A DNA stretch of 64,000 nucleotides from Amphiura filiformis (Eukaryota > Echinodermata > Ophiuroidea > Amphilepidida > Amphiuridae), in the NCBI RefSeq assembly GCF_039555335.1, contig NC_092637.1, positions 3,374,472 to 3,438,471 of the forward strand, given 5' to 3'. Under the pieces are notes generated by a model that saw nothing but the letters and a program-made list of their open reading frames with translations, had not been told where the DNA came from and ran no database searches. Below, piece by piece: positions 1 through 64,000 of the stretch; the first letter of the stretch is position 1, and every line of letters begins with the position of its first letter. The translations under genes were made by a program, and so were the position numbers.

Positions 1-296
1 CAGCAAAATGCACTGACACGGAACAGCTTCCTGGACCACATTCACATGCGAATAATTGGCACCCAGCAAAAGAAATCTGTGAGAATGCATACAAGATCCT
101 TAAACAGGTTTTAATTTTCAAAGAGTAGGTGGAATAGTGTGGTCCGGGGCAGCTGCTGCTTTTCACACACTTTCTTTAAGAAACAGGTCTTGTTACACAC
201 TATTCCACTAACTCACAGATTTTTTGTGTGTTTGGTGCCAATTATTAAGCTGCGAATGTGGTCCAAGAACTTGTTCCATGTCAGTGCATTTTGCTG
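1..296. repeat. Foldback repeat with CAGCAAAATGCACTG ends
   Basis: The first bases, CAGCAAAATGCACTGACA, return inverted at 281-296, and the arms stay similar for about 80-95 bases on each side. A shorter inner inverted pair (GGAATAGTGTG / CACACTATTCC) sits in the middle. The left end may continue outside the window. Confidence 0.75.
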
Positions 297-448
297 TTGT
301 GTCAGTTGGTGAACTGTTTGGTTACTGACCAGTGTTTAGAGAAGAGTATTGAAGTAATTCTGTGTGCAATTTTGGTTAATTTTTATGGACAAGATTTTAA
401 GATATGACCTTGTGAAAAATTATAAGTTTCTTTTTGGGGCCAGTTTAG
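282..448 (+). repeat. Dispersed repeat, copy 1 (inverted copy at 26446-26612)
   Basis: This segment (GCATTTTGCTGTTGTG, GGTTACTGACCAGTGTTTAG, ATGACCTTGTGAAAAATTAT) is nearly identical to the reverse complement of 26446-26612. It overlaps the right arm of the foldback at 1-296, so both belong to one larger repeat family. Confidence 0.8.
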
Positions 449-1140
449 TTCGACCTACCTGTGACCAACCATTCTCAAGTGATAGCTGAAAAGCTAAATG
501 TCATATTTTGGGCTTTGCTGGGATTAACTTCGTAAATATACTCAGGTTTTCTTTATTGTCTCAATTGTCCCAGATTGTTCGTTATGCAAAACACTACAAT
601 AAGGAATAGTTTGTACCATCTAAGATGTTTCGGTATAATATTATAGGCATTGCAAAATATGTCAATGAGTTTAATGAGGATTGATCACATTCAACTTGTT
701 ACCTAAGTAACGAAACATCCCAAATATAGTAAACTAGTCCGAATTTGGACGGTTTGTACTTTGTTCCGAATCCTTATTGGTAGTTGAATACTTTGGAGTG
801 ATTTGCAGCAAGATTTATCGGGTAAATTTAAATTTACCTTTATCGGGTAGTGTCTCTTTTAAAATGAGTATATTACCTCTCTCATCTCTCGATTAAAAAC
901 ACGTGGGGTGGGGTGTGTGGGTGTGTGTGTGGGAGAGGGGGTGTTGGCGCTAATGAGCAAGTGGACTTCGGATATTTTTTGCACATTTGGGAAACATAAA
1001 ACCCAGTCAATGAGCCTTGCGATCTCACCGTGCCTATTGAACGCACACGTTTCCCTTTGATTGTGAGCTTTTTTTTTCTATATATTTGAGCACAAAGATC
1101 GCTAGCTCAGGCACCACTCCGGGTGGACCCAATACACACA
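449..1140. other. Non-coding stretch
   Basis: No gene or strong repeat is seen here except a GT/G-rich simple tract around 903-950. Confidence 0.5.
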
Positions 1141-2130
1141 TATATTGTACATGGAAAACACTGTGACAATACGTAGTGTATTGTCACGGTGAAGACCGTG
1201 CTTGGAAGAGTATGCTGTATGCTAGTATACGTATGGTCACGGTGTATCCCGTTGTCAAAATACCACGTACTTTAGTACAGTAATAGCGCCCTCTGTTGGT
1301 CATAATTCACTTTAAAACGTATTTTCAACATAGTGAAGAAATATATTAGTTAATATAACACTATAGAAAATAAAAAATAGTATTTTTAGAAGTTACATTT
1401 CAAGGTTTTTTAAATTAGAGACACCTGTCACCCTTAAGGTTACTCATTGTTGTTTGTTGATGCTGGAGCCAATATCAACCAAAAACATCAAAGCCGCAGG
1501 GCCGGCAGGATACTCCCATACGACGACTAAACACTCCAAGTGGGACCCCAATATAAGGGCCCCGCAGGGCAAGAAAGCAAGAGTAACCTTAAGGATGACG
1601 AACTGATAACGAAAATTCTGTTATATTTACGGACAGCTCGTCACCCATTCCATAGGCCTACTTTTACATTTTTTTTACTCTTTACCCCATAATTCCCCTC
1701 ATTCTTCAGGCCCTGCCCTCTATCGGGGGCTAATTTATAGTTTAAGCTTGTTTGCTATTGTTTTTGGAGCAACACTGTTTCATTATAAGCCTGCGGCGCA
1801 ACCTTGAACAATAGTGTCGTAGCAATATTGTCTTTTGAGATAACGCCCCGTATCCACCCCCAGCCAGCCCCATACCTCATTTTGATTTTTAACATACCAA
1901 TATTCTGCTTTTTATATTCTATGGGGTCGCATATTACTTCAAATATTTCTTCATTACGTTGAAAATACGTAATTATGACCAACAGAGGGCGTTATTACTG
2001 TACTAAAGTACGTGGTATTTTGACAACGGTATACACCGTGACCATACGTATATGCTAGCATACAGCATACTCTTCCATATTCACCGTGACAATACACTAC
2101 GTATTGTCACAGTGTTTTCCATGTATATAC
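1141..2130. mobile_element. About 1-kb DNA element with roughly 170-bp terminal inverted repeats
   Basis: The left arm (ACATGGAAAACACTGTGACA, then TATTGTCACGGTGAA and GTACTTTAGTACAGTAATA) is repeated inverted at the right end, 1975-2130. Inside is a second inverted pair around CCTTAAGGTTACTC (about 1425-1460 and 1580-1610). No transposase is readable. A truncated, inverted relative lies at 5858-6810. Confidence 0.82.
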
Positions 2131-2206
2131 GTGACGATCAGGTGCCGACTCGCCTTACGGTCCTTATAAAATGGAGACGGACATTATAGACACCGTTATT
2201 TACCAC

Positions 2207-2539
2207 CAGGGCTGGATTTACCTCTTTTTTTTTTGGGGGGGCAAACTCACCAATCGGCCAAGTTTTGCTTGTAAGATCTATAGTGGTGCATTATAATGTA
2301 GAGGAGGTATGAGCATATTTTGTTCCGATTTCAATATAAAATTTTTATTTGTCAGACTATTGTAGAATTGAACTAGATGAATTTTACTATTTAAAGAACC
2401 AATTGTGCAATTTTACCCTATTTGGCCCCAAACATAATGTTTTTCGGCTAAAAGAAAGATGCATAGTGCAAGTTTGGGGGCCCAAATTGGGAAGGCCCTG
2501 CGTCCGGGCCCATCTGGCCCAATGGTAAATCCGGCCCTG
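2207..2539. mobile_element. hAT-type MITE, 333 bp
   Basis: The termini CAGGGCTGGATTTACC and GGTAAATCCGGCCCTG are inverted repeats. The flanks TTTACCAC (2199-2206) and TTTACCAT (2540-2547) form an 8-bp target duplication with one mismatch, typical of hAT elements, whose ends often begin CAGGG. It lies downstream of the last exon found for gene A. Confidence 0.82.
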
Positions 2540-2628
2540 TTTACCATAAAGAAACATCAGGTTTTGTTGAGATATTTTGTTACAAAGAGAAATGCGTAGT
2601 TTATGCTAATCTGTGACTATTAACCCAC

Positions 2629-5600
2629 CTTTTCTCATGAAAGGTTGTGCTGATTTTTCTTCTTCTTTTATTTCGTCTGTCGATTTGTTAATTTTCCGTG
2701 CTAGAACTGCGCGCTGTTGATCAATAAGCTCATTTGGATTTGCCATAGGGTTCTTCTTCATGTTAGCAAATGTACAATGATCAACAATCTTGGCAATAAC
2801 GTCATCAGAAAATGTGTAGCCTAAGAAAGTCATGATCTTAATGACGACACTCTTCAGATCCTAACAAAGTAGATACACGAAATGTCAATATTATCGATGA
2901 CGTCATAATTGCATGAAATATCAATCCACACCACGTGTAATCATGAGAATTGAAGACCGAATTAAAAAGACTCGTTTGCGTATGACGTCCTGTAACCAAT
3001 CACGTCGCGCCTTTGCCCTGACGTCGGACGCAAACTACTGTAGTCTTTTAAATTCGGTCTTCAATTATAGCGCCACTCTGTAAAACAACACCAATATTTT
3101 ATTCCGAGTGATCTGAGGCAGATTTTAAAAAGGTCTGCTTATGAGATCCCAGTGGTGGGTTTAAATTATTTTGTTTATTTTGGTTTATAACAATGATTGA
3201 CAAGTGCTTTAAAAACGACAACGGTGTTAACCATGCCACTAAAAGTGTAATACTCTTCAGAAGGTAAGGTTTCATTGACACCCAATATCATATGGAAAGG
3301 TTTCTATACAAAAACGATTCTCTTTTAAACCATCTGTGCACAGTTTCCACCTCGATACATCTGAGTACACATTTTCGTCCAAGAACTTCCGAGCAAGCAG
3401 TGAATTGTCTCCACACTGTCTTTGATTACACTGCACGGTTGAGTGCATAGCTGGAAAATGGGCCTCGTCAAAACCTTATTCCCAGTATTCCCTTCATTCA
3501 ATCAGAATTTTCTTTTAACGAACGAGAGCTAACACTTCTCCCTACAAACACTTTTTCTCATCAGGTCAACAGATAACGCAATTCAATGTTTATAGCAAGG
3601 CGAATATGGTAAATATGTAGAATGAAATATCCAATTCTCTTTTTTTACATGTAATCAATATCTATGGACATTCATGACCTGAAACTGCGTGTGATCCAAT
3701 CGTATTTTATTATTCAATTGGAGGTCAGTAATATCTCACACTTGGAGACATTAAATATCTCTTTTTAAGGTTGTACGGGAAATTCAATTACCCGAAGTAA
3801 AATACCAATGATTTCATGCATTTTGCTTGAAAGATGATTGAAAATGTATCTTCCGCACTTGTTTTAATGTGCTTGTTTGCGCGTTAATTAAGAAACGATA
3901 TGCAATGTACAATTACGCGCTTTGCGGTCACTTATTTTACAACTAATAAAATATGATTGGACCACACGCATCGCGTATATTTATGAGATTATGAATTTAA
4001 GCTATAACATTCGCTGAGGAGGACGCCCGCAAAATTTTTCAAAATTCTGTTTTTTTACACGACTGTAATGTACTTTATTGAAAGTAACATACCCTGCAAA
4101 AATGACTTTTGGTGCTGTAGTTTTGACCAACACAGTACGTACATGACGTGCGGGACGGTCTCACACACATCAAAGGACCGCGCCATAGCACGACCGACGG
4201 AGTGATACGCATTGGTGACAAATGTCTTTACTTTACCTCAGTTGTTCGGTTCAAAATTAAAAGTGGACATATCTCACAGTAAAAGCTAACATCTTATGGC
4301 AAAGAAATACTAATCCAATTATTATGGAAATGTTAAAATAATTATGGCTTTAAGTTCCTTGAATACTAACATCAGTAAAGCCAAAAATAAAGCGTAATAA
4401 AATCGGAACGTTGGCAATGATGTCGTAATACTATGAAAGAATCCATAGATTTTTGTTGAACATCAAACACAATGTTTTATTTTGATATAAGAATAACGAA
4501 AGCATACCCGTATCATCTCTTCGTACTTCAAGAAGAGAATGTTTGGTCCGTGTCTTCTGTTCCAGTAGTAAAGGTAATGATCCCACCATGGACCACAATA
4601 AACTGTAATATTCAAAATATCGCTCAAAATACAAAATACTCTGATTGTTGAAATAGATTCTACGAAAAATATTGGGCTATTCCAGGTGAAATCCATATAC
4701 CACCTATTGAAGACCGTTATTTACCACATGATCTTAGGCCTATAGGACCATTTACTGCCAATATAAAATGATTACTTTTAAGGTGGCATTATCTTTTGTA
4801 AAAAAGTCTCTTTGGTGAGAGGAATCTTTTTCAAATTTTACATCTGTTAATGTAAAATTTGAAAAAGATTATGTGAAAAATAATACAACGTCAGCTCTTA
4901 ATGAAATGGCTCAAGAAATCATAATTAATCAAAAATGTAACAATCATTAATGTTCATTAACAGTTTAAAAAGATATTCAGAGATGAATTTTAGGCTAGTT
5001 TGTTCTGCTTTTAAATTGGCAAATTACTGACAATCCCTCGCTACTTTGCTTAAAATAAAGAACCACAAACCCACCTTTTCCAGATCTAAAGTCCTCAAAA
5101 TATTCCTCCCAAGATGAGTAACTGTGCAATGAAGGCACAGTATTATGGAAATGGAAGTACGACACAGCCAAATCCTTAGGATTTCTAGCAACATAGACAA
5201 CTCTAGACTTCTTCTTCATGACGTCAGGTGGCAGTAGATGTCCTGGTAGGTGAGATTTGATGGTACGAGGGGACTTCATCTTGTCTACTATTTCATATGT
5301 TTCTGGGACTTTTATATCCTGCAAGTAAACTACAGACTATAACAAAAATGTATACAATTTCAAGTTTGCTTTTCATAACAAAATAATAGGGTCATAGCAA
5401 CAATAATAATGCATTGGAATCAGTAATATCTAGGTTATAAGTTTGAACTTGGTTTTTTACTGGTTCGGGCTCAAACGCTATGCTCAATTAACTAAATCAT
5501 CCAGAAAACGAGTTGGGCCACTTTTAACATGAGCTCGCATATCAAATATTCAGAAAAAATACAAGCGAACAGAAATTACAAGATGTCATGGCACAAGCGA

Positions 5601-8600
5601 ACAGATATTACATTCGGGGTTTGTGCTACACCAATTTCTCTCGCCTGTGTGTATACTAAGTCTGTGTAGCTTATAAGTATAACCGTATATGATAAGGGGA
5701 TAATCCTGAATGATGAGCGGCATTGCGCAATGAACAGTGTAGAGGTATAGGTAACTAACTCGCTCCGTAGCCACATGAGTTGATATAGCTCAGCGGTTAG
5801 AGCATCGCTTCAGGAAACACGTTCGTGCAAATGTTTTCCAGTCAGAAACTAGACATAAACTAGAGGGCGCTATTACTGTACTAAAAATATGTTATTATTC
5901 ATGATGAACGCATTCAGTTGAACTCGAAATTATACTGATATTTATTACATCAAAATACTAGTATAAAATGGTTATGAAAAAGTTTATATAATTATATTTG
6001 TGACAGTAAAAGTAAAGTATAAGTGCTCAATCCCAAAAGGGAGAGCGTATAAAAATTCAAAGAACAGACCTTCCAGAATAGGTAGTCGTTACTATGTAGT
6101 AGTTTCATGCCTAAAAAGGCAATCGTCAGACGACACGATGAAATGCTTTGGGTGGACTACCATCTCTTGGGAATGTGAAAGAATATACATTCCATGGTGT
6201 CAACACAGCCATAACACACGTTATCTCAAAAGACAATATTGCTAAGACAATATTGTTCAAGGTTGCGCCGCAGGCTTATAAAGAGAAATGTTGCTCCAAA
6301 AACAATAGCAAACAAGCTTAAACTATAAATTAGCCCCCGATAGAGGGCAGGGCCTGAAGAATGAGGGAAATTATAGGGTAAAGAGTAAAACAAATGTAAA
6401 AGTAGGCCTATGAAATGGGTGACGAGCTGTCAGTTCGTCATCCTTAAGGTTACTCTTGCTTTCTTGCCCTGCGGGGCCCTTATATTGGGGTCCCACTTGG
6501 AGTGTTTAGTCGCAAACAGATCGGAAGAGCGTCGTGGAGGGCAAGAGCGTAGACCTCGGCCTTGATGTTTTTGGTTGATACTGGGCCCCAGCATCAACAA
6601 ACAACAATGAGTAACCTTAAGGGTGACGTGCTGTCTCTAATTTAAAAAAAAAATAACCTTAATGTTAAAACATTGAGTAACCTTAATGTAACGACCTTGA
6701 AATGTAACTTCTAAAAATACTAGTTTTTATATTCCATAGTGTTATATTACCTAAAATATTTCGTCACTACGTTGAAAATACGTTTTAAAGTGAATTTATA
6801 TAGAGGTTGGTAACAAATCGGTCGTAGCATTAATAATCCCAAAAAAGAACTTGCTGTGGAAAAATCTTCAATACGGCATATTATGATCATTTTTATCATC
6901 ATCATTATCGTCATTTTCGTCATCATCGTTGTTGATGTTTACCTCAGTAGATGTAAACATATGGGCCTCCATAAACGGTACACGTAAAAACGTATGCGAC
7001 AGACTGAGTTTAGATAAATCACCGTCGTTGCATATTGCTGATAGGATTTCTTGCGTCCATGTTGTACCTACGAAAAAAAATCAATATACATCATCATGAT
7101 CATAATCAGATGTTCACACCCGGATGTGAATATCCAAACAATACTACTAGGACAGTTTGGTACAGCTGCCGATTAAAATCCTACATTAAACTAACTATTT
7201 TGGGTAGCAAAGTTGCCCGAACTGTTCCGTATTTCTCTCTGTAGAAATACGTAACTTTCTGGAAAGAATATAATTAGACCTAAGTTTTAATACTATAAGC
7301 AGGCCAAAAGATCAAAAAAGGATCAGTAACCCCCATTGAAGATTCTGAAAACCACTCATAATACCATGATAACCATCCCCTACAATAACCGTGCTCGTGT
7401 TTTCGAAAGAGTCAAGAACATTTCAAACTCTTCGACATTTCTACCGCGTTTAAACCGGTATACAAATTACGTGAATGAAATGAAACATGAATGAAAATAT
7501 GAATATATGAATAGACAAACAGTCCAACTTGTGTTTACGGTTTTAAGTTTGGGGAGCCGGACTGTACAAATGAAAAAATCTAGATGAAACAAAGCAATCC
7601 TTCAAAGCTCGAATAGTTCTACTGACTGGCAACCGGATTCCACTATATATACACACTCACGCAAAAACATCCGGACACCAAATTGATACGAAGGATATTA
7701 TCATACTAGATCGTGAGTAGAGGTGGTTTGAGCGAGTAGTTCGAGAACCTATTTAGCAACTGGAATCCAGTCGATTTTAGGAAGCAATGTGGAAATACAG
7801 ACATTTCTTTATTGACAATTTAGGACGTGCATTCATTTTCTGGAATAGCACATTATGATATTCAGAATACGCCAAACACGGTATTACCTGCTTTTGGATA
7901 CGTGATAATAAATGCATCATCAGGTCTAGCTTGCCATGTCTTCATTGCTTCTAATGTGGATGGTGGAACTAAATGGGTTGGAAACGGAATGCCGTCTAAT
8001 TCGTAATAGTCATCGTTTGGAACCAAAAATAACCCGTTTTCCCCAATGAGCTTTTCAACTGGAAAACAAATGTGAAGAATGAAACAAAAATACTAAATAG
8101 TATTTGATTGTAAATACAGGATGAGTCAAAAAAAGTGCAATAGAGCAAAGAATCGATATATTTATGTAAGAACCAACTTGAACTTTCTCATTATTGAAAG
8201 TTTATATAAATGCCACACTCAATAGTCACCTTCTGTGAAAAAATGAAGTGAATCAAAACTATCAAAACATTTGAAAAACCGCCTACAAATTTTTATGTTT
8301 TTGATAGAGAATAAACAGCTTTAAAGTAAAGGTAAAATGAAAATAACAACAAAAATGTTTCTTCTCCTTAAACAAGACCAAGGACAAACTCTTTGGGTGC
8401 TCCGTTTTATTTCAATGCCAATGAGGTTTAGAAAATGGCAGTTGTTCCAAAGCTACCTTACACAGAGTAGGCTGACATTCAAATTTTAGATGTCTCTTGG
8501 ACAAACATATTAAAATTGGGTATCGCTATAAAATGTGTCATAAAAACAAAACGGTAAAAGCAAATTCCTTGATTTTTTTCACACAAGGTCACTAATAGAT

Positions 8601-8835
8601 ATATCATTTATAAAATGTTTTAACACCTAAAAGGTTCAACTTGGTTTTTAGATAAAAATTGATTATTTTCATTATTGCACTTTTTTTACTCACCCTGTAC
8701 AAGGGTTTTAGTATGCCTCGAGGCCGATGGATATATCTAAAACGAAATAACCACAGTGCTAAAGAATAACATTGAAATTGCCATGTGTATGAGTTAATTG
8801 CACCTACCTAACTCTTTCCCTAGCACTTGTTCCAT
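2629..8835 (-). CDS. Cytosolic sulfotransferase gene A (SULT-like), six exons seen, 3' exon not in window
   Basis: The protein transfers sulfate from PAPS to a hydroxyl or amine of small molecules such as steroids, phenols and xenobiotics, in the cytosol. Minus-strand exons are 8835-8808, 8058-7888, 7067-6943, 5318-5075, 4602-4508 and 2860-2629, all with GT-AG borders and matching phases (1,1,0,1,0,1). They give 298 codons plus one base. Family motifs are present: the 5'-phosphosulfate loop TYPKAGTTW (residues 62-70), the KSHLP motif with the presumed catalytic His131, the 3'-phosphate loop RNPKDLAVSYFHF (153-165), and FMRKG at the end of exon 6. The start is the ATG of a 28-base first exon that also occurs in gene B and in a spare copy at 10403-10430. 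The last exon (expected to encode GTVGDW..) was not found in 1-2628, so it should lie beyond the left edge unless it has been lost. Assignment to a SULT subfamily is not possible by eye. Confidence 0.9.
2948..3067. mobile_element. Short foldback MITE, about 120 bp
   Basis: AATTGAAGACCGAATTAAAA opens the element and its near complement TTTTAAATTCGGTCTTCAATT closes it. GACGTC words lie inside each arm. It sits in intron 5 of gene A. Confidence 0.78.
3068..4004. other. Intron 5 of gene A, remainder
   Basis: AT-rich intronic DNA. No gene or recognisable element was seen. Confidence 0.5.
4005..4370 (+). repeat. Dispersed repeat family R4, copy 1
   Basis: This stretch aligns over most of its length with 9068-9540 in the same orientation. 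Shared words include TACACGA, GGTGCTGTAGTTTTG, CGTGCGGGAC, TTTACCTCA.TTGTTCGG and ACATATCT.ACAGTAAA. It is in intron 5 of gene A. No coding capacity is seen. Confidence 0.75.
4823..4870. repeat. Perfect hairpin, 21-bp stem
   Basis: The 21 bases at 4823-4843 are exactly the inverse complement of 4850-4870, separated by a six-base loop (CTGTTA). It sits in intron 4 of gene A. It could be a remnant of a foldback element. Confidence 0.85.
5781..5850 (+). repeat. tRNA-derived SINE head (partial)
   Basis: TAGCTCAGCGGTTAGAGCAT is a good tRNA A box with D-arm. A weak B-box-like GTTCGTGCA follows about 30 bases later. No cloverleaf can be closed, so this is a relic rather than a tRNA gene. Confidence 0.55.
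5858..6810 (-). mobile_element. Truncated inverted copy of the 1141-2130 element
   Basis: Sequence from TAGAGGGCGCTATTACTGTA through TTAAACTATAAATTAGCCCC to CGTTGAAAATACG is the reverse complement of parts of 1141-2130. The outermost terminal repeats are missing. It is in intron 3 of gene A, and part of it is replaced by adapter-like sequence (6518-6559). Confidence 0.78.
6518..6559 (+). other. Illumina TruSeq adapter-like contamination
   Basis: AGATCGGAAGAGCGTCGTG followed by GAGGGCAAGAGCGTAGACC and TCGG matches the well-known Illumina universal adapter (reverse-complement form) with about four substitutions over 42 bases. The sister element at 1476-1550 has unrelated genomic sequence at the same point, so this block replaces about 32 native bases. 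Confidence 0.85.
7068..7887. other. Intron 2 of gene A
   Basis: No gene, strong repeat or simple tract was recognised in this intron. Confidence 0.5.
8117..8697. mobile_element. Non-autonomous mariner-like element, 581 bp
   Basis: Left end CAGGATGAGTCAAAAAAAGT and right end (inverted) CAGGGTGAGTAAAAAAAGTG are terminal inverted repeats of about 27 bases flanked by TA on both sides. Together these fit Tc1/mariner insertion. No transposase frame remains. It lies in intron 1 of gene A. Confidence 0.8.
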
Positions 8836-9055
8836 ATTGTATGCTGCTACGCTAAAAGTAAATCGAAATTATATAATCTCTGTAGTTTAGTATTATAAAA
8901 ACCAAGCCAAAACAACTTAGGATCATGTTCATTTATGCAGTACATTGAAGTGGCCTGAATATGACAATCATATTTAAAAGACCAAAGTACGATCAACAAA
9001 ACGCGATAGCATATAATTGATCTAGGTAGATCTACATCGGTAATCGACAACGGAT
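8796..9055 (-). repeat. Segmental duplication around SULT exon 1, copy at gene A
   Basis: This block, including exon 1, its donor and about 200 bases upstream, aligns with 10388-10665. The shared upstream sequence may hold the core promoter, but no TATA box could be assigned with confidence. Confidence 0.75.
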
Positions 9056-9067
9056 ATAATTATTATA

Positions 9068-9540
9068 ATTCAAGCCATTTTATAACATTTGATGATGAGA
9101 ACGCCCTCACAATTTTTTTAAATTCTGGTTTTTACACGATTGAAATGTACTTTAGTATACAACGATACTCTGCAAAAAACAAGATTTGAGGTGCTGTAGT
9201 TTTGTCAAAATCTGAGATTTTGAATAAAACGCAGGAACGGTCGTTTTAGTATTACGATGGAAATGTTAGTCGAACACGTATGCGATGTTCATAACACATA
9301 ACACAGTAACCACACGGCGTGCGGGACACACATACATCAGAGGGTGAGTGGTACCGTATTACAACCGCTGGAGTAACATGCATTGGCGCTAGTAGTAAAT
9401 TCCAATTTCCTTTGCTTTACCTCACTTGTTCGGCTCCAAATTAAAAGGAGACATATCTGACAGTAAATGCTAACATTTTATGGAAAATAAATACTAATCT
9501 ATTTTTACAGAACAGAAATGTTATAATATGGCTTTAATAT
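9068..9540 (+). repeat. Dispersed repeat family R4, copy 2
   Basis: This is the second copy of the repeat at 4005-4370, about 100 bases longer because of internal extra sequence around 9205-9300. It lies upstream of gene A. Confidence 0.75.
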
Positions 9541-10387
9541 GAACGATTTTGCATTGTTTGTTTCAATACTACATACTTCAACGGTCATTCCGTAAGATCA
9601 AGGTTTTGTACGTCACCCCTAAATTGAATAAGCAACACACCATGCAGTTATTGTTGCCTACATGTATGCACACAGCACAGGGGCACTCACAATAGGCAAT
9701 TGACCCCTACTGGTAGCGCTGTGTTGTAGATATAGGAGATAAACTAATTAGCGCCATATATCAAAAAGTAAAAAAACTATGATTTTAGTACTTGTCTATA
9801 TTTCAACTACTTATTCTTTTCAAAATATCTGAAATTTCAACCCGGTACAAGCTTTAATAACGGGGGACCATACATTTGTATGAGAAAGAAATCCTAACAT
9901 CTATATCCAAACTCCAGTGTTATTCCAAAGCACATTTTGCTTCACCGGGCCGCCCTGGCTTGGTCGCATTTGGATGAGAGGTGTCACGAAACCGTAAAAG
10001 TTACAAATTTAGTACTTTCTGTCAATCAATTATGGTTTATTCTCTCCATGTCAATCTTTAAATCATTAGCATAGTCCTTATAATAACGGGAGACCGCCTG
10101 CCTTGATGAGTAAATGACAGCAAACCATTGAAAATAATGTGTTACGTAATTATGTTGATGTAACGTAATAGACCTACTGTGAATGGTATAGTAGTTACTA
10201 TTAAAAACAAAATATTTTGAAACAAATGTTGACTCCTACCCCTCCCCCCCACCACTTTTTATTTTATTTCTGAGCGCCGTCCTGGCTAAAAAAAATTTGG
10301 GTCAACAAATTACAAAAAAATTACGTCGGCAAACCATACTGTACACCCCCCGAAGCATATTGGTCTAGCGACGCCCCTGAGCATACC
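9541..10387. other. Intergenic DNA upstream of gene A
   Basis: The stretch 9545-9640 (CTACATACTTCAACGGTC, CACCCCTAAATTGA) matches 14245-14330, part of the same duplicated upstream block. The rest shows no gene. Confidence 0.5.
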
Positions 10388-10665
10388 TATCATTGCACCT
10401 ACCTAAATCTTTAGAAAATACTTCTTGCATATTGCATGCTACTACGCTAAAATTCATTAATCTTTGCAGTTTCTTTTTATAAAAGTCAGGCCAAACTTGA
10501 GATCTTGTCCATTTATGTACTAGATATAAAGTAGCTTGGATATGATATCATAATTTGCAGTTTAGGTTTGTGTTGTGAATGACCAAAGTACTATTTAACA
10601 AAACTCGATAGCCTACAATAGTGTAGGTACAAAGTTTACATGTAATCGACAAGGTCCTGACAACG
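10388..10665 (-). repeat. Segmental duplication around SULT exon 1, spare copy
   Basis: This is the paralogue of 8796-9055 carrying the orphan first exon. Its upstream part runs straight into the tandem units that start at 10504. Confidence 0.75.
10403..10430 (-). CDS. Spare SULT first exon (alternative or orphan exon 1)
   Basis: This is a 28-base segment with an ATG, nine codons (MQEVFSKDL) and a donor GTAGGT. Its length and phase match exon 1 of gene A (MEQVLGKEL) and gene B (MEEVFGTET). It lies about 1.6 kb upstream of gene A on the same strand. The surrounding 10388-10665 aligns with 8796-9055 around gene A exon 1, so it arose by local duplication. It ends in phase 1 and could splice in frame to gene A exon 2 at 8058. 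Whether it is used as an alternative promoter and first exon or is a dead relic cannot be seen. Confidence 0.7.
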
Positions 10666-11263
10666 AATTTGACTTGTTTGTTTGAAAACTACGTACTTCA
10701 ACAGTCTTGTCCATTTATGTACTAGATAAAAAGTGGATTGAATATGATATCATAATTTGCAGTTTAGGTTTGTTTTGAAAAAGACCAAGTTAACTCGATA
10801 GCCTATAATAATGTAGGTACGGGGTTTACATGTAATCGACAACGTCCTGACAACGAATTTGACTTGTTTGTTTGAATACTACGTAATTGAACAGTCTTGT
10901 CCATTTATGTACTAGATAAAGTGGCTTGAATATGATATCATAATTTGCAGTTTATAGTCTGATCAGCTCGTAATAGGCGGGAAATGTTAGGCTTTTACCA
11001 CTACGCGGAAGAGTATACCCGCATTAAGAGTGATGACATATAGTGTTCTGGTCTACAATTTGCGTGTTAAAGAAAGTAGACTAAAGTAAAGGACTGTAAT
11101 TAATAATGGTTTTTGCGAGGTGTCACCATACAATTCTAGCAATAAAATGTTTTGATATTAATACGCGATGTACAAGGCCCGCCAATAACGAGCTGATCAA
11201 AGTATAGGTTTGTGTTGAAAAAGAAAACCTATAATAATGTAGGTACGGGGTTTACATGTAATC
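10504..11263 (-). repeat. Tandem duplication, about 190-200 bp units (2 full, third interrupted)
   Basis: Units start with CTTGTCCATTTATGTACTAG at 10504, 10706 and 10896. The third is split by a 250-bp MITE (10955-11204), continues at 11205-11263, is split again and resumes at 14198 with TAATCGACAACGTCCTGAC. Confidence 0.85.
10955..11204. mobile_element. MITE family M1, 250 bp, TA target site
   Basis: The ends TAGTCTGATCAGCTCGTAAT and TACTTTGATCAGCTCGTTAT (inverted) are terminal repeats. The uninterrupted tandem units read TTTAGG at this point, so the insertion duplicated TA. A relative lies at 22788-23040 in inverted orientation. Confidence 0.85.
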
Positions 11264-11722
11264 TACCAAAAAACGTTGACAACGTAAAGAAATCAGCAAG
11301 TTTAAAAAACCCACCTCGGCTCACTTTTTGAAACTTGGTCCCATTTGTAAAAGGTACTGATTTAAACTTTATCATATTTACATCAATTTAAAACATTTCC
11401 AGAAGTGTTATGTATCTTTAATGTGCAGATGCGATATTAATTTGTAAGCTTTCTGGAACGACCTGAACGATTATTATCTTGTTCTTGCATGATAATTCAA
11501 TATCTTTTGGTGTTTTGTTTTAGAATATCATGATTAATGTTGAATTAAACGAATAACAAGTAGGCTTGTTTGTAATCTTGTTGGAAACGATGTATTCTGT
11601 TGAAATAAAATAAAACACTGATTTGCTGTTGGTGTTCAAATGGGACCAAGTTTCAAAAAGTGAGCCGAGGTGGGTTTTTTAAACTTGCTGATTTCTTTAC
11701 GTTGTCAACGTTTTTTGGGTAG
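11264..11722. repeat. Foldback element with nearly perfect 80-bp arms
   Basis: The left arm starts TACCAAAAAACGTTGACAAC and runs to GGTCCCATTTG. It returns inverted and almost unchanged at about 11638-11722. Such low arm divergence indicates recent activity or conversion. The middle (11350-11635) is AT-rich and non-coding. Confidence 0.88.
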
Positions 11723-12155
11723 ATTTCTTTTCTTTTTATGAATGTAGCCAAGCAGCTCCAAGCTTGGAAAGTCAGGTTATGAAGTGCACCATAAAACGAA
11801 TAAAACGAAAAATGGATGTTTGAAGTTGCCATTCTTGATTCATGACAATAAATATTTAAACAGAACTTTATCAGTCGTTTATTTTTAAAACTTGCTCGTC
11901 ACGTGTGACTGTAATGTTCAGAGGCGTACACAATGGTCAATAAACATTTTAATATACTTTAATTATTCAAGGCTACGTAAATATGTAAATAAAATGTAAA
12001 TATGAACAACACACACCCAATGTTGACAATGCCAGAGAGACACACATAAAGTAAATCCGATTTAGGCCTACTTCATGTCGGAACTGGTAAATGCGCATTA
12101 TATTTAAGCCTATACTACGGAAGCGTCTAAACGCCCCAGATAATCGTGTTTTAAT

Positions 12156-13262
12156 GTTGGTGGTTCTTTGTAGCCCTGCGGGGCAATCTACTTGGCTATC
12201 CGAATTTCGCGGTTTGTGGTTCTTTGTAGCCCTTCGGGGCAACCTAGTTGAATATTCCTATTAAGCGGCGGTTGTCGGCGATCTTTCGTGGTTTGTGGTT
12301 TTCATCAAGCCCTGCACTCTATCGGGAGCTAATTTATAGTTTAAGCTTGTTGAATATCCATATTTCGGGGTTTGTGGATCTTTGTAGCCCTGTGGGGCAA
12401 TCTAGTTGCATATCCAAATTTCGCGGTTTGTGGTTCTTTATAGCCCTGCGGAGCAATCTAGTTGGTATCAATATTAAGCGGCAGTTGTTGTTGATCTTTC
12501 GCGGTTTGTGGTTCTTTATAATCGAATAATCGATAGGCCTGCGGGCAATCTAATTGGATATCCCAATTTCGGGGTTTGTGGCTCTTTGTAGCCCAGCGGG
12601 GCAATAGAGTTGAATATCGTGGTTTGTGGTTTTAATTTCCCTCATCAAGCCCTGCCCTCTATCGGGAGCTAGTTTATAGTCTAAGCTTGTTGGATATCCG
12701 TATTTCGTGGTTTGTGATTCTTTATAATCGATAGGCCTGCGGGCAATCTAGTCTTTCGCGGTTTGTGGTTCTTTGTAATCTTTCGTGTTTTGTGGTTTTA
12801 ATTTCATCAAGTCCTGCTCTCTATCGGGAGCTAATTTGTAGTTTAAGCTTGTTGGATATCCATATTTCGTGGTTTGTGGTTCTTTGAAGCCCTGTGGGGC
12901 AATAGTTCCATATCCAAATTTCGCGGTTTGTGGTTCTTTATAGCCCTGCGGGTTCAATCTACTTGGATATCAATATTGAGCGGCAGTTGTTGGCGATCTT
13001 ACGCGGTTTGTGGTCTTAATTTGTTGGATATCCATATACTCGATGTGCATGCGGGCAATCTGGTTGGATATCCAAATTTCGCGGTTTGTAGTTCTTTGTA
13101 GCCCTAGTTGGATACCCCTATTAAGCGGCGGTTGTCGGCGATCTTTCGCGGTTTGTGATTTTAATTCCCTAATTAAGTCCTGCCCTTTAGCCCTGTGGGG
13201 AAATCTAGTTGGATATCAATATTCAGCGGCAGTTGTTGGCGATCTTTCGCGGTTTGTGATTT
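12156..13262 (+). repeat. Minisatellite, about 56-bp degenerate units
   Basis: Variants of TTTCGCGGTTTGTGGTTC, TTTGTAGCCCTGCGGGGCAA and TCTAGTTGGATATCCA recur throughout. Some units carry CTATCGGGAGCTAATTTATA and TAGTTTAAGCTTGTT, words also present in the DNA element at 1141-2130 and its copy. Open frames across this array are repeat artefacts. Confidence 0.85.
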
Positions 13263-13265
13263 TCA

Positions 13266-13562
13266 TTTATAATATGTATATCAAATATAATTTCAGTCTG
13301 AGCTGTGAACAGAGCCACTGATAAATAAATAATGAATAATAAATAAATTTCGGTGTTTTAAATGACGAAGATGCCATGATAGTCAGGCATGGTGATAGCA
13401 TCTGGATGGTGAAAGTAGGCCCAAGGCCTAGGCCTTAATGTGAATAAAAAATCAAACATGTTTGTTTGATGAAAAAAATAATTATATCACAATAGCAATG
13501 GATGTTTGAAATGGTGTTATTCTTGATTTACGACAATAAATTGGTTAATAAAACATTCAAAA
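13266..13562. other. Non-coding stretch inside the composite insertion
   Basis: The block near 13497-13545 (ATGGATGTTTGAA .. GACAATAAAT) repeats one at 11811-11855, so related sequence flanks the minisatellite on both sides. Nothing else was recognised. Confidence 0.5.
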
Positions 13563-13567
13563 AAAAA

Positions 13568-13652
13568 AGTGGTGGGAAGTTTCGAACTTGAGCAAAAATT
13601 CATAAATGGATTAGAAGTCCATGGCCTTAACCACTTCGCCACGGGGACGTCC
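13568..13652 (-). repeat. tRNA-Ser-like pseudogene or SINE head
   Basis: On the minus strand GTGGCGAAGTGGTTAAGGC is a class II A box. ATGGA-CTTCTAA-TCCAT forms an anticodon arm like that of tRNA-Ser(GCT), but reads TCT. A long variable region and a B box (AGTTCGAAACT) follow, then a run of T resembling a Pol III stop. The acceptor stem does not pair, so it is not a working tRNA. Confidence 0.6.
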
Positions 13653-14190
13653 CGATATTACGATGTGTGAAAGTGGAGTATTTATTAATATGAATATATG
13701 CTGTGGTCCGGAAAGAATAAAAGAATTGTGAAAAACTTGATTTTTTGGCGAATGGGGTCCAGAATTTGTATGTAGGGTATCCAGGAAAATGCCTGGGTAT
13801 ATTTGAAAGTGAATCTGAAAAATTAGTGCGACAGTGACAGCCATGTATGGCTGTAGCAGTGTCGAAAGATTGTGGAGATCAGTATGATTAGCTAAGATTT
13901 GCCACTAATTTTAGCTATGAAATACCGCGTGAAATAAAGCAAGAATGTTTGTTTATTATCAAACAATCGGATTGACTGTAAGATTCGTGTAACTTTTTGA
14001 AATAGAGAGTTATTAAAATATGACACTTTGGACAGTAAATACGATTTAGCATGGTTTTAGATATATTTTGTACCCAGCGAAAATATCATAGAACAATAGC
14101 GTTTTGTTCCGTGTAAATATAGTCTCGCGGTGCATCTGTTTATTCTTCTTTATCAGTCGTTTTTTTTAAACTTGCTGGTCAAGCTACCGC
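13653..14190. other. Non-coding remainder of the composite insertion
   Basis: No gene was seen. TTTATCAGTCG..TTTAAACTTGCT at 14148-14190 repeats 11868-11905. Confidence 0.5.
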
Positions 14191-14197
14191 GTGACTC

Positions 14198-14380
14198 TAA
14201 TCGACAACGTCCTGACAACGAATTTGACTTGTTTGTTTGAATACTACGTACTTCAACAGTCAGTCCGCATGCAAGATAACAGGTCAAGACCGAAGGTTTT
14301 GGACGCCACCCCTAAATTGATAAGCAACAGACAAGTGTATTGCCCCATTGCACGGATAGAACTGCTTGCAATTATTTGAT
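14198..14380 (-). repeat. Resumed third tandem unit and upstream block
   Basis: It starts TAATCGACAACGTCCTGACA and continues into the block shared with 9545-9640 (ACCCCTAAATTGATAAGCAA). Confidence 0.75.
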
Positions 14381-14429
14381 AAAGCTGTATTCCAGAATTC
14401 TACTACAATATCTAAGGTAATAACACGTT

Positions 14430-14740
14430 TATTTAAACCCAGTGAATATAAACACGTTCTTTTGCGTTTTTAATAACATTTAAATGTCGGGTTATATGTC
14501 ACGAATACTTTTTTTTAAATATAACTATTGGAAACTTGTAAACTTACTCAGAAATTTTCGTGACTCATTCCTAGTTCACTTCTTCAGCTGGTTGACGTAC
14601 TGGAGTCACGTCAAAATATTTTGGGCAAACATTTTAGCAAAATATTTTGTCAACTTTTAAGTAGCATTATGTTATAATGTTTTGCATCACGTTTTCAAAA
14701 ATGTTTTCTGAATGTCGTTAACACGTGTTTATATCCTTTT
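14430..14740. repeat. AACGTTTT-type dispersed repeat, copy 1
   Basis: It contains TAACATTTAAATGTCGGGTT, AATATTTTGGGCAAACATTT and related words shared with 20780-20930, 25450-25790 and 27730-27890. It is non-coding. Confidence 0.65.
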
Positions 14741-15458
14741 CGAAGTGACTGGGTAGCAGGGTAGACCAGATCTAGGATAAAATCTGTGCTGAGCTGCACA
14801 GCCTCTGAGCCTCATTCCAGGCATTAATTATTAGTTTCTGGTAACAATTCCACTGTTGAGGCTCACACGTACAATATTCAAAAACAGCATCCCGGAATTT
14901 TGGAACTGACTTTCAGCACAAAAATTCAACTAACCTTGAATTTTCGATGTGTGACACACATCCTCATCAGAAGAAGTCCTAAGATGTTGTGATGGACTTG
15001 CCCTTTTGTTGACAATTGGCGACTTTTGGTCGAATGAGGACGTTGTATAAGATTGGCAATTCCAGTCCTTGATCGCGATTTAGTTCTGGCGATTTCTTCT
15101 AGAAATTATTTTCAAAATGTTTTTGAAGTTTGTATGAAGCATATCTTTTGACACATCGTGTAGTCTAGTTATATACATGAATTCTAGTTTATGGGCTAAG
15201 AAGTTGTTTCATAATACCAGAAGTATTCTGCAAGCTTTTACAGATGATATTAAGGGGGAGGCAAGTGAAATCTAGGGGGGTTAGGGGGTTATTTTTATGG
15301 GATTTTGGTGACTTCGAAAAGCGCAAGTTTGAGTTGAGTGATTGCCCCATGCCACCTCAGTGGCGCCATCACTTGATGAGAACAATAATTTTACTACCTA
15401 TCGACGCGAAGTATCAAACACGAATTTTGATTATGGCTATCATGGAAAGTCACAGTTA
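14741..15458. other. Intergenic DNA
   Basis: No gene or clear repeat was recognised. Confidence 0.5.
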
Positions 15459-16337
15459 CAGCATGTCTCAAAAAAGATTGTGCAAGTGAAAAGCGCCCTC
15501 TTTGGCAATTAGAAAATACCGTTGTGACACTATGTTTACATCAACGTCAAGGGCGCAGTCTTAGCTCTCAAATGCCGTTTGTTCTGTTCAATTTGCTTAT
15601 TTTAATCTCGAGATATGTTTATTTAACAACGAAAGGGTAAAATCACAATTGTGCCGCTTTTACTAGGCAAGAGAGCTGTACATGTAAAATCAATGATAGC
15701 TGATGTTGATGCGTCTAATGCACTCCCCCTTCGGGACTCGTGAATTGCACGCATCAACATCAGCGCGCGTGCATTATTTTGTCTAATTTCTATCCCAACA
15801 AGTAATACGCATTCATTAACCTATAGGCTAAGTGTGCAATATTTGTTTGTCTTTTAACATGTCTTAAGTGACTAAGAGAACAGTATTTACCATGATAAAA
15901 TTATTTGGCATGCATATGTTTTAAATTTTACAGCAGAATGTGAAATATTTATTTATCTTTTAGTCTGTTTTAAGTGGAAAAGAAATTCGTTATTCCTGCA
16001 TCATGATAAAACAGTAAAAACAGTAAAAAGTTTTTTTGTATTGTGTAATTGGTGCATTCTTTTGATTTCACGAAGGAACTCTTGATAAACTTGATGCTAT
16101 CACTGATTTACATGTAAAGCCCTCTTCCCTAGTAAAAGTGGCACAATTTGGATTTTACCCTTTCGTCATTAACTAAACATAGCTCGAGATTAAAACAAGC
16201 AAATTGAACAGAACAAACGGTATTCGAGAGCTAAGACTACGCCCTTGACGTTGATGTAAGCATCATGTCATAGCGGTATTTTCTAATTGCCAAAGAGGGC
16301 GCTTTTCACTTGCCCAATTTTTTTTTGAGACAGGCTG
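15459..16337. mobile_element. 879-bp inverted-repeat element abutting gene B exon 1
   Basis: The arms are about 240 bases long. The left starts CAGCATGTCTCAAAAAAG, the right (inverted) CAGCCTGTCTCAAAAAA, and both share AAGTGAAAAGCGCCCTC and GTTCTGTTCAATTTGCTT. TA flanks both ends (15457-15458, 16338-16339), pointing to Tc1/mariner-type insertion. A smaller hairpin around GATGTTGATGCGT / ACGCATCAACATC sits at the centre. It ends 35 bases before the ATG of gene B. Confidence 0.87.
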
Positions 16338-16372
16338 TATATTCTTTTTAATTATTCGTAGCCACCTGCAAT

Positions 16373-24681
<8,309 letters not shown>

Positions 24682-25115
24682 TCTGGAATTTATCTACAAA
24701 ATATAATATCGAAATTAAAATGTATACAACTGTTTACCTGCTCCACTAATGGAAATGCACAAGTTACATTTGATATTATTTTATATGCTTTTTGGTTTTG
24801 GTCATCATACCTGACCTCTAGAAACCTACTAAACTTGAAAGTAATTATAAGTAATTGTTTTTGGCTTCTATCTTGCCTAATCTTCTTGCCGCAGATGTCC
24901 ATGCTTAGACGTCAACTGATTAAAGTAGACAAAAAAGTCTGTGATATTCAAGCACGAGCAGGCAGGTAAAGCTACAATTTAAAGAGTGGTATACATGTTC
25001 ACAACATCATACTCTAGTGTTATAAAAGACGTGTACAGATCGCTGCTACTGAAATCTTATGACCATCTATTATGTAATGGATAGGACTCTATTAAAAACA
25101 CAATAATATCTTTAA
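24682..25115. other. 3' flank of gene B
   Basis: This should contain the 3' UTR. An AATAAA-like signal could not be assigned with confidence. No other feature was seen. Confidence 0.45.
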
Positions 25116-25446
25116 CTTAAAGACCCATTCAGTGATCCAGCGTAAGTGTAAAAAAAATAAAATTGTTTATAAAGTGATGGGTAAGTCATTCAAATTGTCA
25201 TTTGCTATTTTGAAATGACAAATTTGGCAAAAAACGAAGAAAACAGCAGTACTGACAAAGTTGAAGCCCCATTCAACTACATGTAGCTAATTTAGATATT
25301 ATCAGTATCTAAATTACAGATTCGTATAAAATATCTTATTTTGTCTTAAATACACGGTTTTTGGCTGAACCACTCGCAGGCTATGTTAGCACATCTATGA
25401 AAATGACAAATGTACCAAAATCTGATTCTCTGAATGGGCCTTTAAG
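25116..25446. mobile_element. 331-bp MITE with CTTAAAGRCCCATTCAG ends
   Basis: CTTAAAGACCCATTCAGTGA opens and CTTAAAGGCCCATTCAGAGA (inverted) closes the element. The interior is AT-rich with no frame. The target duplication is unclear. Confidence 0.8.
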
Positions 25447-25449
25447 GTT

Positions 25450-25790
25450 TTTAAAACGTTATTGCAAATATTTTGGGCGAAATTTTTTCGCAAAATATTT
25501 TTTCAACTCCAAAATAACATTCTGTATAAAATGTTTTGTATCAAGTTTTCAAGAATGTTTTTGGAATGTTATTAAAACGTTTTGATACCCTTTATATAAC
25601 CCGACATTTAAACGTTTTCTGTAAAACATTTTGTGTGTGCTGGGCAGTAGATTATCAGAAAATGTTTTTTAATGTTATGAAAACCCTTAATATACCCTTT
25701 ATATAACCCGACATTTAAACGTTTTCTGACAACCTTTTTATAACCATTTGCGAATGATGTCGAAAACGTTTTGTGTTTGCTGGGTTGTTG
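25450..25790. repeat. AACGTTTT-type dispersed repeat, copy 3 (two internal units)
   Basis: TATAACCCGACATTTAAACG followed by TTTTCTG occurs twice about 106 bases apart, with CACAAAACGTTTT-like and GTTTGCTGGG words. It is the longest copy of the family here. Confidence 0.72.
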
Positions 25791-26445
25791 ATATTACGTA
25801 CCTTGTCAAGTGATAAGGACTTTTTAAGAACATTAAAGGAGTATTTCGTGATCCTAGCATCCTCTTTTATGACATTTTTCAGTAGACATCCACGAAAAAT
25901 GCTTATTCCCAAAATGTCAGTTCATTCTGATTGTGCGTTTGCGAGTTATGCATGATTATGTGTATTACACTGCTCCATAGACACTGTGTTGTAATTTTGT
26001 TCTGGTATATTTCATGATATCTTTGCTAAACGAATTAATCTGCAAGAAATTTTTGTACATAAACATTATGTAGCCAGAGGCTTCCAGTGATATGAAAATC
26101 TCAATTTTTTTGGAGAAAAGTGTGTGTGTGGGGGGGATGATGCTGTGGATCACGAAATGCGCTTTTAAGGACACTGAACAAAAAGTAACGTTTCTTTGTT
26201 GGCTCGACTCACCGCTCGACTCCCGGGCTCAAATTGACACGGTTGCGATTACTCTTTTGAATTTGTCAAACTTTGACCACTTCCCCTACGAAATTTAGTT
26301 TAATATCTTTTTATTTTTGTAACTAAGAAAAAACTCACATGGAACCACCTTTTGACAGAAGATATCTTACATTTCCCAGAATCATTTGCAACATGATATA
26401 TCACCTCATTTCCCGGGCTCATTTCATCATCTAACACGCCCATTA
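25791..26445. other. Intergenic DNA
   Basis: No gene or clear repeat was recognised. Confidence 0.45.
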
Positions 26446-26612
26446 CTTTGTAAACTGGCCTCAAAAAGAAACTTATAATTTTTCACAAGGTCATATCTAA
26501 AAATCATCTCCATAAAAATGAACAAAAATTGCACACAGGATTACTTCAATACTCTACTCTAAACACTGGTCAGTAACCAAACAGTTGTCCACAACAGCAA
26601 AATGCACTGCCA
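26446..26612 (-). repeat. Dispersed repeat, copy 2 (inverse of 282-448)
   Basis: It is the reverse complement of 282-448 and ends CAGCAAAATGCACTG, where it abuts an M2 element. Confidence 0.8.
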
Positions 26613-26613
26613 T

Positions 26614-26836
26614 GGCCCCTCAACATGTATACACTAAAGTTGCGTATAGTTTCGTATAGTTTGGCAATGTTTTATACATGTTCAGGGGCCAAAACAAATC
26701 TTTCACAACCTTTCATGATGTTTTCACCCTGGAACATGTATTGAACATTTTAAAAGAAACTAAGAAACTATACGTAGCTTTAGTGTATACATGTTGAGGG
26801 GTCAAGTGGACTTACGGTCTTCTTGCGCTCATGTCT
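26614..26836. mobile_element. MITE family M2, copy 2, one end truncated
   Basis: It shares CAACATGTATACACTAAAGT, GTTTTCACCCTGGAACATGT and the end CTTCTTGCGCTCA with 18072-18326. The outer part of its left arm is missing at the junction with the dispersed repeat. Confidence 0.8.
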
Positions 26837-26837
26837 T

Positions 26838-27246
26838 TACATGTGACGTCCCATGTCAAAGGCGAACACTTTTGGGCAGGATCGTAAATGGAGAAATAGC
26901 CAAAAATCTGCCCGGGTGATTAATTTTTCACAATTTGGGTTTGTTGCGATGTTATTAATGTTTAGAATATTGTCTGATAGTTTCAGATCGGAATATAACT
27001 GGCATCTTGTATTTTTGAGACATTTTTCACGGTAATTTCGTACTCTCAACATTGTCAATAATATTTTTAAATACCGATATCTCAAGTTCCAATTTTATAA
27101 TAACAAAACTTACGAACTTAGGAAATGTCCGATTTCATTGGGGAAAAGGGCGTTGTAGAGCAAAACATCTCTATATTTATTATGTAAAAACATCAAAATT
27201 GATAACCTGCCCAAAAGTGTCTCCTTTTGACATGGCATGTCACATA
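26838..27246. mobile_element. 409-bp foldback element
   Basis: ACATGTGACGTCCCATGTCA and, inverted, ATATGTGACATGCCATGTCA form the ends. Both arms continue to CACTTTTGGGCAGG. It sits directly against the M2 copy. Confidence 0.78.
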
Positions 27247-27729
27247 TACATGTTAAGGTGCCAATATGGCAAATAAAACAATAGACACGGTGGTCAGCAC
27301 TTTTAGCAGAAAAAATAACGAACATTTTTATATTCTCTCTTTTCACTGGCTATCGACAAATCGACAAAAATATATACACCAAGAGAGAACAATACATCGC
27401 AGAAAAAACAACTTTTTAAACCTATATTGAATTGTGTGCAAATCAAAATGCACGTGGTGTTGCGCACACTTCAAAATAGGCAGGGGTCAGAGTATTTCCC
27501 ATAATTCCTTGCATATTTGGAGGCGTAGCGCCCTCTGGAAACGTAAACGTAAATTTACTCATACGGTGCGAAAAGTATAAGAAGAGTTCCATCTGTGCCA
27601 ACTGCTTCCCTAAACACTCTCGGCGACCTATAAACAAAAAATAAACAACATTGAAAATTTGATTTTTTGTGTGTTGTATTGGTAACAAATAAAAGCACCC
27701 AGGTTATATTTTGGATTTTTGGTTTTGGT

Positions 27730-27890
27730 AAAAATGTTATAATAACAATGTCGGGTTATAAGAATGTCAAGAAAACGTTTTAAAAACGTTTTGTATGAAA
27801 ACGCGCTATAAAAATATTTTTTAAATGATTTCATAATGTTATTGTAAAATATTCCTGCAAACATTTTGTGCCAAATATTTTGGCCCTGCA
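27730..27890. repeat. AACGTTTT-type dispersed repeat, copy 4
   Basis: It carries AATGTCGGGTTATAAGAATG, AAAACGTTTTAAAAACGTTT and CAAATATTTTGGCCC. It lies in the last intron of the P450, next to a T/C-rich tract (27905-28010). Confidence 0.65.
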
Positions 27891-28582
27891 TTTGGCTAGA
27901 AATGGGTTCTTTGCCCTTTTTCTTTTCCTTTGCCCTCCTGATTTTCTCTTTCACTTTTTGTCAGAGGGGCACTTTTTCTTTCATTTTTTGTCAGGGGGGC
28001 CTCTGCCCCCCCCCCCTGATATTTTAAAAATATGCAGGGGGTGTTTTGATTTTCTTACCGATTGAAAATGGAACCAATTCGTCTCTGCGTACAATACAGC
28101 CTTGCTCGTCAAGAAATCTTTCTGGTCGAAACTCCGCTGGTTTATTCCAAATGGTTGAGTCATGATGAATCGCCCAAATATTCGGCATGACGATTGTACC
28201 TCTTGGAATATCATATCCATTCAGTTTGGTATCGACATTAGTGGCACGCGGCACACTTAATGGTAGAATGCTGCTCATACGTTGAGCCTCCATTATTGTG
28301 GCTTCCGTGTATGGAAGATTTGGCCGGTCTTTAAGGCTTATCATACGGTTTTTACCGACAACCTGATCAAGCTCTTGTTGTACACGTAATTGAATGTTTG
28401 GATCCAGCATCATATACAGCAGTGCCCATTTTGTAGTTGTAGCAGAAGTTTCAGTTCCGGCAGCAAACAGGTCACCCAGGCATCTTATAAGATCTTCGTG
28501 ATCAAACGCTTCTTCTAAGTCATTCTGATGCTGTTGGTGATCTAAATACATATCTATGAAATTTTGTGGTTGGTTGGGTATA

Positions 28583-29028
28583 GACCTTTTTCTGATGACG
28601 TCACCTAATCGATATTGGGGTCTGAGATGTAAACAAACAACACGTGCGTTTCTCACGTGTCCACGGTGTAAAAACACCAAATACTGCGTATTTCCCCTCT
28701 GTTTTGTCATATTTCACTTTAGCTTCCATAAAATAATTGTTTAAACGGACTCTGTATACTAGTTACCTTTGTTCCAGTTTGTTTTGATGCCATAAAATAC
28801 AAAAGATACGGAAAAACCGCGATGCTATTTAAAATTCAATCTTTGTTTTTGTTTACTTTTTACACCGTGGCGAACTAAACGCGTACTGCGAGCTGGCAAT
28901 TCCGCGCAGGACGCCTAGCGTGGTGCAAAGTTGATCGCGCGCGCCGGCGCGGTATTTGCGTTTGGGTGCTGATGACTCGAATGCTGGACCCCAATATCGA
29001 TTGATTGGTGACGTCTGAGAAAAAGGTC
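28583..29028. mobile_element. 446-bp foldback (MITE-like) element inside P450 exon 2
   Basis: The two ends are inverted copies: GACCTTTTTCTGATGACGTC reads inward from 28583 and GACCTTTTTCTCAGACGTC reads inward from 29028. The match continues through ATCGATATTGGGGTC. TATA flanks both sides (28579-28582 and 29029-29032), consistent with a target duplication. The element has no transposase reading frame. Removing it plus one TATA leaves the P450 in frame. The superfamily is uncertain. Confidence 0.85.
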
Positions 29029-29459
29029 TATATAGTCTTTTTCGTTTTCCTTTACCATCTCTCTGAAAAATTCTCCAAATTCTGTATTACCTGTAAGCTC
29101 TCTGGTGCCACTGAATGGAATGTATTTTAAAAGAAGAATGAAGGTAACAGCTCCAGCATAGGAAGCAATTTCAAAAATTCTGTTAAGTAAGCGTAGTAAA
29201 CGGCGGAATTTTGGATCTTCATAATCATATCGTTTACCGAATGCCAAACAACAAAGTACATTTGAAAATGCAGCTTCAAGTAGTTCAAAAGGACAAAACG
29301 GGTTGGATCCGTATGTAGTAAATTTATTTAAAAGTCGTTGGATCTCAGCCACTATTTGCTCTTCAAAATGAAACCTTCCCATCCCCAGAGCTCATAATGA
29401 TGCCATCGCAAATCGACGACGAGATATTTGTGCCTCACTACTGTGGACCATAACCAGAC

Positions 29460-29975
29460 CTTAAATAACCAGAAAACAATCAGTTTATATTTTTAGGTGC
29501 TGCTGTAAGGGGGTCATTAAATAGTTGTAAGTTTTTCATAATTTTGACCTAAACTATCTTTATATAGGGTATTTAAATAAATACAGAGCAATGCGACACA
29601 GTCTTTAGAAAATACTGAAATTATGAAGTGCCTGGGTTCTGGGCGAGATAAGTCAATCAATAGCATTTTAGTCCATTTGTCATTCCTGAACCTAGAAATA
29701 TACTTTCCTATGACGTTTTTGTGTTGATTTGTGATCACATGGGGTACTATAAAAATTTCAACTTGGTTGCTAAAATTGCAAGTTTGGGCAACTCTGATAA
29801 TTTACATAAATCCAAAATGGCTGCCGGACGGCATCTTGAAAATTCAATTTTGAGCCACTTGCCCTAGAATAACGTATAAGACCCTTTTCAAGGGGGTTTG
29901 GGTATGTATAATCTATTTCAAGGTCTAGGTCTAGGAAAAAGATCGAATAATATCATACATTATGTCAATTCTTAC
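29460..29975. other. P450 intron 1
   Basis: No element was recognised in this intron. Confidence 0.5.
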
Positions 29976-30351
29976 CTTTTTCTCTTGCCAATTGAGTAAG
30001 AACAATCTCTGGTCGATCATCAAACTCATGTCCCTGTTTCACAAAAGCCTGACGAACTGAAGCGTAGTCGTTCAAAAAAACGACAGGAAAAGATCCGAAT
30101 TTGAGGCTTATAATAGGACCGTATGTCGTAGATAATTCTGCAATAGTGCTGTAAGGACTAACGCGATCCAGGGTGGCCAAGTGGCCGAGTATGGGCCACC
30201 AGGCTCTCGGACCTGGCGGGGTGTTCCATTTCTGGCGAGACTTAACAAGAAGATAAGCCATTAGGAACACAATGATTGCCAGTAAAATGGTACGAACGTT
30301 AGTCGTCTGCCACTCAAGAAACCTAGCAACAATGGTTGTTATGAACGCCAT

Positions 30352-31135
30352 TTTGTTTTGTCTCACAAAGGGTGCTGTCTAAAGCTAAATAAATCAGTCT
30401 CAATTTACGCTTGCAAATTGTAAACTTGTCTCCAAACTAAGTAATTATTTTATTTAATCAAAGGTCTGTACAACAGAGTGTAAACCTACATAGATAGTTG
30501 ATCTTTGTAATCACGCATTGAATTCTGCGATAAAGTAGGTCAAAGCACTCTGTAACCCTTGATAATGTTCTTAGCAGGCCTATAAAAGTAATGAATTGGT
30601 TTAATAACACACCATTGACTGGTAAAGGTTGTTCATACAGTTGAATTTGTATATCTCTTTGGTGTATTACGGGCAAAAAGACACAAACGTCTTTATTTTT
30701 TGACGTAAGAACGTGAGCAGGTAGTACACAAATCATTAGCACAAAAACATTCCCTTTAATTCTAACCTTATTGTTTTGAGAGCTATAATAGTTCCCAAAG
30801 AGAATTATATTTCCCTTGTATGGGTGTGTGTATGATCTGCGCTATTCACATACTGCAATCAGCCAAATACGCAAGTACGTCACTGCCGAACTTGATTTGA
30901 ACCAAAGAATATCTAAGCGCAGTATAAGACTCGGGGCGAATTTTCAGCCAGTTTTGATGGCTGATGGTCCTCAATTTCATGAAAATTTGGGTTTAAGAAA
31001 TGGTGTGTTTTTTTTTCTTTCAACATTTTCTCGAAAAAGTGCTAATTTTCATCGAATTTGTATAATTTTGGGTCTGTGTTTAGTCAAATTTGGTTTAAGG
31101 GTAGACAAGGTATTGTTGGTCGAAGCAATCTAAAA
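30352..31135. other. 5' flank of the P450 up to the gap
   Basis: It should hold the P450 promoter. No confident TATA box or other motif was seen, and there is no other gene. Confidence 0.45.
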
Positions 31136-31335
31136 NNNNNNNNNNNNNNNNNNNNNNNNNNNNNNNNNNNNNNNNNNNNNNNNNNNNNNNNNNNNNNNNN
31201 NNNNNNNNNNNNNNNNNNNNNNNNNNNNNNNNNNNNNNNNNNNNNNNNNNNNNNNNNNNNNNNNNNNNNNNNNNNNNNNNNNNNNNNNNNNNNNNNNNNN
31301 NNNNNNNNNNNNNNNNNNNNNNNNNNNNNNNNNNN
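31136..31335. other. Assembly gap, 200 N
   Basis: Exactly 200 N, which suggests a fixed-size scaffold gap rather than a measured length. It sits at the boundary between unique sequence and the satellite array. Confidence 0.98.
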
Positions 31336-34300
31336 TTGCACACCAATCATTGACCATGTTAGTTAAAATATTATTGATTGATGTATCCTATACATTGCGG
31401 CATGTCTTTTAATGTGAAATTGGACTTGAACTTGAAACATGTTGAACAGCAAGTGACATTTGCACTTTTTTATTCTTCCTTCTTTTTTTAATGCATTATT
31501 TTCCTTTACTTAGAATTTTGTTTTATCTTCTTTATTTAATTTTGGCATTTTTCTTTCCTATTTTTGTTTTGGTTTCGTTTCTTTGTTTCTTATATCTTTA
31601 TTATTATTTTTTTTTTTTGTGGGGGGGGTCTTTAATGACTTCTTTTTTATTTTATTTGCTTGAAATCTTTGAAGTTTACTTTCGTGGGGTCAGGAATTAC
31701 TGGTTTGGAAGGAGAAGTTTAAAATGCATTGGACATAGGGTGGTAGATGTCGTTGCATTATTTTGCTATCTACTGCAGATAGCATTGACAAATTTGCACC
31801 CTACATCCGTGTGATGTTTGATTGACGGTGCCCTTAGTGTTATAGCAAATATAAAAGATGGTCCATGATTGTCCAAAAACATTATCAACTTTTTAGCTAT
31901 TCAAATTGCATATGTTTTTAAACTGTTTGGGGATATGTATCAGTGTATTTTACGTCTTATCTCGACTTAAATTATTCAAAATTTGATGAAAATATATGTT
32001 TAAAGTGACCGATCCCTGAAATATTTGTGGATGTAATGTATTATTTATTGCATGTGTTCCTTATTATATATAAACTAACATGTCATAAGTTTCATTTAAA
32101 TCGCTCTACTGGATCTCGAAGTTATGATCCCAAATGTGAAAAAAAGCAAACACTGATTTTAGAATTCCTCAGACAATCTCAGAAAATATTGTTCGAACAC
32201 TTTAAAGGCCTTATTGGAAATAGTCCCCTTCTACCCCCGTACAATGTTGGCATACCAATATGCTCATCTTCACATATCTTCTCCCAACATTGATTGGTGG
32301 GGAAAGGGGAGGGGATATGCTTAAGATGAACATTGAGAGAACTCTATTATAAATCTTAGTTTCCAGTGACTCATATAGCGTGCGCTATACTAAGATGAAC
32401 ATGGGAATTACAGTGGGTGTTCGAACACATTTTTTTCCGGGATTGTCTACAAAATTGCTTAGCAAAATCATCTGATTTTAGTTTTTGGACAATAACTCTG
32501 CAGTTACGCCATCGATTTTAATGCAATTTGGCACATATGTTAGAAACATAATTTGCTATCATCCCACAAAATATGGAGGAAATCAATAGCGTTCTGTTAG
32601 TATAGATTTAACATAGCGTTTTGTACACACAAATACAGGCCTAAATTATTTATGTGCCATGTTTATTGAGCATATGTACATGTGGTATAATTAATTTAGA
32701 GAAGGTGTTAAAATTTTATATTCAGCTAAAACAGACATTACTCGTAAATTTAATGTTATGTATTTAAATGTCACAAATGTACCACTGTGTGATAAATCGG
32801 GGGGGAGAGAGAGAGCGAGTGATAGGAAGGAGAGATACGCACAGGTTATGCACATTTATTGTTTTTAAAAACATTGCTTGACCAACATTTAAGAAAATCA
32901 GCCTAATGTGTGAAATTGTGTTCATTAAACATTTTAAATACACCATGGTTCAGATGGTCAAATGGTGAATCATAACGATTTACACACATAGACAAGCACG
33001 CATTTCCAACGATTCACCATATAATAGAAAAATAAATCCTATTATTCTTTATGTTTTGTGGTCAACCGTGCATAATGTGTGTTTTCAATGGGGAGATGTG
33101 CAATGATTTACCTTTACCATGAATAGGCTTTCACACTTTTTAGTGTACACAGTTATACGCACTGAAGAGACAACGCAAATCATGTTTAATGAAATGTGCC
33201 AATTTTGAGATTGCATAGGCCTAATAATAAAGGTCATTATCTAGAATGCTCACAATGATCGGTGTTTGTTTAACTGAAAAACAACATTTTTGAATTGTTT
33301 ATATTTTCTTTCTTTTTCGATCAAAAATAATGACAATCATGAAATAACCCTGAACTTGCACACCAATCATTGACCATGTTAGTTAAAATATTATTGATTG
33401 ATGTGTCCTATACATTGCGCATGTGTCTTTTAATGTGAAATTGGACTTGAACTTGAAACATGTTGAACAACAAGTGACATTTTACTTTTTATTCTTCCTT
33501 CTTTTTTAATGCATTATTTTCCTTTTACTTAGATTTTTTGTTTTATCTTCTTTTATTTAATTTTGGCATTTTCTTTCCTATTTTGTTTTGGTTTCGTTCT
33601 TTGTTTCTTATATCTTTTATTATTATTTTTTTTGTGGGGGGTCTTTAATGACTTCTTTTTATTTTATTTGCTTGAAATCTTTGAAGTTTACTTTCATTGG
33701 GGTCAGGAATTACTGGTTTGGAAGGAGAAGTTTGGCAATGCATTGGACATAGGGTGGTAGATGTCGTTGCATTATTTTGCTATCTACTGCAGATAGCATG
33801 GACAAATTTGCATCCCACATCCGTGTGATGTTTGATTGACGGTGCCCTTAGTGTTATAGCAAATATAAAAGATAGTCCATGATTGTCCAAAAACATTGTC
33901 AACTTTTTAGCTATTCAAATTGCTATGTTTTAAACTGTTTGGGGATATGTATCAGGTATTTTACGTCTTATTCGACTTAAATTATTCAAATTTGATGAAA
34001 ATATATGTTTAAAGTGACCGATCCCTGAAATATTTGTGGATGTAATGTAATATTATTTATTGCATGTGTTCCTTATTATATATAAACTAACATGTCTAAG
34101 TTTCATTTAAATCGCTCTACTGGATCTGAAGTTATGATCCCAAATGTGAAAAAGCAAACACTGATTTTAGAATTCCTCAGACAATCTCAGAAAATATTGT
34201 TCGAACACTTTAAAGGCCTTATTGGAAATAGTCCCCCTTCTACCCCCGTACAATGTTGGCATACCCAAATATGCTCATCTTCACATATCTTCTCCCAACA

Positions 34301-37300
34301 TTGATTGGTGGGGAAAGGGGAGGGGATATGCTTAAGATGAACATTGAGAGAACTCTATTATAAATCTTAGTTTCCAGTGACTCATATAGCGTGCGCGCTA
34401 TACTAAGATGAACATGGGAATTACAGTGGGTGTTCGAACACATTTTTCCGGGATTGTCTACAAAATTGCTTAGCAAAATCATCTGATTTTAGTTTTGGAC
34501 AATAACTCTGCAGTTACGCCATCGATTTTAATGCAATTTGGCACATATGTTAGAAACATAATTTGCTATCATCCCACAAAATATGGAGGAAATCAATAGC
34601 GTTCTGTTAGTATAGATTTAACATAGCGTTTTGTACACACAAATACAGGCCTAAATTATTTATGTGCCATGTTTATTGAGCATATGTACATGTGGTATAA
34701 TTAATTTAGAGAAGGTGTTAAAATTTTATATTCAGCTAAAAACAGACATTACTCGTAAATTTAATGTTATGTATTTAAATGTCACAAATGTACCACTGTG
34801 TGATAAATCGGGGGGGGGGGTGAGAGAGAGAGAGCGAGTGATAGGAAGGGAGAGATACGCACAGGCTATGCACATTTATTGTTTTTAAAAACATTGCTTG
34901 ACCAACATTTAAGAAAATCAGCCTAATGTGTGAAATTGTGTTCATTAAACATTTTAAATACACCATGGTTCAGATGGTCAAATGGTGAATCATAACGATT
35001 TACACACATAGACAAGCACGCATTTCAACGATTCACCATATAATAGAAAAATAAATCCTATTATTCTTTATGTTTTGTGGTCAACCGTGCATAATGTGTG
35101 TTTTCAATGGGGAGATGTGCAATGATTTACCTTTACCATGAATAGGCTTTCACACTTTTAGTGTACACAGTTATACGCACTGAAGAGACAACGCAAATCA
35201 TGTTTAATGAAATGTGCCAATTTTGAGATTGCATAGGCCTAATAATAAAGGTCATTATCTAGAATGCTCACAATGATCGGTGTTTGTTTAACTGAAAAAC
35301 AACATTTATGAATTGTTTATATTTTCTTTCTTTTTCGATCAAAATAATGACAATCATGAAATAACCCTGAACTTGCACACCAATCATTGACCATATTAGT
35401 TAAAATATTATTGATTGATGTGTCCTATACATTGCGCATGTGTCTTTTAATGTGAAATTGGACTTGAACTTGAAACATGTTGAACAGCAAGTGACATTTG
35501 CACTTTTTATTCTTCCTTCTTTTTTAATGCATTATTTTCCTTTTACTTAGATTTTTTGTTTTATCTTCTTTTATTTAATTTTGGCATTTTCTTTCCTATT
35601 TTGTTTTGGTTTCGTTTCTTTGTTTCTTATATCTTTTATTATTATTTTTTTTGTGGGGGGTCTTTAATGACTTCTTTTTATTTTTATTTGCTTGAAATCT
35701 TTGAAGTTTACTTTCGTGGGGTCAGGAATTACTGGTTTGGAAGGAGAAGTTTGGCAATGCATTGGACATAGGGTGGTAGATGTCGTTGCATTATTTTGCT
35801 ATCTACTGCAGATAGCATTGACAAATTGCACCCACATCCGTGTGATGTTTGATTGACGGTGCCCTTAGTGTTATAGCAAATATAAAAGATAGTCCATGAT
35901 TGTCCAAAAACATTGTCAACTTTTTAGCTATTCAAATTGCTATGTTTTAAACTGTTTGGGGATATGTATCAGGTATTTTACGTCTTATTCGACTTAAATT
36001 ATTCAAAATTTGATGAAAATATATGTTTAAAGTGACCGATCCCTGAAATATTTGTGGATGTAATGTAATATTATTTATTGCATGTGTTCCTTATTATATA
36101 TAAACTAACATGTCTAAGTTTCATTTAAATCGCTCTACTGGATCTGAAGTTATGATCCCAAATGTGAAAAAGCAAACACTGATTTTAGAATTCCTCAGAC
36201 AATCTCAGAAAATATTGTTCGAACACTTTAAAGGCCTTATTGGAAATAGTCCCCTTCTACCCCCGTACAATGTTGGCATACCCAATATGCCCATCGTCAC
36301 ATATCTTCTCCCAACATTGATTGGTGGGGAAAGGGAGGGATATGCTTAAGATGAACATTGAGAGAACTCTATTATAAATCTTAGTTTCCAGTGACTCATA
36401 TAGCGTGCGCGCTATACTAAGATGAACATGGGAATTACAGTGGGTGTTCGAACACATTTTTTCCGGGATTGTCTACAAAATTGCTTAGCAAAATCATCTG
36501 ATTTTAGTTTTTGGACAATAACTCTGCAGTTACGCCATCGATTTTAATGCAATTTGGCACATATGTTAGAAACATAATTTGCTATCATCCCACAAAATAT
36601 GGAGGAAATCAATAGCGTTCTGTTAGTATAGATTTAACATAGCGTTTTGTACACACAAATACAGGCCTAAATTATTTATGTGCCATGTTTATTGAGCATA
36701 TGTACATGTGGTATAATTAATTTAGAGAAGGTGTTAAAATTTTATATTCAGCTAAAACAGACATTACTCGTAAATTTAATGTTATGTATTTAAATGTCAC
36801 AAATGTACCACTGTGTGATAAATCGGGGGGGGGGGGCGAGAGAGAGAGCGAGTGATAGGAAGGGAGAGATACGCACAGGCTATGCACATTTATTGTTTTT
36901 AAAAACATTGCTTGACCAACATTTAAGAAAATCAGCCTAATGTGTGAAATTGTGTTCATTAAACATTTTAAATACACCATGGTTCAGATGGTCAAATGGT
37001 GAATCATAACGATTTACACACATAGACAAGCACGCATTTCCAACGATTCACCATATAATAGAAAAATAAATCCTATTATTCTTTATGTTTTGTGGTCAAC
37101 CGTGCATAATGTGTGTTTTCAATGGGGAGATGTGCAATGATTTACCTTTACCATGAATAGGCTTTCACACTTTTAGTGTACACAGTTATACGCACTGAAG
37201 AGACAACGCAAATCATGTTTAATGAAATGTGCCAATTTTGAGATTGCATAGGCCTAATAATAAAGGTCATTATCTAGAATGCTCACAATGATCGGTGTTT

Positions 37301-40300
37301 GTTTAACTGAAAAACAACATTTTTGAATTGTTTATATTTTCTTTCTTTTTTCGATCAAAAATAATGACAATCATGAAATAACCCTGAACTTGCACACCAA
37401 TCATTGACCATGTTAGTTAAAATATTATTGATTGATGTGTCCTATACATTGCGCATGTGTCTTTTAATGTGAAATTGGACTTGAACTTGAAACATGTTGA
37501 ACAGCAAGTGACATTTGCACTTTTTATTCTTCCTTCTTTTTAATGCATTATTTTCCTTTTACTTAGATTTTTTGTTTTATCTTCTTTTATTTAATTTTGG
37601 CATTTTCTTTCCTATTTTGTTTTGGTTTCGTTTCTTTGTTTCTTATATCTTTTATTATTATTTTTTTGTGGGGGGGGTCTTTAATGACTTCTTTTTATTT
37701 TTATTTGCTTGAAATCTTTGAAGTTTACTTTCGTGGGGTCAGGAATTACTGGTTTGGAAGGAGAAGTTTGGCAATGCATTGGACATAGGGTGGTAGATGT
37801 CGTTGCATTATTTTGCTATCTACTGCAGATAGCATTGACAAATTGCACCCACATCCGTGTGATGTTTGATTGACGGTGCCCTTAGTGTTATAGCAAATAT
37901 AAAAGATAGTCCATGATTGTCCAAAAACATTGTCAACTTTTAGCTATTCAAATTGCTATGTTTTAAACTGTTTGGGGATATGTATCAGGTATTTTACGTC
38001 TTATTCGACTTAAATTATTCAAAATTTGATGAAAATATATGTTTAAAGTGACCGATCCCTGAAATATTTGTGGATGTAATGTAATATTATTTATTGCATG
38101 TGTTCCTTATTATATATAAACTAACATGTCTAAGTTTCATTTAAATCGCTCTACTGGATCTGAAGTTATGATCCCAAATGTGAAAAAGCAAACACTGATT
38201 TTAGAATTCCTCAGACAATCTCAGAAAATATTGTTCGAACACTTTAAAGGCCTTATTGGAAATAGTCCCCTTCTACCCCCGTACAATGTTGGCATACCCA
38301 ATATGCTCATCTTCACATATCTTCTCCCAACATTGATTGGTGGGGAAAGGGAGGGATATGCTTAAGATGAACATTGAGAGAACTCTATTATAAATCTTAG
38401 TTTCCAGTGACTCATATAGCGTGCGCGCTATACTAAGATGAACATGGGAATTACAGTGGGTGTTCGAACACATTTTTTCCGGGATTGTCTACAAAATTGC
38501 TTAGCAAAATCATCTGATTTTAGTTTTTGGACAATAACTCTGCAGTTACGCCATCGATTTTAATGCAATTTGGCACATATGTTAGAAACATAATTTGCTA
38601 TCATCCCACAAAATATGGAGGAAATCAATAGCGTTCTGTTAGTATAGATTTAACATAGCGTTTTGTACACACAAATACAGGCCTAAATTATTTATGTGCC
38701 ATGTTTATTGAGCATATGTACATGTGGTATAATTAATTTAGAGAAGGTGTTAAAATTTTATATTCAGCTAAAAACAGACATTACTCGTAAATTTAATGTT
38801 ATGTATTTAAATGTCACAAATGTACCACTGTGTGATAAATCGGTGGGGGGGGCGAGAGAGAGAGCGAGTGATAGGCAGGGAGAGATACGCACAGGCTATG
38901 CACATTTATTGTTTTTAAAAACATTGCTTGACCAACATTTAAGAAAATCAGCCTAATGTGTGAAATTGTGTTCATTAAACATTTTAAATACACCATGGTT
39001 CAGATGGTCAAATGGTGAATCATAACGATTTACACACATAGACAAGCACGCATTTCCAACGATTCACCATATAATAGAAAAATAAATCCTATTATTCTTT
39101 ATGTTTTGTGGTCAACCGTGCATAATGTGTGTTTTCAATGGGGAGATGTGCAATGATTTACCTTTACCATGAATAGGCTTTCACACTTTTAGTGTACACA
39201 GTTATACGCACTGAAGAGACAACGCAAATCATGTTTAATGAAATGTGCCAATTTTGAGATTGCATAGGCCTAATAATAAAGGTCATTATCTAGAATGCTC
39301 ACAATGATCGGTGTTTGTTTAACTGAAAAACAACATTTTTGAATTGTTTATATTTTCTTTCTTTTTTCGATCAAAAATAATGACAATCATGAAATAACCC
39401 TGAACTTGCACACCAATCATTGACCATGTTAGTTAAAATATTATTGATTGATGTGTCCTATACATTGCGCATGTGTCTTTTAATGTGAAATTGGACTTGA
39501 ACTTGAAACATGTTGAACAGCAAGTGACATTTGCACTTTTTATTCTTCCTTCTTTTTTTAATGCATTATTTTCCTTTTACTTAGATTTTTTGTTTTATCT
39601 TCTTTTATTTAATTTTGGCATTTTCTTTCCTATTTTGTTTTGGTTTCGTTTCTTTGTTTCTTATATCTTTTATTATTATTTTTTTGTGGGGGGGGTCTTT
39701 AATGACTTCTTTTTATTTTTATTTGCTTGAAATCTTTGAAGTTTACTTTCGTGGGGTCAGGAATTACTGGTTTGGAAGGAGAAGTTTGGCAATGCATTGG
39801 ACATAGGGTGGTAGATGTCGTTGCATTATTTTGCTATCTACTGCAGATAGCATTGACAAATTGCACCCCACATCCGTGTGATGTTTGATTGACGGTGCCC
39901 TTAGTGTTATAGCAAATATAAAAGATAGTCCATGATTGTCCAAAAACATTGTCAACTTTTTAGCTATTCAAATTGCTATGTTTTAAACTGTTTGGGGATA
40001 TGTATCAGGTATTTTACGTCTTATTCGACTTAAATTATTCAAAATTTGATGAAAATATATGTTTAAAGTGACCGATCCCTGAAATATTTGTGGATGTAAT
40101 GTAATATTATTTATTGCATGTGTTCCTTATTATATATAAACTAACATGTCTAAGTTTCATTTAAATCGCTCTACTGGATCTGAAGTTATGATCCCAAATG
40201 TGAAAAAGCAAACACTGATTTTAGAATTCCTCAGACAATCTCAGAAAATATTGTTCGAACACTTTAAAGGCCTTATTGGAAATAGTCCCCTTCTACCCCC

Positions 40301-43300
40301 GTACAATGTTGGCATACCCAATATGCTCATCTTCACATATCTTCTCCCAACATTGATTGGTGGGGAAAGGGGAGCGGATATGCTTAAGATGAACATTGAG
40401 AGAACTATATTATAAATCTTAGTTTCCAGTGACTCATATAGCGTGCGCGCTATACTAAGATGAACATGGGAATTACAGTGGGTGTTCGAACACATTTTTC
40501 CGGGATTGTCTACAAAATTGCTTAGCAAAATCATCTGATTTTAGTTTTTGGACAATAACTCTGCAGTTACGCCATCGATTTTAATGCAATTTGGCACATA
40601 TGTTAGAAACATAATTTGCTATCATCCCACAAAATATGGAGGAAATCAATAGCGTTCTGTTAGTATAGATTTAACATAGCGTTTTGTACACACAAATACA
40701 GGCCTAAATTATTTATGTGCCATGTTTATTGAGCATATGTACATGTGGTATAATTAATTTAGAGAAGGTGTTAAAATTTTATATTCAGCTAAAACAGACA
40801 TTACTCGTAAATTTAATGTTATGTATTTAAATGTCACAAATGTACCACTGTGTGATAAATCGGGGGGGAGAGAGAGAGCGAGTGATAGGAAGGAGAGATA
40901 CGCACAGGCTATGCACATTTATTGTTTTTAAAAACATTGCTTGACCAACATTTAAGAAAATCAGCCTAATGTGTGAAATTGTGTTCATTAAACATTTTAA
41001 ATACACCATGGTTCAGATGGTCAAATGGTGAATCATAACGATTTACACACATAGACAAGCACGCATTTCCAACGATTCACCATATAATAGAAAAATAAAT
41101 CCTATTATTCTTTATGTTTTGTGGTCAACCGTGCATAATGTGTGTTTTCAATGGGGAGATGTGCAATGATTTACCTTTACCATGAATAGGCTTTCACACT
41201 TTTAGTGTACACAGTTATACGCACTGAAGAGACAACGCAAATCATGTTTAATGAAATGTGCCAATTTTGAGATTGCATAGGCCTAATAATAAAGGTCATT
41301 ATCTAGAATGCTCACAATGATCGGTGTTTGTTTAACTGAAAACAACATTTTTGAATTGTTTATATTTTCTTTCTTTTTCGATCAAAATAATGACAATCAT
41401 GAAATAACCCTGAACTTGCACACCAATCATTGACCATGTTAGTTAAAATATTATTGATTGATGTGTCCTATACATTGCGCATGTGTCTTTTAATGTGAAA
41501 TTGGACTTGAACTTGAAACATGTTGAACAGCAAGTGACATTTGCACTTTTTATTCTTCCTTCTTTTTAATGCATTATTTTCCTTTTACTTAGATTTTTTG
41601 TTTTATCTTCTTTTATTTAATTTTGGCATTTTCTTTCCTATTTTGTTTTGGTTTCGTTTCTTTGTTTCTTATATCTTTTATTATTATTTTTTTGTGGGGG
41701 TCTTTAATGACTTCTTTTTATTTTTATTTGCTTGAAATCTTTGAAGTTTACTTTCGTGGGGTCAGGAATTACTGGTTTGGAAGGAGAAGTTTGGCAATGC
41801 ATTGGACATAGGGTGGTAGATGTCGTTGCATTATTTTGCTATCTACTGCAGATAGCATTGACAAATTTGCACCCCACATCCGTGTGATGTTTGATTGACG
41901 GTGCCCTTAGTGTTATAGCAAATATAAAAGATAGTCCATGATTGTCCAAAAACATTGTCAACTTTTTAGCTATTCAAATTGCTATGTTTTAAACTGTTTG
42001 GGGATATGTATCAGGTATTTTACGTCTTATTCGACTTAAATTATTCAAAATTTGATGAAAATATATGTTTAAAGTGACCGATCCCTGAAATATTTGTGGA
42101 TGTAATGTAATATTATTTATTGCATGTGTTCCTTATTATATATAAACTAACATGTCTAAGTTTCATTTAAATCGCTCTACTGGATCTGAAGTTATGATCC
42201 CAAATGTGAAAAAGCAAACACTGATTTTAGAATTCCTCAGACAATCTCAGAAAATATTGTTCGAACACTTTAAAGGCCTTATTGGAAATAGCCCCCTTCT
42301 ACCCCCGTACAATGTTGGCATACCCAATATGCTCATCTTCACATATCTTCTCCCAACATTGATTGGTGGGGAAAGGGAGGGATATGCTTAAGATGAACAT
42401 TGAGAGAACTCTATTATAAATCTTAGTTTCCAGTGACTCATATAGCGTGCGCGCTATACTAAGATGAACATGGGAATTACAGTGGGTGTTCGAACACATT
42501 TTTTCCGGGATTGTCTACAAAATTGCTTAGCAAAATCATCTGATTTTAGTTTTTGGACAATAACTCTGCAGTTACGCCATCGATTTTAATGCAATTTGGC
42601 ACATATGTTAGAAACATAATTTGCTATCATCCCACAAAATATGGAGGAAATCAATAGCGTTCTGTTAGTATAGATTTAACATAGCGTTTTGTACACACAA
42701 ATACAGGCCTAAATTATTTATGTGCCATGTTTATTGAGCATATGTACATGTGGTATAATTAATTTAGAGAAGGTGTTAAAATTTTATATTCAGCTAAAAC
42801 AGACATTACTCGTAAATTTAATGTTATGTATTTAAATGTCACAAATGTACCACTGTGTGATAAATCGGGGGGGGGGGGGCGAGAGAGAGAGCGAGTGATA
42901 GGAAGGGAGAGATACGCACAGGCTATGCACATTTATTGTTTTAAAAACATTGCTTGACCAACATTTAAGAAAATCAGCCTAATGTGTGAAATTGTGTTCA
43001 TTAAACATTTTAAATACACCATGGTTCAGATGGTCAAATGGTGAATCATAACGATTTACACACATAGACAAGCACGCATTTCCAACGATTCACCATATAA
43101 TAGAAAAATAAATCCTATTATTCTTTATGTTTTGTGGTCAACCGTGCATAATGTGTGTTTTCAATGGGGAGATGTGCAATGATTTACCTTTACCATGAAT
43201 AGGCTTTCACACTTTTAGTGTACACAGTTATACGCACTGAAGAGACAACGCAAATCATGTTTAATGAAATGTGCCAATTTTGAGATTGCATAGGCCTAAT

Positions 43301-46300
43301 AATAAAGGTCATTATCTAGAATGCTCACAATGATCGGTGTTTGTTTAACTGAAAAACAACATTTTTGAATTGTTTATATTTTCTTTCAAAAAAAAATCAA
43401 AAATAATGACAATCATGAAATAACCCTGAACTTGCACACCAATCATTGACCATGTTAGTTAAAATATTATTGATTGATGTGTCCTATACATTGCGCATGT
43501 GTCTTTTAATGTGAAATTGGACTTGAACTTGAAACATGTTGAACAGCAAGTGACATTTGCACTTTTTATTCTTCCTTCTTTTTTAATGCATTATTTTCCT
43601 TTTACTTAGATTTTTTGTTTTATCTTCTTTTATTTAATTTTGGCATTTTCTTTCCTATTTTGTTTTGGTTTCGTTTCTTTGTTTCTTATATCTTTTATTA
43701 TTATTTTTTTTGTGGGGGGTCTTTAATGACTTCTTTTTATTTTTATTTGCTTGAAATCTTTGAAGTTTACTTTCGTGGGGTCAGGAATTACTGGTTTGGA
43801 AGGAGAAGTTTGGCAATGCATTGGACATAGGGTGGTAGATGTCGTTGCATTATTTTGCTATCTACTGCAGATAGCATTGACAAATTTGCACCCCACATCC
43901 GTGTGATGTTTGATTGACGGTGCCCTTAGTGTTATAGCAAATATAAAAGATAGTCCATGATTGTCCAAAAACATTGTCAACTTTTTAGCTATTCAAATTG
44001 CTATGTTTTAAACTGTTTGGGGATATGTATCAGGTATTTTACGTCTTATTCGACTTAAATTATTCAAAATTTGATGAAAATATATGTTTAAAGTGACCGA
44101 TCCCTGAAATATTTGTGGATGTAATGTAATATTATTTATTGCATGTGTTCCTTATTATATATAAACTAACATGTCTAAGTTTCATTTAAATCGCTCTACT
44201 GGATCTGAAGTTATGATCCCAAATGTGAAAAAGCAAACACTGATTTTAGAATTCCTCAGACAATCTCAGAAAATATTGTTCGAACACTTTAAAGGCCTTA
44301 TTGGAAATAGTCCCCTTCTACCCCCGTACAATGTTGGCATACCCAATATGCTCATCTTCACATATCTTCTCCCAACATTGATTGGTGGGGAAAGGGAGGG
44401 ATATGCTTAAGATGAACATTGAGAGAACTCTATTATAAATCTTAGTTTCCAGTGACTCATATAGCGTGCGCGCTGTACTAGATGAACATGGGAATTACAG
44501 TGGGTGTTCGAACACATTTTTCCGGGATTGTCTACAAAATTGCTTAGCAAAATCATCTGATTTTAGTTTTTTTTCTATAACTCTGCAGTTACGCCATCGA
44601 TTTTAATGCAATTTGGCACATATGTTAGAAACATAATTTGCTATCATCCCACAAAATATGGAGGAAATCAATAGCGTTCTGTTAGTATAGATTTAACATA
44701 GCGTTTTGTACACACAAATACAGGCCTAAATTATTTATGTGCCATGTTTATTGAGCATATGTACATGTGGTATAATTAATTTAGAGAAGGTGTTAAAATT
44801 TTATATTCAGCTAAAAGCAGACATTACTCGTAAATTTAATGGTATGTATTTAAATGTCACAAATTTACCACTGTGTGATAAATCGGAGGGGGGGGGGGGA
44901 CGAGAGAGAGAGCGAGTGATAGGAAGGGAGAGATACGCACAGGCTATGCACATTTATTGTTTTAAAAACATTGCTTGACCAACATTTAAGAAAATCAGCC
45001 TAATGTGTGAAATTGTGTTCATTAAACATTTTAAATACACCATGGTTCAGATGGTCAAATGGTGAATCATAACGATTTACACACATAGACAAGCACGCAT
45101 TTCCAACGATTCACCATATAATAGAAAAATAAATCCTATTATTCTTTATGTTTTGTGGTCAACCGTGCATAATGTGTGTTTTCAATGGGGAGATGTGCAA
45201 TGATTTACCTTTACCATGAATAGGCTTTCACACTTTTAGTGTACACAGTTATACGCACTGAAGAGACAACGCAAATCATGTTTAATGAAATGTGCCAATT
45301 TTGAGATTGCATAGGCCTAATAATAAAGGTCATTATCTAGAATGCTCACAATGATCGGTGTTTGTTTAACTGAAAACAACATTTTTGAATTGTTTATATT
45401 TTCTTTCTTTTTCGATCAAAAATAATGACAATCATGAAATAACCCTGAACTTGCACACCAATCATTGACCATGTTAGTTAAAATATTATTGATTGATGTG
45501 TCCTATACATTGCGCATGTGTCTTTTAATGTGAAATTGGACTTGAACTTGAAACATGTTGAACAGCAAGTGACATTTGCACTTTTTATTCTTCCTTCTTT
45601 TAATGCATTATTTTCCTTTTACTTAGATTTTTTTTTTTTTCTTCTTTTATTTAATTTTGGCATTTTCTTTCCTATTTTGTTTTGGTTTCGTTTCTTTGTT
45701 TCTTATATCTTTTATTATTATTTTTTTTGTGGGGGGTCTTTAATGACTTCTTTTTATTTTTATTTGCTTGAAATCTTTGAAGTTTACTTTCGTGGGGTCA
45801 GGAATTACTGGTTTGGAAGGAGAAGTTTGGCAATGCATTGGACATAGGGTGGTAGATGTCGTTGCATTATTTTGCTATCTACTGCAGATAGCATTGACAA
45901 TTTGCACCCCACATCCGTGTGATGTTTGATTGACGGTGCCCTTAGTGTTATAGCAAATATAAAAGATAGTCCATGATTGTCCAAAAACATTGTCAACTTT
46001 TTAGCTATTCAAATTGCTATGTTTTAAACTGTTTGGGGATATGTATCAGGTATTTTACGTCTTATTCGACTTAAATTATTCAAAATTTGATGAAAATATA
46101 TGTTTAAAGTGACCGATCCCTGAAATATTTGTGGATGTAATGTAATATTATTTATTGCATGTGTTCCTTATTATATATAAACTAACATGTCTAAGTTTCA
46201 TTTAAATCGCTCTACTGGATCTGAAGTTATGATCCCAAATGTGAAAAAGCAAACACTGATTTTAGAATTCCTCAGACAATCTCAGAAAATATTGTTCGAA

Positions 46301-49300
46301 CACTTTAAAGGCCTTATTGGAAATAGTCCCCCTTCTAGCCCCGTACAATGTTGGCATACCCAATATGCTCATCTTCACATATCTTCTCCCAACATTGATT
46401 GGTGGGGAAAGGGAGGGATATGCTTAAGATGAACATTGAGAGAACTCTATTATAAATCTTAGTTTCCAGTGACTCATATAGCGTGCGCGCTATACTAAGA
46501 TGAACATGGGAATTACAGTGGGTGTTCGAACACATTTTTTCCGGGATTGTCTACAAAATTGCTTAGCAAAATCATCTGATTTTAGTTTTTGGACAATAAC
46601 TCTGCAGTTACGCCATCGATTTTAATGCAATTTGGCACATATGTTAGAAACATAATTTGCTATCATCCCACAAAATATGGAGGAAATCAATAGCGTTCTG
46701 TTAGTATAGATTTAACATAGCGTTTTGTACACACAAATACAGGCCTAAATTATTTATGTGCCATGTTTATTGAGCATATGTACATGTGGTATAATTAATT
46801 TAGAGAAGGTGTTAAAATTTTATATTCAGCTAAAAACAGACATTACTCGTAAATTTAATGTTATGTATTTAAATGTCACAAATGTACCACTGTGTGATAA
46901 ATCGGGGGGGGCGAGAGAGAGCGAGTGATAGGAAGGAGAGATACGCACAGGCTATGCACATTTATTGTTTTTAAAAACATTGCTTGACCAACATTTAAGA
47001 AAATCAGCCTAATGTGTGAAATTGTGTTCATTAAACATTTTAAATACACCATGGTTCAGATGGTCAAATGGTGAATCATAACGATTTACACACATAGACA
47101 AGCACGCATTTCCAACGATTCACCATATAATAGAAAAATAAATCCTATTATTCTTTATGTTTTGTGGTCAACCGTGCATAATGTGTGTTTTCAATGGGGA
47201 GATGTGCAATGATTTACCTTTACCATGAATAGGCTTTCACACTTTTAGTGTACACAGTTATACGCACTGAAGAGACAACGCAAATCATGTTTAATGAAAT
47301 GTGCCAATTTTGAGATTGCATAGGCCTAATAATAAAGGTCATTATCTAGAATGCTCACAATGATCGGTGTTTGTTTAACTGAAAACACAACATTTTTGAA
47401 TTGTTTATATTTCCTTTTCTGTCTTCGATCAAAAATTATGACAATCATGAAATAACCCTGAACTTGCACACCAATCATTGACCATGTTAGTTAAAATATT
47501 ATTGATTGATGTGTCCTATACATTGCGCATGTGTCTTTTAATGTGAAATTGGACTTGAACTTGAAACATGTTGAACAGCAAGTGACATTTGCACTTTTTA
47601 TTCTTCCTTCTTTTTTAATGCATTATTTTCCTTTTACTTAGATTTTTTGTTTTATCTTCTTTTATTTAATTTTGGCATTTTCTTTCCTATTTTGTTTTGG
47701 TTTCGTTTCTTTGTTTCTTATATCTTTTTTATTATTATTTTTTTGTGGGGGTCTTTAATGACTTCTTTTTATTTTTATTTGCTTGAAATCTTTGAAGTTT
47801 ACTTTCGTGGGGTCAGGAATTACTGGTTTGGAAGGAGAAGTTTGGCAATGCATTGGACATAGGGTGGTAGATGTCGTTGCATTATTTTGCTATCTACTGC
47901 AGATAGCATTGACAAATTTGCACCCCCACATCCGTGTGATGTTTGATTGACGGTGCCCTTAGTGTTATAGCAAATATAAAAGATAGTCCATGATTGTCCA
48001 AAAACATTGTCAACTTTTTAGCTATTCAAATTGCTATGTTTTAAACTGTTTGGGGATATGTATCAGGTATTTTACGTCTTATTCGACTTAAATTATTCAA
48101 AATTTGATGAAAATATATGTTTAAAGTGACCGATCCCTGAAATATTTGTGGATGTAATGTAATATTATTTATTGCATGTGTTCCTTATTATATATAAACT
48201 AACATGTCTAAGTTTCATTTAAATCGCTCTACTGGATCTGAAGTTATGATCCCAAATGTGAAAAAGCAAACACTGATTTTAGAATTCCTCAGACAATCTC
48301 AGAAAATATTGTTCGAACACTTTAAAGGCCTTATTGGAAATAGTCCCCCTCCTACCCCCGTACCATGTTGGCATACCCAATATGCTCATCTTCACATATC
48401 TTCTCCCAACATTGATTGGTGGGGAAAGGGAGGGATATGCTTAAGATGAACATTGAGAGAACTCTATTATAAATCTTAGTTTCCAGTGACTCATATAGCG
48501 TGCGCGCTATACTAAGATGAACATGGGAATTACAGTGGGTGTTCGAACACATTTTTCCGGGATTGTCTACAAAATTGCTTAGCAAAATCATCTGATTTTA
48601 GTTTTTGGACAATAACTCTGCAGTTACGCCATCGATTTTAATGCAATTTGGCACATATGTTAGAAACATAATTTGCTATCATCCCACAAAATATGGAGGA
48701 AATCAATAGCGTTCTGTTAGTATAGATTTAACATAGCGTTTTGTACACACAAATACAGGCCTAAATTATTTATGTGCCATGTTTATTGAGCATATGTACA
48801 TGTGGTATAATTAATTTAGAGAAGGTGTTAAAATTTTATATTCAGCTAAAACAGACATTACTCGTAAATTTAATGTTATGTATTTAAATGTCACAAATGT
48901 ACCACTGTGTGATAAATCGGGGGGGCGAGAGAGAGAGCGAGTGATAGGAAGGGAGAGATACGCACAGGCTATGCACATTTATTGTTTTTAAAAACATTGC
49001 TTGACCAACATTTAAGAAAATCAGCCTAATGTGTGAAATTGTGTTCATTAAACATTTTAAATACACCATGGTTCAGATGGTCAAATGGTGAATCATAACG
49101 ATTTACACACATAGACAAGCACGCATTTCCAACGATTCACCATATAATAGAAAAATAAATCCTATTATTCTTTATGTTTTGTGGTCAACCGTGCATAATG
49201 TGTGTTTTCAATGGGGAGATGTGCAATGATTTACCTTTACCATGAATAGGCTTTCACACTTTTAGTGTACACAGTTATACGCACTGAAGAGACAACGCAA

Positions 49301-52300
49301 ATCATGTTTAATGAAATGTGCCAATTTTGAGATTGCATAGGCCTAATAATAAAGGTCATTATCTAGAATGCTCACAATGATCGGTGTTTGTTTAACTGAA
49401 AAACAACATTTTGAATTGTTTATATTTTCTTTCTTTTTCGATCAAAATAATGACAATCATGAAATAACCCTGAACTTGCACACCAATCATTGACCATGTT
49501 AGTTAAAATATTATTGATTGATGTGTCCTATACATTGCGCATGTGTCTTTTAATGTGAAATTGGACTTGAACTTGAAACATGTTGAACAGCAAGTGACAT
49601 TTGCACTTTTATTCTTCCTTCTTTTTTAATGCATTATTTTCCTTTTACTTAGATTTTTTGTTTTATCTTCTTTTATTTAATTTTGGCATTTTCTTTCCTA
49701 TTTTGTTTTGGTTTCGTTTCTTTGTTTCTTATATCTTTTATTATTATTTTTTTTTTGGGGGGGGTCTTTAATGACTTCTTTTTATTTTTATTTGCTTGAA
49801 ATCTTTGAAGTTTACTTTCGTGGGGTCAGGAATTACTGGTTTGGAAGGAGAAGTTTGGCAATGCATTGGACATAGGGTGGTAGATGTCGTTGCATTATTT
49901 TGCTATCTACTGCAGATAGCATTGACAAATTTGCACCCCACATCCGTGTGATGTTTGATTGACGGTGCCCTTAGTGTTATAGCAAATATAAAAGATAGTC
50001 CATGATTGTCCAAAAACATTGTCAACTTTTTAGCTATTCAAATTGCTATGTTTTAAACTGTTTGGGGATATGTATCAGGTATTTTACGTCTTATTCGACT
50101 TAAATTATTCAAAATTTGATGAAAATATATGTTTAAAGTGACCGATCCCTGAAATATTTGTGGATGTAATGTAATATTATTTATTGCATGTGTTCCTTAT
50201 TATATATAAACTAACATGTCTAAGTTTCATTTAAATCGCTCTACTGGATCTGAAGTTATGATCCCAAATGTGAAAAAGCAAACACTGATTTTAGAATTCC
50301 TCAGACAATCTCAGAAAATATTGTTCGAACACTTTAAAGGCCTTATTGGAAATAGTCCCCTTCTACCCCCGTACAATGTTGGCATACCCAATATGCTCAT
50401 CTTCACATATCTTCTCCCAACATTGATTGGTGGGGAAAGGGAGGGATATGCTTAAGATGAACATTGAGAGAACTCTATTATAAATCTTAGTTTCCAGTGA
50501 CTCATATAGCGTGCGCGCTATACTAATGCACATATCAAATGCAACCCCCGGCCCCTGGGGACCGGGGATGGCCATCGTGGGCCGTGGTTTTTGGGTTTAA
50601 AGTTCAAGTCCCGGGTAAACACCTGGCCAGTCCCGGACCCACCCGGGCAAAACTCGAAGCCACTTCCCGGCCCCCCGGGGCGAATATCCGATGCAAACCG
50701 ATGCAAACCCCGGGTATTCCTCGGCCCGAGTTCCCGGCCCTGAGCACCGGATATAGGCTTGGATCTTAATATGGTTTTAATATCGCGGCAATCTTTTCAT
50801 GCGGGCTCAAAATTCGTGGGATGATGTCTTCAATGGACTGCCAAGCTCTGGACATGCTGGGTGCATTCAAACGCTTCAAATATATGCCTACATGTGTGTT
50901 GCAAATACGTCAGGTACTTACCTTGTTGCAAAACATCTAAAATGATAAACGTAATTAGGCTACGTAGATTCTCGTCAATAGCGCAGAGCAGCGTAATTCT
51001 TTCCTTTCCTTCCTATTAGGTGTAGGCCTACTTGCTTTACTGTTTGAGTATCAACGCACGGGCTTCAACGTGTACAGTTTACATCATAGGCATGGAATCA
51101 AAAATTTGTTACCCTTTATTTTGCCACAGTTTTGGGGTACATTTCAGTGATGGTGGTGCATAACTGGGTGGGTTTCAGTGGAGACTAATGCACCCAACTG
51201 GATGCCCATTTACGACCAAAATGTTGCTGAGTATGTATGGAGCTCAGAAAGGCAAATAATGTAGGCTGAAACCATTTCATGGTTCAGCAAAAACGCTGCT
51301 TACACGGCGTAAGTCCGATTATGAATACACGTAAAGTTGGTTAGCATGGTTAGAAGGCAATTAGATACATGTTTCAGATTCGGACTATCAGTTTTTCATA
51401 TTCGAACTATTGAAGTATGTCTCACATTCAAAAGTGAAATGTCAGATGTTATAGGCCTACTGTTTCCACTTTCGGACTAACGTCTATTAACGTCTAGCGA
51501 CCCTTTTTCGGACGAGCGCACCGTCGAAGGAATTTTACGTTGCATTATATCAATGTCGGACTCAATCACCCGACTTTCCCACTTAGTCATTTCGTGTATT
51601 TTTCATGCTTTATAGTGGCAGGGGAACGGGACAAGTGGGGATCCTGTGTGCCATCCATGCTTGTTTTAAATATTACGAGGCATGAATGGCGGGTCGGAAA
51701 ATGCCGGGAATAAACCAGAAATATCATATTGATATCACTAGGAAGATTTAGTTCAGATAATGACATTTTCTTGACCATTTCTTGACTTTTCTTAACTATT
51801 CATTAAAATTTAAATAAAAAAATAGTTAAGGAAAGTCAAGAACTAGTCAAGAAAATTACCAAATCTTGAATAAATCTGAACAAATCTTCCCAGTGTATAG
51901 GACGTACATGTAGGTCTATCCAAAATGCAACTTCTAATTACAATGAGGCTATTCTGTAAAGGCCCATACCCCATCCAAATAGGCCTACCTTGAATATTGT
52001 TTAAAATCAAATGACCATCTATCAAACTTTTGGCGAACAAGTTATAATATTTTGTTTCACGAGGTTGCCATTTTCGATATTATTTAAAACATCCTTTGAC
52101 GATTCGTGATTAATGATAACTGCTCCAAAAACGATCACAGATGTCACAAAAGTATCGTGGATTCTTTTATTATCACGGTTTGTTTTGTTTTTGTTTGTAG
52201 ACCTAATAATTTAAAACTTTACTCTCGGCGGGTGGTTAAAACTCGTAAAAAAATAACCAATACATTGGCATAAATAAGCGTATTGCAGGCTCTCGTTTTT

Positions 52301-55300
52301 GCGTGCATGTCAATAAGCCAGTGTGGTCTGGTTAAACATGCTAACTTTCGAGCCCCGTTAAATAACAGATACTACATGGCTTACTGCAAAATTTGGAAAC
52401 AACAGCCAAGATTTTGTTTTTGGAATGGATTTAAATGAAGAGTAACATTAATGTGGCGACTCAGTGGATTATTAATATACATCCACGGCTCAAGTACGGC
52501 CAATTGATAGGATTCCTCGGCCCATAAATGTGGGCATCCTTACTAGCAAACCACGGCAATGTGCACGGCCCAATTTACTGGTTTGAAACCCTTAGTTACG
52601 ACATAACCCCTGGCCCTCCCGGGTAAAGTCCCAGCCCAATTTCCCGGGGTTTTGGCCGACGTCAAGTCTTATACCAGTCCCGGCCAACACCCGGCTCCCC
52701 CCGGGACACATTTTGAGTCAAATCTCGGGTCACATAATGTCAAGTCCCGGACCACCCCCGGGTCCCCAGGGGCCGGGGTTGCATTTGATATGTGCATAAG
52801 ATGAACATGGGAATTACAGTGGGTGTTCGAACACATTTTTTCCGGGATTGTCTACAAAATTGCTTAGCAAAATCATCTGATTTTAGTTTTTGGACAATAA
52901 CTCTGCAGTTACGCCATCGATTTTAATGCAATTTGGCACATATGTTAGAAACATAATTTGCTATCATCCCACAAAATATGGAGGAAATCAATAGCGTTCT
53001 GTTAGTATAGATTTAACATAGCGTTTTGTACACACAAATACAGGCCTAAATTATTTATGTGCCATGTTTATTGAGCATATGTACATGTGGTATAATTAAT
53101 TTAGAGAAGGTGTTAAAATTTTATATTCAGCTAAAAACAGACATTACTCGTAAATTTAATGTTATGTATTTAAATGTCACAAATGTACCACTGTGTGATA
53201 AATCGGGGGGGCAGAGAGAGAGAGAGCGAGTGATAGGAAGGAGAGATACGCACAGGCTATGCACATTTATTGTTTTTAAAAACATTGCTTGACCAACATT
53301 TAAGAAAATCAGCCTAATGTGTGAAATTGTGTTCATTAAACATTTTAAATACACCATGGTTCAGATGGTCAAATGGTGAATCATAACGATTTACACACAT
53401 AGACAAGCACGCATTTCCAACGATTCACCATATAATAGAAAAATAAATCCTATTATTCTTTATGTTTTGTGGTCAACCGTGCATAATGTGTGTTTTCAAT
53501 GGGGAGATGTGCAATGATTTACCTTTACCATGAATAGGCTTTCACACTTTTAGTGTACACAGTTATACGCACTGAAGAGACAACGCAAATCATGTTTAAT
53601 GAAATGTGCCAATTTTGAGATTGCATAGGCCTAATAATAAAGGTCATTATCTAGAATGCTCACAATGATCGGTGTTTGTTTAACTGAAAAACAACATTTT
53701 TGAATTGTTTATATTTTCTTTCTTTTTCGATCAAAAATAATGACAATCATGAAATAACCCTGAACTTGCACACCAATCATTGACCATGTTAGTTAAAATA
53801 TTATTGATTGATGTGTCCTATACATTGCGCATGTGTCTTTTAATGTGAAATTGGACTTGAACTTGAAACATGTTGAACAGCAAGTGACATTTGCACTTTT
53901 TATTCTTCCTTCTTTTTTAATGCATTATTTTCCTTTTACTTAGATTTTTTGTTTTATCTTCTTTTATTTAATTTTGGCATTTTCTTTCCTATTTTGTTTT
54001 GGTTTCGTTTCTTTGTTTCTTATATCTTTTATTATTATTTTTTTTTGGGGGGGGTCTTTAATGACTTCTTTTTATTTTTATTTGCTTGAAATCTTTGAAG
54101 TTTACTTTCGTGGGGTCAGGAATTACTGGTTTGGAAGGAGAAGTTTGGCAATGCATTGGACATAGGGTGGTAGATGTCGTTGCATTATTTTGCTATCTAC
54201 TGCAGATAGCATTGACAAATTTGCACCCCACATCCGTGTGATGTTTGATTGACGGTGCCCTTAGTGTTATAGCAAATATAAAAGATAGTCCATGATTGTC
54301 CAAAAACATTGTCAACTTTTAGCTATTCAAATTGCTATGTTTTAAACTGTTTGGGGATATGTATCAGGTATTTTACGTCTTATTCGACTTAAATTATTCA
54401 AAATTTGATGAAAATATATGTTTAAAGTGACCGATCCCTGAAATATTTGTGGATGTAATGTAATATTATTTATTGCATGTGTTCCTTATTATATATAAAC
54501 TAACATGTCTAAGTTTCATTTAAATCGCTCTACTGGATCTGAAGTTATGATCCCAAATGTGAAAAAGCAAACACTGATTTTAGAATTCCTCAGACAATCT
54601 CAGAAAATATTGTTCGAACACTTTAAAGGCCTTATTGGAAATAGTCGCCCTTCTACCCCCGTACAATGTTGGCATACCCAATATGCTCATCTTCACATAT
54701 CTTCTCCCAACATTGATTGGTGGGGAAAGGGGAGGGTATATGCTTAAGATGAACATTGAGAGAACTCTATTATAAATCTTAGTTTCCAGTGACTCATATA
54801 GCGTGCGCGCTATACTAAGATGAACATGGGAATTACAGTGGGTGTTCGAACACATTTTTCCGGGATTGTCTACAAAATTGCTTAGCAAAATCATCTGATT
54901 TTAGTTTTTGGACAATAACTCTGCAGTTACGCCATCGATTTTAATGCAATTTGGCACATATGTTAGAAACATAATTTGCTATCATCCCACAAAATATGGA
55001 GGAAATCAATAGCGTTCTGTTAGTATAGATTTAACATAGCGTTTTGTACACACAAATACAGGCCTAAATTATTTATGTGCCATGTTTATTGAGCATATGT
55101 ACATGTGGTATAATTAATTTAGAGAAGGTGTTAAAATTTTATATTCAGCTAAAACAGACATTACTCGTAAATTTAATGTTATGTATTTAAATGTCACAAA
55201 TGTACCACTGTGTGATAAATCGGGGGGGGGGGGCGAGAGAGAGAGCGAGGGATAGGAAGGGGGAGATACGCACAGGCTATGCACATTTATTGTTTTTAAA

Positions 55301-58300
55301 AACATTGCTTGACCAACATTTAAGAAAATCAGCCTAATGTGTGAAATTGTGTTCATTAAACATTTTAAATACACCATGGTTCAGATGGTCAAATGGTGAA
55401 TCATAACGATTTACACACATAGACAAGAAGCACGCATTTCCAACGATTCACCATATAATAGAAAAATAAATCCTATTATTCTTTATGTTTTGTGGTCAAC
55501 CGTGCATAATGTGTGTTTTCAATGGGGAGATGTGCAATGATTTACCTTTACCATGAATAGGCTTTCACACTTTTAGTGTACACAGTTATACGCACTGAAG
55601 AGACAACGCAAATCATGTTTAATGAAATGTGCCAATTTTGAGATTGCATAGGCCTAATAATAAAGGTCATTATCTAGAATGCTCACAATGATCGGTGTTT
55701 GTTTAACTGAAAACAACATTTTTGAATTGTTTATATTTTCTTTCTTTTTTCTATCAAAAATAATGACAATCATGAAATAACCCTGAACTTGCACACCAAT
55801 CATTGACCATGTTAGTTAAAATATTATTGATTGATGTGTCCTATACATTGCGCATGTGTCTTTTAATGTGAAATTGGACTTGAACTTGAAACATGTTGAA
55901 CAGCAAGTGACATTTGCACTTTTTATTCTTTCTTCTTTTTTAATGCATTATTTTCCTTTTACTTAGATTTTTTGTTTTATCTTCTTTTATTTAATTTTGG
56001 CATTTTCTTTCCTATTTTGTTTTGGTTTCGTTTCTTTGTTTCTTATATCTTTCATTATTTTTTTTTTGTGGGGGGGGGGGGGTCTTTAATGACTTCTTTT
56101 TATTTTTATTTGCTTGAAATCTTTGAAGTTTACTTTCGTGGGGTCAGGAATTACTGGTTTGGAAGGAGAAGTTTGGCAATGCATTGGACATAGGGTGGTA
56201 GATGTCGTTGCATTATTTTGCTATCTACTGCAGATAGCATTGACAAATTGCACCCCACATCCGTGTGATGTTTGATTGACGGTGCCCTTAGTGTTATAGC
56301 AAATATAAAAGATAGTCCATGATTGTCCAAAAACATTGTCAACTTTTTAGCTATTCAAATTGCTATGTTTTAAACTGTTTGGGGATATGTATCAGGTATT
56401 TTACGTCTTATTCGACTTAAATTATTCAAAATTTGATGAAAATATATGTTTAAAGTGACCGATCCCTGAAATATTTGTGGATGTAATGTAATATTATTTA
56501 TTGCATGTGTTCCTTATTATATATAAACTAACATGTCTAAGTTTCATTTAAATCGCTCTACTGGATCTGAAGTTATGATCCCAAATGTGAAAAAGCAAAC
56601 ACTGATTTTAGAATTCCTCAGACAATCTCAGAAAATATTGTTCGAACACTTTAAAGGCCTTATTGGAAATAGACCCCCTTCTACCCCCGTACAATGTTGG
56701 CATACCCAATATGCTCATCTTCACATATCTTCTCCCAACATTGATTGGTGGGGAAAGGGAGGGATATGCTTAAGATGAACATTGAGAGAACTCTATTATA
56801 AATCTTAGTTTCCAGTGACTCATATAGCGTGCGCGCTATACTAAGATGAACATGGGAATTACAGTGGGTGTTCGAACACATTTTTCCGGGATTGTCTACA
56901 AAATTGCTTAGCAAAATCATCTGATTTTAGTTTTTGGACAATAACTCTGCAGTTACGCCATCGATTTTAATGCAATTTGGCACATATGTTAGAAACATAA
57001 TTTGCTATCATCCCACAAAATATGGAGGAAATCAATAGCGTTCTGTTAGTATAGATTTAACATAGCGTTTTGTACACACAAATACAGGCCTAAATTATTT
57101 ATGTGCCATGTTTATTGAGCATATGTACATGTGGTATAATTAATTTAGAGAAGGTGTTAAAATTTTATATTCAGCTAAAACAGACATTACTCGTAAATTT
57201 AATGTTATGTATTTAAATGTCACAAATGTACCACTGTGTGATAAATCGGGGGGGGGGGGGGCGAGAGAGAGAGCGAGTGATAGGAAGGGAGAGATACGCA
57301 CAGGCTATGCACATTTATTGTTTTTAAAAACATTGCTTGACCAACATTTAAGAAAATCAGCCTAATGTGTGAAATTGTGTTCATTAAACATTTTAAATAC
57401 ACCATGGTTCAGATGGTCAAATGGTGAATCATAACGATTTACACACATAGACAAGCACGCATTTCCAACGATTCACCATATAATAGAAAAATAAATCCTA
57501 TTATTCTTTATGTTTTGTGGTCAACCGTGCATAATGTGTGTTTTCAATGGGGAGATGTGCAATGATTTACCTTTACCATGAATAGGCTTTCACACTTTTA
57601 GTGTACACAGTTATACGCACTGAAGAGACAACGCAAATCATGTTTAATGAAATGTGCCAATTTTGAGATTGCATAGGCCTAATAATAAAGGTCATTATCT
57701 AGAATGCTCACAATGATCGGTGTTTGTTTAACTGAAAAACAACATTTTTGAATTGTTTATATTTTCTTTCTTTTTCGATCAAAAATAATGACAATCATGA
57801 AATAACCCTGAACTTGCACACCAATCATTGACCATGTTAGTTAAAATATTATTGATTGATGTGTCCTATACATTGCGCATGTGTCTTTTAATGTGAAATT
57901 GGACTTGAACTTGAAACATGTTGAACAGCAAGTGACATTTGCACTTTTTATTCTTCCTTCTTTTTAATGCATTATTTTCCTTTTACTTAGATTTTTTGTT
58001 TTATCTTCTTTTATTTAATTTTGGCATTTTCTTTCCTATTTTGTTTTGGTTTCGTTTCTTTGTTTCTTATAACTTTTATTATTATTTTTTTTTGGGGGGT
58101 CTTTAATGACTTCTTTTTATTTTTATTTGCTTGAAATCTTTGAAGTTTACTTTCGTGGGGTCAGGAATTACTGGTTTGGAAGGAGAAGTTTGGCAATGCA
58201 TTGGACATAGGGTGGTAGATGTCGTTGCATTATTTTGCTATCTACTGCAGATAGCATTGACAAATTTGCACCCCACATCCGTGTGATGTTTGATTGACGG

Positions 58301-61300
58301 TGCCCTTAGTGTTATAGCAAATATAAAAGATAGTCCATGATTGTCCAAAAACATTGTCAACTTTTAGCTATTCAAATTGCTATGTTTTAAACTGTTTGGG
58401 GATATGTATCAGGTATTTTACGTCTTATTCGACTTAAATTATTCAAAATTTGATGAAAATATATGTTTAAAGTGACCGATCCCTGAAATATTTGTGGATG
58501 TAATGTAATATTATTTATTGCATGTGTTCCTTATTATATATAAACTAACATGTCTAAGTTTCATTTAAATCGCTCTACTGGATCTGAAGTTATGATCCCA
58601 AATGTGAAAAAGCAAACACTGATTTTAGAATTCCTCAGACAATCTCAGAAAATATTGTTCGAACACTTTAAAGGCCTTATTGGAAATAGTCCCCTTCTAC
58701 CCCCGTACAATGTTGGCATACCCAATATGCTCATCTTCACATATCTTCTCCCAACATTGATTGGTGGGGAAAGGGAGGGATATGCTTAAGATGAACATTG
58801 AGAGAACTCTATTATAAATCTTAGTTTCCAGTGACTCATATAGCGTGCGCGCTATACTAAGATGAACATGGGAATTACAGTGGGTGTTCGAACACATTTT
58901 TTCCGGGATTGTCTACAAAATTGCTTAGCAAAATCATCTGATTTTAGTTTTTGGACAATAACTCTGCAGTTACGCCATCGATTTTAATGCAATTTGGCAC
59001 ATATGTTAGAAACATAATTTGCTATCATCCCACAAAATATGGAGGAAATCAATAGCGTTCTGTTAGTATAGATTTAACATAGCGTTTTGTACACACAAAT
59101 ACAGGCCTAAATTATTTATGTGCCATGTTTATTGAGCATATGTACATGTGGTATAATTAATTTAGAGAAGGTGTTAATATTTTAAAAACAGACATTACTC
59201 GTAAATTTAATGATATGTATTTAAATGTCACAAATGTACCACTGTGTGATAAATCGGGGGGGCGAGAGAGAGAGCGAGTGATAGGAAGGAGAGATACGCA
59301 CAGGCTATGCACATTTATTGTTTTAAAAACATTGCTTGACCAACATTTAAGAAAATCAGCCTAATGTGTGAAATTGTGTTCATTAAACATTTTAAATACA
59401 CCATGGTTCAGATGGTCAAATGGTGAATCATAACGATTTACACACATAGACAAGCACGCATTTCCAACGATTCACCATATAATAGAAAAATAAATCCTAT
59501 TATTCTTTATGTTTTGTGGTCAACCGTGCATAATGTGTGTTTTCAATGGGGAGATGTGCAATGATTTACCTTTACCATGAATAGGCTTTCACACTTTTAG
59601 TGTACACAGTTATACGCACTGAAGAGACAACGCAAATCATGTTTAATGAAATGTGCCAATTTTGAGATTGCATAGGCCTAATAATAAAGGTCATTATCTA
59701 GAATGCTCACAATGATCGGTGTTTGTTTAACTGAAAAACAACATTTTTGAATTGTTTATATTTTCTTTCTTTTTCGATCAAAATAATGACAATCATGAAA
59801 TAACCCTGAACTTGCACACCAATCATTGACCATGTTAGTTAAAATATTATTGATTGATGTGTCCTATACATTGCGCATGTGTCTTTTAATGTGAAATTGG
59901 ACTTGAACTTGAAACATGTTGAACAGCAAGTGACATTTGCACTTTTTATTCTTCCTTCTTTTTTAATGCATTATTTTCCTTTTACTTAGATTTTTTGTTT
60001 TATCTTCTTTTATTTAATTTTGGCATTTTCTTTCCTATTTTGTTTTGGTTTCGTTTCTTTGTTTCTTATATCTTTTATTATTATTTTTTTGTTGGGGGGG
60101 GTCTTTAATGACTTCTTTTTATTTTTATTTGCTTGAAATCTTTGAAGTTTACTTTCGTGGGGTCAGGAATTACTGGTTTGGAAGGAGAAGTTTGGCAATG
60201 CATTGGACATAGGGTGGTAGATGTCGTTGCATTATTTTGCTATCTACTGCAGATAGCATTGACAAATTTGCACCCCACATCCGTGTGATGTTTGATTGAC
60301 GGTGCCCTTAGTGTTATAGCAAATATAAAAGATAGTCCATGATTGTCCAAAAACATTGTCAACTTTTAGCTATTCAAATTGCTATGTTTTAAACTGTTTG
60401 GGGATATGTATCAGGTATTTTACGTCTTATTCGACTTAAATTATTCAAAATTTGATGAAAATATATGTTTAAAGTGACCGATCCCTGAAATATTTGTGGA
60501 TGTAATGTAATATTATTTATTGCATGTGTTCCTTATTATATATAAACTAACATGTCTAAGTTTCATTTAAATCGCTCTACTGGATCTGAAGTTATGATCC
60601 CAAATGTGAAAAAGCAAACACTGATTTTAGAATTCCTCAGACAATCTCAGAAAATATTGTTCGAACACTTTAAAGGCCTTATTGGAAATAGTCCCCTTCT
60701 ACCCCGTACAATGTTGGCATACCCAATATGCTCATCTTCACATATCTTCTCCCAACATTGATTGGTGGGGAAAGGGGAGGGGATATGCTTAAGATGAACA
60801 TTGAGAGAACTCTATTATAAATCTTAGTTTCCAGTGACTCATATAGCGTGCGCGCTATACTAAGATGAACATGGGAATTACAGTGGGTGTTCGAACACAT
60901 TTTTTTTTCCGGGATTGTCTACAAAATTGCTTAGCAAAATCATCTGATTTTAGTTTTTGGACAATAACTCTGCAGTTACGCCATCGATTTTAATGCAATT
61001 TGGCACATATGTTAGAAACATAATTTGCTATCATCCCACAAAATATGGAGGAAATCAATAGCGTTCTGTTAGTATAGATTTAACATAGCGTTTTGTACAC
61101 ACAAATACAGGCCTAAATTATTTATGTGCCATGTTTATTGAGCATATGTACATGTGGTATAATTAATTTAGAGAAGGTGTTAAAATTTTATATTCAGCTA
61201 AAAACAGACATTACTCGTAAATTTAATGTTATGTATTTAAATGTCACAAATGTACCACTGTGTGATAAATCGGGGGGGCGAGAGAGAGAGCGAGTGATAG

Positions 61301-64000
61301 GAAGGAGAGATACGCACAGGCTATGCACATTTATTGTTTTTAAAAACATTGCTTGACCAACATTTAAGAAAATCAGCCTAATGTGTGAAATTGTGTTCAT
61401 TAAACATTTTAAATACACCATGGTTCAGATGGTCAAATGGTGAATCATAACGATTTACACACATAGACAAGCACGCATTTCCAACGATTCACCATATAAT
61501 AGAAAAATAAATCCTATTATTCTTTATGTTTTGTGGTCAACCGTGCATAATGTGTGTTTTCAATGGGGAGATGTGCAATGATTTACCTTTACCATGAATA
61601 GGCTTTCACACTTTTAGTGTACACAGTTATACGCACTGAAGAGACAACGCAAATCATGTTTAATGAAATGTGCCAATTTTGAGATTGCATAGGCCTAATA
61701 ATAAAGGTCATTATCTAGAATGCTCACAATGATCGGTGTTTGTTTAACTGAAAAACAACATTTTTGAATTGTTTATATTTTCTTTCTTTTTCGATCAAAA
61801 TAATGACAATCATGAAATAACCCTGAACTTGCACACCAATCATTGACCATGTTAGTTAAAATATTATTGATTGATGTGTCCTATACATTGCGCATGTGTC
61901 TTTTAATGTGAAATTGGACTTGAACTTGAAACATGTTGAACAGCAAGTGACATTTGCACTTTTTATTCTTCCTTCTTTTTTAATGCATTATTTTCCTTTT
62001 ACTTAGATTTTTTGTTTTATCTTCTTTTATTTAATTTTGGCATTTTCTTTCCTATTTTGTTTTGGTTTCGTTTCTTTGTTTCTTATATCTTTTATTATTA
62101 TTTTTTTGTGGGGGGTCTTTAATGACTTCTTTTTATTTTTATTTGCTTGAAATCTTTGAAGTTTACTTTCGTGGGGTCAGGAATTACTGGTTTGGAAGGA
62201 GAAGTTTGGCAATGCATTGGACATAGGGTGGTAGATGTCGTTGCATTATTTTGCTATCTACTGCAGATAGCATTGACAAATTGCACCCCACATCCGTGTG
62301 ATGTTTGATTGACGGTGCCCTTAGTGTTATAGCAAATATAAAAGATAGTCCATGATTGTCCAAAAACATTGTCAACTTTTTAGCTATTCAAATTGCTATG
62401 TTTTAAACTGTTTGGGGATATGTATCAGGTATTTTACGTCTTATTCGACTTAAATTATTCAAAATTTGATGAAAATATATGTTTAAAGTGACCGATCCCT
62501 GAAATATTTGTGGATGTAATGTAATATTATTTATTGCATGTGTTCCTTATTATATATAAACTAACATGTCTAAGTTTCATTTAAATCGCTCTACTGGATC
62601 TGAAGTTATGATCCCAAATGTGAAAAAGCAAACACTGATTTTAGAATTCCTCAGACAATCTCAGAAAATATTGTTCGAACACTTTAAAGGCCTTATTGGA
62701 AATAGTCCCCTTCTACCCCCGTACAATGTTGGCATACCCAATATGCTCATCTTCACATATCTTCTCCCAACATTGATTGGTGGGGAAAGGGAGGGATATG
62801 CTTAAGATGAACATTGAGAGAACTCTATTATAAATCTTAGTTTCCAGTGACTCATATAGCGTGCGCGCTATACTAAGATGAACATGGGAATTACAGTGGG
62901 TGTTCGAACACATTTTTCCGGGATTGTCTACAAAATTGCTTAGCAAAATCATCTGATTTTAGTTTTTGGACAATAACTCTGCAGTTACGCCATCGATTTT
63001 AATGCAATTTGGCACATATGTTAGAAACATAATTTGCTATCATCCCACAAAATATGGAGGAAATCAATAGCGTTCTGTTAGTATAGATTTAACATAGCGT
63101 TTTGTACACACAAATACAGGCCTAAATTATTTATGTGCCATGTTTATTGAGCATATGTACATGTGGTATAATTAATTTAGAGAAGGTGTTAAAATTTTAT
63201 ATTCAGCTAAAAACAGACATTACTCGTAAATTTAATGTTATGTATTTAAATGTCACAAATGTACCACTGTGTGATAAATCGGGGGGGGGGGGGGGGGAGA
63301 GAGAGAGCGAGTGATAGGAAGGGAGAGATACGCACAGGCTATGCACATTTATTGTTTTTAAAAACATTGCTTGACCAACATTTAAGAAAATCAGCCTAAT
63401 GTGTGAAATTGTGTTCATTAAACATTTTAAATACACCATGGTTCAGATGGTCAAATGGTGAATCATAACGATTTACACACATAGACAAGCACGCATTTCC
63501 AACGATTCACCATATAATAGAAAAATAAATCCTATTATTCTTTATGTTTTGTGGTCAACCGTGCATAATGTGTGTTTTCAATGGGGAGATGTGCAATGAT
63601 TTACCTTTACCATGAATAGGCTTTCACACTTTTAGTGTACACAGTTATACGCACTGAAGAGACAACGCAAATCATGTTTAATGAAATGTGCCAATTTTGA
63701 GATTGCATAGGCCTAATAATAAAGGTCATTATCTAGAATGCTCACAATGATCGGTGTTTGTTTAACTGAAAAACAACATTTTTGAATTGTTTATATTTTC
63801 TTTCTTTTTTCGATCAAAAATAATGACAATCATGAAATAACCCTGAACTTGCACACCAATCATTGACCATGTTAGTTAAAATATTATTGATTGATGTGTC
63901 CTATACATTGCGCATGTGTCTTTTAATGTGAAATTGGACTTGAACTTGAAACATGTTGAACAGCAAGTGACATTTGCACTTTTTATTCTTCCTTCTTTTT
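31336..64000 (+). repeat. Satellite array, about 2.02-kb monomer, 15 full copies plus a partial
   Basis: Monomers, phased on TTGCACACCAATCATTGACC, start at 31336, 33356, 35373, 37390, 39406, 41416, 43432, 45451, 47464, 49476, 53766, 55789, 57814, 59812, 61829 and 63849. All are head to tail. Spacings are 1998-2025 bases, except 4290 where a transposon sits in copy 10. Copies differ mainly in homopolymer lengths and scattered bases. Each holds a T-rich block, a hairpin (ATAGCG-TGCG-CGCTAT), a poly-G run of 7-17 followed by GA repeats, and a 79-codon frame that is broken in several copies. No rRNA, tRNA, snRNA or histone gene was recognised. The array continues past the window and its left end is hidden by the gap. 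Confidence 0.97.
50527..52796. mobile_element. PIF/Harbinger-like non-autonomous element, 2270 bp, inside satellite copy 10
   Basis: The ends TGCACATATCAAATGCAACC are perfect inverted repeats that extend through CCGGCCCC(T/A)GGGG. TAA flanks both sides (50524-50526, 52797-52799) where other monomers have a single TAA, a three-base duplication typical of PIF/Harbinger. The outer 200-250 bases on each side are GC-rich with many TCCCGG words (for example AAGTCCCGG), possibly transposase-binding repeats. The interior has no long frame, so it would need a transposase supplied elsewhere. Confidence 0.88.

Follow-up and report, generated by a model that had tools for sequence, protein, structure and literature searches.

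The 64,000-nucleotide stretch of Amphiura filiformis DNA that was analysed, referred to below as the window, contains in its left half a three-exon gene on the minus strand, which is, to judge from its sequence, a cytochrome P450 of the CYP2 clan, laid out as follows:

29976..30351, minus strand: P450 exon 1, 376 nt, open from the ATG to the donor GT at 29975
28059..29459, minus strand: P450 exon 2, 1401 nt as it stands, with an inserted element, and 951 nt once that and one TATA are taken out
27443..27627, minus strand: P450 exon 3, running to the stop codon and carrying (FSI)GRRECLG, the heme-thiolate motif

All four exon pieces match the Pfam family PF00067, with E-values from 5.3e-9 to 6.4e-61. 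The assignment to the CYP2 clan follows from the relatives of solved structure: the piece of exon 2 downstream of the element is closest to human CYP2R1 (E 4.6e-46), followed by CYP2B, 2D6 and 1A2 chains, and for the upstream piece a CYP2B comes first (E 2.6e-15). When the exon is read as an empty site, AGTETS, EAQR, FRPERF and the heme-thiolate sequence, all of which we take to be P450 motifs, are present, the last of them (FSI/GRRECLG) spanning the junction of exons 2 and 3. Across all three exons this empty-site reading is free of frameshifts and has a single stop. Another frame is available where exon 2 starts: it begins with SGYGP, as many P450s do at that position, but read by eye it stops at once, and the spliced phase-1 frame was kept since its reading runs on into RRRFAMASL. 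Neither an empty allele nor a paralogue that could serve as an empty site was seen in the window, the best tblastn match outside the gene having an E-value of 0.084 in a search carried up to E 1.

Exon 2 is interrupted at 28583-29028 by a 446-bp inverted-repeat element of MITE-like appearance, whose parts and immediate flanks are:

28579..28582, no strand: left-hand TATA, probably one copy of the duplicated target site
28583..28622, plus strand: left terminal inverted repeat, GACCTTTTTCT...ATCGATATTGGGGTC, with TGACGTCA at 28596
28661..28674, plus strand: sub-terminal inverted repeat arm CCACGGTGTAAAAA, complementary at 14 of 14 positions to 28857-28870
28857..28870, minus strand: partner arm of the sub-terminal inverted repeat, pairing with 28661-28674
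28987..29028, minus strand: right terminal inverted repeat, aligning with the left one at 86% identity over 43 columns
29029..29032, no strand: right-hand TATA, part of TATATAGTC, probably the other copy of the duplicated target site

The two terminal arms are about 40 bp each, and a local alignment of the outer 100 bases of the two sides scores 64, whereas 1000 single-base shuffles of both reached no more than 23. An exact search of the 64 kb for GACCTTTTTCT-N2..4-GACGTCACC gave two hits, one at each end of the element and none elsewhere, the average over 100 shuffles being 0.00. By both measures the inverted ends are far beyond chance, and the inverted ends with TATA on both flanks that had been described in the sequence-only reading are borne out. 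The element folds into a hairpin more stable than any of 100 shuffles, both as DNA (z -6.2) and as RNA of the coding strand (z -7.5; none of 100 shuffles equal in either case). It has no coding capacity, the longest stop-free stretch in six frames being 57 amino acids, and its GC content is 43%, compared with 37% in the left 31 kb of the window. A perfect TGACGTCA is found once, in the left arm, and CACGTG twice inside the element; we claim no function for either.

The borders of the element read ...GGGTATA/GACC...GGTC/TATATAGTC, and the coding sequence on either side provides an independent measure of what was inserted. Removal of 450 bp (the element and one TATA) from the 1401 bp of exon 2 leaves 951 bp, which is divisible by three and joins exons 1 and 3 in phase 1, as had been proposed from the letters. 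Duplication lengths of 1 to 6 were tried for their effect on the frame. An assumed duplication of 2, 3, 5 or 6 breaks it and brings in 12 or 13 stops; one of 4 keeps the frame and leaves a single stop, as does one of 1, for which the flanking letters give no support. The joined translation of exon 2 aligns to human CYP2R1 (E 1.6e-62) with no gap at the junction, the closest gaps being of one residue each and more than 10 residues away on both sides. Searched apart, the two pieces both reach the CYP2C9 chain 1og2, where residue 139 (of 141) of the first falls on chain residue 233 and residue 3 of the second on 239; a single Tyr codon bridging the two would give this spacing. The coding frame and the gapless protein alignment together fix the total inserted length at 450 bp, a neat example of a reading frame settling such a measurement, and they support the earlier description of a clean insertion into a coding exon. 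How these 450 bp are divided is ambiguous, because TATA is its own reverse complement: an element of 446 bp with a TATA duplication and one of 448 bp (AGACC...GGTCT) with an AT duplication yield the identical sequence, with 450 bp removed in both cases, so that the duplication may be 4 or 2 bp long.

If the element were of the Tc1/mariner type, with a TA duplication and a second TA gained by later slippage in TATATA, the difference from the explanation that we prefer would lie solely in the family of the element. The flanks here are TA repeats, and TA duplications are general in that group according to PMC10045372. Removal of the 446-bp element with one TA, however, leaves 953 nt and a broken frame with 12 stops, so that a further 2-bp change is needed, and we consider this origin unlikely.

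The reading of exon 2 as an empty site brings out a second lesion on the coding strand, about 360 bases upstream of the insertion:

29392..29394, minus strand: second lesion, an in-frame TGA stop facing Arg in the displayed CYP2 relatives

The TGA (29394-29392) is codon 23 of the exon 2 reading. It faces Arg in every alignment displayed for the upstream piece (5e58, 5e0e and 6csb, three of 42 matches) and in both alignments of the joined exon (3c6g and 3czh, both CYP2R1). A change of CGA to TGA, which we take to be a common CpG change, would explain it. The insertion had been thought to lie in a working frame; as the sequence stands, this part of the claim is not supported, the same exon carrying a TGA where the displayed CYP2B, CYP2D6 and CYP2R1 chains have Arg. 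In the same stretch, Gln stands opposite a Trp of 5e0e and 3c6g, the Trp of helix C. In comparison with human CYP2R1 and other CYP2-clan P450s, the present copy thus differs in being broken by the element and the TGA and in having Gln for this Trp.

Apart from this the gene is in good condition, so the TGA may stem from a sequencing error or represent a rare allele or a change of very recent date. On that basis, and in line with the sequence-only reading, the insertion might be clean, recent and possibly polymorphic in a functional gene, with the TGA an error or a rare linked variant. The continuous frame and alignment of the empty site, the presence of a single other stop and the retention of the catalytic motifs are all compatible with this, as is the ratio of observed to expected CpG, which is 1.48 in the element, compared with 0.90 in the P450 exon sequence and in the left 31 kb, and gives no sign of CpG decay. 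The TGA at a position where the displayed relatives have Arg and the replacement of the helix-C Trp in the same stretch speak against it, and we regard a functional gene as quite unlikely. The proposal of a clean insertion into a working gene calls for a check of the whole exon: with the second nonsense lesion, what looked like a possible functional polymorphism reads as a dead copy.

As given, the P450 copy lacks an open reading frame on account of both the TGA and the insertion. The protein would end at the TGA, ahead of the element, and any reading begun past the TGA would meet a stop at 28917, inside the element, and never reach the heme-binding Cys of exon 3; because of these two stops the copy would yield no functional P450.

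A rescue by splicing the element out as an intron appears unlikely from the splice sites present. Only six in-frame, stop-free GT-AG pairs exist between 29060 and 28560, the best with a summed score of -6.7, compared with 6.8 and 3.3 for the gene's own donors and 4.2 and 7.7 for its acceptors in the same matrix, a home-made one. An intron with GT-AG borders, named beforehand as the observation that would speak against an insertion, is disfavoured on this evidence, all six open pairs being poor by the home-made score. Taken singly, 29014 and 28621 are fair acceptors and 28766 is a fair donor on the coding strand, so that aberrant splicing of the transcript is possible. These sites are also what could be cited for an introner-like role, in which the element would act as a new intron, be spliced from the mRNA and spare the frame. 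Introners carry or recruit splice sites, and examples with 4-bp duplications and inverted ends exist, one of them from Symbiodinium, as described in PMC9860276. The element, however, ends in TATA/GACC...GGTC/TATA and not in GT-AG, and the upstream TGA stays whatever the splicing, which makes such a role extremely improbable.

Taken together, these observations very probably reflect the insertion of a MITE-like element at a TATA in exon 2 of a CYP2-clan P450 copy that also bears a nonsense lesion and is either a pseudogene or, in the assembled haplotype, a null allele. A non-autonomous cut-and-paste transposon, moved in trans by a transposase encoded elsewhere, would have inserted at the TATA in exon 2 and duplicated it, and the P450 copy, whether a pseudogene or the null allele of the assembled haplotype, would make no functional protein. 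We infer the mobility of the element from its anatomy, and either lesion may have come first. The copy is lightly damaged, broken at two places, and either probably lost recently or a null allele; the most likely case is an ordinary one, a dead gene copy carrying a transposon. Gene-finding programs would be likely to split such a P450 or to invent an intron around the element.

A search for relatives of the element in the window revealed no second copy: blastn (E up to 10, without a low-complexity filter) gave nothing longer than 35 bases beyond the element itself and its own arms. The best side matches were 27 bases of the inner part at 1289-1314 (88.9%, E 0.007) and 18 bases of an arm at 24120-24137 (17 of 18, E 0.081). 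Each arm was also slid without gaps along the left 31,130 bases; among the four best placements listed per scan, none other than those in the element itself matched at more than 23 of its 40 or 42 letters. The arm patterns were found in none of the contigs of a viral collection, which says nothing about the host, and in one contig of a collection of prokaryotic genomes, from Actinoallomurus, a match that we took as chance in a collection equally uninformative on the host. Open-licence papers, judged by title and opening lines of the abstract, gave us no recognisable account of this element, nor of a CYP2-clan gene with a MITE in one of its coding exons.

The left 31,130 bases contain six TATA-flanked pairs of inverted ends that agree in 11 or more of 15 letters, where 20 first-order resamplings gave 0.65 on average: the element itself, 1226/2052, 26628/26789, 10953/11206, 22674/23072 and 25325/25528. 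For 1226/2052 and 26628/26789 the likeness continues outside the TATA, which is then not a flank. The pair 10953/11206 has the look of a short element whose ends differ. These six pairs do not show that a transposase is shared. The short inverted-repeat element at 10953-11206, with ends like GTYTGATCAGCTCGT, has a second copy, 76% alike, at about 22786-23034; TATA stands at both ends of the former and at one end of the latter.

The window contains several other repeats and gene fragments. Its right half, from 31336 to 64000, directly after a gap of 200 N (31136-31335), is a tandem array with a unit of roughly 2.0 kb, with 15 anchor positions at spacings of 1999-2026 but for one interrupted step, and self-matches of 96-99%. 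One satellite unit is broken by an element of about 2270 bp at 50527-52796 with inverted ends (TGCACATATCAAATGCAACCCC...; 92% over 50 columns including flank) and TAA on both sides; 13 places have the exact preceding 40 bases, and the 12 others are empty, with a single TAA. By the length of its duplication, and by that only, this element is Harbinger-like. In the left half, two sulfotransferase exons (PF00685) lie in opposite orientation at 5073-5320 and 20246-20493, with 78% identity as protein and 75% as DNA, and a long (ATT)n microsatellite of about 83 copies occupies 24306-24552. Two adjacent reading frames at 18933-19705, the first with WLRYVDDTF, have no Pfam match at 0.01; the WLRYVDDTF frame looks, we presume, like a Penelope-like reverse transcriptase.

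The element had been called a Foldback element, a name that is too strong. Foldback elements in the strict sense have inverted arms of great length, made up of short tandem repeats. The arms here are about 40 bp, no tandem array was found within the element at a TRF score of 150, and its direct repeats amount to a single two-copy repeat of 18 nt; Foldback in the strict sense was set aside, and MITE-like fits better. Elsewhere in the window, a larger inverted repeat at 1148-2125 has arms of about 220-230 bp that are 86% alike, and an inverted copy of its stretch 1304-1845 lies at 6219-6796 (79%); with its longer arms it is closer to Foldback than the element at 28583-29028.

The element shares with MITEs its shortness (446 bp here), the lack of coding sequence, inverted ends, a short direct duplication of A+T only and the capacity to form a hairpin. 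Terminal inverted repeats, a target site duplication and no transposase of its own were all found. High copy number is another defining trait of MITEs. On its anatomy, the most fitting name for the element is a MITE-like non-autonomous DNA transposon, a class assignment made on traits other than copy number.

Its ends and duplication were compared with published descriptions of superfamilies and led to no assignment to any of them. A transposon family that has yet to be described, TATA-specific, with a 4-bp duplication and outside the named superfamilies, seems very unlikely; an observation that bears on such a family is that the element with different ends at 10953-11206 is likewise flanked by TATA on both sides. 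Among the named groups, according to PMC10045372, Ginger1 and piggyBac make duplications of 4 bp and MuDR of 4-10 bp, and piggyBac ends are CC..GG, in contrast to GA..TC here. Sola2 elements of two amoebae have 4-bp AWWT duplications, according to PMC3627910; the 4-bp, A+T-rich duplication is alike, but TATA is not AWWT. ISL2EU, of the PHIS superfamily, makes AT duplications within A/AT/T targets in PMC4482050, and the element, if read as AGACC...GGTCT, would share the AT duplication; its site is T/AT/A and not A/AT/T, and the transposase is absent, so ISL2EU was set aside. Other PHIS groups remain compatible by length, because PHIS as a whole makes either no duplication or one of 1-4 bp, as given in PMC10045372.
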